64,000 bases of DNA from Comamonadaceae bacterium (GTDB lineage Bacteria > Pseudomonadota > Gammaproteobacteria > Burkholderiales > Burkholderiaceae_C), in contig CANJWZ010000002.1 of assembly GCA_947478725.1 (NCBI GenBank), forward strand, positions 62,001 to 126,000. Direction: 5' to 3'. The translations under genes and the position numbers were made by a program. Numbering within the stretch: the first letter of the stretch is position 1; the number at the start of each line of letters is the position of its first letter. The notes under the pieces were generated by a model, which saw only the letters and a list, made by a program, of their open reading frames with translations, did no database searches and was not told the DNA's origin. This document shows positions 1 to 64,000 of this stretch, one piece after another.

Positions 1-579
1 CCATCAGTGCCTGCCAATAACTTGTCTGACTTCATCAAATATGTCAAGGTTAATCCTGGAAAGCTCAGCTATGCCAGCCAAGGCAATGGCTCCCTCTCGC
101 ACATCGGCACAGAGATGTTCAAACAGCAAACCAAAACCAGCATGGTTCATATTCCGTATCGCGGTTCAGGCCCTGCAGTTCAGGACGTCTTGGCTGGACA
201 GGTTCAGGTGTTCATCACAACGCCCCCTTCGGTGATGGGACATGTACAGGCTGGCAAGCTCAAAGCATTTGCGGTGGCAGGTAAAACACGCCACCCAGGG
301 CTGCCCACTGTACCAACCGCATCTGAGGCCGGCTTGAAGGGCTTTGAGCTCGAGGCGTGGGTCGGCATTTTTGCGCCTGCTGGCACACCGCAAGATGTTG
401 TGACCAAGCTGAGCGGTCAGATCAAGACGGCTTTGGATTTGCCTGAAACCAAGACACGCGCGGGCACCGCAGGCATTGAATTGCGATATCTGGTACCCGC
501 TGACCTTGATGCTTTGGTCAAAAGCGAGACAGATTTTTGGGCCAAAACCATCAAATCTTCAGGCATCACAGCTGACTAA
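1..579 (+). CDS. Bug/TctC-family periplasmic solute-binding protein, 5' partial
   Basis: The frame is open to the window edge, so this is the C-terminal ~192 residues of a longer protein (the family is usually about 320 residues). The order of short motifs fits the Bug (TctC-like) receptors of tripartite tricarboxylate transporters: GSLSHIGTEMF, a HIPYRGSGPA loop, a LPTVPTASEAG stretch, a FAPAGTP turn and the terminal W.KTIKSSGITAD. These proteins bind carboxylates or other small organic anions in the periplasm. The signal peptide lies outside the window. No TctA or TctB membrane subunit is present here; orphan Bug receptors are common in Burkholderiales. The substrate cannot be read from sequence. 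A remnant of a second Bug gene follows after 14 bases. Confidence 0.85.
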   Translation, partial: PSVPANNLSDFIKYVKVNPGKLSYASQGNGSLSHIGTEMFKQQTKTSMVHIPYRGSGPAVQDVLAGQVQVFITTPPSVMGHVQAGKLKAFAVAGKTRHPGLPTVPTASEAGLKGFELEAWVGIFAPAGTPQDVVTKLSGQIKTALDLPETKTRAGTAGIELRYLVPADLDALVKSETDFWAKTIKSSGITAD

Positions 580-593
580 TCAGGAGAATTTCA

Positions 594-785
594 ATCAAAA
601 CCATATCCCGGCGTTACCTGATTGTCGCGCCCTGCATGGCGGCTGGCGTTATGCGTGCCAGCCCCTGGGTACAGGCACAAACTTTTCCTGAGCTGCAGAT
701 AAATCTGATCGTGCCTTTGCCACCCGGGGGCACTTCCGACATTACGGCTCGGGTCATCAAGGCTGCTGGCATCAAGGCAGACTGA
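594..785 (+). pseudogene. Internally deleted Bug-family solute-binding gene remnant
   Basis: The 63-codon frame begins with a typical Bug signal region (KTISRRYLIVAP... to AQ.FPE) and the family N-terminal motif LIVPLPPGGTSDITARV. It then passes directly into IKAAGIKAD and a stop, which is the usual C-terminal end of Bug proteins (compare IKSSGITAD at the end of the preceding gene). About 250 middle codons are therefore missing and the junction is in frame. The expected start position carries ATC, 7 bases after an AGGAG ribosome-binding site, so the start codon also appears mutated. I read this as a dead gene left by an internal deletion. The two adjacent Bug genes were probably a tandem pair. 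Confidence 0.8.
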
Positions 786-802
786 TCTTTCTGGTAGACA
801 AA

Positions 803-1639
803 ATGCGTTCATTTTTAGAAGCCACGCCCCAAACCATCTCCACCGCAGTACCGCACCATGTACGTACGGCTACTGTGCGCAATGACCTGGTCGGCTGCGT
901 TCTGTCGGGGCGCAAGCGTTTGATCACTCCCTCAGGCGAAGTGCAGTTTGGATCAGGGCAAGTTTTTGTTCTCCCACGCTTGACGCAGTGGGACATGCTC
1001 AACGAGCCCAAGCCTGGCGGGAGATATGAGGCGAGATTGATCAACTTCTCACCCATGATGATCGAGCGGTTTTACGACCGATTTGGCCAGTTCACGGCGA
1101 CTGCACCTTTACAGGGCTGCGCCAGCTCGATAGCTGATGAGGAATTTAGCACCACGTTTAACCACGCTTTGGCGGCATTGCAAAGCGACGAATCGTCGCA
1201 CGCTATTCGTGAACATCGGGCGCTTGAGGTGTTGCTGTTGTTAGCCGAGCGCGGACTGGTCTTTTCAGCCACACGCGACTTGGCTTGGGCTGATCGCGTA
1301 CGCCGCCTGGTCAGTCAACGGCCACAAGCCAGTTGGGCTTTGTGTGATGTTGCCGATGCTTTTCACCTGAGCCCCAGTACCCTGCAACGCAGACTGGCGG
1401 AAGAGTCGGCATCGTTCAGCCAATGCGTTCGTGAAACCAGGCTTGAGACAGCCATGGCGTTGTTGCAGGATTCTGGTCTGCAAGTGTCGGAGGTTGCAGC
1501 GCGTTGCGGCTACGATTCTCATAGCCGTTTTTCAGCGGCGTTTCGTGAGCGATTCGGCTTCACACCCTCCTACCTTAGACCAGCAGCGGCAAGCAACACC
1601 CATCGCAACACGACTTGCGCTCCAGCGCACAGCATTTGA
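803..1639 (+). CDS. AraC-family transcriptional regulator
   Basis: 278-residue protein with a C-terminal AraC/XylS DNA-binding domain made of two helix-turn-helix units, about residues 165-260. The first is visible as LCDVADAFHLSPSTLQRRL and the second as VSEVAARCGYDSHSRFSAAFRERFG, followed by the family's FTPSYLR end. The N-terminal ~150 residues look like a cupin-type sensor arm (IT.SGEVQFGSGQVFVLPRLTQWDM). It lies directly after the Bug genes on the same strand and before a PEBP-like gene, so it may control one of these; this is inference. The ATG at 803 is the first in-frame start after the upstream stop. The effector is unknown. Confidence 0.88.
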   Translation: MRSFLEATPQTISTAVPHHVRTATVRNDLVGCVLSGRKRLITPSGEVQFGSGQVFVLPRLTQWDMLNEPKPGGRYEARLINFSPMMIERFYDRFGQFTATAPLQGCASSIADEEFSTTFNHALAALQSDESSHAIREHRALEVLLLLAERGLVFSATRDLAWADRVRRLVSQRPQASWALCDVADAFHLSPSTLQRRLAEESASFSQCVRETRLETAMALLQDSGLQVSEVAARCGYDSHSRFSAAFRERFGFTPSYLRPAAASNTHRNTTCAPAHSI

Positions 1640-1709
1640 AGCCCTCGGCACAGCGGCTTACTGTTCGGCGACGCATCATACAGATTCCCTCATTTTTAAA
1701 GGAATCGAT

Positions 1710-2270
1710 ATGAAACACACACTACTTGCAGCGGCACTGATCAGCGCCTTTACTCTCGTACATGCGGCTGGTTTCCAGCTCAGCAGTCCCGACATCAAGG
1801 CGGGCGGCACGATCGACAAAAAGTTTGAATTCAACAGCTTTGGCTGCGCCGGCGAGAACAAGTCACCCGCACTGAAATGGAGTGGCGCGCCTGCTGGCAC
1901 AAAAGCCTTTGCGGTCACGGTGTACGACCCAGACGCGCCGACGGGCTCAGGGTGGTGGCACTGGTCCGTCATCAACCTGCCAGCAGATGTGACCGAGCTC
2001 AAACCGGACGCAGGCGCTGTGGGCGGCGCCAATCTGCCCAAAGGCGCCAGCCATGTACGCATTGACTACGGCGTTGCTGGCTGGGGCGGGACTTGCCCAC
2101 CGCAGGGCGACAAGCCGCACCGCTACATTTTCACAGTGCATGCACTCAAGACCGATAAATTAGAGATTCCCGCCGATGCAACCGCAGCGCTGGCCGGCTA
2201 CATGATCAATGCCAATGCTTTGGGCAAAGCCAGCTTCACGGCCAATTACGGCCGCCCAAAAGCAAAGTAA
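1710..2270 (+). CDS. YbhB/YbcL-family (PEBP/Raf kinase inhibitor-like) exported protein
   Basis: 186 residues beginning with a cleavable signal peptide (MKHTLLAAALISAFTLVHA) and continuing with a PEBP-fold domain. Family motifs visible are SPALKWSGAPAGTKAF, the ligand-pocket YDPDAP, WWHWSVINLP, and GTCPPQGDKPHRYIFTVHAL near residues 125-145. Bacterial members bind small anionic groups; their physiological role is poorly defined, so only the fold is called. The start chosen is the ATG at 1710, preceded by AAAGGA; the longer open frame upstream overlaps the AraC gene and lacks a signal peptide. A weak terminator-like hairpin follows at 2354. Confidence 0.88.
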   Translation: MKHTLLAAALISAFTLVHAAGFQLSSPDIKAGGTIDKKFEFNSFGCAGENKSPALKWSGAPAGTKAFAVTVYDPDAPTGSGWWHWSVINLPADVTELKPDAGAVGGANLPKGASHVRIDYGVAGWGGTCPPQGDKPHRYIFTVHALKTDKLEIPADATAALAGYMINANALGKASFTANYGRPKAK

Positions 2271-2353
2271 GCCGCTTTGGTCGTGCTGACCGTGCAGCCT
2301 GCGCCACAGCGCACGGCATTTGATGCATCGGGGCTAACGCGGCCCTGTAGCGA

Positions 2354-2375
2354 AGCGCAACATATTTGTGCTTTT
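2354..2375 (+). terminator. Possible intrinsic terminator after the PEBP-like gene
   Basis: A 7-bp stem AGCGCAA/TTGTGCT with one G-T pair and a 5-base loop is followed by TTT. It lies 84 bases after the stop. The stem is short, so the call is tentative. A second palindrome, GTTGTG-TGCTG-CACAAC, lies at 2390-2406 without a T-run. I see nothing else in the 2271-2472 gap. Confidence 0.35.
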
Positions 2376-2472
2376 AGTCGGTGTGGGGTGTTGTGTGCTG
2401 CACAACCTCACCGCCAAATAGGCAACTTGCTTTTGAACACCTGAAGTCTTTCATATTTATTTGGGATTAATC

Positions 2473-2889
2473 ATGTCGAAATCAACTTTCATGCGCTTGC
2501 TTACCGCGGCTGTCGTTCTTGGCCTTGGGGCGTCGACGGCCGCAATCGCCCAAAACAATTACGACTTGCAATCCCGCAAGGAAATCAGGCGGACGGATTT
2601 GGCCGGTGCTCCGGGAATGGAGGTGATCGTCTCGACGATTGAAATGAAGCCAGGCGATGTTGCACCGTTGCATCACCATGACGGTATCGAGGTGGCGTAC
2701 ATATTCGAAGGGGCGATGATCCGGCGAGACGACGGCGAAATAGCGACCTTGCAGACCGGCACAAGCATCATGAATCTTCGCGGTGTCAAGCATGCCGGCT
2801 TCACGAATGTGGACACCAAGACACTGAAGTTCTTCAATGTCTTGATCGTTGAGAAGAACAAACCGCTCTTTATCTTTCCACCGAAATAG
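2473..2889 (+). CDS. Exported small cupin-domain protein
   Basis: 138 residues: an N-terminal signal peptide ending near STAAIAQ, then a single cupin barrel. Cupin motif 1 is visible as GDVAPLHHHDGIEVAYIFEG (metal-ligand pattern H.HH...E) and motif 2 as GTSIMNLRGVKHAGFTN, with a His at the expected fourth-ligand position. The ATG at 2473 is preferred over an in-frame TTG 12 bases upstream because it starts the signal sequence directly. Exported single-domain cupins of this type are often annotated only by fold, and I assign no reaction. The gene stands alone; the next complete gene is 700 bases away. Confidence 0.8.
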   Translation: MSKSTFMRLLTAAVVLGLGASTAAIAQNNYDLQSRKEIRRTDLAGAPGMEVIVSTIEMKPGDVAPLHHHDGIEVAYIFEGAMIRRDDGEIATLQTGTSIMNLRGVKHAGFTNVDTKTLKFFNVLIVEKNKPLFIFPPK

Positions 2890-2909
2890 CGATCAGGTAT
2901 TGATCGACA

Positions 2910-2936
2910 AAGTGGGCTGGCGTTTTGAGCCCACTT
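2910..2936. terminator. Perfect 9-bp inverted repeat after the cupin gene
   Basis: AAGTGGGCT, a 9-base loop and AGCCCACTT form a strong hairpin 21 bases after the cupin stop. It lacks a T-run on either strand, so it may be a transcript-stabilising hairpin rather than an intrinsic terminator. Confidence 0.45.
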
Positions 2937-2987
2937 CCGCTGTCAGGTGCACAGGCAACCTCGTGGTCAGGCAGCGCCTTGAAAGAC

Positions 2988-3017
2988 TGAGCTTGTCGAA
3001 ATCCTCCGACAAGCTCA
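2988..3017. repeat. REP-like palindrome
   Basis: TGAGCTTGTCG and CGACAAGCTCA form an 11-bp perfect inverted repeat around an 8-base loop, followed by AGGCGAACGGTTC. The CGACAAGCTCA.GGCGAACGG string is one I recall as a common intergenic palindromic repeat in many proteobacterial genomes. Only one copy was seen in this window. Confidence 0.6.
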
Positions 3018-3076
3018 AGGCGAACGGTTCATAGTTCACAAGACCGGATCAATAACTTCAAGTTGAATTCATCATC

Positions 3077-3119
3077 ACTTTTTATAGTAGCTTGCGCCCA
3101 TATTCATTGGACTCCAGCC
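3077..3119 (+). repeat. Dispersed GCTACT/TAGCTGCTTGC element, copy A
   Basis: Contains TTTTTATAGTAGCTTGCGCCCATATTCATTGG in pieces that match the family consensus (TATAG..GCTTGCGCC, then CATATTCATTGG, then a GG-CT end). It lies between the REP-like palindrome and the broken hydrolase gene. The 5' GCTACT part is degenerate. Confidence 0.65.
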
Positions 3120-3129
3120 GTGTTCATTC

Positions 3130-3524
3130 CTACTTCATCACGCCCTGCTTGACCAGCCATTGCTGAATCAACCCCGCCACCTGATCAGAATTTTGGTCCA
3201 TCATCATGTGTGAGTTACCAATCACACCCGCTTCTGGCAGCAGCAGCTTGTCGGCCACACCGCCTGCCTGGGCTAAATTTTCACGAAACTTGTCTTGCTT
3301 GGCGGTGATGCCGACCCAAAACGGGTGCTTGCCCAGGTTATCACCCCATACCCACAGCATGGGTAGGCCTTTGATTTTTGAAAAATCTGTTTTGTCCGTG
3401 TCGGGCAAGCCGGGTGTTTAACCGCGGCGATGGCCTTGACTTTGTCCGGGTACTACAGCGCCGAGTTAAAGGCAAAGTTGCCGCCCTGACTGTGTACCAA
3501 AATCACGCAAGGGCGGGCTTTTTT
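3130..3524 (-). pseudogene. Broken alpha/beta-hydrolase gene fragment
   Basis: Reading the minus strand from 3524, the sequence gives RPCVILVHSQGGNFAFNSAL, a textbook alpha/beta-hydrolase nucleophile elbow (G/H-S-Q-G-G), then an in-frame TAG, then YPDKVKAIAAV. After a one-base frame change it continues as GLPDTDKTDFSKIKGLPMLWV, WGDNLG and ends VIGNSHMMMDQNSDQVAGLIQQWL, where NSHMMM is probably the region of the catalytic His. The N-terminal half is missing. A stop, a frameshift and a truncation together make this a dead gene. The VapBC module begins about 70 bases beyond the lost 5' end and may mark the insertion that removed it. Confidence 0.8.
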
Positions 3525-3554
3525 ATGCCCTGAATTCGGTTATTCGAGGCACAT

Positions 3555-3566
3555 GATTTATAATAA
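3555..3566 (+). promoter_or_regulatory. Possible -10 region of the vapBC promoter
   Basis: A TATAAT hexamer lies within an AT-rich stretch about 30 bases upstream of the vapB ATG. No convincing -35 box was found at the standard distance. VapBC operons usually self-repress at a palindrome here, but I could not define the operator. Confidence 0.3.
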
Positions 3567-3592
3567 TTTTTGCACATAAAAATGGAACAATC

Positions 3593-3808
3593 ATGCGCAC
3601 ACACATTGAACTCGATGGCGATGTCATGGACCAGGTGATGGACTTGGGCCAATTCACCAGCAAAAAAGCGGCTGTGAACACAGCACTGGCTGAATTGGCG
3701 CAGTCGCTTAAACGCAAACAATTGCTGGCACTGCGTGGCAAGGTGGCCTGGCAAGGCAATTTGGATGAACTGCGCAGCCCACGCCTTAGCAATTCAACTT
3801 CCAAATGA
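3593..3808 (+). CDS. vapB: VapB-type antitoxin
   Basis: 71 residues. The N-terminus MRTHIELDGDVMDQVMDLGQ, then TSKKAAVNTALAELAQ, is the ribbon-helix-helix/VapB pattern (TTIELD.. and T.REAV..AL..). The C-terminal tail LLALRGKVAWQGNLDELR is the conserved toxin-binding segment of VapB partners of PIN toxins. It should bind DNA as a dimer and neutralise VapC. The stop overlaps the vapC start as ATGA, so the two are translationally coupled. Confidence 0.88.
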   Translation: MRTHIELDGDVMDQVMDLGQFTSKKAAVNTALAELAQSLKRKQLLALRGKVAWQGNLDELRSPRLSNSTSK

Positions 3809-4203
3809 TTGTTGACACCTCGGTCTGGATTGATTTTTTCAACGGCCAGCCTTCCAGCCAAGCACAGCGACTGAGCCGCGCGATTGAAGACAACGAACCG
3901 ATCGGCCTGCCCGGCCTGGTGCTGACAGAAATATTGCTGGGTTTGAAAAACGACGCGCAGGCCAAGCGCATCGCACAACTGCTGGAGGCATTTAGCGATG
4001 TGCCTGAGCCAAGTCGTAGCGACCACATCGCAGCCGCTGCGCTGTACCGCGCGTGCAGAGCCAAAGGCTTGACCATTCGCTCAACCATCGACTGCGTGAT
4101 CGCCCAGCTTTGCCTGCGCGACGGCCAAGCACTGCTGGCCAAAGACAGGGACTTTGATCGAATCGCTGAAAAGACTGGCTTGAAGTTGGTGCTGATCGAG
4201 TAG
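3805..4203 (+). CDS. vapC: VapC PIN-domain ribonuclease toxin
   Basis: 132 residues, a complete PIN domain. The acidic metal-binding residues are present: Asp4 in MIVDTSVWIDFF, Glu42 in LVLTEILLG, Asp96 in RSTIDCVIA, and Asp114/Asp116 in LLAKDRDFD. VapC toxins are Mg-dependent endoribonucleases, usually cutting tRNA or rRNA; the target here cannot be read. Since no catalytic residue is lost, the module is probably active. It sits between a decayed hydrolase gene and a dispersed repeat copy, which fits a mobile accessory module. Confidence 0.9.
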   Translation: MIVDTSVWIDFFNGQPSSQAQRLSRAIEDNEPIGLPGLVLTEILLGLKNDAQAKRIAQLLEAFSDVPEPSRSDHIAAAALYRACRAKGLTIRSTIDCVIAQLCLRDGQALLAKDRDFDRIAEKTGLKLVLIE

Positions 4204-4216
4204 CAAGCGCCATCAT

Positions 4217-4288
4217 AATTACTATTATTTTAATAGCTGCCTGAGCATGTCTATATTGGTCTAGAGGCCTAAAATACTCAAAAAATTG
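4217..4288 (+). repeat. Dispersed element, copy B (near-full length)
   Basis: Begins ATTACTATTATTTTAATAGC, then TGCCTGAGCATGTC, TATATTGGTCTAGAGGCC and TAAAATACTC. This is one of the best full-length copies, running from the GCTACT-like 5' part through the TTGGTCTAGAGGCC part to an AAAA tail. It begins 13 bases after the vapC stop. Confidence 0.8.
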
Positions 4289-4423
4289 GTCTGTTTTAGC
4301 TCAAAAATCTCAGATCTTAGCCCTCCTCCTCAAAACCAGGCGTTTTGGGCAAGCCCACCATCTCCAAACGCGATGGCTGGATAGATTTGTTTATTGCAAA
4401 ATGTCAGATCGTCGTCGTTCACG

Positions 4424-5368
4424 ATGCATTTAACGCAATCCATGATCCCCAAAAGCTCAGAACGCAACTTTGCCCGACGCATCGACCTGACCTCGCTTCA
4501 GCTCTTTGTAGCGGTGTGCGAGTTGGGCAGCATTGGCAAGGCTGCCGAGCGGGAATTTATTGCCGCGTCAGCGGTCAGCAAGCGGCTGAGCGACCTGGAG
4601 GCGACTTTGGGTACGGCCCTGCTCTATCGCCACACGCGTGGTGTGGGCCTCACACCCGCAGGCGAAAGTCTGTTGCACCATGCGCGCTCAGTACTGTTCA
4701 GCCTGGAGAAAATGCAGGGCGAACTGAGCGAGTACGCCGACGGTGTGCGCGGCCATGTGCGTGTGCACGCCAACATTTCGGCGATAGTCCAGTTTTTGCC
4801 GGAAGACCTGGGCGCGTTCATCCGCACCCACCCAGAAGTCAAAATTGACCTGGAAGAGCACCTGAGCACCGAAATCGTCAGGGCCGTGGCGGAGGGTGCG
4901 GCGGATCTGGGCATTTGCAACGTCGCTGACGGCGTGGGCGAGCTGCAAAGTTTGCCTTACCGTACCGACAAGCTGGTACTGATTGTGCCCAGAGGCCATG
5001 CGTTATGTGGGCAAGCTGCTATTTATTTTGAATCATCGCTAGACTACGACCAGGTTGGCCTGCACACCAACAGCTCGATTTATATCGCTATGCAGCAGGC
5101 GGCAGCCGCCGTTGGGCGTACGATCAAACTGCGTATTCACGTGACCAGCCTGGACGCCGTTTGCCGGATGATTCACAACGGCCTGGGTGTGGGCGTGATG
5201 CCGCAACGTGCCTTTGAGCTGATGAATGGCGTGGGCGAGCTGGCGTCGATTGAACTGCTCGACGACTGGGCATTGAGGCACATCCATCTGGTGGCGCGGG
5301 ACTTTTCAACCCTGCCGGTCACGGCGCGACTTCTGGTTGAGCACCTGACCGCAGACCAAGACACTTAA
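4424..5368 (+). CDS. LysR-family transcriptional regulator
   Basis: About 314 residues. An N-terminal winged helix-turn-helix (LTSLQLFVAVCELGSIGKAA, then IAASAVSKRLSDLEATLG and LLYRHTRGVGLTPAGE) is followed by a periplasmic-binding-protein-like effector domain. It reads into leuC, 25 bases downstream on the same strand, so it could regulate leucine genes, but it could equally have another target. The start is uncertain: ATG at 4424 or 4442 are both possible and neither has a clear ribosome-binding site. A long overlapping frame in the same region is a shadow. Residues about 188-206 (QAAIYFESSL) are encoded by a copy of the dispersed element. Confidence 0.85.
   Translation: MHLTQSMIPKSSERNFARRIDLTSLQLFVAVCELGSIGKAAEREFIAASAVSKRLSDLEATLGTALLYRHTRGVGLTPAGESLLHHARSVLFSLEKMQGELSEYADGVRGHVRVHANISAIVQFLPEDLGAFIRTHPEVKIDLEEHLSTEIVRAVAEGAADLGICNVADGVGELQSLPYRTDKLVLIVPRGHALCGQAAIYFESSLDYDQVGLHTNSSIYIAMQQAAAAVGRTIKLRIHVTSLDAVCRMIHNGLGVGVMPQRAFELMNGVGELASIELLDDWALRHIHLVARDFSTLPVTARLLVEHLTADQDT
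4987..5042 (-). repeat. Dispersed element, copy Q, inside the LysR gene
   Basis: On the minus strand it reads ATAGCAGCTTGCCCACATAA, then CGCATGGCCTCTGGGC, a degenerate match to the consensus ATAGCTGCTTGCGCCCATAT...ATGG.CT..GG. The gene stays open and the element gives QAAIYFESSL, in the same phase as the hemD copy (QAAVY). Confidence 0.45.
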
Positions 5369-5393
5369 AATCAGACATTCTTGAAAGAAAAAA

Positions 5394-6815
5394 ATGGCAA
5401 AAACACTCTACGACAAAATCTGGGACGAGCACGTCATCCACACCGAGGAAGACGGCACCTCCATCCTTTATATTGACCGCCACCTGGTGCATGAAGTCAC
5501 CAGCCCCCAAGCCTTCGAAGGCCTGCGTGAAGCCAAACGCAAAGTCTGGCGCATCAGCTCGATTGTGGCGACGGCCGACCACAACACCCCGACCACCGGA
5601 TGGGAGCTGGGCTACGACGGCATCACCGACCTGGTGAGCAAAGAGCAGATCACCACACTCGACGCAAACATCAAAGAGCACGGCGCTGCGGCGTTCTTCC
5701 CCTTCCTGTCAAAACGCCAGGGTATCGTGCATGTGATAGGCCCTGAAAACGGCGCGACGCTGCCAGGCATGACGGTGGTTTGCGGCGACTCGCACACGTC
5801 AACCCACGGCGCATTTGGCGCACTGGCTCACGGCATTGGCACCAGCGAGGTCGAGCACGTGCTGGCCACCAACACGCTGCTGACCAAAAAAGCCAAAAAC
5901 CTGCTCGTCAAGGTCGAAGGCACGCTGCCAAAAGGTTGCACTGGCAAAGACATCGTGCTGGCCATCATTGGCAAAATTGGCACAGCGGGCGGCACCGGCT
6001 ACACGATTGAGTTTGCGGGCGCTGCCATTCGGGCCCTCAGCATGGAAGGCCGCATGACGGTCTGCAACATGGCGATTGAAGCGGGTGCACGCGCTGGCTT
6101 GGTGGCAGTGGACCAAAAAACACTGGATTACTGCAAAGGCCGCTTGTTGTCACCCACGGGGGTGGAATGGGACCTGGCGGTGCGCTACTGGTCAACCCTG
6201 CAGTCAGATGCCAACGCGGTGTTTGACAAAGTGGTTGAGCTGGACGCCAGCCAAATCTTGCCACAGGTGACCTGGGGCACCTCGCCAGAGATGGTGCTGT
6301 CCATCAACGACATCGTGCCCGACCCCGACAAGGAAAAAGACGCCAACAAGCGCGATGCGATTGAGCGCGCACTGAAGTACATGAACCTACAGCCAGGCAA
6401 GGCCCTGAATGATTTGTACGTGGACAAGGTCTTCATCGGCAGCTGCACCAACAGCCGGATTGAAGACATGCGCGAAGCCGCCGCTGTGGTGAAAAAGATT
6501 GGCCAAAAGGTCGCCAAAAACATCAAGCTGGCGCTCGTCGTACCGGGCTCAGGCCTGGTCAAAGAGCAGGCCGAGCGCGAAGGCCTGGACGTGATCTTCA
6601 AAGCCGCAGGCTTTGAGTGGCGCGAACCTGGCTGCAGCATGTGCCTGGCCATGAACGCCGACAAGCTGGAGCCTGGCGAGCGCTGTGCATCCACCAGCAA
6701 CCGCAACTTTGAAGGCCGGCAGGGCGCCGGTGGGAGAACCCATCTGGTCAGCCCGGCGATGGCGGCGGCGGCGGCCGTGCACGGCCACTTTGTTGATGTG
6801 CGCAGATTCGTTTAA
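5394..6815 (+). CDS. leuC: 3-isopropylmalate dehydratase, large subunit
   Basis: 473 residues, the normal length for LeuC. It is an aconitase-family [4Fe-4S] hydro-lyase that isomerises 2- to 3-isopropylmalate with LeuD in leucine synthesis. The three cluster cysteines are visible in [14 protein letters not shown] and [13 protein letters not shown]; also [14 protein letters not shown] and the terminal [22 protein letters not shown]. The gene is followed by leuD after 9 bases, then leuB, so the three form a leuCDB unit. LeuA is not in the window. Confidence 0.97.
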
Positions 6816-6824
6816 GAGATCATC

Positions 6825-7475
6825 ATGCAAAAATTCACTCTCCACACTGGCTTGGTTGCTCCCATGGACCGCGAGAACGTCGACACCGACGCGATCATTC
6901 CGAAGCAGTTTTTAAAGTCGATCCGCAAAACCGGTTTTGGCCCCAACCTGTTTGATGCCTGGCGCTACCTGGACCCAGGCGAGCCCGGCCAGGACCCGGC
7001 AAGTCGCAAGCCCAACCCTGACTTTGTGCTGAACCAGTCTAGGTACAAAGGCGCATCGGTGCTGCTGGCGCGTAAAAATTTTGGCTGCGGCTCGTCGCGT
7101 GAACACGCACCCTGGGCGCTCGACCAATACGGCTTTCGCGCCATCATTGCGCCCAGCTATGCCGACATCTTTTTCAACAACAGTTTTAAAAATGGCCTGC
7201 TGCCCATCGTGCTGCCCGAGGCGCAAGTAGCGGCTTTGTTCGCGGAGGCGCTGGCCTTCCCCGGCTACAAGCTGACGATTGACCTGGCGCGCCAGATGAT
7301 TGTGAAACCTCAGGGTGAAGAGATTCCTTTCAACGTTGAAGAGTTTCGCAAATACTGCCTGATCAATGGGCTGGACGACATTGGCTTGACCCTGTTGCAC
7401 AGTGACAAAATCAGGTCCTTCGAGGCCGAGCGCTTGGCGACCAAACCGTGGCTGAACCACACGATTGCAGCCTGA
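6825..7475 (+). CDS. leuD: 3-isopropylmalate dehydratase, small subunit
   Basis: 216 residues, swivel-domain subunit of isopropylmalate isomerase. It starts [20 protein letters not shown] and has the substrate-binding loop [15 protein letters not shown], both diagnostic of LeuD. It lies 9 bases after leuC, so the two are cotranscribed. About 100 bases separate it from leuB, and most of that gap is filled by copy C of the dispersed element. Confidence 0.97.
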
Positions 7476-7504
7476 TTCGTCTGTTTCTCAACCCTTTTAC
7501 CTGC

Positions 7505-7568
7505 AAAACAATAGCACTCTAACCCAATATATTCATGGGTTAGCAGCTATAAAAATAATAGTAAAGAT
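7505..7568 (-). repeat. Dispersed element, copy C, in the leuD-leuB gap
   Basis: On the minus strand it reads TTACTATTATTTTTATAGCT, then GCTAACCCATGAATATATTG and GGTTAGAGTGCTATTG. The CCCA...TGGG-type stem is preserved as TAACCCA/TGGGTTA. It ends about 10 bases before the leuB ATG and so occupies the place of the leuB ribosome-binding region. Confidence 0.75.
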
Positions 7569-7577
7569 ATTGACCTC

Positions 7578-8648
7578 ATGAAAATCGCAATCCTCCCAGG
7601 TGACGGCATCGGCACTGAAATCGTCGCTGAAGCGGTCAAGGTGTTGAAGGTTTTAGACCTGAAGTTTGAAACTGAGAGCGCGCTCGTCGGTGGTGCCGCT
7701 TACGAGGCTTTTGGTCATCCACTGCCTGACGCGACCTTGAAGCTTGCCAAAGAAGCGGATGCGGTGCTCTTCGGTGCCGTCGGCGACTGGAAATACGACA
7801 CGCTCGACCGCCCGCTGCGCCCGGAGCAGGCCATTTTGGGCCTGCGTAAAAACCTCGGCCTGTTTGCCAACTTTCGTCCGGCGATCTGCTACCCGCAGCT
7901 GGTTGATGCGTCGAGCTTGAAACGCGAATTGGTCAGCGGGCTGGATATTTTGATCATCCGCGAGCTGACCGGCGACATTTACTTTGGCCAGCCACGCGGC
8001 AGGCGTGTGGCGGTAGACGGGCACTTCCCCGGCAGCGAGGAAGCCTTTGACACCATGCGCTATTCGCGGCCCGAGATTGAGCGGATTGCGCATGTCGCTT
8101 TTCAGGCGGCACGCAAACGTGGCAAGCGCGTCACCAGCGTTGACAAAGCCAACGTTCTGGAGACCTTTCAGCTCTGGAAAGACGTGGTGACCGAGATTGG
8201 CCTGCAATACCCCGACGTGGCGCTGGACCACATGTACGTTGACAACGCGGCCATGCAACTCGTCAAGGCGCCTAAAAAATTCGATGTGGTGGTCACTGGC
8301 AACATGTTTGGCGACATCTTGTCTGACGCCGCGGCCATGCTGACCGGCTCGATCGGCATGCTGCCCTCAGCCAGTCTGAACGCCAAAAACCAGGGCCTGT
8401 ATGAGCCCAGCCACGGCAGTGCACCTGACATTGCAGGCAAAGGCGTGGCAAATCCACTGGCTACGATTTTGAGCGCTGCCATGATGCTGCGCTTTAGCCT
8501 GAACCAGAACGAGGCCGCCGCGCGGATTGAGAAGGCTGTAGACGCCGTGCTCAGCCAGGGCCTGCGCACCCCCGACATCTACAGCGAAGGCACAACCCGT
8601 GTCGGCACGCGAGAGATGGGTGACGCGGTGGTCAAGGCTCTGGGCTGA
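7578..8648 (+). CDS. leuB: 3-isopropylmalate dehydrogenase
   Basis: 356 residues. NAD-dependent oxidative decarboxylase of leucine biosynthesis, beta-decarboxylating dehydrogenase family. Motifs: [16 protein letters not shown] at the N-terminus, [31 protein letters not shown], and the Mg-binding DNAAMQLV and [23 protein letters not shown]. The ATG at 7578 has no strong Shine-Dalgarno sequence; the upstream leader is a dispersed element copy. asd follows in the same direction after about 120 bases. Confidence 0.97.
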
Positions 8649-8723
8649 TTACAATACGGTCATGAACGCAATTAAAACGACAGGCACCAAAGGCTAGCAA
8701 GCCCGCCTCGTCGTGCCCGCTGG

Positions 8724-8748
8724 CTCGATGAGCCGGGTCAAAGAATCA
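8724..8748 (+). terminator. Possible hairpin between leuB and asd
   Basis: CCCGCTGGCTC-GAT-GAGCCGGG forms a GC-rich hairpin with a small bulge, with a short T-rich stretch (ATTTTTTGAT) about 10 bases later. It may attenuate transcription from leuB into asd. A 12-codon frame at 8662 (MNAIKTTGTKG) precedes it and is probably meaningless. Confidence 0.35.
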
Positions 8749-8770
8749 TTTTTTGATAAGGGCAACTCCA

Positions 8771-9910
8771 ATGAAAATCTCAGGAAACACGGTCGGCCTC
8801 GTCGGCTGGCGCGGCATGGTCGGCTCGGTGCTGATGGACCGCATGAGCGCGGAAAACGACTTCGCGCTGATCGAGCCGATGTTCTTTTCCACATCCAACG
8901 CAGGCGCAAAAGCCCCGGCACAGGCGAAGAACGAAACCACGCTGAAAGACGCGATGGACATTGCCGCATTGAAAAAGTGCGACATCATCATCACCGCGCA
9001 AGGCGGTGACTACACAGCCGAGGTTTACCCAAAGCTGCGCGCTGCAGGCTGGAATGGCCACTGGATTGACGCGGCGTCGACGCTGCGCATGAAGGACGAT
9101 GCGGTCATCATTCTGGACCCGGTGAACTTGCCCGTCATCAAAAACGCCCTGACCAAAGGTGGCAACAACTGGGTTGGCGGCAACTGCACCGTCAGCTGCA
9201 TGCTGATGGGTGTGGGCGCGCTGTACAAGGCCGGTTTGGTCGAGTGGATGACATCCATGACTTATCAGGCGGCATCGGGCGGCGGCGCACAACACATGCG
9301 CGAGTTGCTCACGCAATTTGGCACCTTGAACGGTGAAGTCAAAGCCCTGCTGGACGACCCGAAATCGGCGATTTTAGAAATCGACCGTCGCGTGCTTGCC
9401 AAGCAGCACAGCCTGTCAGCCATTGAGACCGCCAACTTTGGCGTGCCGCTGGGCGGCTCGCTGATTCCCTGGATTGACAAAGACTTGGGTGATGGTTCGA
9501 GCAAGGAAGAATGGAAAGCTGGCGCTGAGACCAACAAGATTCTGGGTCAAGGCGCGGGTTTTAGCGTGCCCGCCGTGCCGGTCGATGGCTTTTGTGTGCG
9601 TGTAGGCGCGATGCGCTGCCACAGCCAGGCCTTGACCTTCAAGCTGAAAAAAGACGTGCCGCTGGCCGACATAGAAGCCATGATTGCGGCAGACAATACT
9701 TGGGTCAAAGTGGTGCCCAACACGCGGGAAGCCACCACCCAAGACCTGACGCCCGTGGCCGTTACTGGCACCATGACGATCCCGGTGGGGCGTCTGCGCA
9801 AGCTGGCCATGGGGTCAGATTACCTGGGCGCATTTACCGTGGGAGACCAACTGCTGTGGGGCGCTGCGGAGCCATTGCGCCGCATGCTGCGCATCCTGCT
9901 GGAAGATTGA
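8771..9910 (+). CDS. asd: Aspartate-semialdehyde dehydrogenase
   Basis: 379 residues. Reduces aspartyl phosphate to aspartate semialdehyde, the branch point for lysine, diaminopimelate, threonine and methionine. The NADP-binding start [18 protein letters not shown] and the active-site cysteine in [15 protein letters not shown] are clear, and the length fits the gammaproteobacterial-type enzyme. ATG at 8771 is chosen over upstream ATA/ATG options because it begins the conserved Rossmann strand and follows GGCAACTCC. It stands between leuB and fimV, a common betaproteobacterial order. Confidence 0.97.
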
Positions 9911-10228
9911 TGCTGGAACGACGAGGTCGGGGTCACCTTAAACGACACCGGGATGCCCTTGAGAAAATCGGGCCGTTTGGTGACCGATGACATGAATGCA
10001 CCGACAAAGATCAAAACGCAAGCAATTGTTACCTAACGTTGCCAATAGACAACAACTAAAGCATATGGGACCTCGCAGGCAGGGTCGGTCAAAACTTAAG
10101 TGGAGTCTAAGCTTGTCAGCCTAACACCCTGATGTTAAATTCATTTTTCGAAAATTCGCATTAAGGTTTTTGTGCGCTCAAGTAAAATAAAGTTACACGC
10201 AAATCGGGCACTCGGGGCTCAAAATTCC
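9911..10228. other. asd-fimV intergenic region
   Basis: 318 bases. The first ~100 bases read on the minus strand as an open, protein-like stretch (FVGAFMSSVTKRPDFLKG...) that continues antisense into asd; I do not recognise it and do not call a gene. The rest becomes AT-richer towards fimV and presumably holds the fimV promoter (an AAGTAAAATAAAGTT stretch about 40 bases upstream of the start), but no clear -35/-10 pair was found. Confidence 0.4.
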
Positions 10229-12823
10229 ATGACACACCGCTCAAGCTGGAGCCTGGCTGCCTTGGGCAGCGCGATGGCGCTGCTCGGCGGCCTTTCCATC
10301 AACCCGGCGCATGCCCTGGGGCTGGGTCGCATCACGGTCCAGTCAGCTCTGGGTGAGGCGCTGAGAGCTGAAATTGAGGTGCCTGACATCAGCGCTGACG
10401 AAGCCTCCAGCCTGCGCGTGGGCGTCGCCACAGCGGCTACCTTCAAGGCTGCTGGACTCGACTACAGCGCCGCCGTGGCGGGCATTCAGATCATTCTGCA
10501 AAAGCGTGCTGACGGGCGGTCCTTCCTCAGCCTGAGCAGCTCCCGGCCAGTCACAGAGCCCTTTGTAGACCTCATTCTTGAGGCAAGCTGGTCGTCGGGC
10601 CGTGTGGTGCGTGACTACACCATGCTGTTTGACCCACCCAATCTGCGGCAGGCGCCGGCATCGGCCGCTGTTGCGCCCACTGCGCCCATCATGTCGCCGC
10701 CCAGCGCACTCGCTGACGCCACGGCACCGCCACCTGTGACACCCATCGCGCAGCCCGCACTCCGCGCGGCCGCGCCAGCACCAAGATCGACGCCAGCCAC
10801 ACCTGCGCCCATAGCCGGGAAGCAGCTCACGGAGGTCAGGGTCAAGGCAGGCGATACCGCGGGCAAGATTGCCGGGCAAAACAAACTCCCAAGTATTTCT
10901 CTTGACCAGATGCTGGTGGCGCTGCTCAAGAGCAACCCGGACGCCTTCATCGGTGGCAACGTCAACCGGCTGAAATCAGGCGTCGTGTTAGACATACCGT
11001 CCGCTGAAGAAGCAGCCGCAATGTCTCGTTCCGAGGCCTCCCGAACCATCGTTGCGCAGTCCAAAGACTTCAACAACTTCAGGCAAAAGTTGGCCGGCGG
11101 CGTGCCAGCTGCGCAGGTTGAAAGCGCCAACCGCCAGTCAGCTGGCAAGGTTCAGGCCAAAGTAGAAGACCGCGCTCCGGCGGCGGCAGTGTCCGACAAA
11201 TTGACGCTGTCAAAAGGTGCTGTGCAGGGCAAGGCTGCCGCTGAAGACAAGATAACCACAGACAAGCAAGCCAAAGACGCGTCCGACCGTGTGGCTGAAC
11301 TGGCCAAGAACATCGGCGACCTGAACAAAATAGCGGGCCTGACGCCTGCGGCACCTGGCGCAGTTGCATCAGCCGCTGCAAATCCTCCTGGTTTGACCGT
11401 GCCGGTAGCACCCGCACTGTCCGTTCCAGCCGTTGCGGCCCCGCTGGCCGTTGCCAGCAGCCCCGTGGCAAGCAGCACAGTGGCGGCAGCGACCGCATCC
11501 GCTTCATCACCGGCGCCCGCGGCCTCTGGCACATCAGCCGCACCGACGACTGCCGCACCCTCCGGTGCCTCCAGCACCCCGGTCGCCGTTAAAAAGCCCG
11601 TTGTAGCCGCGCCACCACCCCCTGAACACAGCCTGATTGATGAACTGACCGACAACCCGCTGGTCTTGCCCGGCCTGGGTGCGCTCTTGGCGCTGCTGGC
11701 CGGTTTTGGCTTTTACCGCGTCAAAAAGCGCAGCGACGAAGCCGCTGTTGAAAACTCTTTTCTGGAAAGCCGCCTGCAACCTGACTCTTTTTTTGGTGCC
11801 AGCGGTGGTCAGCGCATCGACACCAACGAAGATGGCAAGGCGGCCGACTCATCGATGGTGTATCCACCCAACCAGCTGGATGCAGCGGGCGATGTTGACC
11901 CGGTCGCAGAAGCCGATGTCTACCTGGCCTACGGCCGCGATTTGCAGGCCGAGGAGATCCTGAAGGAAGCCTTGCGCACCAACCCCTCGCGTGTCGCCGT
12001 TCATGTCAAGCTGATAGAAATTTACGCCAAACGGCGAGACCTGAAAGCCTTTGAAATCATTGCTGCGCAGGCGTTGACCATCACGAACGGCAATGGTCCG
12101 CAGTGGGCTTACATCTGCGAGATGGGCCACGACCTGGACCCCAGCAATCCGATGTACCAGCCCGCTGGCCAGCCGCAAAAGAGCGAACGGGTAGCGGCTG
12201 CCATGATGCCGTTAGCAGCCACATCTTTTGCTGCAGACACCACACCGCAGATGATGGTTGCGTCGCCAGGCTTTGCTGATTCGGCGGTTGACTTTGACCT
12301 GGACCTGGACTTTGCAGTCGATGATGGACCTGGCTCGGTGGCACCATCTGTCAGACCACCCGCACCGGTTGATGCACCCGAGCCAACAGTTTTCGCGGGA
12401 GTGGCTGAAGATACGATTTTCGAAGATCTGGAGATGGATTTCACAGAAGATCAACCAGTGTCTGTAGCGCCACCGCCCAGCGGTCACAGATCGAGTTTCA
12501 GTGCTGATCCGCTAACCGCCGCCAGCAAACCCGTGGCCTGGGCTCCAGCAGCGCCTGACAATGGCATGCTGGAGTTCGACATGGGGTCCCTGTCGCTCGA
12601 CCTGAATCCACCTGCCACACAAAGCCCAACAATTGCCACCGCAGCGCCTGCGCCTGTGTCGCTGCCTGCCGAAAGCCCGCTAGAAACCAAATTTGCGCTG
12701 GCCGAAGAATTTCGTGCTCTTGGCGACGCCGATGGTGCCCGTTCACTGGCCAGTGAAGTCGTAGCCGAGGCACAGGGCAGCCTGAAAACCAGAGCACAAG
12801 CGTTTCTGAACGCCTTGTCATGA
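10229..12823 (+). CDS. fimV: FimV-type pilus assembly/polar hub protein
   Basis: About 864 residues. A signal peptide ending NPAHALGLG is followed by the FimV N-terminal domain (ITVQSALGEALRAEIEV, DYTMLFDPP), a LysM-like segment near residues 205-280 (VKAGDTAGKIA, LDQMLVALLKSNPDAFIGGNVNRLKSG), a long Ala/Pro-rich linker, one membrane segment near residue 490 (LPGLGALLALLAGFGFYRVKK) and a cytoplasmic acidic region. That region contains TPR-like sequence (VDPVAEADVYLAYGRDLQAEEILKEAL) and the C-terminal FimV motif near the end (LAEEFRALGDADGARSLASEVV). The family organises type IV pili and polar signalling. ATG at 10229 is preferred to GTG at 10172 because it starts the signal peptide. Confidence 0.93.
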   Translation: MTHRSSWSLAALGSAMALLGGLSINPAHALGLGRITVQSALGEALRAEIEVPDISADEASSLRVGVATAATFKAAGLDYSAAVAGIQIILQKRADGRSFLSLSSSRPVTEPFVDLILEASWSSGRVVRDYTMLFDPPNLRQAPASAAVAPTAPIMSPPSALADATAPPPVTPIAQPALRAAAPAPRSTPATPAPIAGKQLTEVRVKAGDTAGKIAGQNKLPSISLDQMLVALLKSNPDAFIGGNVNRLKSGVVLDIPSAEEAAAMSRSEASRTIVAQSKDFNNFRQKLAGGVPAAQVESANRQSAGKVQAKVEDRAPAAAVSDKLTLSKGAVQGKAAAEDKITTDKQAKDASDRVAELAKNIGDLNKIAGLTPAAPGAVASAAANPPGLTVPVAPALSVPAVAAPLAVASSPVASSTVAAATASASSPAPAASGTSAAPTTAAPSGASSTPVAVKKPVVAAPPPPEHSLIDELTDNPLVLPGLGALLALLAGFGFYRVKKRSDEAAVENSFLESRLQPDSFFGASGGQRIDTNEDGKAADSSMVYPPNQLDAAGDVDPVAEADVYLAYGRDLQAEEILKEALRTNPSRVAVHVKLIEIYAKRRDLKAFEIIAAQALTITNGNGPQWAYICEMGHDLDPSNPMYQPAGQPQKSERVAAAMMPLAATSFAADTTPQMMVASPGFADSAVDFDLDLDFAVDDGPGSVAPSVRPPAPVDAPEPTVFAGVAEDTIFEDLEMDFTEDQPVSVAPPPSGHRSSFSADPLTAASKPVAWAPAAPDNGMLEFDMGSLSLDLNPPATQSPTIATAAPAPVSLPAESPLETKFALAEEFRALGDADGARSLASEVVAEAQGSLKTRAQAFLNALS

Positions 12824-12847
12824 GCGGCCTTTGAGGCTGGTTTAGCT

Positions 12848-13636
12848 TTGAGGCTGGCTCTAGGCATCAGTTACAACGGCAATGCTTATGAGGGCTGGCA
12901 AAGCCAGCTCTCGGGCAACACCGTGCAGGACAAACTGGAAGGCGCGCTGGCCAAATTTGCCGCTCAGCCCATCCGCGTCAATTGCGCTGGACGCACCGAC
13001 GCGGGCGTGCACGGCCTGATGCAAGTCGTGCATTTTGATACCCCACTTGAACGCGAAACAGGCTCCTGGGTGCGCGGCACCAACGCGTTTTTACCCACAG
13101 ACATCGCCGTGCAGTGGGCGCGTGTGATGCCTGATGAATTTCACTCACGCGGCAGTGCGATTGCCCGGCGCTATGCGTACGTGGTGCTCGAATCGCCGGT
13201 GCGGCCAAGCGTAGAGGCGGGCCGCGTTGGTTGGGTTTATCGCACGCTGGACGGTGAAAAAATGCGGCAGGCAGCAAGCTATTTGCTGGGCGAACACGAC
13301 TTCAGTTCATTTCGAGCGGCGCAGTGCCAGGCCAAATCGCCCATCAAAAATATCCAAAAAATCGACATCACACAGCGGCAAGGCTCGCCGTACTGGCGCT
13401 TTGAATTTCAAGCCAACGCCTTTTTACACCACATGATTCGCAACATCATGGGCTGCCTGGTGGCGGTAGGCCAGGGCTTTCGCGAGCCTGACTGGATGGC
13501 CGACGTGATGGCGGCCAAAAGGCGTGACGCCGCAGCGCCCACCTTTTCGCCAGATGGTCTGTACTTTTTGGGACCAGTTTATGAAGAAAGGTACAGCCTG
13601 CCCACCAGATCCGCGTCTTATGATTGGCTGCCATGA
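12848..13636 (+). CDS. truA: tRNA pseudouridine(38-40) synthase
   Basis: 262 residues. The catalytic aspartate is Asp51 in CAGRTDAGVHG; RRYAYVV, HDFSSFRAAQCQAKSP and FLHHMIRNIMGCLV are further TruA signatures. The start must be the TTG at 12848: the same frame contains the fimV stop 27 bases upstream and no ATG or GTG in between. The sequence TTTGAGGCTGG occurs twice, at the TTG and 17 bases before it, suggesting a small duplication at the gene start. The stop overlaps trpF by ATGA. Confidence 0.96.
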   Translation: MRLALGISYNGNAYEGWQSQLSGNTVQDKLEGALAKFAAQPIRVNCAGRTDAGVHGLMQVVHFDTPLERETGSWVRGTNAFLPTDIAVQWARVMPDEFHSRGSAIARRYAYVVLESPVRPSVEAGRVGWVYRTLDGEKMRQAASYLLGEHDFSSFRAAQCQAKSPIKNIQKIDITQRQGSPYWRFEFQANAFLHHMIRNIMGCLVAVGQGFREPDWMADVMAAKRRDAAAPTFSPDGLYFLGPVYEERYSLPTRSASYDWLP

Positions 13637-14358
13637 ATCAAGCCAGAACCCGAATCAAAATCTGCGGCCTGACCCGCGAACAGGACGTTGATGCAGCTGT
13701 AGCCGCAGGGGTCGACGCGATTGGCTTTGTGCTGTTTGCGCCTAGCGCCCGTTACGTCAGCCCGGCACGAGCGGCTGAGCTGGCAGCCAGGCTGCCGCCG
13801 TTCGTGACGCCCGTGCTGCTTTTCGTCAACGCTTCCGCTACTGAAATAATAGCTACTTGCCAAGGTATTTCGGGGGCTTTAGTGCAATTTCATGGTGATG
13901 AAGCGCCCGATGAGTGCCTGCACATAGCCCAAAAGAACGCCCGGCCGTTCATCAAAGCGGCGCGTATCCCGCTGAATCAAGAAACCCCAAACGCACGACT
14001 CAATTTCGATCTCGTAAAATACGCCGACGACTTCAAATCAGCCCAAGCCATTCTTTTAGACGCACATGTCGAAGGTTTTGGCGGCGGCGGAAAAACATTC
14101 AATTGGTCACTCCTTCCTCCAAGCGTCAATGCTCACCTCGTTTTGTCTGGTGGACTCACACCTGCAAACGTGGGCGACGGCATATTGCAAGTCCGGCCAC
14201 GCGGTAAAACGCTGGCTGTCGATGTGAGCTCGGGCGTCGAGATTTCCAAGGGAATCAAAAGCCCCGAGCTGATCAGTCAATTTGTTGCAGCCGTTCGCGC
14301 TGCAGACCACCAACTTGCAGAGAAAGCCTTCAATCATGTACGAGTACCAACAACCTGA
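13633..14358 (+). CDS. trpF: Phosphoribosylanthranilate isomerase
   Basis: 241 residues, (beta/alpha)8 barrel enzyme of tryptophan synthesis. Motifs: [16 protein letters not shown] at the N-terminus with the catalytic Cys, [38 protein letters not shown] and VDVSSGVE with the phosphate-binding region. The ATG overlaps the truA stop (ATGA). The 3' end overlaps trpB by 23 bases, so the three genes are coupled. Codons for residues about 69-84 ([16 protein letters not shown]) are an in-frame copy of the dispersed element, with AT-rich codons unlike the flanks. Confidence 0.96.
13837..13882 (+). repeat. Dispersed element, copy D, in frame within trpF
   Basis: GCTACTGAAATAATAGCTAC, then TTGCCAAGGTATTTCGGGGG and CTTTAG align throughout with the family consensus (GCTACTATTTTAATAGCTGC, TTGCGC..ATATT.ATTGGG, CTAGAG). 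It is read sense as [13 protein letters not shown], the same phase as copy J in fabD. Confidence 0.8.
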
Positions 14359-15640
14359 CCTCAAAGGTCACTTCGGCATTTATGGCGGCAGTTTTGTATC
14401 AGAAACGCTGACCCACGCCCTGACCGAGCTCAAAGAAGCCTACGCAAAGTACCAACATGAGCCTGAATTTTTAAAAGAATTCCACGACGAACTGGCGCAC
14501 TTTGTCGGTCGCCCATCGCCGATTTACCATGCCGCCCGCACCAGCCGCGAACAGGGTGGCGCGCAAATTTACTTCAAGCGCGAAGACCTGAACCACACCG
14601 GCGCGCACAAAATCAACAACACCATTGGCCAGGCCATGCTGGCCAAGCGCATGGGCAAACCCCGCGTGATTGCCGAAACCGGCGCGGGCCAGCACGGCGT
14701 GGCCACCGCCACCATTTGCGCACGCTATGGGCTCGAATGCGTGGTCTACATGGGCAGTGAAGACGTCAAGCGCCAAAGCCCCAATGTGTACCGCATGAAG
14801 CTGCTGGGCGCGACGGTCGTGCCGGTAGAGTCGGGCAGCAAAACGTTGAAGGACGCGCTGAACGAAGCCATGCGCGACTGGGTCGCCAACGTTGACAACA
14901 CCTTCTACATCATCGGCACTGTGGCCGGGCCGCACCCCTACCCGATGATGGTACGAGACTTTCAAAGCGTGATTGGCAACGAATGCATTGCGCAGATGCC
15001 CGACATGCTCGCGTCACTCTCCAATCACGTGACAGGCGGCAAACAACCCGATGCGGTGATCGCCTGCGTCGGCGGTGGCAGCAACGCGATGGGTATTTTT
15101 CACCCTTACATTGCCTACGAAAATACCCGCCTGATTGGCGTTGAGGCCGCTGGCGAAGGCATGGACAGCGGCAAACATTCCGCCTCATTGCAGCGCGGCC
15201 TGCCCGGCGTGCTGCACGGCAACCGCACCTACGTGCTTCAAGACGACGACGGCCAGGTCACTGAAACCCACAGCATCAGCGCCGGCCTGGACTACCCCGG
15301 CGTTGGCCCCGAACATGCATTTTTGAAAGACATTGGCCGCGCTGAATACGTCGGTATCACCGACAAGGAAGCACTCGACGCCTTTCATTACACCTGCCGC
15401 ACCGAAGGCATCATCCCGGCGCTTGAATCTGCACACGCCGTGGCCTATGCCATGAAACTGGCTAAAACCATGCGCGCAGACCAGTCGATTCTTGTCAACA
15501 TGTCGGGCCGGGGCGACAAAGACATCGGCACCGTGGCTGACTTGAGCAACGCCGATTTCTATTGCCGCCCAAGCTGCAAAGGCCAGTCGGTCAAAGGCGG
15601 CGAGCAGGCGCAAAGCCAAGTCATTGAGTTTGCGAAATGA
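14336..15640 (+). CDS. trpB: Tryptophan synthase beta chain
   Basis: 434 residues. PLP enzyme joining indole and serine. Motifs: [14 protein letters not shown], the PLP lysine in [15 protein letters not shown], the gating/substrate region [11 protein letters not shown] and the phosphate-binding [12 protein letters not shown]. The C-terminus is about 30 residues longer than E. coli TrpB ([12 protein letters not shown]...). ATG at 14336 lies inside the end of trpF, and the stop overlaps the trpA start as ATGA. Channels indole from TrpA in an alpha2beta2 complex. Confidence 0.97.
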
Positions 15641-16458
15641 ACGGCAACATGACCCGCATTCAAACCACCCTCTCAAAGCTCAAAGCGCAAAACAAAACCG
15701 CGCTGATCCCGTACGTGATGGCTGGCTTTCCGTATGCCGACGTCACCCCCGAACTGATGCACGGCATGGTCAGCGCCGGGGCGGATGTGATTGAACTTGG
15801 CGTCCCCTTCTCAGACCCCAGCGCCGACGGCCCGGTGATTCAAAAAGCCGGTGAAAAAGCACTGGCCCTCGGCATTGGCCTGGCCAAGGTTTTGGACATG
15901 GTCACCGACTTCAGAACGCAAGACAACACCACGCCGGTCGTGCTGATGGGCTACGCCAATCCGGTCGAGCGTTACGAGATCAAAAACGGCGCGGGCAGTT
16001 TTATCAAACACGCATCAGAAGCAGGCGTCGACGGCATGCTGATCGTCGACTACCCGCCCGAAGAATGCGAAGCCTTTGCTGCCAGCCTGCGCGCCCACAG
16101 CATGGACCTGATCTTCTTGCTGGCCCCCACCAGTACAGACGAGCGCATGGCCCAGGTCGCCCGCGTGGCCAGCGGCTACGTGTACTACGTCTCGCTCAAA
16201 GGCGTCACCGGCGCAGGCAACCTGGACACAGGCGCGGTCGAGGCCATGTTGCCCCGTATCCGTCAGCACGTCAGCATTCCGGTCGGCGTAGGCTTTGGCA
16301 TCCGCGACGCGGCAACGGCCAAGGTGGTGGGACAGGTTGCTGATGCGGTCGTGATAGGCAGCAAGATCATTCAGTTGATTGAAAACGCACCGAGGGGCAA
16401 GGTCGCTGGCGTGGCGCACGACTTCCTGGCGGAGATTCGGGTGGCGCTGGATTCTTGA
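15637..16458 (+). CDS. trpA: Tryptophan synthase alpha chain
   Basis: 273 residues, TIM barrel. Cleaves indole-3-glycerol phosphate to indole. Catalytic Glu and Asp are visible in [20 protein letters not shown] and [19 protein letters not shown] and the phosphate-binding [12 protein letters not shown] are intact. The start overlaps trpB (ATGA); an ATG 12 bases further in (MTRIQTTL) is an alternative. It ends the trpFBA run; a dispersed element copy follows. Confidence 0.97.
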
Positions 16459-16504
16459 GGATGCATCCGAAAATCTGAATTTCTGGAACTCTACGCTATT
16501 TCAT

Positions 16505-16570
16505 CGCTACGATTTATAGAGCTGCTTTCCCACGTATTTGCTAGGCTGTAGGCCTAAAAGGCGCCTGAAG
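16505..16570 (+). repeat. Dispersed element, copy E, after trpA
   Basis: GCTACGATTTATAGAGCTGC, then TTTCCCACGTATTTGCTAGG and CTGTAGGCCTAAAAGGCGCC. The GGCTGTAGGCC part matches the element's second half well. It lies between convergent trpA and the small gene at 16594. Confidence 0.75.
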
Positions 16571-16593
16571 TCGGGTTAAAAGAGCTTTTGAAT

Positions 16594-16803
16594 CTATTTT
16601 TTCTGCCGCGCTTCACGCACCGTGGTGCTCTTGTGCTTTTCCGCGTAAGCCTTCTTGACGTACTGGCCGCTCTTTGCACTGCGGTAATCGCCCTTTGATG
16701 CGTTTGAAGACGTCGAATCTTTACCGCCAGCTAAAGCAGTTCCGCCCACCATCGCAAGCGCCATTGCCGCCAGAATTGTTAACAGTCGTTTCTTAAACAT
16801 CAC
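16594..16803 (-). CDS. Small exported lysine-rich protein, unknown function
   Basis: 69 residues. A signal peptide (MFKKRLLTILAAMALAMVGG.TALA) is followed by a short, strongly basic and Ser/Thr-rich mature part (about 43 residues: DSTSSNASKGDYRSAKSGQY, then VKKAYAEKHKSTTVREARQKK in part). No cysteines and no recognised domain. It is read against trpA and away from accD. The start may be the ATG at 16803 or the adjacent ATG at 16800. I believe it is real because of the clean signal sequence; the function is not known to me. Confidence 0.6.
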   Translation of the reverse strand: MMFKKRLLTILAAMALAMVGGTALAGGKDSTSSNASKGDYRSAKSGQYVKKAYAEKHKSTTVREARQKK

Positions 16804-17082
16804 TTTGCTCCAAGTACGTTAAAAATTTGCTCCAACCAATTATTCCAATCCAGCGAAAGGGCTGGGAAGTCGTTCAAGCGCCTCATTTGTGCACTGAACA
16901 GCGATGCCTTTTAATGATACTACTGGCAGGGTCATTCAAAATGCATGCCACGACACGCCCAATCGCTTCGGTTGATGCCGCACGCACAGCGTCATAATGA
17001 CCAATCGATAACCGTTAGGCGCGACTGAGCATCGCGCTTGCACACATCAACGTTTTACCGCAATCCATTCAAGGACAAACCT

Positions 17083-17955
17083 ATGTCTTGGCTAGAAAAA
17101 CTTCTCCCTCCCAAAATCACACCGACCGACCCGACCGAGCGCCGCAGTGTGCCCGAGGGGCTGTGGATCAAATGTCCGAGTTGTGACGCGGTACTGTACA
17201 AAACCGATCTGGAAAAAAACCACAATGTCTGCCCGCAGTGCAGCCATCATCACCGGATTGGGGCGCGGGCCCGGCTGGATGCCTTTTTAGACCCGGAAGG
17301 CCGCTATGAGCTGGGACAAGAAGTCATCCCGGTTGACCCGTTGAAGTTCAAAGACAGCCGCAAGTACCCAGAGCGGCTCAAAGATGCGCTGGAGACCACA
17401 GGCGAGACGGACGCGCTGATTGTGATGGGCGGGGCAGTGCACAGCATTGGCGTGGTCGCAGCCTGCTTTGAGTTTGACTTTATGGGCGGTAGCATGGGCA
17501 GTGTGGTCGGTGAGCGCTTTGTGCGCGGTGTGCATACGGCGATTGAGCAGAAAGTACCGTTTATCTGCTTTACCGCCACGGGTGGCGCACGCATGCAAGA
17601 AGGCCTGCTGAGCCTGATGCAAATGGCCAAAACCAATGCGTCACTGACCCGGCTGGCCAAAAAAGGCTTGCCCTACATCAGTGTGCTGACCGACCCGACC
17701 ATGGGCGGCGTGTCGGCTGGCTTTGCGTTTTTGGGTGATGTGGTGATTGCCGAACCGAAGGCGCTGATTGGCTTTGCAGGGCCAAGGGTGATTGAATCGA
17801 CCGTGCGGGTGACTTTGCCTGAGGGCTTTCAGCGCGCCGAGTTTTTGCAGACCAAGGGCGCGATTGACTTTATCTGTGACCGCCGCGAGCTGCGCAAAAC
17901 CATTGCGTCAACGCTGGCCATGCTGCAAAAGCAGCCTGCCGATGCGGTGATTTAA
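17083..17955 (+). CDS. accD: Acetyl-CoA carboxylase carboxyltransferase, beta subunit
   Basis: 290 residues. With AccA it transfers the carboxyl group from biotin to acetyl-CoA, the first step of fatty-acid synthesis. The N-terminal four-cysteine zinc ribbon is complete ([15 protein letters not shown] and [13 protein letters not shown]). Crotonase-fold motifs [23 protein letters not shown] and [18 protein letters not shown] follow. ATG at 17083 starts [11 protein letters not shown], the usual AccD start. The trp-accD proximity is typical; folC, the common next gene, is absent. Confidence 0.97.
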
Positions 17956-17964
17956 CCAAGATGG

Positions 17965-18027
17965 AATGCTACTTTTTTTATAGCTTTTCGCACCCCTATT
18001 CATTGGCCTAGAAGACGAAAAAAACCT
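17965..18027 (+). repeat. Dispersed element, copy F, between accD and the LON-domain gene
   Basis: ATGCTACTTTTTTTATAGCT, then TTTCGCACCCCTATTCATTG and GCCTAGAAGACGAAAAAAAC. It begins 10 bases after the accD stop. Confidence 0.8.
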
Positions 18028-18115
18028 ACAACAGGCTGTTTTCAGGCACTTCTGCACTTTATTTTCTTCCAAACTTTTTTCAAACCCGCTTCAAGCATTT
18101 TTCGAGGCATTTCCC

Positions 18116-18787
18116 ATGTCTGACACGCTCAAGCTGTCCAGCCTTCCACTCTTTCCCCTGGGCAGCGTGCTCTACCCTGGTGGTTTGCTGCCGCTGCGGA
18201 TTTTTGAGGTTCGCTACCTGGACATGATTGGCAAGTGCCACAAAACCGGCGCGCCATTTGGGGTGGTGTCGCTGACGGCAGGCTCTGAAGTGCGCAAAGC
18301 CCAATCTGACAAACCCACCGGTCAACCCACGGGAGACGGGTTTGCAGTAGAAGAGTTTTGCGCGACCGGCACGCTGGCCACGATTACCGAGTTTTCAGCA
18401 CCGCAGCCGGGGCTGATGGTGATCCGCTGTGTGGGGGCTCAGCGCTTTAAGATCAGCAACCGCGAAAAACTCAAGCACGGCTTGTGGATTGCCGATGTGG
18501 AACGCGTCGATAACGACATGAGCGTGACGGTGCCAGACGATCTGAAGGCCTGCGCCAATGCGCTGGGAAAGCTGATCAAAAGCCTGCAGCAGCGCAGCAT
18601 TCCGGAGGACCAGATGCCTTTGACGCCGCCCTACCAACTGGACGATTGCGGCTGGGTGGCCAACCGCTGGTGCGAGCTGCTGCCGCTGCCGCTGGAACTC
18701 AAACAGCGTCTGATGGAACTTGACAATCCGCTGGTGCGGCTGGAACTGGTGAGCGATATGCTGGAACGGACCGGCATCGCACTTTAA
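18116..18787 (+). CDS. LON peptidase substrate-binding (LonN) domain protein
   Basis: 223 residues with no ATPase or protease domain. The whole protein resembles the LON N-terminal PUA-like domain: LPLFPLGSVLYPGGLLPLRIFEVRYLDM at residues about 10-38, FGVVSL, VEEFCATGTLATI and MVIRCVGAQRFKI. Family members are stand-alone and of unknown role, possibly peptide binding. Start ATG at 18116. It converges on the minus-strand dehydratase gene with only 7 bases between the stops. Confidence 0.87.
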   Translation: MSDTLKLSSLPLFPLGSVLYPGGLLPLRIFEVRYLDMIGKCHKTGAPFGVVSLTAGSEVRKAQSDKPTGQPTGDGFAVEEFCATGTLATITEFSAPQPGLMVIRCVGAQRFKISNREKLKHGLWIADVERVDNDMSVTVPDDLKACANALGKLIKSLQQRSIPEDQMPLTPPYQLDDCGWVANRWCELLPLPLELKQRLMELDNPLVRLELVSDMLERTGIAL

Positions 18788-18794
18788 ACCGGCC

Positions 18795-20603
18795 TTAGTT
18801 CTGGGCTTTGTATTCTGGCAAATGGCTGGATAACCAAGCCCGCACATCGTGGCTGGAAGGCGCTGGTCCTGCCGACTCAATCCACTGAATCACAGCGTCA
18901 ATCGCCACCGCCTGCTGGCCCGATGTTTTGGCCACGCGCAGCTTGGGGTGCTGGGTCGGCTCGGTCGTTTCGTCATCAGCGAGCAGCTCTTCAAACAACT
19001 TTTCGCCGGGGCGCAGGCCGGTGTACGACAGCGGAATGTCCTGCTCGGTCTTGCCTGACAGGCGAACCATCATGCGTGCCAGGTCAACGATTTTCATCGG
19101 CTCGCCCATGTCCAGCACATAAATTTGGCCTGTAGAGCCCATCAGACCAGCCTGCAACACCAGACGCGCGGCTTCAGGAATCGTCATGAAGTAGCGCACG
19201 ATGTCAGGGTGGGTCACAGTGATGGGCCCGCCCTTGGCAATTTGCTCAGTGAAGAGCGGTACCACCGAACCGCTGGAACCCAGCACATTGCCAAAGCGTA
19301 CCGACACGTAGGACGTGTCTGGATGCTCAATCGCGACGCTTTGCACCACCAGCTCAGCCATGCGCTTGGTCGCACCCATGATGTTGGTTGGGTTGACGGC
19401 TTTGTCGGTAGATATCAAGACAAACTTTTGCGCCCCGCATTCGCCGGCAATACGCGCGGCATGCAAGGTGCCCAGGATGTTGGTGCGAATCGCTTCGATC
19501 TCGTTGTGCGACTCCATCAAAGGCACATGCTTGTAGGCGGCGGCATGAAAGAAAACTGCGGGCTTGTACTGCATGGCAATGGCCCGCAGCCTGCCCAGTT
19601 CACGCACATTGGCGGTGTAGTAAAGACCTTGCATTTGCGGATGCGATTCGCGCAGTTCCTGCTCCAGCTTGTAGACGGCGATTTCAGATGAATCCACACA
19701 CACCAGCCGCGCCACGCCCAGCCGGGCAATCTGGCGGCACAGCTCGGAGCCGATTGAGCCGCCCGCGCCCGACACAAAGACGGTTTGGCCTGAAAACAGC
19801 GAGGCCAGACCGTGAACGTTCAGCTCGACGGCCTGCCTGCCTAGCAAGTCTTCGAGTTCGATCTTGCGCGGGCTGCTGCCGTCCGCACGCAGCCATTCGT
19901 CAGGGCGGGGCATCGTCAGCAGCGTCAACCCGGCCTGGGTAGACTGCAACAGCACATCGCGCCGCTCATCCGAGCCCGGGGGGCTGGCAATCAGGGCGGT
20001 GGCGGCGCCTGTGGATTGCGCCATCTCAACCACCGAGCTGGGCAGGCCCAGCACAGGAATCTGGTTCAAATACGTGCCCTGCTCTGCTGCCAGCGGCGAT
20101 GCAATGCCCACGCAGTGCCACTGAGCTGAGCCTTTGAGCGCGCGCAACGCATCGGCCGCATCTTTGAGTGAACCCACGATCAGCAAAGGCTTTGAGCTGT
20201 CGCTCGGCTGCTGGTGCTCAGTCAACGTGCGCCAGCCTGCGCGTGCGGCGCCCAGCATGACCAGCACCAGCAAGGGATGAATGAGCAACACAGAGCGCGG
20301 AAAAAGAGGCACGCGCAGCATCAAGATAACCGTCGCTGCCATCACGCTCGAAAGAAAAACACCCCAGCCTAGCTGGCGCAGCTCTGGCAGGCCAATATAG
20401 CGCCACACCTGCCGATACACCCTGGCAATGGCGAGCCCGACGACAAAACAAGGCAGCATCCAGCGCGCGCTGCCAAGAGCCATCGCCACAAAATCATCTG
20501 GAATTTCGAAGTTAAACCGCAGCCAGAAGGTAACCCACCAAGCCAGGACAACCAGCGCAATGTCAATGGCCCAAAATAGCAAAGCCTCTTTACGCAATCG
20601 CAT
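18795..20603 (-). CDS. Membrane-bound NDP-sugar 4,6-dehydratase (CapD/PglF/WbpM family)
   Basis: 602 residues. About four N-terminal membrane segments (residues 7-125) precede a CoA-binding-like region and an extended SDR domain near residues 270-550. Motifs: VFVSGAGGSIGSELCRQIARLG for NAD binding, FHAAAYKHVPLMESHN, ISTDKAVNPTNIMGATKRMAE with the Thr-Asp-Lys catalytic set that replaces the usual Tyr, and YFMTIPEA. The family dehydrates UDP-GlcNAc to a 4-keto-6-deoxy sugar for surface polysaccharide or glycan. Its start overlaps the stop of an aminotransferase stump by 14 bases, so it was the second gene of a glycan operon now lost. Confidence 0.93.
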   Translation of the reverse strand: MRLRKEALLFWAIDIALVVLAWWVTFWLRFNFEIPDDFVAMALGSARWMLPCFVVGLAIARVYRQVWRYIGLPELRQLGWGVFLSSVMAATVILMLRVPLFPRSVLLIHPLLVLVMLGAARAGWRTLTEHQQPSDSSKPLLIVGSLKDAADALRALKGSAQWHCVGIASPLAAEQGTYLNQIPVLGLPSSVVEMAQSTGAATALIASPPGSDERRDVLLQSTQAGLTLLTMPRPDEWLRADGSSPRKIELEDLLGRQAVELNVHGLASLFSGQTVFVSGAGGSIGSELCRQIARLGVARLVCVDSSEIAVYKLEQELRESHPQMQGLYYTANVRELGRLRAIAMQYKPAVFFHAAAYKHVPLMESHNEIEAIRTNILGTLHAARIAGECGAQKFVLISTDKAVNPTNIMGATKRMAELVVQSVAIEHPDTSYVSVRFGNVLGSSGSVVPLFTEQIAKGGPITVTHPDIVRYFMTIPEAARLVLQAGLMGSTGQIYVLDMGEPMKIVDLARMMVRLSGKTEQDIPLSYTGLRPGEKLFEELLADDETTEPTQHPKLRVAKTSGQQAVAIDAVIQWIESAGPAPSSHDVRAWLSSHLPEYKAQN

Positions 20604-20739
20604 AACTCTTCTTACCCATTGTTAATGTATGACGCAGATGATCCATCACACGGTCTTGCTCTGCCTGGCTCAGTTTAGAGCCAGATGGCAAACAGATACC
20701 CGCCTGAAAAAGAAGGGCCGAAACATCCATAGCAGCCCT
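20590..20739 (-). pseudogene. C-terminal stump of a DegT/DnrJ/EryC1/StrS sugar aminotransferase
   Basis: The minus strand reads LLFQAGICLPSGSKLSQAEQ, then DRVMDHLRHTLTMG and a stop. The (L)F..G(I/L)CLPSGS...(E)Q..RV motif is the usual C-terminal end of PLP-dependent NDP-sugar aminotransferases, the natural partners of CapD/PglF dehydratases. Only about 50 codons remain recognisable; the frame stays open a little further upstream but loses resemblance, and lysS begins at 20900 on the opposite strand. There is no start codon in a sensible place, so this is a truncated remnant. Its stop lies inside the dehydratase start, as expected of an original operon. Confidence 0.7.
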
Positions 20740-20899
20740 AAAGCCCGGCTGGGCAGCCGCAACCCAAGTGAAAAAACAACGGCATGCAAGAACATGACAT
20801 AGATTATCAAGGTTTAAAAAGGCGCTGAAGTCAGCGATTGGAAGGGGCCACGCGGTAAAAACTTAAAATGGGGAGTTTATTGCCCAACCGACCTTCCTC

Positions 20900-22450
20900 A
20901 TGACGCCCCAATCTACGCCCGCCCCCGCTGTTACCCCCCAAGACGACAACCAGTTGATGGTCGAGCGGCAGGCCAAGCTGGCCGCCCTGCGGGCAGCAGG
21001 CATTGCTTTCCCCAACGACATCAAACCCCAGCACCGGGCCGAAGCGCTGTTTGCCCAGTACAACAACAAAACCAAGGAAGAGCTGGAACCACTGGCCGTG
21101 ACCGTCAGCGTCGCCGGCCGCATGATGCTCAAGCGCGTCATGGGCAAGGCCAGCTTTGCCACGCTGCAAGACGCGTCTTTTGGCCCATCGGGTGGCCGCA
21201 TTCAGGTGTACATCAACAACGAAGGCGTGGGCGAAGACGTTCACAACGCCTTTAAACACTGGGACTTGGGCGACATTGTGTGGGCCAGCGGCACGCTGTT
21301 TAAAACCAAAACTGGCGAGCTGTCGATTCATGCGACCGGCATCCGGTTGGTCACCAAAAGCCTACGACCGCTGCCCGACAAGTTTCACGGCGTGGCCGAC
21401 CAGGAGGTCAAGTACCGCCAGCGCTATGTGGATTTGATCACCGACGAGTCAGCTAGAGCCCGCTTCATGTCGCGCAGCAAGGCGGTCAGCAGCATCCGTG
21501 AATTCATGGTGACGAATGACTTTTTAGAGGTCGAAACGCCCATGCTGCACCCCATCCCTGGTGGCGCAAACGCCAAACCCTTCAAGACCCACCACAACGC
21601 GCTTGACCAGGAAATGTTTTTGCGCATTGCGCCTGAGCTGTACCTGAAGCGGCTGATCGTGGGCGGCTTTGAGCGGGTGTTTGAAATCAACCGCAGCTAC
21701 CGCAACGAAGGCATCAGCGTGCGGCACAACCCAGAATTCACCATGATGGAGTTCTACGCCGCGTGGTGGAACTACCAGGACTTGATGACCTTTACCGAGT
21801 CGCTGATTCGTGACGTGGCGCAAAAAATTTGCGGCTCACTGAGCTTGAGCTATGCCGACAAGCCGGTTGATTTAAGCCAGCCGTTTGAGCGCCTGACGAT
21901 TCGCGAAGCGATTTTGAAGCACACCGACGCAGCGCTCGGTGTAGCTGCGGGCGTAGACGACGCCGCGTGGCTGACTGACAAGCTGAAAAAGCTCGGTTTT
22001 AACGAACAAAAAGACCGCCTCAGCACACGCTCGCTGGCCAGCCTGCAAGTGATGTTTTTTGAAGAAACGGTCGAAGAAAAGCTCTGGCAGCCGACTTTCA
22101 TCATGGAGCACCCGACTGAAATCTCACCGCTGGCACGCGCCAACGACGCACGCCCCGAAGTCACCGAACGCTTTGAGCTGTACATCACCGGCCGCGAATT
22201 TGGCAACGGCTTTAGCGAGCTGAACGACGCCCAAGAGCAAGCCGCCCGCTTCAACGCCCAAGTCGCCGCAAAAGACAGTGGCGACGACGAGGCCATGTTT
22301 TATGACCACGACTTTGTGCGCGCCCTCGAATACGGCATGCCGCCCACCGGTGGCTGTGGTGTGGGCATTGACCGGCTGATGATGCTGCTGACTGACAGCC
22401 CGAGTATTCGGGACGTGATCTTGTTCCCGGCCCTGCGCAGAGAGGTGTAG
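20900..22450 (+). CDS. lysS: Lysyl-tRNA synthetase, class II
   Basis: 516 residues, normal length. An N-terminal OB-fold anticodon-binding domain ([21 protein letters not shown]) is followed by the class II catalytic core: motif 2 [24 protein letters not shown] (in part), and motif 3 [26 protein letters not shown]. The LysS signature [15 protein letters not shown] is present. Start ATG at 20900. A family-2 hairpin repeat follows the stop directly. Confidence 0.97.
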
Positions 22451-22531
22451 CCCCACGGTTGCGCACAACGCGCAAGCTCCCTGCCACCCGAGGGGGCCGC
22501 CCGCCTGCGGCCCGGCAAAGCCGGTTCCGCG
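22451..22531 (+). repeat. GC-rich multi-hairpin intergenic repeat, family 2, copy 1
   Basis: Contains CCCACGGTTGCGCAC, AGCTCCCTGCCACCCGAGG, GGGCCGC-CCGCCT-GCGGCCC and CCGGC-AAA-GCCGG. At least two perfect small hairpins are visible. A second copy lies in inverse orientation at 31182-31268; stem bases differ between copies in a compensating way (CCGGC/GCCGG here, CTGGC/GCCAG there). It may end lysS transcripts. Confidence 0.8.
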
Positions 22532-22565
22532 TCTCGAACTTGAAAAGTCAAGCCAAGCCCTAGCC

Positions 22566-23081
22566 ATGACCCCACTGAAATACCTCAGCGCCTACCCCGA
22601 GAGCCTGCAATTGCAAGTGCAGCAGCTGCAGGCCCAAGACAAGCTGGGCGACATGCTGCTCAAAAAATACCCACGCGCCCACAGCGTGCGCACCGACAAG
22701 GCGCTGTACGACTACGTGATGGCACTTAAAAACGAGTTTTTGCGCAGCTCCGAGCCTTTAGCAAAAGTCGCGTTTGACAACCGCCTGCAAGTCATCGCTC
22801 ACGCCCTGGGCACACACACCCAGATCAGCCGGGTGCAAGGCAACAAGCTCAAAGCCAAACGCGAAATCCGCGTGTCATCACTGTTTAAAGAAGTGCCCGA
22901 CGAATTTTTGCGCATGATCACCGTGCACGAGCTGGCCCACATCAAGGAAAAAGAGCACGACAAAGACTTCTACAAACTTTGCACCTACATGGAGCCGCAA
23001 TACCACCAATATGAGTTTGACCTGCGCGTGTACCTGACGCACCTGGATGCCAGCGGCAAGCTGGCTTGGACTGTGGGTTAG
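22566..23081 (+). CDS. YgjP-family zinc metallopeptidase-like protein
   Basis: 171 residues. The zinc-binding HExxH is present as ITVHELAHIKEKEHDKDFYKL, with a following Glu/His pattern as in YgjP/WLM-type (DUF45) proteins and a Tyr-rich end (MEPQYHQYEFDLRVYL). The family is associated with SprT- and Wss1-like metalloproteases, but no substrate is established to my knowledge. Start ATG at 22566 just after the family-2 repeat. No signal peptide, so it is presumed cytoplasmic. Confidence 0.8.
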   Translation: MTPLKYLSAYPESLQLQVQQLQAQDKLGDMLLKKYPRAHSVRTDKALYDYVMALKNEFLRSSEPLAKVAFDNRLQVIAHALGTHTQISRVQGNKLKAKREIRVSSLFKEVPDEFLRMITVHELAHIKEKEHDKDFYKLCTYMEPQYHQYEFDLRVYLTHLDASGKLAWTVG

Positions 23082-23150
23082 TTCGTCCACGCCTTGAGAC
23101 TCAAAACTAGCTATACTGTACAGGTTGGCTATTTTTAAAAAGGGCAGCAC

Positions 23151-23438
23151 ATGTTGACAGTCTCATCCATGGATGCACAAAACCGCTTTGGGCAATTGCT
23201 GGATACGGTTCAGCGCGAGCCGGTCACCATCACCCGGCACGGACGAACGGCGGCTTTTATGGTGTCACCGCAAGACATGGCGGATTTGCAGGACATCAAA
23301 GCCAAGCGCACGCAGGCTGTTGAGTGGTTTGAAGCTTTTTTTGCACAAGCAGACGCCGCAAAAAGCAGCGACATGCACGCAGCAGCCCGGCAATTGACCG
23401 ATGCTGATGTGGTGAGAATGGTCAAAGAGCTCCGCTGA
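23151..23438 (+). CDS. Phd/YefM-type antitoxin
   Basis: 95 residues. The N-terminus MLTVSSMDAQNRFGQLLDTV, then EPVTITRHGRTAAFMVSPQD, is the Phd/YefM DNA-binding fold. The C-terminal helix region (QAVEWFEAFFAQADAAKSS) would wrap the toxin. A PIN-domain toxin follows 19 bases later. The upstream region has a GCTATACTGTACAGG sequence including TATACT and a TGTACA palindrome that could be promoter and operator; this is inference. Confidence 0.85.
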   Translation: MLTVSSMDAQNRFGQLLDTVQREPVTITRHGRTAAFMVSPQDMADLQDIKAKRTQAVEWFEAFFAQADAAKSSDMHAAARQLTDADVVRMVKELR

Positions 23439-23457
23439 TCGCTTTTGGAAATGAGCC

Positions 23458-23892
23458 TTGAGCCTGCTCAATCGCGCAGTTTTTGACACCAGCACGCTGG
23501 TCAGTGCGCTGCTCAGGCCGTTGTCCATTCCGCGTCAAGCCTTTGTGACAGCTCTTGGCAGATACACCCTGTTTGTATCGCCTGCAACGCTCGACGAGCT
23601 GCAAGCTGTGTTGATCAGACCCAAGTTTGACGCGTATGCCAGCCCCACCGAGCGCGCCGTATTTTTTGCGAGGTACAAACAGGAAACAACGCTTTTGACA
23701 CCCGATAGCCGAAGTGGCCAGCTGGCCGCGGGTGCATGCCGCGACCCAAAAGACTGCAAGTTTCTGGCGCTTGCGATGGCATGCCAAGCGCGCGTTTTGG
23801 TGTCAAGCGACGATGACTTGCTCACGCTCAAACAATGGCACGGTACGCAAATTGTCAGTGCTGCTGCACTTTTGAGCAGCGCGGTGAACTGA
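23458..23892 (+). CDS. PIN-domain toxin (PilT N-terminus/COG1569-like)
   Basis: 144 residues. PIN acidic residues are visible in RAVFDTSTLVSALL (Asp10), SPATLDELQAVL (Glu), DPKDCKFLALAM (Asp) and VSSDDDLLTL (Asp). Likely a ribonuclease neutralised by the upstream Phd/YefM protein. The start appears to be TTG at 23458, since the ATG at 23451 is out of frame and no other start precedes the first PIN strand. This pairing (Phd antitoxin with a PIN toxin) is a recognised type II arrangement. Confidence 0.82.
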   Translation: MSLLNRAVFDTSTLVSALLRPLSIPRQAFVTALGRYTLFVSPATLDELQAVLIRPKFDAYASPTERAVFFARYKQETTLLTPDSRSGQLAAGACRDPKDCKFLALAMACQARVLVSSDDDLLTLKQWHGTQIVSAAALLSSAVN

Positions 23893-24004
23893 CATGCCCC
23901 AGCCAGATCAGCCCGGCACAAAACACGCCCTTGCTAAGATGACCAACTAATTCCAGCATTCGGACCCTCCCGAAAATTCTTCGCCGAATCTCTCCAAGAA
24001 ACAC

Positions 24005-25120
24005 ATGCAACCCAGCCTCAAACCCAACAACCCCAACTTCTCATCCGGCCCGTGCGCCAAACGACCTGGCTATGACGTGAGCAAATTGCAGTTGGACACG
24101 CTGGGCAGGTCGCACCGGTCGGCTTTGGGTAAAAAAGCATTGGGTTTGGCTTGCTCTGAGACCGCTCGTATCTTGGGTCTGCCTGACGACTACCGGGTGG
24201 CTGTGGTACCGGCGTCTGACACGGGTGCGATTGAAATGGCAATGTGGTCACTGCTGGGTGCGCGTGGGGTCGACGTGCTGGAATGGGAAACCTTCAGCGC
24301 CACCTGGACAAACGATATTTTGGAGCAGCTCAAGCTGCCGGATGTCCGCGTCATCACAGCCGATTACGGTGACCTGCCAGACCTGGCGCGGGTTGATTTC
24401 AACAACGACGTGGTGTTTGTCTGGAACGGCACCACCTCGGGCGTCAAGGTGCCCGATGGCGACTGGATCCCTGATGACCGGGCTGGCTTGAGCCTGTGCG
24501 ACGCCACATCGGCCATTTTTGCGATGGACATGCCTTGGCACAAGCTGGACGTCATCACCTACTCCTGGCAAAAGGTGCTGGGCGGCGAAGGCGCGCATGG
24601 CATGCTGATTTTGAGTCCGCGTGCGGTTGAGCGCCTGCTGACTTACACCCCGCCCTGGCCGATGCCGAAAATTTTCCGCATGACGGCCAACGGCAAGCTC
24701 AATGAAGGGCTGTTCAAGGGCGACACCATCAACACGCCATCGATGCTGTGCGTGGCCGACTACCTCGACGCCTTGCAATGGGCTGACAGCCTGGGCGGCT
24801 TGCCAGGCTTGATCGCCAAAAGCCGAGCCAACTTGGCAGTGATTGAAGAATTTGTGGCGCAAAACGACTGGATTCAGTTTTTGGCCAAAGACCCAGCCAC
24901 CGTGTCGAACACCAGCGTCTGCCTGACGCTGACCGCCAGCGACGCGCAGGTCAAAAGGATGGTTGCGCTGCTGGACGAACAAGGCGTGGCTTACGACATT
25001 GGCGCCTACAAAGATGCGCCCGCCGGGCTGCGCATCTGGTGTGGCGCGACAGTTGAAGCCGCTGACCTTCGCGCGCTGATGCCCTGGCTGGCCTGGGCCT
25101 ACCGCGAAGTCACCGCCTGA
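24005..25120 (+). CDS. serC: Phosphoserine aminotransferase
   Basis: 371 residues. Transfers an amino group to 3-phosphohydroxypyruvate in serine synthesis and also acts in PLP synthesis. It resembles the alternative phosphoserine-transaminase subfamily found in alphaproteobacteria and some others, starting [20 protein letters not shown] rather than the E. coli type. The PLP lysine lies in [18 protein letters not shown]. It also has [10 protein letters not shown] and [13 protein letters not shown]. Start ATG at 24005. It is alone; the next operon converges on it. Confidence 0.92.
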
Positions 25121-25147
25121 ACAGCGACAAAAATTCGCCAGAAACTC

Positions 25148-25210
25148 TAGCAAAAATCGCCTGCAGCCCAATGTTTAATTGGGCTAGAAGCTACTTAATC
25201 AATAGCATCC
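25148..25210 (-). repeat. Dispersed element, copy G, between serC and the permease stop
   Basis: On the minus strand it begins directly after the permease TGA: GGATGCTATTGATTAAGTAG, then CTTCTAGCCCAATTAAACAT and TGGGCTGCAGGCGATTTTTG. The second half forms a perfect 8-bp stem AGCCCAAT/ATTGGGCT with a 5-base loop. It could act as a bidirectional terminator between convergent genes. Confidence 0.8.
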
Positions 25211-25936
25211 TCATCGCTCCCAAGCCACGCGGCGAGCCAGCTTTTCAAACGCCATATCAACTGCTACTGCCAGCAGGGCAACCAGCATGGCCCCTTGCAG
25301 CACATAGGCAGTGTTAAAGCCGCTCAGGCCAATGATGATGGGTGAGCCCAAGGTTTTGGCGCCGACCGTTGAAGCAATCGCCGCCGTGCCGATATTGATG
25401 ATGACAGAGGTGCGCACGCCAGACAGCCATACCGGCAGAGCCAGCGGCAGGTCGATATAGCGCAAGCACTGGCGCGGCGTTAGCCCCAAACTCAATGCCG
25501 CTTGATGCTGCGCTGCGGGCACACCTTGCAAACCGCTGACGGTACCCTGCACCACCGAGAGCAAGCCATACAAGGCCAGCGCTAGCAGTGCGGGCAGCTC
25601 GCCAAAGCCAACCACGGGGACCGCTAAAGCCAGCACCGCCACAGGCGGGAAAGCCTGGCTCATGGCGAGCACGCTTTCAACCAGCGGCTTGAAGGCATGG
25701 CCTGCCGGGCGCGTGACCCAGACACCGATGGCACTGCCGACCACCGTCGAAAACAAGCTGGACGCGCCCACCAACAACAGGTGTTGCCACAGCAGCCAGG
25801 CAAAAGGCTCCTGCGTGTAGACCGGACGTTCGAGCTGCGGGAACAAAGATGAAAAAAGCGGCGCAGAATGCGGCAAAAACATGACCAGCGCGGCCAGCAA
25901 GGCAGCCACCCAAAGCCATGGATGCTTCATCGCCAT
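25211..25936 (-). CDS. Osmoprotectant-type ABC transporter permease (YehW/OpuCD-like)
   Basis: 241 residues, about six membrane segments. The binding-protein-dependent transport motif near residues 125-175 reads GTVSGLQGVPAAQHQAALSL, GLTPRQCLRYIDLPLALPVWL, matching the EAA loop that contacts the ATPase. GLSGFNTAYVLQGA near the C-terminus is typical of glycine-betaine/choline importers of the OpuC/YehW type. Its start overlaps the previous permease by 10 bases. It is the last gene of the set, and no ATP-binding gene follows. Confidence 0.85.
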   Translation of the reverse strand: MAMKHPWLWVAALLAALVMFLPHSAPLFSSLFPQLERPVYTQEPFAWLLWQHLLLVGASSLFSTVVGSAIGVWVTRPAGHAFKPLVESVLAMSQAFPPVAVLALAVPVVGFGELPALLALALYGLLSVVQGTVSGLQGVPAAQHQAALSLGLTPRQCLRYIDLPLALPVWLSGVRTSVIINIGTAAIASTVGAKTLGSPIIIGLSGFNTAYVLQGAMLVALLAVAVDMAFEKLARRVAWER

Positions 25937-27117
25937 GGGTGAACCCTGCGCCCGGCCAAACCCATCAACACCTTAAACAGCGCATCCACCAACACACCCA
26001 GCGCAATGATGGGCAGCACGCCCAACAGCACCACGTCCTCAGCATTGGCAAACAGCCCTTCAAACAAAATACTGCCCAAGCCGCCGGCACCAATCAGCGC
26101 AGTCACGGCTGCCAGCCCGACGCTGCTGACGGCTGCTGTACGCACACCGCCCAGCAGCACGGGCAAAGCCAGCGGCAGCTCGATATGAACCAGTGTTTGA
26201 AAATGCGTCAGCCCCAGGGCAGACGCGGCCTGCGTCATGGCGCCAGACACCTGCTGCAAACCAGCCAGCGTGCCGCGTACCACCGGTAATAAGCCATACA
26301 GCGTCAGGGCTATCACCGCAGGCGCCAGGCCCACGCCGCTGATGCCCGCGCGACCCAAGGCTGGCAAACTGGCCGCCAGCAGCGCAAGCGGTGCCATCAA
26401 CAAACCAAACAGCGCAATCGACGGAATGGTTTGAATGATGTTGAGCAGGGGCAGCAGCACCCTGCCCGCTTTGGCATGCGCATGTGCAGCCCAGCCCAGC
26501 GGCAAGCCGATGGCCAGCGTGCCTGCCAGCGCCAGCAACACCATTTGCAGGTGCCGCCCCACGACGCCCCCAAAGCCGTCGGCCCGGTTGGCGTATTCCT
26601 TGACCAGAGACAGGTCGTTGCAGGCGCCGTTGACCAGCAAAACGCCCAGCGCCAATAGCAATACAGCAAGTACCGCAGCTGCTTGAAACGCATGTACTCG
26701 CAACTGCTGCAAGGCACTGCTGACCATCAAGCCCAGCAGCGTCAGCGTCACCCAGAAGGCGCTACCGAGAGAGGCGCGTGCGATGAGCGAAGTGGGCAAC
26801 TCGCCTTGCAGGCTGATACTGGCCTGATGGGCAGCCTGCCAAAGCAAGCTGGGCATGGCAAGCGCAGCGATGGTCACAACCGCCCACAGCCATGCTGCGC
26901 GCGGCTTGAACATGGTCAAGGCTGTCAACGCCACCAGCCCAACAAGCATCAGCAGCAGCAACCAGACTGAGCCGTCAACGATCGAGAAAAAATAAATCGG
27001 TTGGCCCGACACCAGGCGGTTGGGTGCCAGCCGTAAAAACGGCAGGCTGTACAAGGCCAGCACGACCAAGAGTGACAAGCTCGCCAGTACCGGGTTGCGG
27101 CGCTTGTCTATGGTCAT
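25927..27117 (-). CDS. Osmoprotectant-type ABC transporter permease (YehY-like, long form)
   Basis: 396 residues with about nine or ten hydrophobic segments. The N-terminal ~190 residues are an extra membrane region as in YehY. The C-terminal half carries the permease core: LGWAAHAHAKAGRVLLPLLN, IIQTIPSIALFGLLMAP and the EAA loop GTLAGLQQVSGAMTQAASAL, GLTHFQTLVHIELPLALPVLL. It overlaps the downstream permease and follows the binding-protein gene by 10 bases. Confidence 0.87.
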   Translation of the reverse strand: MTIDKRRNPVLASLSLLVVLALYSLPFLRLAPNRLVSGQPIYFFSIVDGSVWLLLLMLVGLVALTALTMFKPRAAWLWAVVTIAALAMPSLLWQAAHQASISLQGELPTSLIARASLGSAFWVTLTLLGLMVSSALQQLRVHAFQAAAVLAVLLLALGVLLVNGACNDLSLVKEYANRADGFGGVVGRHLQMVLLALAGTLAIGLPLGWAAHAHAKAGRVLLPLLNIIQTIPSIALFGLLMAPLALLAASLPALGRAGISGVGLAPAVIALTLYGLLPVVRGTLAGLQQVSGAMTQAASALGLTHFQTLVHIELPLALPVLLGGVRTAAVSSVGLAAVTALIGAGGLGSILFEGLFANAEDVVLLGVLPIIALGVLVDALFKVLMGLAGRRVHPWR

Positions 27118-27127
27118 GTCAAACAGA

Positions 27128-28069
27128 TTATTTCAACAGCCTTTTGGACTTCAAAAAATCCCCGGCTACTTTTTTGGCGTCCTGGCCTTCCAGCTGAATC
27201 TTTGCATTCAAGCTCTGCAATGTCGGGCGGTCCAGCAGCTTGAAAACGGGCGCCAGTGATTCGGCGATTTTCGGGTTCTTTTTGAGCGCGTCTTCCCGAA
27301 TGATGGGCGCCGGTGCGTAGACCGGCTGAACGCCCAAAGTGTCGTCCAGAATCACCAGGCCCAACGCGGCCACAGCACCATCGGTGCCATAAGCCATGGC
27401 GGCGTTCACGCCGGATGTTTTTTCATACGCAGCACGCACCGTCACTGACGTGTCGCCGCCCGCAAGCGTTAACAGCTGGTCGGGCTTGAGCTTGAAGTTG
27501 TAGGCCGCCTGAAACGCAGGCAGAGCGTCTGAACGTTCAACGAACTCTGCCGATGCGGCAAGCTTGAATTGGCCTGCCTTGTATTGCGAAGACGCCAACC
27601 ACTTTGACAAGTCATCCAGCGTGACCAGCTTGTTGGCCGCAGCCACATCTTTGCGCACGGCAATCGTCCAGCTGTTGTTGGCAGGTGCAGCTTGCAGCCA
27701 GACGATTTTGTTTTTGGCATAGTCCAGCGCCTTGACGCGCTCGTAGCCGGTTTGTAAATTTTTCCATGCCGGGCTTTTTTCTTCAGCAAATATGAAAGCA
27801 CCGTTGCCTGTGTATTCGGGGTAAATATCAATCTCGCCTGCCGTGATGGCGCCACGCATGACCTGCGTGTTGCCGAGCGACACTTTGCTTTGCGTCTTGA
27901 TGCCGTTGGCCTCCAGCGCCAGCACCATCATGTGGCCGAGCAACTTGCCTTCGGTGTCGATTTTGGAGCCAACGCGAAGGGGCTGGGTGGCAGCGTCTTG
28001 GGCCAATGCCGCACCACACCACACAGCAGCAGCAAGCCATGCAGTGATCGAGCGAAGGGCGGCGTTCAT
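27128..28069 (-). CDS. Glycine-betaine/osmoprotectant-type substrate-binding protein (OsmF/YehZ-like)
   Basis: 313 residues with a signal peptide ending CGAALAQDA. The OpuAC/ProX-like domain shows LRVGSKIDTEGKLLGHMMVL, TQVMRGAITAGEIDIYPEYTG (in part) and YAPAPIIREDALKKNP. Binds betaine-like or related compounds in the periplasm; YehZ homologues have low affinity and the true ligand is unsettled. Its ATG overlaps the nagZ stop (ATGA), so the importer is read through from nagZ. Confidence 0.88.
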   Translation of the reverse strand: MNAALRSITAWLAAAVWCGAALAQDAATQPLRVGSKIDTEGKLLGHMMVLALEANGIKTQSKVSLGNTQVMRGAITAGEIDIYPEYTGNGAFIFAEEKSPAWKNLQTGYERVKALDYAKNKIVWLQAAPANNSWTIAVRKDVAAANKLVTLDDLSKWLASSQYKAGQFKLAASAEFVERSDALPAFQAAYNFKLKPDQLLTLAGGDTSVTVRAAYEKTSGVNAAMAYGTDGAVAALGLVILDDTLGVQPVYAPAPIIREDALKKNPKIAESLAPVFKLLDRPTLQSLNAKIQLEGQDAKKVAGDFLKSKRLLK

Positions 28070-29124
28070 GGGATCAAACCCATCGCGTGCATGTAAGCCG
28101 GGTGCAGCATCAGATCGTCCCAGGCATGGGCTTTGGCCGTTGGCAGTAACTCTTGTCTGCGCAGCTCGCTGGATTCGAGCGCTTCCCAGTGGCCTTTCAT
28201 CAGCCCTTCTGTCATGCCGTCCAGCAACTCGTCCACTGCCTTGCCGCCATCAACCGACTGGTTGCACAGCAGCACCATGTCGCAGCCTGCATTGAGCGCG
28301 GTGATTGCCGCCTGGGTGTATGACACTTGTTTGCCATCAATGATGCGTGCACCCGCCATGCTCAGGTCGTCGCTGAAAATAGCGCCGCCAAAGCCGAGCT
28401 GGCCGCGCAGAATATACGTCAGCCATTGCTCTGAAAATCCGGCCGGGCGACTGTCCACCTTGGGGTAAATCACATGGGCCGGCATGACGCTGGTCAGTGT
28501 GGTGTTAAGCCAATCGTAGGGCGCTGCGTCGTCCAGCAAAATAGCTTTCAGGCTGCGCTTGTCGACAGGAATTTCAAGATGCGAATCGGCTTTGACAAAG
28601 CCGTGTCCGGGAAAGTGCTTGCCGCAGTTCATCATGCCGGCTTGCAGCAGGCCATGCATCAGGCTTTTGGCCAGCAGCGTGACCACGCGCGGGTCACGGC
28701 CGAAAGCACGGTCGCCAATCACACTGCTTTCGCCGTAATCCAGGTCCAGCACAGGCGTGAAGCTGAAGTCGACCCCACAACTGCGCAGCTCAGCCGCCAA
28801 CACGTAGCCGCAAGCGGTGGCGGCGTTGGTTGCCGCCAGCTGGTCTTTCATCCACAGCTCACCGAGCGCCCGCATCGGCGGCACATGCGTGAAGCCGTCG
28901 GTTTTAAAACGCTGCACCCGCCCGCCTTCATGGTCCACACAAATCAGCAAGTCTTTGCGAATGCTTTTGATCGCTGCGCAGAGGCTGGTCAGTTGCGTTC
29001 GATTTTCCCAATTGCGGGCGAACAAAATGATGCCGCCCGTCAGCGGGCTTTTCAGGCGGCGGCGGTCGTCTTTGGTCAGGCTGACGCCGGCAATGTCAAT
29101 GATGAGAGGGGCGTGTTGGGTCAT
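28066..29124 (-). CDS. nagZ: Beta-N-acetylhexosaminidase
   Basis: 352 residues, glycoside hydrolase family 3. Cytoplasmic removal of GlcNAc from anhydro-muropeptides in cell-wall recycling. Motifs: LICVDHEGGRVQRF, CGKHFPGHGFVKADSHLEIP with the conserved His of the general acid/base loop, and IFSDDLSMAGA with the nucleophile Asp. It closes the rpoE-to-nagZ series, separated from acpS by about 105 bases holding dispersed copy H. It is coupled to the importer gene by ATGA. Confidence 0.95.
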   Translation of the reverse strand: MTQHAPLIIDIAGVSLTKDDRRRLKSPLTGGIILFARNWENRTQLTSLCAAIKSIRKDLLICVDHEGGRVQRFKTDGFTHVPPMRALGELWMKDQLAATNAATACGYVLAAELRSCGVDFSFTPVLDLDYGESSVIGDRAFGRDPRVVTLLAKSLMHGLLQAGMMNCGKHFPGHGFVKADSHLEIPVDKRSLKAILLDDAAPYDWLNTTLTSVMPAHVIYPKVDSRPAGFSEQWLTYILRGQLGFGGAIFSDDLSMAGARIIDGKQVSYTQAAITALNAGCDMVLLCNQSVDGGKAVDELLDGMTEGLMKGHWEALESSELRRQELLPTAKAHAWDDLMLHPAYMHAMGLIP

Positions 29125-29136
29125 AGATGGTTTCTT

Positions 29137-29215
29137 GGGTGCTATTGAATCAGGAGCTACTTACTCATATATCTAATGGTCTGCAGCCCTATTTTATGGT
29201 TAATATGGCCTGAAA
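29137..29215 (+). repeat. Dispersed element, copy H, upstream of nagZ
   Basis: GTGCTATTGAATCAGGAGCT, then ACTTACTCATATATCTAATG, GTCTGCAGCCCTATTTTATG and a GGCCTGAAAAG end. It is the clearest copy of the CAGGAGCTACT variant, which is also seen in the rseB, sppA and rne copies. It fills most of the acpS-nagZ gap. Confidence 0.8.
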
Positions 29216-29229
29216 AGTCTCAGCCAGGC

Positions 29230-29625
29230 TCAAGTCTGCTGTTCAACGACCACAAAGCTGGCAGCGTAGTCGGTTTCGTCGGTCACACTGACATGCGCTG
29301 ACAAGCGGCGCGCGTCAAACCACTCTTTGAGTGCACCATGCAGGACGATGCAGGGTTTGCCGCTGGCCTCTTTGGCAATCTCGCAGCTGCGCCAGGTCAT
29401 GGGCATGCGCATGCCCATACCGATGGCTTTGCTGAAAGCTTCTTTGGCTGAAAAGCGGGTGGCCAGATAGCTGACACCCCGGTCTGGCCAGCGCAGGCTG
29501 CGCTCGCTGAACGTTTTCATCTCGCCATCGCTCAGGATTTTTTTGGCGAAGCGTTCGCCATGGCGCTCGACGCTCGCTCTGATGCGGCGCACGTCACAAA
29601 TGTCAGTGCCAATGCCATAAATCAT
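29230..29625 (-). CDS. acpS: Holo-[acyl-carrier-protein] synthase
   Basis: 131 residues. Transfers 4'-phosphopantetheine from CoA to the acyl carrier protein (acpP lies upstream in this window). Signatures: [14 protein letters not shown] at the start with the Mg-binding Asp, and [15 protein letters not shown] with the catalytic Glu/Lys region. The start overlaps the pdxJ stop by ATGA, giving a pdxJ-acpS pair as in many proteobacteria. Confidence 0.96.
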
Positions 29626-30404
29626 TGACCGACAAACGCCTCATCAATGCAGCGCAAATAGGCTTTCACTGTGGCGTCGTAACCCAACTCGAGTGCATCA
29701 GCCACCAAGGCATGGCCAATCGACACTTCATGTACGCCGGGCACGGCTTTTAAAAATTCAGTGAGATTGTCTTGGTTCAAGTCGTGACCCGCATTGAGTC
29801 CTAAACCAACCGCTGCGGCTGCCCGAGCTGATTGGGTAAAACGGTTTAACGCCTCGCCCTTTTGATCTGTGGCCCAGGCGCTGGCGTAGCTTTCGGTATA
29901 AAACTCGACCCGGTCTGCGCCCGCCGCCTTGGCGGCCGCCATGGCGCTGGGGACAGGATCCATGAACAAGCTGACGCGAAAGCCTCTGGCATGGACTTTT
30001 TCAATCAAAGGCATCAATCGCTCAGCATCATCAGGAAACACCCAGCCATGGTCACTGGTGAACTGGTCTTCGCTGTCCGGCACAAAAGTGCATTGGTGCA
30101 GTGGCAAGCCGCGTGCTGACAAATCGTGCACAAAACCCATCAGGTTTTGGAATGGGTTGCCTTCAATGTTGAATTCCCGGTCTGGCCAGTCTTTCATCAT
30201 GGCGGAGATTTCAAACACATCGGCACTGCGGATATGCCGCTCATCAGGGCGAGGATGCACCGTGATGCCGTTGGCACCTGCCTCCAGGCACAGGCGTGCT
30301 GCACGCACCACATCAGGAATGCCGAGATGGCGGGTGTTGCGCAGCAGGGCAACCTTGTTGACGTTGACTGATAGTGCGGTTTTCATTGAAGTGTTGGCAA
30401 TCAT
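29622..30404 (-). CDS. pdxJ: Pyridoxine 5'-phosphate synthase
   Basis: 260 residues, TIM barrel; condenses 1-deoxyxylulose 5-phosphate with 3-amino-2-oxopropyl phosphate in vitamin B6 synthesis. Motifs: [50 protein letters not shown] and LNAGHDLN with conserved catalytic His/Glu. Start ATG at 30404 lies 3 bases after the recO stop; ATG at 30386 is an alternative. serC in this window serves the same B6 pathway as well as serine synthesis. Confidence 0.96.
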
Positions 30405-30407
30405 GAT

Positions 30408-31157
30408 TTAAAGCGCCTGCAGGTCCATCATCATCTGCCGTGTTTTTAAAACTTTGACATCACAATGGTAGTGCAGCAGCGCGCGTAGCTGGGTTTTCAG
30501 CTCAGGCAAGTGGTTGACGCAGGCGTGCATGGTGTCTACAAAGGGCGCGTCACCGTCCAATGCCTGCTGCAGGGCCAGCCATTGCGCACCGCTCAAGGCG
30601 CTGCGGTCGTCGTCATGCGCTTCACGCAGGCCCGCTTCGGCCAGCAACACGTAGGGGGTATCCGCATCCAGCGTCGCCAGGGTCGAGGTTTGTGCATCGA
30701 GCAATGGCAAAAAACCAATGTCACGCAGCAGCCGCAGCTCAAAAGCCCGAAGCGCCACTTGCAGCGTGTCAATGCTCTGGCTGGCCAGCAACTGCACGGT
30801 GGCGGCATAGGCATCAAACAGCACTGGGTGCGGATCGTCGCGGGCCAGCAGGCGCATCAGCAGCTCATTCAAGTAATAGCCCGACAGCAGGGCATCACCC
30901 GTCGGCATCACATGGCCGCCCTGCCATTCGGCGCTTTTGAGGTTGCGGATTTCAGCATCACCACCAAAAGCGATATGCAGCAGCTGCAGTGGCAGCAAGA
31001 TGGGCCTGAAGTTAGAACTGGGCTTTTTAGCCCCCCGCGCAATCAGCGCCACCCGGCCATAGGTACGGGTGAAGACTTCCAGAATCAGACTGGACTCGCT
31101 CCAGTCGTAGCGGTGCAAGACATAAGCAGGCTCATCGGCGATGCGTTTTGCAGGCAC
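30408..31157 (-). CDS. recO: DNA repair protein RecO
   Basis: 249 residues. An N-terminal OB fold ([40 protein letters not shown]) is followed by a helical region ([17 protein letters not shown]). No zinc-binding cysteine cluster is visible. Helps RecR load RecA on SSB-coated DNA. It is separated from era by about 115 bases occupied by a family-2 repeat, and joined closely to pdxJ. Confidence 0.93.
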
Positions 31158-31181
31158 AGGAAAGATGCCTTAAACCAAGCA

Positions 31182-31268
31182 GGGGCCGCGGAACTGGCTT
31201 TGCCAGGCCGCAGGCGCAGCGGCCCTCTCGGAGGGCAGGAAGCTACACGCAGTGAGCGACCGTGGGAG
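31182..31268 (-). repeat. GC-rich multi-hairpin intergenic repeat, family 2, copy 2
   Basis: On the minus strand: CCCACGGTCGCTCACTGCGT, AGCTTCCTGCCCTCCGAGAG, GGCCGC-TGCGCCT-GCGGCC, CTGGC-AAA-GCCAG, TTCCGCGGCCCC. It aligns along its full length with copy 1 at 22451-22531. It lies within the era-recO gap. Confidence 0.8.
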
Positions 31269-31273
31269 CAACA

Positions 31274-32299
31274 TCACTCATACCCGAATGTTTTGACTCT
31301 GGCTTCGTCGTCAGCCCAGCCAGATCTGACCTTGACCCAAATTTCCAGAAAAACTTTGTTGCCGGTGAGTGCTTCCAGCTCATGGCGCGCTTCGGTGCCC
31401 ATGCGCTTTAGCTTTTCGCCTTTGTCGCCAATGATCATGCCCTTGTGGCCGTCACGTTCCACCACAATGGTGGCGGCTATTTTGCGCAGGTTGCCTTCTT
31501 GCTCGTACTTGTCGATGATGACGGTCGAGGTGTAGGGCAGCTCATCACCTGTCAGTCGAAACAGCTTTTCCCGGATCATCTCGGCGGCCATGAAGCGGTC
31601 GCTGCGGTCGGTCAGTGCATCGGCCTCGTACATCCAGGGCTGTTGGGGCAAGTATTTCTCGCAAATGCCGAACACGCGCTCTACATCTTTGACACTGTTG
31701 GCCGACATGGGTACAAACTCGGCAAAGTCGCGCTTGGTCTGCATCATTTGCAGCCAAGGCGCAATGTCGCCCCGGCGGTGAATCAGATCAAACTTGTTGG
31801 CCAGCAAAATGGCAGGCGTGCCCGGTGGCAACAGGTTCAACACTTTTTCGTCAGCCTGATTGAACTGCCCAGCCTCCACCACAAACACAATCAGATCGAC
31901 ATCGTTGACAGTGCCCACAACGGTGCGGTTCAATGAGCGGTTGAGCGCATTGCCATGCCGGGTTTGAAAGCCGGGGGTGTCCACAAACACAAACTGGGTG
32001 ACGCCGACGGTGCGCATGCCAGTGATACGGTGCCGCGTGGTTTGCGCTTTGCGAGAGGTGATGCTGACTTTTTGTCCGACCAGCGCATTGAGCAAGGTCG
32101 ATTTGCCCACATTGGGCTTACCGACAATGGCAATCAGGCCGCAGCGCTGGGTGTCAAGGCCTGGTGCGTCTGTTAGCGCAACGTCGCTGGCCGGAGCAGT
32201 ACTGGCACGCTTTGAAAACGCCTTGGCCATCATGGCCTCTACGGCTGCCGCTTGAGCCTGGGCAGCAACTTCGTCAGGGGTCAATTTTTTATCGCTCAT
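31274..32299 (-). CDS. era: GTPase Era
   Basis: 341 residues, about 40 longer than E. coli Era because of an N-terminal Ala-rich extension. G motifs: G1 [15 protein letters not shown]3 VDTPGFQT, G4 LLANKFDLI. The C-terminal KH domain includes [19 protein letters not shown] and [16 protein letters not shown]. Binds 16S rRNA 3' ends and supports 30S maturation. It overlaps rnc by ATGA. Confidence 0.96.
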
Positions 32300-32991
32300 A
32301 GCGTCTTTATAAATGCCAGCATGGCCAGCGCAGCGGCCTGCTCGCCTGCGCGGCGGGAGTTTCCGGTGCCACGCTCGGCACGGCGATATTCAATGATCTC
32401 GCACTCGACATCAAAGGTCTGCTTGTGCGCAGCGCCCTCGGTGCCAACAATGCGGTAGATCGGCAGGCTCATCTTGTGGCCTTGCAACCACTCTTGCAAT
32501 TCAGTCTTGGGGTCTTTGCCAATTGCCTGCATTTGGGCGTTGATTTCAACGTCCTGAAAAAGGCGACGTACCAGGCTTGATGCAACGTCAAAACCGGCAT
32601 CGAGGTACACCGCACCGATCACGGCCTCTAGTGCATCGGCCAGTATGGAAGGCCGTTTTTGCCCGCCAGACTTGGCTTCGCCTTCACCCAGACGCAGCAA
32701 ATCTGGCAGACCCAGCGACACGGCAATCTGGTGCAGCGTGTCCTGCTTGACCAGATTGGCACGGGCACGGGACAAGTCGCCTTCTGGCAGTTCTTTGAGG
32801 CGCTCGTACAACAGACCTGCGACGGCTAGGTTCAAAACCGAGTCACCCAGAAATTCGATTCGCTCGTTGTGGTCTGACGAAAAGCTGCGATGCGTCAGGG
32901 CCTGTACCAGCAGCTTGGGATTGCCGAAGGTGTGCTCAAGCCGCTTTTGCAGCGCCAGCAGATTCAAGTCTGATACAGAAGTGGCACGCAC
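32296..32991 (-). CDS. rnc: Ribonuclease III
   Basis: 231 residues. The catalytic domain has the signature [20 protein letters not shown] and a second metal-binding site ([17 protein letters not shown]). A C-terminal double-stranded-RNA-binding domain begins near residue 155 ([11 protein letters not shown]). It processes rRNA precursors and structured mRNAs. The start is GTG at 32991, immediately after the TAA of the DUF4845 frame, and the stop overlaps era. Confidence 0.96.
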
Positions 32992-33344
32992 TTATTTAGA
33001 ACGACCGGTGTACTTGAACAGCGAAAAGGCGGGACCGCCCAGCTGAATTTCTTTGCTGTAGGCGAAGGAAATCACGAATTTCCGCCTTCCTTGGAGACCT
33101 CAAGGTCCTTGCCGGTGATGGACTTGCTGTCGTCAATCTGGGCCGCCTTGTCAAAAACATTGCGCAGCTCTGCAACAGAGCCGGACTGCCTGGCTTTTTC
33201 GACGGCCTTGCCAATGGTTTGATATTCAGTGTAAGTCGGAACGACCTGGGCACCAACCACGCCCAGGAACACCAGCACAGCGCCAACAAACAACATGCTG
33301 ATCAACGAAGCACCTTGCTGTTTTCTTATGAGGTTTTTCACCAT
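32992..33344 (-). pseudogene. DUF4845 family membrane protein gene with a -1 frameshift
   Basis: The first 90 codons read MVKNLIRKQQGASLISMLFV, then a hydrophobic segment and GKDLEVSKEGGNS plus stop. The missing C-terminal part is present one frame over: KFVISFAYSKEIQLGGPAF, then SLFKYTGRSK and a TAA that abuts the rnc GTG. One base is missing in GGCGG-AAATTC near 33083 relative to the expected GGN AAA TTC. DUF4845 genes normally lie between lepB and rnc, exactly as here, and normally include this tail. It is either a true frameshift or a sequence error. The two parts together would give about 117 residues. Confidence 0.85.
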
Positions 33345-33371
33345 TTTTTCCAGTTGGCCTTCGCGATTGAA

Positions 33372-34361
33372 TCAATCAAAAGAGCCAATACGTTTTAAAT
33401 TTCCGAAGTTCATCCAGACAAAAAATGCTCTACCCACAATGTTTTTTTCCGGCACAAACCCCCAATAACGGGAATCCAACGAGTTGTCGCGGTTGTCGCC
33501 CATCATGAAATAGTGGCCTTCAGGAACCTTGCAAACGACACCCTCATTACTGTAGCGGCAATTTTGCTTGTTGGGGAAGTCCTCTGCGCCCGGGATGAAG
33601 GCGGGACGGTCATCATCATTAAGCAGGCGGTATTTTTTCGTGCCTGTCACTTCTTCAAACTGCTTTGAATAGCGCATGCTGTCTTCATCAAAAAAATCAG
33701 GCAAGGCGGTTTTGGTCAAGGGTTTGCCATTGATCGTCAGCTTTTTGTTCAGGTAAGCCACCTCGTCACCCGGCACGCCGACCACACGCTTGATGTAGTC
33801 AAGGCTGGGCTTGGGCGGGTAGCGAAACACCATCACGTCTCCGCGCTGCGGGCTGTTGTTGTCCAGTACCTTCTGGTTGATGACAGGAAGCCGGACGCCG
33901 TAATGGAATTTGTTGACCAGAATCAGGTCATTGACCAGCAGCGTCGGGATCATGGAGCCAGACGGGATTTTGAAAGGCTCAAACAAAAACGAGCGCAGCA
34001 AAAAGACCACGATGATGACGGGGAACAGCCCAGCCGTCCAGTCCAGCCACCAGGGCTGCATGAGGAGACGAATTTTGGCGTCACTGGCGTCGGTATCCAC
34101 TTTGGTGATACCCATCTTGGCAAGCTCTTGGCGGCGCCTGGCGGTTGCCTCGTCCAGGGCCGCAACTTCTTTGTAGCGTTGGGGCAGAAAATAAAGGCGT
34201 TCAGCCACCCAGTAAATACCCGTCACAAGCGCGGCAAGAAAGAGCAGCAATGAAAAATTCCCGTCCACCATACCAAAATACCACGCCGCGCCGTAGCCGA
34301 CAAATGCAGCCAGGACAACAGCTGTGACGCCGCTCATGGTTTTTGTGATCGCGTTGCTCAT
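33372..34361 (-). CDS. lepB: Signal peptidase I
   Basis: 329 residues. Two N-terminal membrane segments, then a periplasmic S26 protease domain. Catalytic Ser lies in PSGSMIPTLLVND and catalytic Lys in DYIKRVVGVPGDEV; GDVMVFRYP and the C-terminal GHYFMMGDNRDNSLDSRYWG complete the family boxes. Removes signal peptides from exported proteins. Its ATG overlaps the lepA stop by one base (TGATG), so it is translationally coupled to lepA. Confidence 0.97.
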   Translation of the reverse strand: MSNAITKTMSGVTAVVLAAFVGYGAAWYFGMVDGNFSLLLFLAALVTGIYWVAERLYFLPQRYKEVAALDEATARRRQELAKMGITKVDTDASDAKIRLLMQPWWLDWTAGLFPVIIVVFLLRSFLFEPFKIPSGSMIPTLLVNDLILVNKFHYGVRLPVINQKVLDNNSPQRGDVMVFRYPPKPSLDYIKRVVGVPGDEVAYLNKKLTINGKPLTKTALPDFFDEDSMRYSKQFEEVTGTKKYRLLNDDDRPAFIPGAEDFPNKQNCRYSNEGVVCKVPEGHYFMMGDNRDNSLDSRYWGFVPEKNIVGRAFFVWMNFGNLKRIGSFD

Positions 34362-36172
34362 CAGTCTTCCACCTGCAATATGGCCAGGAAGGCCTCTTGG
34401 GGCACTTCTACCGATCCGATTTGTTTCATGCGTTTTTTACCCGCTTTTTGTTTTTCAAGAAGCTTGCGCTTGCGTGAGATATCTCCGCCGTAGCACTTGG
34501 CAATGACGTTTTTCCGCAGCGCCTTGATTGTCTCACGCGCAATAATGTTGGCACCAATGGCCGCCTGGATGGCAACGTCAAACTGCTGACGCGAAATGAT
34601 CTCGCGCATCTTGGCCACGACTGCACGGCCCCGGTAGGCCGACTGGCTGCGGTGCACGATGATGGACAGCGCGTCCACCTTTTCCCCGTTCAGCAAAATG
34701 TCGACCTTCACCACATCGGATGCGCGGAACTCCTTGAAGGTGTAGTCCATGGAGGCGTAACCGCGCGAGACGGATTTGAGCTTGTCAAAAAAGTCGAGCA
34801 CGATTTCGCCGAGCGGCATTTCGTAGGTCAGCATCACCTGCTTGCCGTGATAGGCCATGTTGAGCTGCACGCCGCGCTTCTGGTTGGCCAGCGTCATCAC
34901 GGCGCCGACATAGTCCTGCGGCATATACAAGTGCACGGTGACGATGGGCTCCCTGATTTCACTGACACGACCGGCGTCGGGGATTTTCGATGGGTTCTCA
35001 ACCATGATCATCTCGCCATCGGCCCTGAGTACCTGGTACACCACACTCGGTGCTGTGGTGATCAGGTCCTGGTCGAACTCGCGCTCCAGACGTTCCTGGA
35101 CGATTTCCATGTGCAGCAAGCCCAGAAATCCACACCTGAAGCCAAAGCCCAGCGCCTCACTGACCTCAGGCTCGTAATGCAGCGAAGCGTCGTTCAGCTT
35201 GAGCTTTTCAAGGGCATCGCGCAAGGACTCATATTCGCTGGCCTCTGATGGATACAGACCTGCAAACACGGCGGGCTGGATTTCCTTAAAACCAGGCAGC
35301 GCCTCGGTTGCCGTTGCGCTCAGCCCACCTGTACCGGGCTTGATGCGTGTGATGGTGTCACCCACACGGGCCGCCTGCAGCTCTTTGATGCCGGCAATCA
35401 CAAAGCCCACCTCACCTGCTTCCAGCGACGGACGCGGCTCGTTGTGCGGGGTGAATACGCCCAGCTGCTCGGCGTTGTAAGTGGCCTCGCTGGCCATTAA
35501 CTTGATGCGGTCGCCCTTGGCTAACCGGCCATCGACCACGCGCACAAGCATCACCACGCCCACATATGCGTCGTACCAACTGTCAATGATCATGGCGCGC
35601 AGCGGGCCATCGGGGTTGCCTTTTGGATGCGGGATACGCGCGACCACGGCCTCAAGAATCTCGTCAATGCCCATACCGGTTTTTGCACTGCACGCAATCG
35701 CATCCGTCGCGTCGATGCCGATGACCTCTTCGATTTCCTGTTTCGCGTTGTCCGGGTCAGCCTGCGGTAAATCCATCTTGTTTAAAACGGGCACCACTTC
35801 AACACCCAGGTCAAGCGCGGTGTAGCAGTTGGCGACCGTCTGCGCTTCAACGCCTTGGGAAGCGTCCACCACCAGCAACGCACCTTCACAAGCAGACAAC
35901 GAGCGACTGACTTCGTAAGAGAAGTCCACATGGCCTGGTGTGTCGATCAGGTTGAGGTTGTAAATCTGACCATCAAGCGCTTTATATTTGAGCGCGGCGG
36001 TTTGCGCCTTGATGGTTATCCCACGCTCTTTTTCGATGTCCATCGAATCAAGAACCTGCGCACTCATCTCTCTGTCCTGTAGTCCGCCGCAACGCTGAAT
36101 CAAACGGTCTGCGAGTGTCGACTTGCCATGATCAATGTGAGCAATGATCGAAAAATTTCTGATGTGATTCAT
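34361..36172 (-). CDS. lepA: Elongation factor 4 (LepA GTPase)
   Basis: 603 residues. G1 [14 protein letters not shown]3 [13 protein letters not shown]4 LNKMDLP. EF-G-like domains follow, and the LepA-specific C-terminal domain includes [23 protein letters not shown] (in part). A ribosomal back-translocase/stress GTPase. ATG at 36172 is chosen over the TTG just upstream because homologues start [15 protein letters not shown] strong minus-strand terminator lies 60 bases upstream, so lepA probably has its own promoter after it or depends on read-through. Confidence 0.97.
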
Positions 36173-36234
36173 CAACGGGAACGCCTAAGTGCTTGAAAGT
36201 ATTGCGAACAGCAGCCTTGCCATTCGCGATAAAA

Positions 36235-36268
36235 CATAAAAAAGGGCGCGTCGGTTTGCGACGCGCCC
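36235..36268 (-). terminator. Strong intrinsic terminator upstream of lepA
   Basis: On the minus strand GGGCGCGTCG, loop CAAAC, CGACGCGCCC, then TTTTTTAT: a perfect 10-bp GC-rich stem with a T-run. It ends transcripts coming from mucD or from the AT-rich gap, or acts as a lepA leader attenuator. Confidence 0.9.
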
Positions 36269-36663
36269 TGAACCAACAATCTATGGCAACTGCTATGTTG
36301 GGACTTCATTGTAGGCAAAAAGGCCCGAACGAGAAGACCCTCAATGCCCATATCTTTGTCGTTGCAGTGCCGCAACATGAATTTTATAAACAGGTTATCC
36401 ACAATTTTAACTGAATGACTATGAACAACTTGTGCGTGATCTGTGGAGCAAGTGAGGATATGTCAGATTGGATTCTATACAAGGCGGTTTTGCCAATTTG
36501 AGAATTGACAATATATCTAAAATGTATTTTTTATAAATTCTTAGTAACCATAAATTATATTGCGAGCATCGACTAGTTTGTTAGTGCACACTAAGCAACG
36601 CAGATTTATTTTTGCGAGATCACGCAAAAAATGTTTTCAAAGGACTTTGTCCATTTTTTTAAG
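36269..36663. other. AT-rich gap between mucD and lepA, no gene
   Basis: About 395 bases, clearly AT-richer than the flanks, with stop codons in all frames at short spacing. It holds a perfect DnaA-box 9-mer TTATCCACA at 36395-36403, an inverted repeat TTAGTG-CA-CACTAA at 36581-36594, and a hairpin TTTTTGCG-AGATCA-CGCAAAAA at about 36609-36630. I recognise no coding sequence. It might carry a small RNA or the lepA promoter. Confidence 0.5.
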
Positions 36664-36698
36664 CGAAAAACCCCTCTCCCATATAGGATATCGGGGCT
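36664..36698 (-). terminator. Possible imperfect terminator after mucD
   Basis: On the minus strand CCCCGATATCC, TATAT, GGGAGAGGGG, TTTTTCGC: an interrupted stem followed by a T-run, 43 bases beyond the mucD stop. Confidence 0.5.
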
Positions 36699-36740
36699 GT
36701 CATGCCGTGAACGAATCCCAGGCAGTCGGGGATCAACTGT

Positions 36741-38240
36741 TTAACGCGTCGGGCGGATCAACACATATTGCGCCAGATCGCCCCGCCTGAACAGGACATT
36801 GGCGGCTTTGGTCTTGTCCATCTTGGCCAGTGCCGCTTCGAACTCCTTGACATTGGTGATCTCAATGTTGGAAATGGCGATGATCACATCCCCCTCACGC
36901 AAGCCTGCTCTCAAAGCAGCGCCTTCAGCAGTGTCAATCTTCACACCACCCTTGATTTTGAGTTCTTTCTTTTGTGCATCCGTGACTTCGCTCACAGCCA
37001 GACCCAAAACTTGTGCGGGCCCCGCTACTGGGGGCTTGGGCTCTGGCGCGGACGATTTGCGCACGGGCTTTTCAGCTTCTACTTCGGCGACGACGACTGA
37101 CAAGTCCTTGCTCACACCACGCCTGAACACCGTCACCACGGATTTGGTACCGGGTTTGACGTTGCCCACCAAGCGGGGCAGGTCCGTTGATTTTTCGATT
37201 GTCTTACCGTCAAATTTCGTGATGATATCGCCGGCTTCCACGCCTGCTTTGTCTGCGGGTGCACCGGCCTCGACACCTCTGACCAGCGCGCCCTGCGCCT
37301 TGCCAAGACCAATCGATTCAGCGACTTCTTTGCTCACCTGGTCAATCTGAACGCCGATGCGCCCACGCGTGACCCTCCCGGAAGTTCGCAACTGGTCTGA
37401 CACCCGTGTGGCTTCATCCATGGGTATGGCAAATGAAATGCCTTGAAAACCACCTGAGCGTGAATAGATTTGGCTGTTGATGCCCACCACCTCGCCGCGC
37501 ATGTTGATCAGCGGACCGCCAGAATTACCGGGATTGATCGCCACGTCAGTCTGGATAAAAGGAAGATAGTCACCCGTGTCGCGCTGTTTGGCGCTGACGA
37601 TGCCGGCAGTGACGGTGTTCTCCAGGCCGAACGGCGAACCAATCGCCATGACCCACTCACCAACTTTCAGGCGACTGGAGTCACCAATTTTGACGGCCTG
37701 CAGGCCAGCCGCTTCGATCTTCACCACGGCCACGTCGGTACGCTTGTCTGCGCCGATGATTTTGGCCTTGTATTCGCGGTTATCGGTGAGCGTCACGATG
37801 ACCTCGTCAGCGCCCTCAACAACGTGGGCGTTGGTCATCACAAAACCGTCAGATGTCAGGATAAAACCGGATCCCACGCCACGCGGCTGAGCATCTTCCT
37901 GAGGCGCAGGTGAACGCTCTGAGCGGGGGCCGCGCGGCGTGTTGGGTCCCATATTGGGTGGGATAGGAATACCAAACCGGCGAAAGAATTCGAGCATCTG
38001 CTCATCCACGCCGCCGCCACCAGCCGCAGCCGCCTTGACTTTTTCAGAGGTCCGAATGTTGACCACTGACGGCCCTACCTGCTCGACCAGATCGGTGAAG
38101 TCTGGCAGCGTCCTGTTTTGTGCCCAAGCCGACGGGGCAGGCGTCGCCGCCAGCACGGCAGCGACACATAAGGACATCACGGCAACTCTGGAGCGCCATG
38201 AATTTTTCGGGGGTGCAAACATCATCTTCCTCGTCTTCAA
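36741..38240 (-). CDS. mucD: Periplasmic DegP/MucD-type serine endoprotease
   Basis: 499 residues. A signal peptide ends near APSAWAQ. The trypsin-like domain has a complete triad: His139 in MTNAHVVEGAD, Asp169 in KRTDVAVVKIEA and Ser240 in NPGNSGGPLIN. Two PDZ domains follow, about residues 295-385 (GRIGVQIDQVS..., VEAGAPADKAGVEAGDIITKFDG in parts) and 410-495 (LREGDVIIAISN). Quality-control protease of the RpoE envelope-stress regulon. It lies after rpoE-rseA-rseB in the same direction, the MucABD arrangement. Confidence 0.95.
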   Translation of the reverse strand: MKTRKMMFAPPKNSWRSRVAVMSLCVAAVLAATPAPSAWAQNRTLPDFTDLVEQVGPSVVNIRTSEKVKAAAAGGGGVDEQMLEFFRRFGIPIPPNMGPNTPRGPRSERSPAPQEDAQPRGVGSGFILTSDGFVMTNAHVVEGADEVIVTLTDNREYKAKIIGADKRTDVAVVKIEAAGLQAVKIGDSSRLKVGEWVMAIGSPFGLENTVTAGIVSAKQRDTGDYLPFIQTDVAINPGNSGGPLINMRGEVVGINSQIYSRSGGFQGISFAIPMDEATRVSDQLRTSGRVTRGRIGVQIDQVSKEVAESIGLGKAQGALVRGVEAGAPADKAGVEAGDIITKFDGKTIEKSTDLPRLVGNVKPGTKSVVTVFRRGVSKDLSVVVAEVEAEKPVRKSSAPEPKPPVAGPAQVLGLAVSEVTDAQKKELKIKGGVKIDTAEGAALRAGLREGDVIIAISNIEITNVKEFEAALAKMDKTKAANVLFRRGDLAQYVLIRPTR

Positions 38241-38260
38241 GTGGTTTTAAATTCAGACAA

Positions 38261-39283
38261 CTATTTTTTACGCTCAAGGCCATTGGCAAACTGCTTGAGG
38301 GTGACCATCGGCACCTCGCCCATGGCCGTCAACCAGTAACTGCCGATGTGCCGCGTCAGGGTATGGGTTGCCCCCATGGACGTGCCAGACTCTTTGGTGT
38401 GACGCTGGCGGTCGTAAGACTCCACAAACAGCGACACCGATGCCAGCCCATCCGAAAACACCCAGTGCATCGAGTCTTCTGCAAGGGATGCAGCGCCTGC
38501 CGGTGCAGACCGCTTGTAGCAGCTGATGGGTTTGAATCCAGCCACCGATGAAGGCAAATACCAGCCTTGTGCGCTGGCTGTTGTCTTGACAATCGTGGGG
38601 TGTTCCGCGCGCAAGCCCTCCACCTTACCCATCATCTGAAGCAGTTTTTCCATCTTCACAGGCGCGTCCATCAGGAGCTCCGAAAACGCAGCCTGCTCAA
38701 GCACCCGGCCATCGACGTCGAGTGTCTGCAATTTCACCACCAGACCTTTTTTTTGCTCTGTCCAGACACGGTAGCCAAAGCGCATGGCATCTTTGGACAC
38801 CAGAACAGCAACGTCGGCATCCACCCCCGCAACGCGCTCAGTGCCTTCGAGTTTGAGTTTATAAAAGTCAGAAATGCGGTGATCGGAAGACTGAACAATC
38901 TCGGGAAACGAGTTCAAGGCTTCACGTTTTTCATGGCGTACCAGCTTTTGGTCGGGCAGAAAAGTCACGACCTGCTCGTTGTGCCGAAAAGTTGAACGCG
39001 GCGCGCCCGTCAGGGTTTCGACTCGCTCGGTTTGCTGCCCCGCCTCACAGACGTGCCAGATTTTTGCGCTTTGCAGCTGACCGCCCGACGAAACCACATA
39101 AGTTCCGATATAGGCGCGGTTTTTGGAAGCCTCATGCATGCGGCGCAGCCACTCATTGAGGTCTTTGGCGTCCTGAACCGTAGCGACGGACTGGCTTGAG
39201 CCAAGAGCTTGGGATGCTACTAATTCAGGAGCTACTAGAACAGAAAATACAAGGGATAAAGAAATAAATGACCGGTAAAACAT
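38261..39283 (-). CDS. rseB: Sigma-E regulatory protein RseB/MucB
   Basis: 340 residues with a signal peptide. The N-terminal LolA-like domain (LNEWLRRMHEASKNRAYIGT, IWHVCEAGQQTERVETLTGAPR in part, VVTFLPDQKLVRHEKRE) and the C-terminal domain (PSSVAGFKPISCYKRSAP, HWVFSDGLASVSLFVE) match MucB/RseB, which binds RseA in the periplasm and shields it from proteolysis. The signal-peptide end (APELVAS) is encoded by an antisense copy of the dispersed element, so the cleavage region has been rebuilt. Confidence 0.93.
   Translation of the reverse strand: MFYRSFISLSLVFSVLVAPELVASQALGSSQSVATVQDAKDLNEWLRRMHEASKNRAYIGTYVVSSGGQLQSAKIWHVCEAGQQTERVETLTGAPRSTFRHNEQVVTFLPDQKLVRHEKREALNSFPEIVQSSDHRISDFYKLKLEGTERVAGVDADVAVLVSKDAMRFGYRVWTEQKKGLVVKLQTLDVDGRVLEQAAFSELLMDAPVKMEKLLQMMGKVEGLRAEHPTIVKTTASAQGWYLPSSVAGFKPISCYKRSAPAGAASLAEDSMHWVFSDGLASVSLFVESYDRQRHTKESGTSMGATHTLTRHIGSYWLTAMGEVPMVTLKQFANGLERKK
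39212..39240 (+). repeat. Dispersed element, copy I (partial), in the rseB signal-peptide region
   Basis: GGATGCTACTAATTCAGGAG, then CTACTAG on the plus strand, antisense to rseB. Read through rseB it gives VAPELVAS. It matches the 5' part of copies H and K. Confidence 0.65.
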
Positions 39284-39320
39284 GGATTTTTAGTGACGTT
39301 GAGGCGGCTTGGACGCAGTT

Positions 39321-39917
39321 TCACCGACCCGATGAAAGGGGCGCTTCAAAACCAGCATGGCGCACAAAACCTGAAGGCACCTGCAAGGTGCTTGCGCCCA
39401 TCTGCTTGTGAGCAGAAAGCAGCTCCTCAAGCCTTGCGTCTCGAATCATGGGCCCTTCTGGCAAAGCTGTCACCAGGGTTGCGGCCCTGGTGTCTTGAGC
39501 CATCTGCGGCAAAGAAGTGCCAATGGACGGTCCTGTCAGCGTCCAAGCCAATACAGCAACAGCACCCAGGCCGGCGAAGCCGGCCAGCAGCTTCCAGCGG
39601 AATTGCTGGTCGTTGGCAGCTTGAACTGCCGAAGCGGCTACTGGGCTACTCGTTATCACCGCCGGTGTAGCAAGCGGGTCAACAACCTCATGACTCAAGC
39701 GCGTAATGAGACGCTGAAGGAATGCTGGATCCGCCCCGACAACCGCCGCAGACGACGAGCTCCGCAGCACTTCGCCAATCACGTGGTAACAGTTCCAGTC
39801 ACTGTAAAGAGTGTGGCCGCCTTCAATCGGCAAGTTTGCAAGCGCGCCATCAGAGCCTTGCTGTCCGTCAAAAAGGGCGGAAAGCATTTCGTGGCCCGAG
39901 CTGTCTTGTGTTGTCAT
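39321..39917 (-). CDS. rseA: Anti-sigma-E factor RseA/MucA
   Basis: 198 residues. Start ATG at 39917; the open frame upstream continues into the rpoE end region and is not homologous. The N-terminal cytoplasmic anti-sigma part reads MLSALFDGQQ and TLYSDWNCYHVIGEVLRS, as in the RseA N-domain. One membrane segment lies near residues 105-125 (LLAGFAGLGAVAVLAWTL), followed by a periplasmic tail. It binds and holds RpoE at the membrane until regulated proteolysis. Adjacent to rpoE (47 bases) and rseB (37 bases). Confidence 0.9.
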   Translation of the reverse strand: MTTQDSSGHEMLSALFDGQQGSDGALANLPIEGGHTLYSDWNCYHVIGEVLRSSSSAAVVGADPAFLQRLITRLSHEVVDPLATPAVITSSPVAASAVQAANDQQFRWKLLAGFAGLGAVAVLAWTLTGPSIGTSLPQMAQDTRAATLVTALPEGPMIRDARLEELLSAHKQMGASTLQVPSGFVRHAGFEAPLSSGR

Positions 39918-39963
39918 GATGAGCAGTTTTTTATCGTTCAATGTCAGTCTATCGCGAGCCAAT

Positions 39964-40599
39964 TTACCAGCGCTTGCCTGCCTGGTTTTCAAGCAAAGGC
40001 TTGACCTTTTGAGAAATCGCTTCTCTCGCCCGGAAAATCCGGGATCGCACGGTGCCGATAGGGCAGTTCATGGTTTCGGCTATTTCCTCGTAACTCAGAC
40101 CTTCAATTTCGCGCAGGGTCACTGCCATCCGCAAATCTTCAGGCAAGGCTTCAAGCGCCATGTTGATAATTTGTGCTATTTCCTTGCTTGCGAGCACCGC
40201 ATCAGGTGTCTCCGAGCTGGTTAGTTCGTTCTTAAAGTGCAAAGTTTCATTTTCATCATCAGATTTGAAAGAATTTTCCGAAACCGTCGGGTTACGTTTC
40301 AAGTCCATCAGGGCTTTTTTGGCAGTATTGATGGCGATCCGGTACAGCCAGGTGTAGAACTGCGCCTCGCCCCGAAACTGTGCCAGCGCCCGGTACGCCC
40401 GGATAAAGGTTTCCTGGGCGATGTCTTCGACCAAATCAACATCACGCACCATGCGGCCAATCAGGCGCTGAATGCGCCGCTGGTATTTGATGACCAGCAA
40501 CTCAAATGCTTTTTGATCTCCGGCGACCGTTCTCTCAACCAGCAAAGCATCACTGTCTGGCGGTGCATCAGCAGGCGACTGTTCGCGACCGCCAGTCAT
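39964..40599 (-). CDS. rpoE: ECF sigma factor RpoE/AlgU
   Basis: 211 residues. Region 2 is visible as DQKAFELLVIKYQRRIQRLI and DLVEDIAQETFIRAYRALAQF, region 4 as ALPEDLRMAVTLREIEGLSY and IAETMNCPIGTVRSRIFRAR. Directs transcription of envelope-stress genes and usually its own operon. Overlaps the upstream small membrane protein gene by ATGA and is followed by rseA, rseB and mucD. The N-terminus is about 15 residues longer than in E. coli RpoE. Confidence 0.96.
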   Translation of the reverse strand: MTGGREQSPADAPPDSDALLVERTVAGDQKAFELLVIKYQRRIQRLIGRMVRDVDLVEDIAQETFIRAYRALAQFRGEAQFYTWLYRIAINTAKKALMDLKRNPTVSENSFKSDDENETLHFKNELTSSETPDAVLASKEIAQIINMALEALPEDLRMAVTLREIEGLSYEEIAETMNCPIGTVRSRIFRAREAISQKVKPLLENQAGKRW

Positions 40600-41054
40600 G
40601 CTGAGGCGGTCAGATCAGCGGTGGTCCGGTGCGGCGAATAAATAGCACGTCGCAAGTCCATCCAACGCTCGGGAAAGGTGCCACGTTCAACCCAAAGCCA
40701 GAGCTTGGCGTTTGCATGATTCTTGATGTGCAGCAAGACAATATGCTGAAAATCAGCAGCAACAAATACCTCATACTCTGCGGTACCCACCTGATAGGCC
40801 AGACTCTCCCAATGCCAGCATTGGCCATCCCAAACGAGCTGGCCAATGGGTGAGGATTTCATGCCGAAAATACCGGCCAGGCCAGACGCTGCCAACGCGC
40901 CGATACCAAGAAGCAAAGCCATGTTGCTGTTTGGGCTGAGCCAAACCCAGCGGACTAGCACAACGAGTACTGCAAACCACACCACCCCATAAATCAGCGC
41001 CTGCACAGGCGAGCGCCTGAGCGGATAAGTGACGGGCGGGGCGTTGTGGTTCAA
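40596..41054 (-). CDS. Small membrane protein, YgfX-like architecture
   Basis: 152 residues: two adjacent membrane segments (residues about 17-38 and 45-62), then a soluble part of about 85 residues that ends LWLWVERGTFPERWMDLRRA. This layout, and the W-rich ...ERW.DLRRA end, resembles YgfX/CptA-like proteins, but I am not certain. It lies between fabF and rpoE, overlapping rpoE by ATGA, and 14 bases after fabF, so it is cotranscribed with the sigma factor operon. Confidence 0.7.
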   Translation of the reverse strand: MNHNAPPVTYPLRRSPVQALIYGVVWFAVLVVLVRWVWLSPNSNMALLLGIGALAASGLAGIFGMKSSPIGQLVWDGQCWHWESLAYQVGTAEYEVFVAADFQHIVLLHIKNHANAKLWLWVERGTFPERWMDLRRAIYSPHRTTADLTASA

Positions 41055-41068
41055 GCGCTGTTGACAGA

Positions 41069-42313
41069 TCAGACGCGTTTGAACACCAGCGAACCGTTGG
41101 TGCCACCAAAACCAAAGTTGTTTTTGACGGCCACATTGACGACAGCATCACGGGCCGTGTTGGCGCAAAAGTCCAGATCACATTCAGTATCTTGACTAAA
41201 GATATTGATGGTCGGGGGAATCTTTTGATGGTGCAGCGCCAGCACGGTGTAAACAGACTCTATGCCGCCCGCACCACCGAGCAAATGCCCGGTCATGGAC
41301 TTGGTGGAGCTGACCACCATCTTTTTAGCATGGCCGCCGAAGGCCGCTTTGATGGCGTTGCTTTCGTTAATGTCTCCCAGCGGTGTGGATGTTCCATGCG
41401 CATTGAGGTAGTCGACTGAATCTGCATTCAATCCTGCATTGCGCACAGCAGACAGCATGGCCCGACGGGGGCCGTCCATGTTGGGCGCGGTGATATGGCC
41501 GGCATCAGCACTCATGCCAAACCCGGCAAGCTCGGCATAAATCTTGGCGCCCCGCGCCTTGGCGTGTTCATACTCTTCCAGCACCATCATGCCGGCGCCT
41601 TCGCCCAGCACAAATCCATCGCGGTCTTTGTCCCACGGGCGGCTGGCCGTTTTAGGGTCGTCGTTACGGGTTGACAAGGCACGCATGGCCGCAAAGCCGC
41701 CAATGCCGAGCGGAGAAACGGTTGCTTCGGCGCCGCCTGCAATCATCACATCCGCGTCACCGTATTCAATCATGCGTCCGGCATCGCCGATGCAATGCAG
41801 GCCCGTGGTGCAAGCCGTGACGATGGCGATGTTAGGACCTTTGAAACCAAATTTCATCGACACATGCCCCGCAATCATGTTGATGATCGAACCGGGTACA
41901 AAAAATGGCGTGATCCGGCGTGGCCCCCGGCTGGTCAGGTCTGCGTGGGTGTTCTCAATCAGCGGCAGGCCGCCAATGCCTGAACCGATCACGCAGCCGA
42001 TGCGCACGGCCTCATCTTCGCTCAACGCCTCGCCTGTTTTCAACCCACTGTCAGCGACTGCCTGGCAAGCAGCGGCCAAGCCATAGTGGATAAAGGTATC
42101 CATGTGGCGGGCCTCTTTTTCAGAGATGTAATCCGCGATGGCAAAACCCTTGACCTCGCCAGCGATTTTGCAAGTCGAGGCAGATGCGTCAAATTTGGTG
42201 ATCAGGTCGATACCAGACTGTCCAGCCAGCAGACTGGACCAGTTTTCGGCAACGGTGTTCCCAATCGGGCTGATACAGCCCAGACCTGTCACTACAACGC
42301 GGCGACGATTCAT
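41069..42313 (-). CDS. fabF: 3-oxoacyl-[ACP] synthase II
   Basis: 414 residues, thiolase-fold condensing enzyme. Catalytic Cys in [14 protein letters not shown], His in [13 protein letters not shown], and Lys/His in [17 protein letters not shown]; the family start [15 protein letters not shown] is intact. It elongates acyl-ACP, including the temperature-dependent C16:1 to C18:1 step. It lies downstream of acpP behind a strong hairpin that probably attenuates transcription. Confidence 0.97.
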
Positions 42314-42347
42314 TCGCAGATCCTCAAATTACACCTGAAAAGATTGC

Positions 42348-42371
42348 AAAAAAGCCCCGGACGGGGCTTTT
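42348..42371 (-). terminator. Hairpin with T-run between acpP and fabF
   Basis: AAAAGCCCCG-TC-CGGGGCTTTTTT on the minus strand: a 10-bp stem with T-run, only 35 bases before the fabF ATG. Likely a partial terminator that gives more acpP than fabF mRNA. The plus strand also has a shorter T-run. Confidence 0.85.
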
Positions 42372-42392
42372 GAAGCAGGGGAAGCAGACGCC

Positions 42393-42668
<276 letters not shown>

Positions 42669-42777
42669 TTAGCGCGTTAGAGGCGATGCTCTCTGCACCG
42701 GGGGGTGAATACTGAGCCAGACGGATAAAAGCCAGCACCAGTGTGGAAAAGTTGGTTCGTTTTTTACCACTTCCAGC

Positions 42778-43524
42778 TTACATGTACATGCCGCCGTTCA
42801 CATGAATTTCCTGTCCAGTCACATAAGACGCTTGCGGACTGGCTAGAAAAGCAACGGCATGGGCGACATCCTGCGGCTTGCCAAGATGGCCCAGAGGAAT
42901 TTGTGCCAGCAGATTTTTTTGCTGCTCCTGACTGAGGCCAGCCGTCATGTCGGTTTCAATGAAACCGGGTGCTATACAGTTGACCGTGATGTGTCGCGAC
43001 CCCAGCTCTCTAGCCAGCGCCCGCGTCATGCCTGCCACACCTGCTTTGGCTGCGGCGTAATTTGACTGCCCGGCATTGCCCGAGCTGCCAACCACAGATG
43101 TGATGTTGATGATCCGACCGTAGCGCTGCTTCATCATGGTGCGCATGACTGCGCGGCTCATCCGGAAGACGGCCTTCAAATTGGTGTCCATCACCGCATC
43201 CCAGTCGTCGTCTTTCAGGCGCATGGCCAGCATATCGCGGGTAATGCCGGCATTGTTGACCAGCACCTGCAGGCCACCTTGTTCTTTCGTGATGGTCTCG
43301 ATCAGCGCCTCACAGGCAGCACCGTCGTTCACGTTCAAGGTCTTGCCGGCGCAACCGGGGTAAGCAGCCAAGGCCTCGTTGATCTTGACAGCGCCCGCAT
43401 CGCTGGTCGCCGTTCCGATCACTTTCAGGCCTTTTTGGGCCAGCTCCAGAGCAATGGCTGCGCCGATGCCGCGCGTTGCGCCAGTGACCAGCGCAATTTG
43501 ACCTTCAAACTTGATATCGCTCAT
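42778..43524 (-). CDS. fabG: 3-oxoacyl-[ACP] reductase
   Basis: 248 residues, classical SDR. NADPH-binding ALVTGATRGIGAAIALELA, NNAG (VLVNNAGITRD), catalytic Ser in NITSVVGSSGNAG and Tyr-x3-Lys in SNYAAAKAGVAGM. It reduces beta-ketoacyl-ACP. Its start overlaps the fabD stop by ATGA. Confidence 0.97.
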   Translation of the reverse strand: MSDIKFEGQIALVTGATRGIGAAIALELAQKGLKVIGTATSDAGAVKINEALAAYPGCAGKTLNVNDGAACEALIETITKEQGGLQVLVNNAGITRDMLAMRLKDDDWDAVMDTNLKAVFRMSRAVMRTMMKQRYGRIINITSVVGSSGNAGQSNYAAAKAGVAGMTRALARELGSRHITVNCIAPGFIETDMTAGLSQEQQKNLLAQIPLGHLGKPQDVAHAVAFLASPQASYVTGQEIHVNGGMYM

Positions 43525-44492
43525 ACCAGCAATTCTTTCATTTGGGCCATAGAGGCGGGGTCAAACAAAGGGGCTCCTGTCAAGTCAGCATCGATTCTCT
43601 TGACCAGACCCGCCAGTACCTTGCCCGGCCCACATTCAACAACATGGCTGACACCACGTGCTTTGATGGCCTGGACACATTCCACCCAGCGCACAGCACC
43701 AAAAGCCTGGCGGTACAAGGCATCGCGAATCCCCGCTGCATCGGTTTGCACCGCCACGTCAATATTGTTGATCAGCGGAATTTGCAGGGCGGCAAAGGAG
43801 GTTTCCGCCAGTTTTTCTTGAAGCTTTTCGGCAGCGGGCTTCATCAGGCTGGAGTGAAATGGCGCGGAGACCTGAAGCAGCAAGGCGCGTTTGGCGCCTT
43901 CGGCTTTGAGCAGTTCGCAGGCCTTGTCGACAGCGGCCTTGCTGCCTGCAATCACGGTTTGCAGCGGATCGTTGAAATTAACAGCCTCCACCACTTCGCC
44001 ATTTTGCAAACCAAACTCTGCGGTAGCCCCAGTAATACCTGCGCAAACAGCTATTATTTTCGAAGCATCCAAACCCAAAATGGCCGCCATCGCACCTGCG
44101 CCTACGGGCACGGCGTCTTGCATGGCCTGGGCCCTGAAGCGCACCAGCGGGGCGGCTTGCGCCAATGTCAATGCGCCGCTGGCCACCAAAGCTGCGTATT
44201 CGCCAAGCGAATGCCCGGCAACGCACACCGGCGCCACACCTGCCTCGGCCATCCACACCCGATAAGCCGCAACACCCGCCACCAACATCACGGGCTGGGT
44301 ATTGGTCGTCAGCGCCAGATCTTCTTTGGGGCCCTCTTTAATCAATCGGCTCACATCCTGCCCCAGCGCATCAGATGCCTCTTGCAATGTGTGGGCGACC
44401 GCAGGGTGATCGCCCCAGGCATCCAACATACCGACCGATTGAGAGCCTTGACCCGGAAATACAAAAGCAAATGGTTTCAACAAAATCTCCAA
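43521..44492 (-). CDS. fabD: Malonyl-CoA:ACP transacylase
   Basis: 323 residues. FPGQGSQSVGML at the N-terminus, nucleophile Ser in VAGHSLGEYAALVASG, and a second-site His in VSAPFHSSLMKPA. Loads malonyl groups on ACP. Residues about 142-156 (SKIIAVCAGITGAT) are encoded by a sense copy of the dispersed element, replacing a helix segment just after the conserved AAILGLD. The next gene upstream ends directly before the fabD start. Confidence 0.96.
   Translation of the reverse strand: MEILLKPFAFVFPGQGSQSVGMLDAWGDHPAVAHTLQEASDALGQDVSRLIKEGPKEDLALTTNTQPVMLVAGVAAYRVWMAEAGVAPVCVAGHSLGEYAALVASGALTLAQAAPLVRFRAQAMQDAVPVGAGAMAAILGLDASKIIAVCAGITGATAEFGLQNGEVVEAVNFNDPLQTVIAGSKAAVDKACELLKAEGAKRALLLQVSAPFHSSLMKPAAEKLQEKLAETSFAALQIPLINNIDVAVQTDAAGIRDALYRQAFGAVRWVECVQAIKARGVSHVVECGPGKVLAGLVKRIDADLTGAPLFDPASMAQMKELLV
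44023..44066 (-). repeat. Dispersed element, copy J, in frame within fabD
   Basis: On the minus strand GCTTCGAAAATAATAGCTGT, then TTGCGCAGGTATTACTGGGG and CTAC. Aligns with copy D in trpF at most positions and uses the same reading phase (AAA ATA ATA GCT GTT TGC). Confidence 0.8.
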
Positions 44493-45122
44493 TTAACGCC
44501 AGCGTCTGAATGCTGTTTGCATGCATTTTATGAAAACAAAACACAGCGCATACATCGACAACCAGGGGTCCAGCAAATAGTCCCACAGATTGCCTGACTC
44601 CATCAAGCCGAAGCTCCAGGCCAGCAGTGCCATCACCACCAGCGCCGGCGCGACGCGCAAGCCTTGAGCCCAGCAAACCGCACACAGTGCCAGCAAGCTC
44701 AGCAGCATGCCCCACGAACCCCAACCCGGGCGATAGGCGTCCCAGTCACCCCAACCCAATGCCAGCGGATAAAGAAACAAGGCTGCCACAGCAAGCAATG
44801 ACATCACCGTTGTTTGCTCGCGCTTGGGGATGGCATGCCATTTCAGCGCCAGTTGGCAGATACGCCAGACCGCCAACATCACCAGACAGATACTCACATC
44901 GCCGGAGACGCCCCTGACATAAGCCACAACGGGTATGCCGGACGTGCCAGTCGGTATCCACAGCAGCACAAAACAAAACCCGGCCAGCACTTTGACCCAC
45001 ACCGCTCGCCCATCCGCGCCGCGCCACGCACCCAGCAATGCGATCAGTCCGGCACACAGCACCACGCTGATGCCGAGCAAGGCAAACGCATCAGTCAAGC
45101 GCGGCATGGTCCATCCAGACAT
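44493..45122 (-). CDS. Multi-pass membrane protein of unknown function in the fab operon
   Basis: About 209 residues with six or so hydrophobic segments (for example LLGISVVLCAGLIALLGAW, VLAGFCFVLLWIPTG, LLAVAALFLYPLALGWGDW). No catalytic motif recognised. It overlaps the end of the sialidase-like gene by about 32 bases if it starts at ATG 45122 (MSGWTMPRL), or about 17 if at 45107. It ends one base before the fabD start. The overlap with the sialidase-like gene suggests the two act together; fatty-acid operons do not normally contain them. Confidence 0.75.
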   Translation of the reverse strand: MSGWTMPRLTDAFALLGISVVLCAGLIALLGAWRGADGRAVWVKVLAGFCFVLLWIPTGTSGIPVVAYVRGVSGDVSICLVMLAVWRICQLALKWHAIPKREQTTVMSLLAVAALFLYPLALGWGDWDAYRPGWGSWGMLLSLLALCAVCWAQGLRVAPALVVMALLAWSFGLMESGNLWDYLLDPWLSMYALCFVFIKCMQTAFRRWR

Positions 45123-46401
45123 GTTTGATGCGGCTGCGATGCCATGTGTAAACCAGGTGGATGGCGCCGTCTCGCGTTTGCAGCAAGAACGGATATGAAA
45201 ACTCTTTTGCACAGGTCGATGGGCCACACAGCTGCCTTGCCGCACTACCGATGTAGGCCTGAATATCTGCATCGCTCGCGCCTTGCGCCTTGAGTTCACG
45301 GCCCAGCAAAGCTGTGTGATCGGCGATCGTCAGGCTATTGCCCGCTTGTGATGCTTCGGCGGAACCCTCCACAAACAGCGTCTTGGCGGTGTCAAAACTG
45401 CCGTCGCTGGTGGCTTTGAGCAGCGCCAGCGATTGGCGACCCGCGGCGGTCGGGTTTAACGCAAGCCACTTGTCACCCGAACTGGCGACAAGACCCGCGA
45501 TTGCGGAGTCAGGGTTGGGCAGGTTTACCGATCGGGCTGGCGCCCAGGTTTGACCCGCATCGTTCGTGGCAGACATGACCACCCGGCCGCCCTGGCCGGC
45601 CCGCATATAGGCGTTGGCCTTGACCGGGCTGGCGACCAACACGACGGGCTGCAAGCTGGAATGACTGCCGGGGATCCGTGTTTTATCCGTCACCTGGCCT
45701 TGGGCGCTGATGTGCAACACCTCGGCAAATTTGGTGATGAACTCGTGATAGACCGGCAAACCGACCGAGCCATCGGCCATTGCCACAGGCGCACCTTTGA
45801 CGAGTGTGCTGATATTCAAAAAAGGCGAGGTCACCAGTCGCCTGGGGGCGCTCCAGGTCGTACCGTCATCCACCGAGCGCGCCCACGAGATGGCACTGCC
45901 GGCCCATCCGCCGAGTGACACATTGACCATCCATAAATGAAGCGAGCCATCGGGTACGCGTGCAATGACCGGGTTGCCGATTTTTTTGATGTAGCGCCAC
46001 AAGCCACGCTGCAATTGCTGGCGGTCAAACAGTGTTGTCTCGCCTCCCCACTGGCCCGTGGCAGCGTTCATGACAGCGGTCTGTACGGTGACATCCCCTG
46101 CACCTTCCCGGGAACCTGAGAACCATACCGCCCGCAAACTGCCATCTTTGAGTTCGACAACCGAAGGCGCATGCACAGCCTGGCCAGGCTGGCTGGAGAC
46201 AAATTGCGGCTCTAGCCGCAAAGGTTGACCAGCAAAAGCATGGTGGCCATGTGACGGCAGGGCCTTGATGGCTGGTGGAACAAAAGTTGGCGCTGGCTCC
46301 CGGCGAGCTATTTTGTAGCCCGCAGCGGCAACGGCGATCAGCGTCAAACCTGCAAAAAGCAGGTTGTGGTGGCGGTTGCCAATTCTCGTCAGGGATTTCA
46401 T
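45091..46401 (-). CDS. Sialidase-like (BNR/beta-propeller) exported or membrane-anchored protein
   Basis: 436 residues. One N-terminal hydrophobic segment (LLFAGLTLIAVAAAGYKIA), then a six-bladed-propeller-like region with repeated Asp-box-like stretches: SVDDGTTWSAP near residue 190, NDAGQTWAP near 290, and VELKDGSLRAVWFSGSREGAGD near 83-104. An FRIP-like arginine motif is not evident, so true sialidase activity is doubtful. Homologues are often annotated exo-alpha-sialidase. It sits one base after fabH and overlaps the downstream membrane gene, within the fab operon. Confidence 0.78.
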   Translation of the reverse strand: MKSLTRIGNRHHNLLFAGLTLIAVAAAGYKIARREPAPTFVPPAIKALPSHGHHAFAGQPLRLEPQFVSSQPGQAVHAPSVVELKDGSLRAVWFSGSREGAGDVTVQTAVMNAATGQWGGETTLFDRQQLQRGLWRYIKKIGNPVIARVPDGSLHLWMVNVSLGGWAGSAISWARSVDDGTTWSAPRRLVTSPFLNISTLVKGAPVAMADGSVGLPVYHEFITKFAEVLHISAQGQVTDKTRIPGSHSSLQPVVLVASPVKANAYMRAGQGGRVVMSATNDAGQTWAPARSVNLPNPDSAIAGLVASSGDKWLALNPTAAGRQSLALLKATSDGSFDTAKTLFVEGSAEASQAGNSLTIADHTALLGRELKAQGASDADIQAYIGSAARQLCGPSTCAKEFSYPFLLQTRDGAIHLVYTWHRSRIKHVWMDHAALD

Positions 46402-46402
46402 C

Positions 46403-47380
46403 TCAATAATTGAGAAGTACTGCGCCCCAGGTAAAGCCGCCGCCCACGCCTTCCAGCATCAGCGTGTCACCTTTTTTAATTTTGCCGCTGCGCACTGACG
46501 CATCCAGCGCCAGCGGAATTGAAGCCGCTGAGGTGTTGCCGTGCTGGTCCACGGTCACGATAAGTTTTTCAAGGGGAAGCTTGAGCTTTTTGGCCGTGCT
46601 TTGCATGATGCGAATATTCGCCTGATGCGGAATCAGCCAGTCAATGTCCTGATCCGTCATGTTGGCTTTTGCCAGGGCTGCGCGGGCCGCACTTTCAAGC
46701 ACGCCGACCGCCAACTTAAACACGGCTTGACCATCCATTTTGAGCAGTGGATCGCCGATGATCTTGCCGCCCGACACATTGCCCGGAACACACAAAATGC
46801 CCACATGTTTGCCGTCGGCGTGCAAATCGCTGGCCAAAATGCCGGGTGTATCGGATGCTTCCAGCACCACAGCGCCTGCACCATCGCCAAACAGCACGCA
46901 GGTGGCGCGGTCTGAAAAGTCAAGAATGCGCGAGAAAACCTCGGCACCAATCACCAGTGCCTTGCTGGCAGCACCGGTTTTGATCATCGCGTCAGCGACG
47001 GTCAGCGCGTACACAAACCCGCTGCAAACCGCTTGAATGTCAAAAGCCGGACAACCGGCAATACCGAGCTTGCTCTGCAAAATGCAGGCGGCTGAAGGGA
47101 ACACCATGTCTGGCGTTGAGGTTGCCACGATGATGAGGTCGATGTCGCTGGCCTGCAAACCAGCGGCTTGCAGGGCATTTTTTGCCGCCTCACATCCCAG
47201 GTCACTGCACGACACGTCAGGTGCCGCGAAATGGCGGGCATGGATGCCGGTGCGCTCCACAATCCATTCGTCGGACGTTTCGACGCCTGTTGCTGAAAGA
47301 CGTGTTGCCAAATCGGCGTTGGTCAGGCGCTGTGGCGGCAGGAAGCTGCCGGTCCCGGTAATGCGTGAGTAAGGTGCCAT
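46403..47380 (-). CDS. fabH: 3-oxoacyl-[ACP] synthase III
   Basis: 325 residues. Initiates fatty-acid synthesis by condensing acetyl-CoA with malonyl-ACP. Catalytic Cys in [12 protein letters not shown], His in [12 protein letters not shown] and Asn in [14 protein letters not shown]; the N-terminal [14 protein letters not shown] is typical. ATG at 47380 is preferred to the adjacent TTG. plsX ends 39 bases upstream. Confidence 0.97.
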
Positions 47381-47419
47381 CAAAAGAACAGGGGCGTGAA
47401 GAGATGCGAAAAGTATCGC

Positions 47420-48514
47420 CTAATGTAACGCGACTGGTTCTTTTGCAGCTTGCAGGCTCGGTTCAGCTTTGTGCTCGACAGAAGCCGCCGCAAGTATGGG
47501 CGCCGCATGTGCGATGCGCTCATGCACCCGATCCAGCAGCTTGTTGCTGGCTGCATCGTAGGCGCGATTGAGCGCACGCTCGAAGGCAAACACATCTGCT
47601 GATCCGTGGCTTTTAAAGACCAAGCCTTGCAAACCCAGCAACGCAGCACCGTTGTAACGCCTGTGGTCCATTCTGTTTTTGAACGCAGTTAGAACCGGAT
47701 AAGCGACGATAGCTGCAATTTTCGTGAAAATATTGCGAGAAAACTCTGTTTTCATGAAACTGCCAATCATGCTGGCCAAGCCTTCACTGGTCTTGAGGGC
47801 GACATTGCCCACAAAACCATCACACACCACAATATCCGTCGTCCCTTTGAAAATATCATTGCCCTCAACGTTGCCATAGAAATTCAAATCGCCAGATTTA
47901 GCGGCAGATCGAAGCAGTTCACCTGCTTTTTTGATCACTTCACTGCCTTTTATCGCTTCTTCGCCAATATTGAGAAGCCCCACACTGGGTGAAGGGTTGT
48001 TGGAAATGGCGGCCACCAGAGCCGAGCCCATGACAGCAAATTGCAGCAAATGATCTTCTGTGCAATCGACGTTAGCGCCCAGATCCAGCACCGTGGTGGC
48101 GCCGCCCATGGCATTGGGCAACTGGGTGGCGATGGCGGGCCTATCAATACCGTCCATTGTTTTGAGCACATAGCGGGCAATCGCCATCAGTGCACCAGTG
48201 TTGCCGGCAGACACTGCCGCTTGGGCTGCGCCGTCTTTGACCTGATTGATCGCCACCCGCATGGACGAGTTTTTCTTGCGCCGCAGAGCAATTTCAATCG
48301 GATCATCCATGGAGACGACCTCTGCGGCAGCCACGATCTGGCATCGTGCATGCGTCTGGAGTTGGCCAAATTGCGGGTGCTTTTGCAATTCGTCCACTTG
48401 ACCCACCAAGGTCAAGCAAGCACCGGCATGGCCTTGCAAAAATGCCAGACTGGCTGGGACGGTGACAGCCGGGCCAAAATCTCCACCCATGGCGTCGACT
48501 GCTATCCTGATCAT
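47420..48514 (-). CDS. plsX: Phosphate acyltransferase PlsX
   Basis: 364 residues. Converts acyl-ACP to acyl-phosphate for phospholipid synthesis. Motifs: [14 protein letters not shown] at the start, [31 protein letters not shown] and [19 protein letters not shown] at 48514 is chosen because it opens the conserved core; the longer frame runs through the rpmF terminator hairpin. The C-terminus has an extra Ala-rich tail. It is followed by fabH as in most proteobacteria. Confidence 0.97.
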
Positions 48515-48550
48515 GGGGAGACCGGCGTGAACGCTGTTTTGAATGTCAAC

Positions 48551-48580
48551 AAAAGAAAAGCCCGCAGACAAAGCGGGCCT
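48551..48580 (-). terminator. Attenuator-like hairpin between rpmF and plsX
   Basis: GCCCGC-TTTGTCT-GCGGGC-TTTTCTTTTG on the minus strand, 37 bases before the plsX start. Probably separates high ribosomal-protein expression from lower plsX/fab expression. Confidence 0.8.
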
Positions 48581-48614
48581 TCTGGTGTGCGTCGCACGTT
48601 GTTGAAGCGATGAA

Positions 48615-48797
48615 TTACGCTTCTGATTTGGTTTTCAACACCTTGCGGCCACGGTAAAAGCCGGTAGGGCTGATATGGTGACGCAAATGGGTCTCACCGG
48701 TGGTGGACTCCACAGCAATGCCTGGCACGGTCAGGGCATTGTGTGAGCGGTGCATGCCGCGCTTGGACGGTGATTTCTTGTTCTGTTGAACAGCCAT
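48615..48797 (-). CDS. rpmF: 50S ribosomal protein L32
   Basis: 60 residues. [20 protein letters not shown], then a [20 protein letters not shown] end, both typical of L32. It has no cysteine pair, so it is the zinc-independent form. It lies between yceD and plsX, the usual order. Confidence 0.97.
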
Positions 48798-48949
48798 GAT
48801 GAGCTCCTGGTCGAACAGTGATGATCTTCACTGAACGTGTAAAAAGTTGGTAAATTGCGTGCTTGCCATGCGCGCGAAGCCTTTGATTATAGCGCGGTTA
48901 ACCGCGCATGGGAAGCAGACCCCAACCGACGCGATAACGGCTGCGCTGA

Positions 48950-49489
48950 TTACTTTTTCTTTAACTGGGCCAGCGCAGCAAAAGGATTCGGTTTGCCAGG
49001 GCCATCGTCAGGCACATCAATGACGCCCGCGCTAAATTCTGGCAACACCGGGCATTCGTCATGCATGGGCACCAGCGGCAGCGCCATGAGCAGTTCGTCC
49101 TCCAGCAGCGCGAACAGGTCAAACTGCGGCGCCATGACCAGCAAATCCTCCTGCGACGCATCATCTTGCGCCATGGCAATCTCTTCAGTGGCCACGAATC
49201 GATACCACTGATTCACCTGCAAGGGCGTCTGGGCAACGGCCATACAACGCTGGCAGGTCAGCGGCACAGACGCCTCGGCTTGCAGATGCAGCCACAGGTC
49301 TGTTTGGCCGGTCGCGCCTGCGCGAAGCTCGGCCAATGCCTGCCAGTTGACGGTCGAGTCTGGCTCCAGCCCAACGGATTCAAGGGCGAGCCGCTCTAAA
49401 TCTTGTAGCAACGTAGTTTCAACCAGCGGCACACCGCTGGTTGCCAGGGTTTGCAGGTTGAGGCTGTGCAGGGCTTGCTGTCGGGTCAT
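48950..49489 (-). CDS. yceD: YceD/DUF177 family protein
   Basis: 179 residues. The family's CxxC appears as VPLTCQRCMAVAQTPLQV near residues 75-92, with an acidic C-terminal half (DECPVLPEFSAGVIDVPDDG) ending PNPFAALAQLKKK, the usual YceD C-terminus. Plays a role in 23S rRNA/large-subunit accumulation in homologues. First gene of the rpmF-plsX-fab run; divergent from maf with 25 bases between the two starts. Confidence 0.92.
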   Translation of the reverse strand: MTRQQALHSLNLQTLATSGVPLVETTLLQDLERLALESVGLEPDSTVNWQALAELRAGATGQTDLWLHLQAEASVPLTCQRCMAVAQTPLQVNQWYRFVATEEIAMAQDDASQEDLLVMAPQFDLFALLEDELLMALPLVPMHDECPVLPEFSAGVIDVPDDGPGKPNPFAALAQLKKK

Positions 49490-49514
49490 GCCAGCAGTGT
49501 AAGAGAATCACCGC

Positions 49515-50132
49515 ATGACCATCGCCCTCTCCAAAAGCCGCCAGCTGATTTTGGGATCAACCTCCGCCTACAGGCGTGAACTGTTGGCCCGCCTGCACAT
49601 TCCGTTTGACGTGGCCGCTCCCGATGTGGACGAAACCCCATTGCCGGGCGAAGCACCCAACGAGATGGCGATGCGCCTTTCATTCGCCAAAGCCCGGGCC
49701 GTGGCCGTTCGATTTCCGCAAGCCGTGGTGATTGGTTCAGACCAGGTGGCTGATTTGAACGGGCTCAGTCTGGGCAAGCCCGGCACCCACGACAAGGCCG
49801 TCGCGCAATTGCGCCACATGCGGGGGCAAACCGTGGTGTTTCAGACCGCCGTGGCGGTGGTCTGCCTGGAAACCGGTTTCGAGCAACGCAGTTTGGCTTC
49901 TGTGAGGGTGAGATTTCGCCATCTTACAAATGATGAGATTGAAAACTACCTTCAGATCGAGAAGCCCTACGACTGCGCAGGCAGCGCCAAAAGCGAAGGG
50001 CTGGGCATTGCCTTGCTGGATGCCATCGACAGCGACGACCCCACGGCCCTGATTGGCCTGCCACTGATCCGCACCTGCCAGATGCTCCGGGCAGCGGGCA
50101 TGGCTATCCTGTCAGCCAAGGCGGCCACATGA
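49515..50132 (+). CDS. maf: Maf/YceF-family nucleotide pyrophosphatase
   Basis: 205 residues. LILGSTSAYRRELLARLHIPF at the N-terminus, PDVDETPLPGE, and VVIGSDQVADLNGLSLGKPG with the catalytic Asp. The VA-D-rather-than-T motif and position next to yceD suggest the YceF (m7GTP pyrophosphatase) subfamily rather than the dTTP type. Divergent from yceD. Its stop overlaps the next start by ATGA. Confidence 0.92.
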   Translation: MTIALSKSRQLILGSTSAYRRELLARLHIPFDVAAPDVDETPLPGEAPNEMAMRLSFAKARAVAVRFPQAVVIGSDQVADLNGLSLGKPGTHDKAVAQLRHMRGQTVVFQTAVAVVCLETGFEQRSLASVRVRFRHLTNDEIENYLQIEKPYDCAGSAKSEGLGIALLDAIDSDDPTALIGLPLIRTCQMLRAAGMAILSAKAAT

Positions 50133-50893
50133 GCAGCCCCAAAGGAAAGCTATACCTGGTACCCGCGCCACTGGACTTTGGCTGTGAAGCCCAGGCACCG
50201 CTGGCTGACGTGATGCCGCTTGCCACGATGACGATTGCCGCACAACTGCCATGCTGGATTTGCGAAAACGCCAAAAGTACACGTGCCTACCTCAAACGGA
50301 TTGGCGAGCTGATGCCGCTGAGCCAGCCTGTGCAGGCCCTGCTCATCACAGAGTTGCCGCGCGAGGTGCATAAAAAAGGCGATCACACCGGCAACTTTGA
50401 CGCCAGGCCCATGCTGATGGCCGCCATGGAAGGACGGCACATGGGTCTGGTCAGCGAAGCCGGCATGCCTGCCATTGCCGACCCAGGCTCATCGGTCGTG
50501 CGTGCCGCGCACGATTTGGGCATTGAAGTCGTCGCGCTGACAGGCCCCATGTCTCTGATGCTTGCGCTTGCCAGCAGTGGCCTGAACGGTCAAAACTTTG
50601 CCTTTGTCGGCTACCTGCCGCAAGACGCCGGTGAGCGCAGTCTGCGCATCAAAGCGCTGGAGTCTATGGCCTTGAAAACTGGCCAGACGCAGATTTTTAT
50701 TGAAACGCCTTACCGCAACGTGGCCTTGTTGCAGGCCCTGCTGCAAACCCTGCAAGGCAATACAAGGCTGGCCGTCAGTTGCGGCCTGACTTTGGACAAG
50801 GCCTGGAGCAAAAGCGCCACAGTCGCCAAGTGGAAACAGGACAAACCGGTACCTCCGCTGGGTTTGCCAACGGTTTTTTGTATCGGACGCTGA
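50129..50893 (+). CDS. RsmI-like SAM-dependent tetrapyrrole-methylase-fold protein
   Basis: 254 residues. Related to RsmI (16S rRNA C1402 2'-O-methyltransferase) by the fold and by GLVSEAGMPAIADPGSSVVRAAH (in parts), VVALTGPMSLMLALASSGL and FVGYLPQDAGER. It lacks the usual RsmI N-terminal start and is a shorter paralogue found in betaproteobacteria next to maf. A substrate cannot be assigned. Overlaps maf by 4 bases and converges on sppA. Confidence 0.82.
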   Translation: MSSPKGKLYLVPAPLDFGCEAQAPLADVMPLATMTIAAQLPCWICENAKSTRAYLKRIGELMPLSQPVQALLITELPREVHKKGDHTGNFDARPMLMAAMEGRHMGLVSEAGMPAIADPGSSVVRAAHDLGIEVVALTGPMSLMLALASSGLNGQNFAFVGYLPQDAGERSLRIKALESMALKTGQTQIFIETPYRNVALLQALLQTLQGNTRLAVSCGLTLDKAWSKSATVAKWKQDKPVPPLGLPTVFCIGR

Positions 50894-50925
50894 TGTCCTG
50901 AAGCAAAGACAACCCGGCAGGTTGA

Positions 50926-52008
50926 TCAGCGAATGGCGGGCAAGGCCCTGACGGCCTTGATCGCGCCTTCGCCCACTGCCGCACCAAACTTTTTGGCCAG
51001 GCGCTCGGCCACGTTGTCACGGCGGGTGTAGTCAACGATGTCCTCTTGTTTGACCAGTTCGCGTGCGACGTATTCCAGCGTACCCAGCTTGTCGGCCAGG
51101 CCCAATTCAATGGCTTGCTGACCGGTCCAGAACAGGCCGCTGAACATTTCTGGTGTTTCTTTCAGGCGTGCGCCGCGCCCGGCTTTGACGACGCTGATGA
51201 ACTGCTGGTGAATCTGGTTGAGCATGGTCAACGCGAACTCACGCTGCTTGTCGGTTTGTTTGCTGAAAGGATCTAAAAAGCCCTTGTTTTCGCCGGCTGT
51301 CAAGAGTCGGCGCTCAACACCCAGCTTGTCCATCAGCCCGGTAAAACCAAAACCATCCATCAGCACGCCAATGCTGCCAACAATGCTGGCTTTGTCGACA
51401 AAAATCTGGTCTGCCGCCACGGCAATGTAATAAGCCGCCGAAGCACAGGTTTCTTCCACCACGGCGTAGACCGGCTTTTTGTGTTTGGCTTTCAGGCGGC
51501 GAATCTCGTCGTTCATCATGCCGGCCTGCACCGGGCTGCCGCCGGGGGAGTTGATCAGCAGCACGACCGCTTTGGCGCCATCGTCTTCAAAAGCGGCCTT
51601 CAAAGCGGCATTGATGAACTCGGCGCTGGCATCGGATCCGGCGGCGATTTCGCCTTTGATCTCAACGACTGCCGTATGCGGCGCGCTGGCGCTGTTCGCG
51701 GGCGTGCCCCGATGCAAGGCCATCCAGGCCAGCACCACAAAAAACAGCAGCCAGGACATGCGCACAAAGGCTTTCCAGCGGCGCGTGGCCTTTTGCTCGT
51801 TCAGGGACGCAAACGCCAGCTTTTCAAGGGTATTGCGCTCCCAGCCGGGCGTGTCTGTCGGGTCCGTTTTTGATTTTTTGGATGCTACTATTTCAGGAGC
51901 TGCTGGTTCATGAATTGATTGGTCTGGAGGTATATTTGATCCACTTTTTGAGGCATTTTCAGCTCCAAAAGATGGGTTTTCAGGGTCTGGGCGGTTGTTT
52001 TCGGTCAT
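50926..52008 (-). CDS. sppA: Signal peptide peptidase SppA, short form (S49)
   Basis: 360 residues. An extended cytoplasmic N-terminus (about 75 residues), one membrane segment (MSWLLFFVVLAWMALH), then the S49 protease: NSPGGSPVQAGMM, the nucleophile Ser in EETCASAAYYIAVAAD, SIVGSIGVL and the likely Lys in AGENKGFLDPF. It degrades cleaved signal peptides in the membrane. Residues about 17-43 of the N-terminal tail, including APEIVAS, are encoded by a copy of the dispersed element. Follows the Rieske gene with 19 bases between. Confidence 0.93.
   Translation of the reverse strand: MTENNRPDPENPSFGAENASKSGSNIPPDQSIHEPAAPEIVASKKSKTDPTDTPGWERNTLEKLAFASLNEQKATRRWKAFVRMSWLLFFVVLAWMALHRGTPANSASAPHTAVVEIKGEIAAGSDASAEFINAALKAAFEDDGAKAVVLLINSPGGSPVQAGMMNDEIRRLKAKHKKPVYAVVEETCASAAYYIAVAADQIFVDKASIVGSIGVLMDGFGFTGLMDKLGVERRLLTAGENKGFLDPFSKQTDKQREFALTMLNQIHQQFISVVKAGRGARLKETPEMFSGLFWTGQQAIELGLADKLGTLEYVARELVKQEDIVDYTRRDNVAERLAKKFGAAVGEGAIKAVRALPAIR
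51881..51960 (+). repeat. Dispersed element, copy K, in the sppA 5' coding end
   Basis: GGATGCTACTATTTCAGGAG, then CTGCTGGTTCATGAATTGAT, TGGTCTGGAGGTATATTTGA and TCCACTTTTTGAGGC, antisense to sppA. About full length. The sppA frame passes through it without a stop. Confidence 0.75.
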
Positions 52009-52027
52009 GCACTAGTTTATGGTTTTA

Positions 52028-52393
52028 TCAAAAGGCCGGCGGTTTGAGGTTGTAAGCCGTTTGCCAACAAACCACGCCGTCTTTGTCGACAAGATGGATT
52101 TTGACCAACCCGCCCTGGCACGGCCCGCCCGCGCACTGGCCACTGTCGGGCAAATAAGCCGCGCCGTGGCTGGCACACAGCAGCCACTGGCCCGTGGCGT
52201 CAAATACCCGGTTGGGCTGCCAGTCCAGTTCCATCGCCACATGGGTGCAGCGGTTCAGGTAAGCATGCGCCCGGCCTTTGAACCTGACAGCAAACGCCCG
52301 GCAGGTCTGGCCTGCATAGACCACATCAAAAGGCACCGCCTGACCGCCTTCAGCCAGGTCACTGGAATTGCAAAGGGGCTGTAAATCGTCCAT
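52028..52393 (-). CDS. Rieske [2Fe-2S] domain protein
   Basis: 121 residues, one Rieske domain. Cluster ligands are visible as NRCTHVAMEL (Cys-x-His) and LLCASHGAAY (Cys-x2-His), with DSGQCAGGPCQGGLVKI following. No membrane segment. Small stand-alone Rieske proteins act as ferredoxin-like electron carriers; the partner is unknown. ATG at 52393 starts the domain; the longer frame upstream overlaps the phosphatase gene. Confidence 0.9.
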   Translation of the reverse strand: MDDLQPLCNSSDLAEGGQAVPFDVVYAGQTCRAFAVRFKGRAHAYLNRCTHVAMELDWQPNRVFDATGQWLLCASHGAAYLPDSGQCAGGPCQGGLVKIHLVDKDGVVCWQTAYNLKPPAF

Positions 52394-52409
52394 GCCTGAA
52401 CTCCCCTTA

Positions 52410-53069
52410 TCAGCCGTTGGCAAGCAGCCAGTCATGCATGTCTGGCACTGAATGGGCGATGTGCAGCGGCCCGAGTGCGGCAAACGCATCTGGGGAGTGC
52501 GCGCCATAGCTCACACCCAGGCTCGGGCAACCTGCATTCAGCGCCATTTGCAGATCATGCGTGGTATCGCCCACCATCAGGGTGCGCTTGGGGGCGATAC
52601 CCAACTCGGCCATCAGCTCGTGCAGCATCTTCGGGTCTGGCTTGCCAGCGGTCTTATCAGCCGTGCGCGAGGCATCAAACACGCCTTTGAGCTGAACAGT
52701 TTGCAAAGCCTCGTCAAGTCCATGGCGCGACTTGCCGGTAGCGACGGCCAGCAAATGGCCACGTGCCTTCAGCGCGGCCAGCAACGGCAACACACCGTCA
52801 AACAGGCTCACATCATGCGCATGCAACTGGTAGTGGTAACGGTAGCGTTCGCCCAGCAGCGGGTATTTGGCCTGCGGCACATCCGGCGCTGCATGGGCCA
52901 GTGCCTGCATCAGCCCCAGGCCAATCACATAGCCCGCAGCCTCCTCAGTCGGCACGGTGCCGCCCACATCTTTGACGGCGGCCTGAATGCAGCGCACGAT
53001 GATTTGGGTGGAATCAAACAGCGTGCCATCCCAGTCGAAGGCAATGAGGTCGAAATTTCGGGATGTCAT
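52410..53069 (-). CDS. HAD-superfamily hydrolase, phosphoglycolate phosphatase-like
   Basis: 219 residues. HAD motif 1 DLIAFDWDGTLFDST with nucleophile Asp, motif 2 LAVATGKSRHGLD, motif 3 Lys in ADKTAGKPDPKM, motif 4 LMVGDTTHDLQMA. The helical cap resembles Gph. The substrate may be phosphoglycolate or another phosphoester. It overlaps rluC by ATGA and precedes the Rieske gene, a frequent betaproteobacterial order (rluC-gph-Rieske-sppA). Confidence 0.9.
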   Translation of the reverse strand: MTSRNFDLIAFDWDGTLFDSTQIIVRCIQAAVKDVGGTVPTEEAAGYVIGLGLMQALAHAAPDVPQAKYPLLGERYRYHYQLHAHDVSLFDGVLPLLAALKARGHLLAVATGKSRHGLDEALQTVQLKGVFDASRTADKTAGKPDPKMLHELMAELGIAPKRTLMVGDTTHDLQMALNAGCPSLGVSYGAHSPDAFAALGPLHIAHSVPDMHDWLLANG

Positions 53070-54133
53070 GGGGTGAGGGGGATTGAAGCAGGTAAAAACT
53101 GCTGAAGTTCAGGCGGCAACTCAGCCTGCAGATGCACCACTTTTCGCAGTTTGGGGTGGTTGAATTTTAAACTCCAGGCGTGCAAAAACATGCGTTTGAG
53201 GCTGGGCGTCTGGGCATTTGGTTTTTGCAGTGCTTTGTTGAGCTCAAAGTCGCCATATTTGTCGTCCCCCGCAATGGGGTGGCCTGCATCGGCCAGGTGA
53301 ACCCGGATCTGGTGGGTGCGCCCGGTTTTGATGGTGACTTCCAGTAAGGTAAACGCGCCATTGTCAAAAGTCGATTTGACCTTGACCAGCGTGATCGAAC
53401 GCAGGCCGTCCGGGTGGTCGTTGGCAACGACCCTGACCCGCCTTTCACCGTTGGGGGCTTCGTATTTATGCAGCGCCTTGTCAATCACCCGCTGATTGGC
53501 AGGCCAGGCACCTTTGACCAGCGCCAGATAGACCTTGTCGGTTTCGCGCTCCCTGAATTGCTCTTGCAGCAGCTTTAAAGCCATACGCCGCTTGGCAATC
53601 AGCAAAACACCGCTGGTTTCGCGGTCCAGGCGATGCACCAGCTCTAAAAAATCGGCCTCGGGCCGCGCCATGCGCAGTTGCTCAATCGCGCCAAAACTCA
53701 CCCCACTGCCGCCATGCACGGCCACGCCAGCGGGTTTGTCGATGGCCAGTACAAAGTCGTCCTCAAAGAGTATGGGAAATTCAGCCGCTGGGGCAAATCC
53801 GCCGACAGTGGACATGGCGCCGTGGCGCACCACTTCTTGCGCCGCTTGAATCGCAACGGCTTTTTGGTCGGCTCGCTCAGACGTGCGGACCGGCGGCAAA
53901 CGCACAATGTCCCCCGTTTCCACCCGGGTATCGGCCTGCGCCCGGCCCTTGTTGACGCGCACTTCGCCGCTTCGAATGATGCGGTAAACATGCGTTTTAG
54001 GCACGCCTTTGAGCTGCCGGATCAAAAAATTGTCCAACCGCTGCCCTGCATAGTCTTCGTCCACGGTGACAAAAGTGGCCGCCGGATTTAAACTCGTCCC
54101 GCTGGCTGAAGCTGCCCCTATAATAGATTTCAC
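53066..54133 (-). CDS. rluC: 23S rRNA pseudouridine(955/2504/2580) synthase
   Basis: 355 residues. An N-terminal S4 domain (YAGQRLDNFLIRQLKGVPKT, IIRSGEVRVNKGRA) is followed by the RluA-family catalytic domain with Asp in LVHRLDRETSGVLLIAK, and TIKTGRTHQIRVHLADAGHPI (in parts). Start GTG at 54133. Divergent from rne, the classic rluC-rne arrangement, with a 580-base gap between the starts. Confidence 0.95.
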   Translation of the reverse strand: MKSIIGAASASGTSLNPAATFVTVDEDYAGQRLDNFLIRQLKGVPKTHVYRIIRSGEVRVNKGRAQADTRVETGDIVRLPPVRTSERADQKAVAIQAAQEVVRHGAMSTVGGFAPAAEFPILFEDDFVLAIDKPAGVAVHGGSGVSFGAIEQLRMARPEADFLELVHRLDRETSGVLLIAKRRMALKLLQEQFRERETDKVYLALVKGAWPANQRVIDKALHKYEAPNGERRVRVVANDHPDGLRSITLVKVKSTFDNGAFTLLEVTIKTGRTHQIRVHLADAGHPIAGDDKYGDFELNKALQKPNAQTPSLKRMFLHAWSLKFNHPKLRKVVHLQAELPPELQQFLPASIPLTP

Positions 54134-54713
54134 TGGCGTTGTGTTCGTTAAGTTGTTGATTTGCTTGGAGTTTAGTCCACGCCCATCAAACCAGCCTGAA
54201 AAGGTCCATGAGAAGCTTGATCACGCAGCACCAGAAGGTCGATGCAAACACCTGTGACTCCGCCAAAGCGGGTTGACACCGGAAAACGAGTCGACGTTTT
54301 GCGAAACAAACTACGGAATACCCAAGCGGGTAGCTCTTGCATTCAGGGGCTGCCTGCGGATCTTGGTGAGATAAAAGCCTTTTTTGACCGATAGCACTTC
54401 AATGACAACGCTGTACAACCTGATCACCTTCTGCCTGCGGTGCTTTTTAGCCCCGTTTTTAGGCACGAATCAGCCTGCGGCCCTTGTTTCACGTGCGCAA
54501 GCAGCTACTAATACAGTAGCAAAGTTTGTTTCGTTCATTCGGACTCCTGCTCACCCCATCCACGCGCCTACGCTTCAAGCTCCTGCCTGACTGATTTTTC
54601 AGTCGTCCAGTTGGCTACAAAGCTCTCCGGCAATTCCCCACGTTCGCACAGCGTCTGCTTTGGCATCGTTGGCTCATTTTGAGCTGTTGAAATGATGATG
54701 AAAGAGTACGCAC
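54134..54713 (+). promoter_or_regulatory. rluC-rne divergent gap and long rne leader
   Basis: 580 bases. In E. coli the rne mRNA has a long 5' leader that mediates autoregulation by RNase E, and this gap is long enough for one. A TTGACA lies at about 54273 without a clear -10 partner. Copy L of the dispersed element occupies about 54440-54523, inside an open frame 54402-54590 (MTTLYNLITF...) that I do not consider a gene. I could not define the promoter. Confidence 0.5.
54440..54523 (-). repeat. Dispersed element, copy L, in the rne leader
   Basis: On the minus strand TTTGCTACTGTATTAGTAGC, TGCTTGCGCACGTGAAACAA, GGGCCGCAGGCTGATTCGTG, CCTAAAAACGGGGC. The core GCTACT...GTAGCTGCTTGCGCAC is well kept. 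As part of the rne leader it might form structure in the mRNA. Confidence 0.75.
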
Positions 54714-57700
54714 ATGAAACGCATGCTGATCAATGCCACCCAGGCAGAAGAGCGCCGTTTGGCGATTGTTGACGGACAAAAACTCCTTGACTACGAAATT
54801 GAAATTGAAGGGCGCGAGCAGCGCAAAGGAAACATCTACAAAGCGGTGGTGACCCGGGTTGAGCCATCGCTGGAAGCCTGTTTTGTGGATTACGGCGAAG
54901 ACCGCCACGGCTTTTTGCCGTTCAAGGAAATCTCGCGCAACTACTTCGCACCAGGCGTGTCGGTCAGCCAGGCGCGCATCAATGATGTGATCCGCGAGGG
55001 CCAGGAACTGATGGTTCAGGTCGAAAAAGAAGAGCGCGGCAACAAGGGCGCAGCCCTGACCACCTTTGTGTCACTGGCCGGCCGCTATGTGGTGCTGATG
55101 CCCAACAACCCGCGCGGTGGTGGCGTGAGCCGCCGTATCGAGGGCGAAGACCGGGCCGAGCTGAAAGAAAACATGGACCAGCTGGAGTACCCGCAGGGCT
55201 CCAGCATCATTGCCCGTACCGCCGGCATTGGCCGCAGCGCGCCAGAACTGCAGTGGGACCTGAACTACCTGATCAAGCTCTGGACCGCCATTGAAGGCGC
55301 GGGCAAGGGCGGCAAGGGCGCTTTCCTGATTTATCAGGAATCCAGCCTGGTCATCCGTGCGATTCGCGATTACTTCAACAGCGACATCGGCGACATCTTG
55401 TTTGACACCGACGACGTGTACGAGCAGGCCAAACAGTTCATGGCGCATGTGATGCCCGAGCATGAGCACCGCGTCAAGCGCTACCGCGACGACGCACCGC
55501 TGTTCAGCCGTTTCCAGATCGAGCACCAGATCGAGTCGGCCTATGCCCGCACCGTGCAGTTGCCGTCTGGCGGCGCCATCGTGATTGACCAGACCGAGGC
55601 GCTGGTCAGCGTCGACGTCAACTCGGCGCGCGCCATCAAGGGCGGCGACATTGAGGAAACCGCCACCCGCACCAACCTGGAAGCCGCTGACGAAGTGGCC
55701 CGCCAGATGCGTCTGCGTGACCTGGGCGGCCTGGTGGTGATTGACTTTATTGACATGGAAGAGTCACGCAACCGCCGCGATGTTGAAAACCGCCTGCGCG
55801 ATGCATTGCGCCAAGACCGCGCCAGAGTCCAGTTTGGCACCATCAGCAAGTTTGGCCTGATGGAGATGAGCCGCCAGCGCCTGCGTCCTACGCTGAGCGA
55901 AGGCGCGTCCATCCCCTGCCCGCGTTGCGGTGGCTCTGGCCATATCCGCGACACCGAAAGCTCGGCCTTGCAGATCTTGCGGATCATTCAGGAAGAGTCC
56001 CTCAAAGACAGCACCGCATCGGTGTTATGCCAGGTGCCGGTGGATGTCGCGTCGTTCTTGCTGAATGAAAAACGCTCAGAAATCAGCAAAATCGAAATGA
56101 AGCAGCGCATCAACGTGCTGCTGGTGCCAAACAAAACGCTGGAAACACCGAACTACCGGCTGGAACGCCTGAAGCACGACGACCCGCGCCTGGACAACAT
56201 CGAAGCCAGCTACAAGATGGCCGAAGAAATGGAAGACCCGACGCTGGTCACGCGTCGCAGCCAGGAAAAGCACAACAAGCAAGAGCCTGTGATCAAGGGC
56301 GTGTTGCCAGATGCCCACGAACCCCTGGCCCCTGCCGCCCCTGTGAAGGCTGAAGCCAAACCTGACGTGGCCGCCGCCAAGGCAGCACCCGCTGCAACAC
56401 CTGCACAAGCTGCAGCGCCAGCGGAAAAGGGATTTTTTGGCTGGCTCAAAGCTTTGTTTGGCGGCGCTGATGTGCCCGCCAAACCGATCGCAGCACCGGC
56501 CGGTGATCTGAAGAAAGATGACCGTGAAGGCGATGCTCGCCGTGACGCTGCCCGGGATGGCCGCAGCGAACGCGGCGGCCGTGATGGCCGCCGTGGCGGC
56601 CGCGCCAGAGGCGAGCGCAGTGATCGTTCGGAAGGTCGCACAGAGGGCCGAAGCAACGAGCGCCGTGAACGTGGTCCTGATCAACGAGGCGCTGAGCCGC
56701 GCGGCGAACAGCGCAATGATCAACGAGGCGAACAACGTGCTGAAGGCCAGGAGACGCGTGAGCCGCGCCCACCGCGCGAGCCGCGTGAACCGCGCGAAGG
56801 CGGTCGCCAGGAGCGTCCACGCCGTGAACGCGGTGAGCGAAGCAACGAGCCGCGCCCATCTGTTGATGCCACCGAGCAAGACATCGCACTGGCCAACAAG
56901 GCCGCCATGGCTGCAGCCATGGGTGGCGGGGCAGCAGACGCGGGTCAGGAAGCGCCGCGCCGTGAGCGTGGCGATCGCGGTCGCCGCAATGACCGCCGTG
57001 GTGAGCCACGCGCAGAGTCACGCACCGACTCACAAGATGCGCCGCGTGAAGATCGTCAACTGTTCAGTGACGCGCCTGCTGAGCAAGCCGTCAGCATGGA
57101 CATCCATGCTCCTGCTGAAGGCGGCACAACCGGCGATCAGGCCAATCCACAACGTGCGCCGCGTGAGCCACGCGAGCGCCGCAGCCGTGACCGTTACGGC
57201 CGCGATCGCCGCGAGCGCGCTGAAGGTTCTGAGCGCAGTGAAACCGGCGCTGAGGCCGCTGCCTTGACTGAAAACCAGGCATCAAATGAGGCTGCAGACC
57301 AGCAAAGGCTTGCGCCAGTAGCTCCTGAATTTATAGCGTCTACAGCGCCAGTTGGCTCGGCTGTTGTCACCGCTGATGTCGCTCTGCCTGCAGTGCCAGC
57401 ACACACCCCCCAAAGCACGCCCGCGCCCTCGCCTTCGCCAGCCCTTGCATCGGCTGCCAGCGGCCTGCCCAAGGTTCAGGCTTACGACTTGCCCTTGCAA
57501 GACCTGGTTCAGGTCGCACAGGGCTCCGGTCTTCAGTGGATCAACTCGGATGCGGGCAAGATAGCAGAGGCACAGGCCGCCATTGCTGCTGAGGCCAAAC
57601 CGGCACATGTGCCTCGCGTACGAGCACCCGCCGTGGTGCCCAATGAGGGTCCGCTGGTGCTGGTTGAAACACGCCGCGACTTGCGTGAGGTGGAACTGCC

Positions 57701-57722
57701 CTTTGACAAGCCGGCTGCCTGA
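54714..57722 (+). CDS. rne: Ribonuclease E
   Basis: 1002 residues. An S1 domain is near residues 35-120 ([35 protein letters not shown]). The catalytic core has metal-binding Asp near residue 300 in LVSVDVNSA and near 343 in [10 protein letters not shown]. The Zn-link [12 protein letters not shown] at about 402-405 joins protomers. The C-terminal half is low-complexity: Arg/Glu-rich from about residue 590, with tandem PRE units (REPREPREG), then Ala/Pro-rich to the end, as a degradosome scaffold. Residues about 868-879 (APEFIAS) come from a dispersed-element copy. Confidence 0.96.
57316..57350 (-). repeat. Dispersed element, copy M (partial), in the rne C-terminal coding region
   Basis: AGTAGCTCCTGAATTTATAG, then CGTCTAC on the plus strand is the reverse complement of the GATGCTACTAATTCAGGAGC-type 5' part. 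It encodes VAPEFIAST, the same phase as in rseB (VAPELVAS) and sppA (APEIVAS). Confidence 0.6.
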
Positions 57723-57737
57723 TCAGTAGCACCCCCA

Positions 57738-57776
57738 TAAAAGCCCGTCCGGCAACTGTCGTGACGGGCTTTTTTG
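57738..57776 (+). terminator. Intrinsic terminator after rne
   Basis: AAAGCCCGTC, a 13-base loop, GACGGGCTTT and TTTTG, 15 bases after the rne stop. A good 10-bp stem with T-run; the A-run on the other side may serve hemY on the minus strand. Confidence 0.9.
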
Positions 57777-57875
57777 TGGTCCAGAAACGCAGTCGCCTGA
57801 AGGTCAAATCGGCATGGTCGTCGCTTGCAGCGTGAGGGCTACAGGACAGCAAAAGCCATCGTTTTCAGCAGACTG

Positions 57876-59165
57876 CTAGCGCAGCGCTGCCTGCTTGTAA
57901 GCTTCGGCGGCAGCAGCAGCATCACCACGCTGCTCAGCCAGTACAGCCAAAGCGCGCCAAGCGCTGCGGTGAAGGTCAGCGTCCTGCAAGCCAAGCACCG
58001 CCAGCGACAGCCACTGGCGCGCCTTGCCCCAAAGCTGGCGGCTCAATGCCGCCATACCAGCAAGATACTGCACATTGGCGTCACGCGGGCGGGCGCCCTG
58101 CGCGGCTTCAATCCGGGCCAGCCAGGCGGCGTCAAGCGAATCTAGGCCCGGCTCCAGCACGCCAATCAGCTTGATGCGCAAGCTATCGCTCAACACGGAC
58201 CCTGTTTGCATGGCTTCCTCCCAGACCAGCAGCAACCAGCTGCGTGCCAGCGCTGCGTCGCCATCCAGCGCCATCAGGCGCGCAGCGGCGTGCACCACCA
58301 GTTCAGGCATCGCGCGCTCGCTGTCGTCAAGCGCTGCCCAGGCCAGTTCAAGCTGGGCCGGGTCATGCGCATCGCTGAGCAGTTCCAGCCCCAGGCTACG
58401 CACAATGCTTTGCGCTGCCGCCGACGAGAACGCCCGGTGCTTGGCCAGCAGGCGCGCGGTTTCCAGCGCCTGCGCAGTTTGCCGGAGTTGCCGGGTGGTG
58501 CGCAACTTCAAGCGCAAAGCCAGTGTGCGCCTGCTGGCGCCTTGGGGCAGCTGCGCCAGCGCGTCGAGTGCAGACCGGGGGTCGTTGTCGTCGAGCGCCC
58601 AGCGGGCCGCCCGCAATTGCACACCTTCGCGCACTTCCTGAGCATGGCGCGGGGCCGAGCTTTGCAAGGCCGATTGCAAATGCTGGTCGCGCTGCGCCTT
58701 GTTTTGCAGCGCCTGGGCGCTTTCAGCCACCAGCAGGTGCGCCAGTGATTTCAACTGGCTGGCCCGGCTGGCGCTGTAGCCGGGCACTTGACCGGTTTCT
58801 TGAGCCAGTTGGGACAGGCTTTTTTCTTGTGCGATGGCATTTTGTGCTGATTTGGTTGCCCGAATGTAGCGCCCCGCCAACTGGTGCGCCAGCCCATCCA
58901 TCAGCGCGCCGTACATGGCACGCTCTTTTTGCTGGGCGCGCCAGGCTCTGGCCTGACTGGGCAGCGTGGCAACAGCCGACAGCGCGCGCAGCGCCAGATA
59001 AAGAACCACAAAAAAACCGGCTAGCAAAAATATTGCCAGGTTGAAGGACACATCGAGCCGATGGGGCGGCCAGAAAATACTCACCACGGCCTGGTTGTTG
59101 CCGGCAAACAAAGCGGTCGCAACCGCAATCACAAAGAGGGCCAGAAGCCAGAAAGCAGCGCGCAT
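57876..59165 (-). CDS. hemY: HemY-type TPR membrane protein
   Basis: 429 residues. MRAAFWLLALFVIAVATALF and a second membrane segment (LAIFLLAGFFVVLYLALRA) form the HemY N-terminal domain, including the conserved FAGNNQAVVSIFWPPHRLDVS region in part. A helical TPR-like part follows (residues about 90-425). Function in haem-pathway operons is unclear; not the protoporphyrinogen oxidase also named HemY in Gram-positives. ATG at 59165 is 13 bases after hemX; the longer frame lacks resemblance. Confidence 0.9.
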   Translation of the reverse strand: MRAAFWLLALFVIAVATALFAGNNQAVVSIFWPPHRLDVSFNLAIFLLAGFFVVLYLALRALSAVATLPSQARAWRAQQKERAMYGALMDGLAHQLAGRYIRATKSAQNAIAQEKSLSQLAQETGQVPGYSASRASQLKSLAHLLVAESAQALQNKAQRDQHLQSALQSSAPRHAQEVREGVQLRAARWALDDNDPRSALDALAQLPQGASRRTLALRLKLRTTRQLRQTAQALETARLLAKHRAFSSAAAQSIVRSLGLELLSDAHDPAQLELAWAALDDSERAMPELVVHAAARLMALDGDAALARSWLLLVWEEAMQTGSVLSDSLRIKLIGVLEPGLDSLDAAWLARIEAAQGARPRDANVQYLAGMAALSRQLWGKARQWLSLAVLGLQDADLHRSAWRALAVLAEQRGDAAAAAEAYKQAALR

Positions 59166-59178
59166 GTCAGGCCCCCTG

Positions 59179-60288
59179 TTAGCGGCCAGCCGCCGCTGTC
59201 GCCAGTGCTGCCATGGTGTCATCCAGGCGCGGCAGCTCGCTGGTTTTCAGCTGGCTCTGAACTTGCTGAAGCAGTTGCACCGCGGCCTGGGTTTTGCGCG
59301 ATGCCGGATCAAAATACTTGCCCAGCCAGGTGCCGGCGTTGGCCAGGTCTGCGCGCGCTGCGTCGGTCTGCCGGGCCAGCAAACCCAAACGCGCGTTCAG
59401 CAGGCGCAGCTTGAGGTTTTCACGCAAGAAAAACGACTGCTCTGGGGATATCAGGGCCGCCTCGGGCTGCTCAATGCGGCTGACGCGGAGCAGCTTGCGG
59501 CTTTCTTCTTGCAGGGCATTGAGAGCACTGCGTGCCGCAGTTTTGACATATTGCATATCAAACCAGCCCCACCATGTCAGGCTGCCTTGACCCTCGGGTG
59601 GTTTGACAGGCACTTGCGCAGACCGGGCTGCTGCAGTCCCAGACGCGGCATTGGGAACGCCGTTGGCCACCGGCAGTTCATCGGCCATCCGGCTCAGCTC
59701 GTCAATCTTGATCATCAGCGCGGGGACATCGGTCAGACTGGCGGCCTTGATACGGTCGGCATCTTTGGCAATGGCGCGCATCAAAGGGCTCAAGCGCGGT
59801 TGCGCGGCACGTTGCAAACGCTGCTGGGCCGAAGCCAGCGCAGCCAGCAGCGGCACCGGGCTACCTGTTAACTGGGCTTGCTGCTGGGCCAGCCGCAAGG
59901 CTGACTCAATATCGACCACCAGATTTTCATCGCGCGAGCGTGACAAACTTTGCATCAGCTCTTCCAGCTGCGTGCGCTGCAAACTCACTTCACTGATACG
60001 GTTTTCCTGCAAGGTCAGGCGGGCGGCCAGGTCGCGCGTGCTGTCTTGTGCCGCCTTGGCCAAGGTGCGGGCTTCAATCGCTTGCGCGCCCGCATCGAGG
60101 CTGCGCCTGGCCAGCTCTTCCTGAATGTTGGCCAACTTTTGCCACAGCAAACCGCTGACCAGCAAGGCTGCTGCGCCCAAGGCCAGTACCGCATAAGCCA
60201 GCTTTTTAGGCACTGTAAACCGGGTCGCTTGCGTTGCGGGTTCGGCCTGCGTCAGTGTTGCTGATTTTTCTGTGGGGTGATCACTCAT
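59179..60288 (-). CDS. hemX: HemX-family membrane protein
   Basis: 369 residues. A short cytoplasmic N-terminus, one membrane segment (residues about 30-48: LAYAVLALGAAALLVSGLL), a coiled-coil part (IQEELARRSLDAGAQAIEAR, LTLQENRISEVSLQR) and a C-terminal domain with WWGWFDMQYVKTAARSALNA and FFLRENLKLRLLNARLGLLA, as in HemX. Once thought to be a methyltransferase fusion, this form has no such domain. Overlaps the hemD stop by ATGA. Confidence 0.92.
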   Translation of the reverse strand: MSDHPTEKSATLTQAEPATQATRFTVPKKLAYAVLALGAAALLVSGLLWQKLANIQEELARRSLDAGAQAIEARTLAKAAQDSTRDLAARLTLQENRISEVSLQRTQLEELMQSLSRSRDENLVVDIESALRLAQQQAQLTGSPVPLLAALASAQQRLQRAAQPRLSPLMRAIAKDADRIKAASLTDVPALMIKIDELSRMADELPVANGVPNAASGTAAARSAQVPVKPPEGQGSLTWWGWFDMQYVKTAARSALNALQEESRKLLRVSRIEQPEAALISPEQSFFLRENLKLRLLNARLGLLARQTDAARADLANAGTWLGKYFDPASRKTQAAVQLLQQVQSQLKTSELPRLDDTMAALATAAAGR

Positions 60289-61163
60289 GGTTGCGTCGAT
60301 TCTATCGAGGCAAGCGCCTGCACAATATCAGGCAAAGCCGGGCGTGACAGCTGCACAACACCCCAGCCTGCCTGAAGGGCAGCCGCCTGAATGCGGGGAT
60401 GGGTCGCGATGGCCCGTGCGTTTTGCCAATTGACGTCCGTCAGGCCAGCTTGCTGCGTCAGGTTGGCCACTGCTTCAGAACTGCTGAACAGCCAGACTGA
60501 GCGGTCCTGGCTGGCGGCCGTGGCCACTTCCATCTGCACGCGGGTCAGTTGCGGCGCACGGCGCTCATAGCTGCTGACCAAATCGACCGTGCTGCCGGCA
60601 GCGCGCCACTGCTGCGCCAGCCAGTCGCGGCCCGTGCCGCCCCCCCCTTCAGACGCTTCGCCCTTGCCGCGCACGATCAATACCCGGGCACCCTGCCAGT
60701 CGCGCTGGCCGACCACCTGCCACAGGCTTTCAGAATCAAACTGCGCTGCGTCTGGTGCGGGCGCGTCGATCTGGTTCGCGGGCACACCTGCGGCCCGCAA
60801 CGCAGCAGCTGTGCCGGGGCCAGGCGCCAGAAAACGCATATGGGAAGGAAGCTGTGGTGCTGTTTTATAAACAGCTGCTTGCGCGCCTGTTGATGGATCA
60901 AAAGCCGTTTTTGAAACTTGAAAGGGGGCGAAAAAGTGCTCAACGGCGTTGCCACTGACAAACATGCAGGCCCTCAAGTCGTTCAGGGTGTTCCAGGCCT
61001 GCTGTAACGCGGCACGGTCTGCCGGGTGTGAGACCGCCGCAATCTCAATGAGCGGCAAGGCCTGCGCCTCGAACCCGCTTTGCTGCAGCCGGGAAACCCA
61101 AACCTGTGCATCCTGCGCAGGCCGCGTGACGATGACTCTGCTCACGCGTCCCGACGTGGCCAT
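60285..61163 (-). CDS. hemD: Uroporphyrinogen-III synthase
   Basis: 292 residues. Closes hydroxymethylbilane into uroporphyrinogen III. Weakly conserved family; visible features are RVIVTRPAQDAQVWVSRLQQ, MFVSGNAVEHFF, FLAPGPGTAAALRAAGVPA and VWLFSSSEAVANL. Somewhat long compared with the usual ~250 residues; the extra part at about residues 83-103 (DPSTGAQAAVYKTAP) is encoded by an antisense copy of the dispersed element. It overlaps hemC by one base (TGATG). Confidence 0.93.
   Translation of the reverse strand: MATSGRVSRVIVTRPAQDAQVWVSRLQQSGFEAQALPLIEIAAVSHPADRAALQQAWNTLNDLRACMFVSGNAVEHFFAPFQVSKTAFDPSTGAQAAVYKTAPQLPSHMRFLAPGPGTAAALRAAGVPANQIDAPAPDAAQFDSESLWQVVGQRDWQGARVLIVRGKGEASEGGGGTGRDWLAQQWRAAGSTVDLVSSYERRAPQLTRVQMEVATAASQDRSVWLFSSSEAVANLTQQAGLTDVNWQNARAIATHPRIQAAALQAGWGVVQLSRPALPDIVQALASIESTQP
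60855..60915 (+). repeat. Dispersed element, copy N, within hemD
   Basis: GGTGCTGTTTTATAAACAGC, then TGCTTGCGCGCCTGTTGATG and GATCAAAAGCCGTTTTTGAA on the plus strand, antisense to hemD. The AGCTGCTTGCGC core is exact. It falls in a stretch where HemD appears longer than usual. Confidence 0.65.
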
Positions 61164-62164
61164 CAGGTCGCCAGGTTAGCCGCCCACACCGCCCCACCCG
61201 CCCGAAGTTGCGCGGCCACCGCCTCACCCAGCGCTTCGGCCTCGTCAAAGGTGTTCACCACCGCCGTCTTTTGCGCATGGACCAATGGCGTGATGACCCC
61301 CAGCTCAATACTGGCAGGGTCACCCCAGGCCGCTTGTAGCAGCATGCCCTGGTCCCCGCCAGACGCTGGCCCACGGGTGAAAGCCGCCAGCGGCATCGAG
61401 CAGCTGCCGCCCATGGCGCGCGATACCGTGCGCTCAGCTGTCACGGCCAGCCATGTCGGCATGTCGGCCAGGGTTTTCAAGCCTTCCAGCAAGTCCGCCC
61501 GGTCAGCACACACCTCAATGCCCAAAGCGCCCTGGCCTGCGGCGGGCAGCATGTCGGTCGTTGCAAAGCTGGCCCGAATGCGCTCAGGCATTTCAAGCCG
61601 CTTCAAACCCGCTGCCGCCAGCACAATCGCGTCGTAGTGGCCTTCGTCGAGCTTGCGCAGGCGGGTGTCCAGATTGCCGCGCAGCGGTTCTATTTTGAGG
61701 TCGGGTCGCAGGCTTTTCAACAACACCAGGCGGCGCAAACTGGACGTTCCAACGACGGCACCCAGCGGTAAATCGCTAAGAGCTGCGTAGGTGTTCGACA
61801 CAAAGGCATCATGCGGGTCTTCGCGCGTCATCACGCAGGCCAGGGCAAAGCCTTCTGGCAAGTCCATCGGCACGTCCTTGAGCGAATGCACGGCAATGTC
61901 GGCACGGCCTTCTTGCAGGGCAACTTCAAGCTCTTTGACAAACAGGCCCTTGCCGCCAACTTTGCTGAGCGACCGGTCCAAGATCTGGTCACCCATCGTC
62001 GTAATGCCCAGCAGCTCCACCTGCCAGCCAAGCTGCGTTTCAAGCAGCGCTTTGACATGCTCAGCCTGCCACAGCGCCAGCCGGCTTTCGCGGGTGGCGA
62101 TGACCACTTTTTTCACTGTTTTTTTCGCCGCTGAAGGTGCTGCTGTGTCGTCCATCGCTTGCAT
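61163..62164 (-). CDS. hemC: Porphobilinogen deaminase (hydroxymethylbilane synthase)
   Basis: 333 residues. [20 protein letters not shown] at the N-terminus, [14 protein letters not shown] with the active-site Asp, [29 protein letters not shown], and the dipyrromethane-cofactor Cys in [12 protein letters not shown]. Polymerises four porphobilinogens. The start is ATG at 62164, which follows GAGGCG at a good distance; ATGs at 62191 and 62155 are alternatives. First gene of hemC-hemD-hemX-hemY. The phosphoenolpyruvate carboxylase gene often found next to hemC is absent. Confidence 0.96.
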
Positions 62165-62287
62165 GTCTGTCGCCTCGTACCTATTTGTCATCATGTAGGG
62201 AAAGGCGATGCTAGCACGCAAGCCAAGCTCAAAAAGGCTCAAAACCGCCTTCCACGCTCTGAAAAACACCATTTTCAGACATAAAAA

Positions 62288-62347
62288 GTGTCTTCAGGCC
62301 AATAAATTTTTGGGTAATTTGCTCCTGAAAATATAGCATTTAGCATC
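62288..62347 (-). repeat. Dispersed element, copy O, upstream of hemC
   Basis: On the minus strand ATGCTATATTTTCAGGAGCA, then AATTACCCAAAAATTTATTG and GCCTGAAGACAC. It has the CAGGAGC variant core and the ...TTGGCCTG end. It lies about 125 bases upstream of the hemC start, in the promoter region. Confidence 0.7.
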
Positions 62348-62929
62348 ACGCCAAGTGGCAGCCACCGGCTGCACCAAGCCCCAGTCCGACACCAAGAGCG
62401 GTGGTGTCCGATGTGCAAACCGAGCGTTGTTGCGTATGATGGATTCAAGGCTCAAGCGCGATCTCTGTTGCCGAAGGGGCCGGCGCGACGTTGCCGCCCT
62501 TGACTTATCCGGAGCAGACCATGACGACCTTGACAACCCCTGCGGTCTTCATTGACCCCCGCACTGGCTTTGTGTCTAAAGACACCGCAGCCAGCACGCC
62601 AGTCGCGGCCCACTTTACGTGATCGAACCCTGCGTCAGGGTCAGCGACATCTAAGGCGCCGCCCCCTACTGCGGGCGTGGCGCTGGCCGTCGTTTGAAGT
62701 CACTTTGCCCCTGGTGGGGCGTGTCTTGACGGTGCGCTGGCAACGTAGGCAAGCCCAGCAAGAGTCGGGGCTAAAACCTGACCGCGTGCTAAAGCTGGCG
62801 AGGTGCGGCTGCTGAAAGAGCTGCCTGCACAGGCTTTGCTTGTGGTCTGGTCTGATCCTGAATAAATGGCATCAATCACTGCTTGCGGGTGGTTTTAAAA
62901 CAGAGCCAAACCTGGTGTCCAATAGCGGC
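62348..62929. other. Gap between hemC and the ABC ATPase gene, no recognisable gene
   Basis: About 580 bases. A 33-codon frame at 62521-62622 (MTTLTTPAVFIDPRTGFVSK...) is preceded by a protein-like in-frame stretch (ISVAEGAGATLPPLTYPEQT) with no start, and another frame at 62552-62815 is basic and low in hydrophobics. Neither is recognised. Interrupted coding-like stretches suggest a decayed gene, but I cannot name it. Confidence 0.35.
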
Positions 62930-63565
62930 ATGAACCCACTGCAAAGCACGCCCCTACTGCACGTCAGCAAGCTGAATTTCAGTTGGGCCACTCAACCACT
63001 GATCACAGACTTTTCAGCCGATATCCTGCCTGGCATCACGCTGGTCAAAGGTGGCGACGGGCGCGGCAAAAGCACGCTGCTCCGGCTGCTGGCGGGCGCA
63101 CTGCCTGCGCAAAGCGGGCAGTTGCAGATCAACGGCATGGACCTGCAAACTCAGCCGGTCCATTACAAAAACCAGGTTTTCTGGGCCGATCCGCGCAGTG
63201 ATGTGTTTGACCAAATGAGCGTGCCGGACTATTTTGAATGGCAGCAGCGCAGCCATGCTGATTTTGATGATGGCGTGCTGGCTGATGCAGTGGCGGGCCT
63301 GGGCCTGGCTGAGCATCTCCACAAACAGCTTTACATGCTGTCAACCGGCTCCAAACGCAAAGTTTTTATCGCGGCAGCCTTTGCATCAGGGGCGGCGGTG
63401 ACGCTTTTGGATGAGCCTTTCGCAGCTGTCGATACGGTGTCAATCCGGTTCGTATTGAAGTGGCTAAAAGGTGCGCAAAGCGGCACCAACAGGGCTTGGG
63501 TGATCGCCGACTACGTGGCACCCGATGGCCTGCGCTTGAGGCAGACCCTTGATCTGGGCGACTGA
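62930..63565 (+). CDS. Orphan ABC transporter ATP-binding protein
   Basis: 211 residues, a single small nucleotide-binding domain. Walker A VKGGDGRGKSTLLRLLAG, Walker B VTLLDEPFAAVD and a degenerate signature YMLSTGSKRKV in place of LSGGQ. The size and TGS(K/R) signature recall CcmA-like or lantibiotic-immunity-type ATPases. No permease gene lies nearby in the window. ATG at 62930 begins MNPLQSTPLLHVSKLNFSW; the longer frame upstream crosses the non-coding gap. It precedes slyX by 21 bases and is probably cotranscribed with it. Confidence 0.85.
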   Translation: MNPLQSTPLLHVSKLNFSWATQPLITDFSADILPGITLVKGGDGRGKSTLLRLLAGALPAQSGQLQINGMDLQTQPVHYKNQVFWADPRSDVFDQMSVPDYFEWQQRSHADFDDGVLADAVAGLGLAEHLHKQLYMLSTGSKRKVFIAAAFASGAAVTLLDEPFAAVDTVSIRFVLKWLKGAQSGTNRAWVIADYVAPDGLRLRQTLDLGD

Positions 63566-63586
63566 ATTTTCGGGTCAAATACAGCC

Positions 63587-63805
63587 ATGCAGAACGACCC
63601 AGCCATTGACCAGCGCCTGACCCAGCTGGAAATCAAGGCGACCTACACCGAAGACCTGGTTGAACAACTTGAGCAGATCATTGTGCAGCAGCAACAGCAA
63701 ATCGGCCTGCTGCTGCGCGAGGTGGCACAGCTGCAGCGACCCTCTACCGACGGCGGCTTAGGCGCTGCGCGCAGCCTGCGTGATGACTTGCCACCGCACT
63801 TTTAG
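63587..63805 (+). CDS. slyX: SlyX family protein
   Basis: 72 residues. A coiled-coil heptad pattern runs from about residues 8-50 (QRLTQLEIKATYTEDLVEQL, EQIIVQQQQQIGLL) with the usual Pro-rich/PPHF end (DDLPPHF). Function unknown; first noted next to slyD in E. coli. The stop is directly followed by dispersed copy P. Confidence 0.92.
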   Translation: MQNDPAIDQRLTQLEIKATYTEDLVEQLEQIIVQQQQQIGLLLREVAQLQRPSTDGGLGAARSLRDDLPPHF

Positions 63806-63862
63806 ACACTACTGAGTCAATAGCGCCTCTTCCTTGTTTTTGTTGGGCTACAACCCTATTCG
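63805..63862 (+). repeat. Dispersed element, copy P, after slyX
   Basis: ACACTACTGAGTCAATAGCG, then CCTCTTCCTTGTTTTTGTTG and GGCTACAACCCTATTC. The first base overlaps the slyX stop. It separates slyX from a convergent gene at the window edge. Confidence 0.65.
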
Positions 63863-63892
63863 ATAAACTAAACCCGGCTGAGAATGCGGCTT

Positions 63893-64000
63893 TTAGCTGT
63901 CCCAGTCACCGCCACCCACATCGGCACTGCCCGCATCGTCCCAGCCCGTGCTGTCTTTCATGCCGAAGTTCTGGCCGCCCATGTCGGCGTTGCCTGGCAA
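63893..64000 (-). CDS. C-terminal end of an unidentified Gly/Asp-rich protein, partial
   Basis: The minus strand is open from the window edge to a TAA at 63893 and ends MGGQNFGMKDSTGWDDAGSA, then DVGGGDWDS. A flexible Gly/Asp/Trp tail like this occurs on several unrelated membrane or exported proteins, so no function is assigned. The body of the gene is outside the window. It converges on slyX. Confidence 0.6.
   Translation of the reverse strand: MPGNADMGGQNFGMKDSTGWDDAGSADVGGGDWDS

Follow-up and report, generated by a model that had tools for sequence, protein, structure and literature searches.

A 57-bp motif dispersed through genes and spacers of a Comamonadaceae genome may be formed and held in place

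A shared peptide and its dispersed motif

The window analysed here is a stretch of 64,000 nucleotides that covers bases 62001-126000 of contig 2 of a draft genome (3.99 Mb, 79 contigs) from a Comamonadaceae bacterium, whose closest named SppA records belong to Polaromonas and Comamonadaceae. Among its genes are those for RseB, SppA, and RNase E (Pfam domains MucB_RseB, Peptidase_S49, and RNase_E_G, respectively), in which an earlier note on this DNA had proposed that antisense copies of one element encode the same peptide. The 20-base sequence GATGCTACTAATTCAGGAGC is present exactly at 39213-39232 (+), with one mismatch at 51881-51900 (+), and with three mismatches at 57321-57340 (-), against a chance expectation of 0.00, and the opposite strand of these sites reads LVAPELVAS in RseB, AAPEIVASK in SppA, and VAPEFIAS in RNase E. 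The proposal was borne out: the three peptides are real and are encoded by antisense copies of a single dispersed motif, with strand and phase identical and the peptide nearly so. GATGCTACTAATTCAGGAGC represents only the core of this motif, which spans 57 columns, has TGCTATTaATTcAGGAGCTGCTcGCcCAtGTATTtATTGGgCTagAGGCctATTTGA as its consensus in this genome, and holds about 49 bits in a profile built from the genome's own copies.

We searched for the motif in a sample composed of the window and 40 further stretches (758,579 bases), 822,579 bases in total or 21% of the genome; as these stretches were selected around motif matches, copy density was not derived from the sample. The profile search returned 156 matches of at least 12 bits, 154 of them distinct and 18 in the window (Table 1), while the top score was 9.7 bits in shuffled DNA and 7.0 bits in reversed DNA, with no match of at least 12 bits in the latter. 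Genome-wide, a 17-base core allowing up to two mismatches was found 158 times (7, 48, and 103 occurrences with zero, one, and two mismatches, respectively) versus 5 times for the reversed pattern. With 79 of these 158 core matches falling in the sample, the copy number extrapolates to about 308 per genome, and the ratio in the window (18 matches, 7 core matches) gives about 400 by our arithmetic. The 49 bits are distributed across all 57 columns without a sharp short core. An isolated short core was rejected as the unit, as 21 of 25 occurrences of ATTCAGGAGC in the sample and 51 of 73 of TCAGGAGC sit within detected copies, leaving 4 and 22 outside (reversed controls 0 and 9, respectively). 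Motif matches lie on both strands at a single spot at L057:10610-10665 and L059:3060-3125, and in the relative G012 an inverted motif pair at L354:1112-1322 is found about 180-390 bp before the Y1_Tnp domain match (1501-1824) of the second such gene there, a REPIN-like arrangement.

Within the sample, 84% of which was called as coding, 54 of the 156 matches were located inside called genes, 87 between them, and 15 across gene ends. Genes were called with a home-made codon-pair caller that trims starts and overlooked one ORF or more, and for 11 of the 87 supposedly intergenic copies a genic position is possible, through an uncalled ORF or a longer form of a called one. The missed ORF at 13624-14358 sits between called genes at 12848-13636 and 14336-15640. 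Full-length copies numbered 118, with 35 in genes, 69 called intergenic, and 14 over gene ends. Outside this genome, at least one core match with no more than one mismatch was found in 26 of 36 genus relatives and in none of 24 genomes of other families, using a search pattern in the genome's own dialect that would miss other dialects; recognisable copies are nearly absent from the relatives G003, G013, and G032.

Table 1. Motif copies of at least 12 bits in the window, with the strand of each copy.
Location	Position	Strand	Bits	Remarks
sppA (gene on -)	51883..51939	+	42.5	full copy, antisense phase; encodes SNIPPDQSIHEPAAPEIVAS; other variants at the same place in G024 and G010
RseB, signal-peptide end (gene on -)	39215..39244	+	20.8	partial, columns 1-30; encodes LVAPELVAS
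RNase E tail (gene on +)	57282..57337	-	41.5	full copy; encodes 19 residues; G024 dialect in the G024 ortholog
fabD (gene on -)	44020..44060	-	25.1	motif block; +9 nt versus orthologs
yceD (gene on -)	49356..49410	-	33.2	length differs by one residue in G013, by none in six other relatives
inside gene on +	4982..5028	-	17.7	partial
called intergenic, inside uncalled ORF 13624-14358 (+)	13837..13889	+	27.6
called intergenic, within longer form of ORF 60285-61163 (-)	60864..60914	+	15.7	partial
intergenic, upstream of rne	54467..54521	-	33.6	species variants in relatives
intergenic	25154..25207	-	42.2
intergenic	29140..29194	+	45.4
intergenic	4222..4272	+	34.8
intergenic	7511..7561	-	30.1
intergenic	16506..16557	+	28.2
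intergenic	17967..18018	+	26.5
intergenic	62286..62338	-	33.5
intergenic	63809..63863	+	24.9
intergenic	3090..3123	+	15.7	partial

Reading phase, species dialects, and column-wise constraint

The earlier note had taken the shared phase to be unlikely by chance while suggesting that stop codons might have filtered out the other phases. This suggestion was largely confirmed, as the consensus core closes the other two antisense phases by TGA or TAG (TCC-TGA or CTC-CTG-AAT-TNN-TAG), and the sharing of phase is thus mostly forced; what stands of the former claim is that the phase is over-used beyond the stop filter. Among the 35 full genic copies, 20 use the antisense phase of the three peptides, 8 sense-1, 3 antisense-1, 3 sense-2, 1 sense-0, and none antisense-2, while of the 69 full copies in called spacers 26, 37, 15, 24, 11, and 0, respectively, are free of stops in these phases. 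The stop filter alone predicts 23% for the used phase (observed 20/35, p = 1.4e-5), or 19% when the expectation is drawn from 60 unambiguous intergenic copies (p = 7e-7). The sampled genic copies therefore do not use the open phases at random, the pattern that the earlier note had set against its own claim. The antisense orientation as a whole is also over-used (23/35 versus 36% expected, p = 6e-4).

In SppA, the phase is inherited. Of the named records (80 in the set, three without an anchor), 32 of the 77 with an anchor carry the motif, all 32 in antisense, and all 30 that score on the own-genome profile share the phase. In the relative G024, with positions shifted to the start of its own profile, the same phase is found in 7 of 17 genic matches, a count that includes some palindromic sites scored on both strands, while no genic match uses a phase that is stop-free in 24 of the 30 intergenic copies, and three use a phase that is closed in all 30. 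We read the phase bias as inheritance of old sites combined with fit to the native protein. Under this reading, only stop-free phases whose peptide fits the native protein would persist at coding sites, and the recurrent APE(L/I/F)(V/I)A peptide would be a by-product of the single usable antisense phase.

To compare species, profiles were built for two of them, this genome and G024, and were rebuilt leave-one-out for each copy tested. The G024 consensus, GCTATTAAATTAATAGCTGCTTGCGCACGTCCGGCATGCGCAAAAGGCTTTTTT, has a palindromic core, and a contiguous stretch of 400 kb in that genome contains 59 distinct copies. Both species carry the motif at 14 genic sites. The own copy preferred the own profile at 13 of these and the G024 copy the G024 profile at 13, with both holding at 12; the exceptions were L056 6012, which prefers the G024 profile in both species, and the SppA copy of G024, which prefers the own profile, while YceD of G024 is a near tie (17.6 vs 17.8). 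The RseB copy of G024 is in the G024 dialect, at 32.0 bits leave-one-out on that profile. Of the G024 orthologs at 18 sites, those of FabD, L035 5440, and L041 7232 are motif-less, and that of L067 18012 falls just under the threshold at 11.9 bits. Such species dialects at shared sites indicate more than the mere decay of a single ancestral copy. The copy upstream of rne (54467-54521) has scoring counterparts in G024, G019, G010, G028, and G003, and G032 has a GC-rich hairpin-like sequence at this site.

Between close species, the sites are stable. In G015 (93.5% identity), 18 of 19 own copies score at least 12 bits, the RseB copy scoring 10.0, and the reverse comparison gave 18 of 18; in G012 (79.4% identity), the figures were 11 of 11 in both directions. 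These counts would miss sites that broke the alignment, and in the part covered no gain or loss was seen apart from the weak RseB copy of G015. Substitutions avoid high-information columns, with 16 of 188 bases differing there versus 55 of 161 in low-information columns between this genome and G012, and 33 of 325 versus 59 of 291 for G015. The 118 full copies have a mean pairwise identity of 59% and a maximum of 0.825, within the maxima of column-shuffled sets (0.784-0.855), with a slightly wider spread (sd 0.074 vs 0.061); in G024 the maximum is 0.860, slightly above the shuffled range of 78-85%. Some linkage exists between neighbouring columns, while linkage between distant columns is almost nil (mean z of 0.03 here and 0.20 in G024, with z above 3 in 1.9% and 2.7% of pairs, respectively). 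In these respects, the copies resemble independent draws from one profile. They also avoid one another within about 1 kb: 10 gaps below 1 kb were observed in the own stretches, which were picked around copies, versus 28.4 expected from placement in the same sequence class (0 of 1000 simulations were as low) and 23.3 from uniform placement, and in the 400 kb of G024, which were contiguous and not so picked, 1 was observed versus 7.9 expected from uniform placement.

Ortholog lengths and the formation of genic copies

Insertion of a full copy predicts that motif-less orthologs are 17-20 aa shorter. Across 67 motif-less ortholog pairs from 18 sites, defined by less than 8 bits on both profiles such that an unrecognised third dialect would count as absent, the length change ranged from -13 to +16 aa and was zero in 20 pairs, and no pair fell between -17 and -20, a range that provides no test for the 4 of 18 sites whose copies are below 16 aa. 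The test covers genic sites; only two intergenic own copies had both flanking genes in the retrieved stretches of relatives. Five pairs were shortened by 10-12 aa and one by 13 aa; shorter orthologs were found at L056 11871 (-6 to -11), in the C-terminal tail at L067 8252 (-12), and for SppA in two relatives (-10 and -12). At L070 8788, which carries a partial copy of 13.7 aa, the change of -13 aa in G013 fits an insertion, and two other relatives differ by +1 and +7. The GpsA site adjoins a length-variable stretch, and the protein is shorter by 6-8 aa in five relatives that lie outside the genus.

Elsewhere, length is constant. For LigA, aligned at 23 of the 29 loci from relatives, the change was zero in all 18 genus orthologs and in four of the five orthologs belonging to other families, the fifth being -1. 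It was likewise zero in 6 of 6 orthologs of an RlmI-type methyltransferase and, for genes named by Pfam, in 5 of 5 of PdxA, 4 of 4 of an AlkA-type glycosylase, and 4 of 5 of NIF3. In most relatives, the lengths of the window genes RseB, YceD, SppA, and RNase E differ little. The view in the earlier note, that the copies were inserted into places that tolerate it, was therefore not upheld, since orthologs are mostly of similar length, conserved enzymes (LigA, FabD, PdxA, NIF3) harbour several of the sites, and the phase is inherited, as seen in SppA. From these alignments, the copies seem to have formed in pre-existing sequence rather than to have been pasted in.

Native similarity to the motif was then ranked across the in-frame registers of each gene. 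The orthologous register was in the top 1% in 25 of 36 gap-free motif-less orthologs, including 5 of 5 for LigA, 6 of 9 for GpsA, and 3 of 4 for PdxA. Among the 11 outside the top 1%, RseB of two relatives and the G013 methyltransferase rank poorly, and the register of L056 6012 in G013 is at the median or below. A high register rank would not be expected for a foreign block placed on unrelated sequence, suggesting that native similarity came first or that decayed copies remain. LigA orthologs present graded forms that run from native codons to the motif core.

FabD differs from these genes. It is 3 aa longer than in all 8 relatives aligned first, and a larger alignment (25 of 29 relative loci) placed a contiguous block of +9 nt in this genome, G015, G012, and G006, the last by our reading of a shifted gap, and the native form in 16 other genus orthologs and 6 from other families; G024, G028, G029, and G032 have no FabD motif. 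Both TGCT and TTGCGC are common to the native FabD and motif sequences, and the block looks like one event anchored at these two shared strings.

Candidate explanations and known repeat systems

We tentatively favour the explanation, which we consider plausible though still somewhat short of probable, that the dispersed 57-bp motif sites, some 300-400 per genome by extrapolation in this Polaromonas-type species, are formed and held in place by a sequence-directed drive. Such a drive would most likely be biased uptake or recombination of motif-bearing DNA, as with DNA uptake sequences, and would keep moving sites toward the current consensus of the species. Against an uptake-like drive, the 49 bits of the motif far exceed the roughly 14.5 bits needed, by our arithmetic, to mark about 350 sites in 8 Mb of strands, and this excess is a hint of copying. 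Copying is central to a competing explanation, in which motif ssDNA or RNA overwrites similar chromosomal stretches at short anchors by templated short-patch conversion, with no sequence-reading uptake, an idea that derives from short-patch double illegitimate recombination. The contiguous FabD block with its shared anchor strings, together with the high information content, keeps this a viable rival, and partial copies and the concordance of dialects, which continuing conversion would yield, are consistent with it as well. We nonetheless consider it unlikely, as near-identical pairs are not in excess in this genome, distant columns are almost unlinked, the avoidance between neighbours is not predicted by conversion, and the LigA forms are graded rather than block-like.

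The column-wise constraint, the stability of the sites, and their avoidance of one another would also be explained if each were directly selected as a protein-binding or chromosome-organising site, comparable to Chi or KOPS, with dialects tracking changes in the protein. The lack of RNA covariation is in keeping with this; an RNA element had been rejected as a candidate, the window matching no Rfam family at gathering scores and the copies showing no clear Watson-Crick covariation (none beyond z 2.8 in 794 pairs from 69 own called-intergenic copies, or beyond z 3.4 in 636 pairs from 83 G024 copies). Direct selection is nevertheless improbable in our estimation, given that 49 bits is long for one protein, that sites lie on both strands within conserved enzymes, and that three relatives have hardly any recognisable copies. 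Decay of old insertions of a mobile palindromic element, such as Rickettsia palindromic elements, REPs, or MITEs, appears to us quite improbable. The high dispersed copy number of the motif, the palindromic core in G024, and the orthologs shortened by 10-13 aa would fit, as would a Y1_Tnp gene, of which there is at least one in each of 7 genomes searched, with two in G024 and two in G012. The motif is found near Y1_Tnp in this genome, where a copy follows the domain match of the single gene by about 120 bp, in G015, and at both G012 loci, and such neighbourhoods lend the mobile-element explanation weak support; the density of the sample would by itself lead one to expect about 0.6 copies in 3.3 kb. 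Y1_Tnp is, however, also present in the element-poor G013 and G032, and the consensus has neither GTAG nor CGTC; no motif-less pair indicates a full-length insertion, LigA, PdxA, and the methyltransferase are constant in length, and dialects at shared sites and the conserved columns that hold between species likewise argue against decay.

Among known systems, the motif most closely recalls the DUS of Neisseriaceae and USS of Pasteurellaceae, which in the cited passages occur in genes and spacers with suggested point changes in place, dialects, a stop in one frame of most dialects, and even spacing (PMC1939737, PMC3630211). The motif shares over-representation in genes and spacers, an apparent in-place origin, species dialects, spacing, and frame limits, but at 57 bp and 49 bits it lacks the sharp short core of mostly perfect copies, and it is block-like in FabD. 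As this core is missing, we do not file the motif as a member of DUS or USS, and the likeness is one of sequence alone. Among the matches listed in a literature search for DNA uptake sequences in Burkholderiales, we found only work on Neisseria mutants, and among those listed we recognised no report of the in-place behaviour of the motif. A potential novel motif, ATAGCT(N)22CAAAAG, was printed without explanation in 2017 for Polaromonas naphthalenivorans CJ2, with 125 copies of the motif pair, 101 intergenic, 18 in genes, and 6 overlapping (PMC5217627). It fits the G024 consensus, with few exact matches (10 in the 400 kb of G024 and 1 in the own sample), and very likely belongs to the same family as the motif described here; the cited part of that account gives no insertion test, dialects, or peptides (PMC5217627).

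Rickettsia palindromic elements similarly place a like peptide in unrelated proteins via an open phase, but are described in the cited passages as insertions of about 150 bp (PMC10969869, PMC3733652), whereas no full-length insertion was found here and the motif lacks their trait of an in-frame insertion that lengthens the protein. The REP/RAYT system resembles it as a short dispersed repeat with some copies in genes and Y1_Tnp in the genome (PMC3733652, in the part cited), and differs in that neither consensus strand carries a GTAG/CGTC tag, copies avoid each other, and the transposase is present in element-poor species. The BRE, a dispersed repeat in Polaromonas with some copies entirely within coding sequence, is about 90 bp in the cited description (PMC3110155), and it is by this description, not by sequence, that we set it apart. 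A different repeat of about 100 bp at L070:6866-6973, with dozens of matches among those listed (G019, G032, and G024, at about 80-91% identity), is possibly the published BRE. Dispersed repeats of about 75 bp at L056:8147-8225 and L067:16954-17031 have many matches in relatives, with both lists overlapping in G019, G024, and G029 and a tandem run in contig C4 of G019, and a further repeat contains CAAGTAAGCCGCCGACA, of which exact 12-mers occur 24 times on both strands of the 822-kb sample.

A bolder form of the sequence-directed drive, to which we give somewhat less credence than to the drive itself, is that the motif is a genome-wide drive motif outside the two known uptake-sequence families: a long site family of Polaromonas-type Burkholderiales that forms dialects, rewrites codons of conserved proteins in place, and stays apart from its own copies, acting either as a new uptake or mate-recognition signal or as a self-templating overwrite element. 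If true, this would extend the action of DNA signals on proteomes across whole genomes to one more, unrelated lineage, and would provide a clear case of a repeat that resides inside proteins without having been inserted. Environmental bacteria, with their many sequenced relatives, would then offer a way to test whether such signals spread by point-wise drive or by templated patches.
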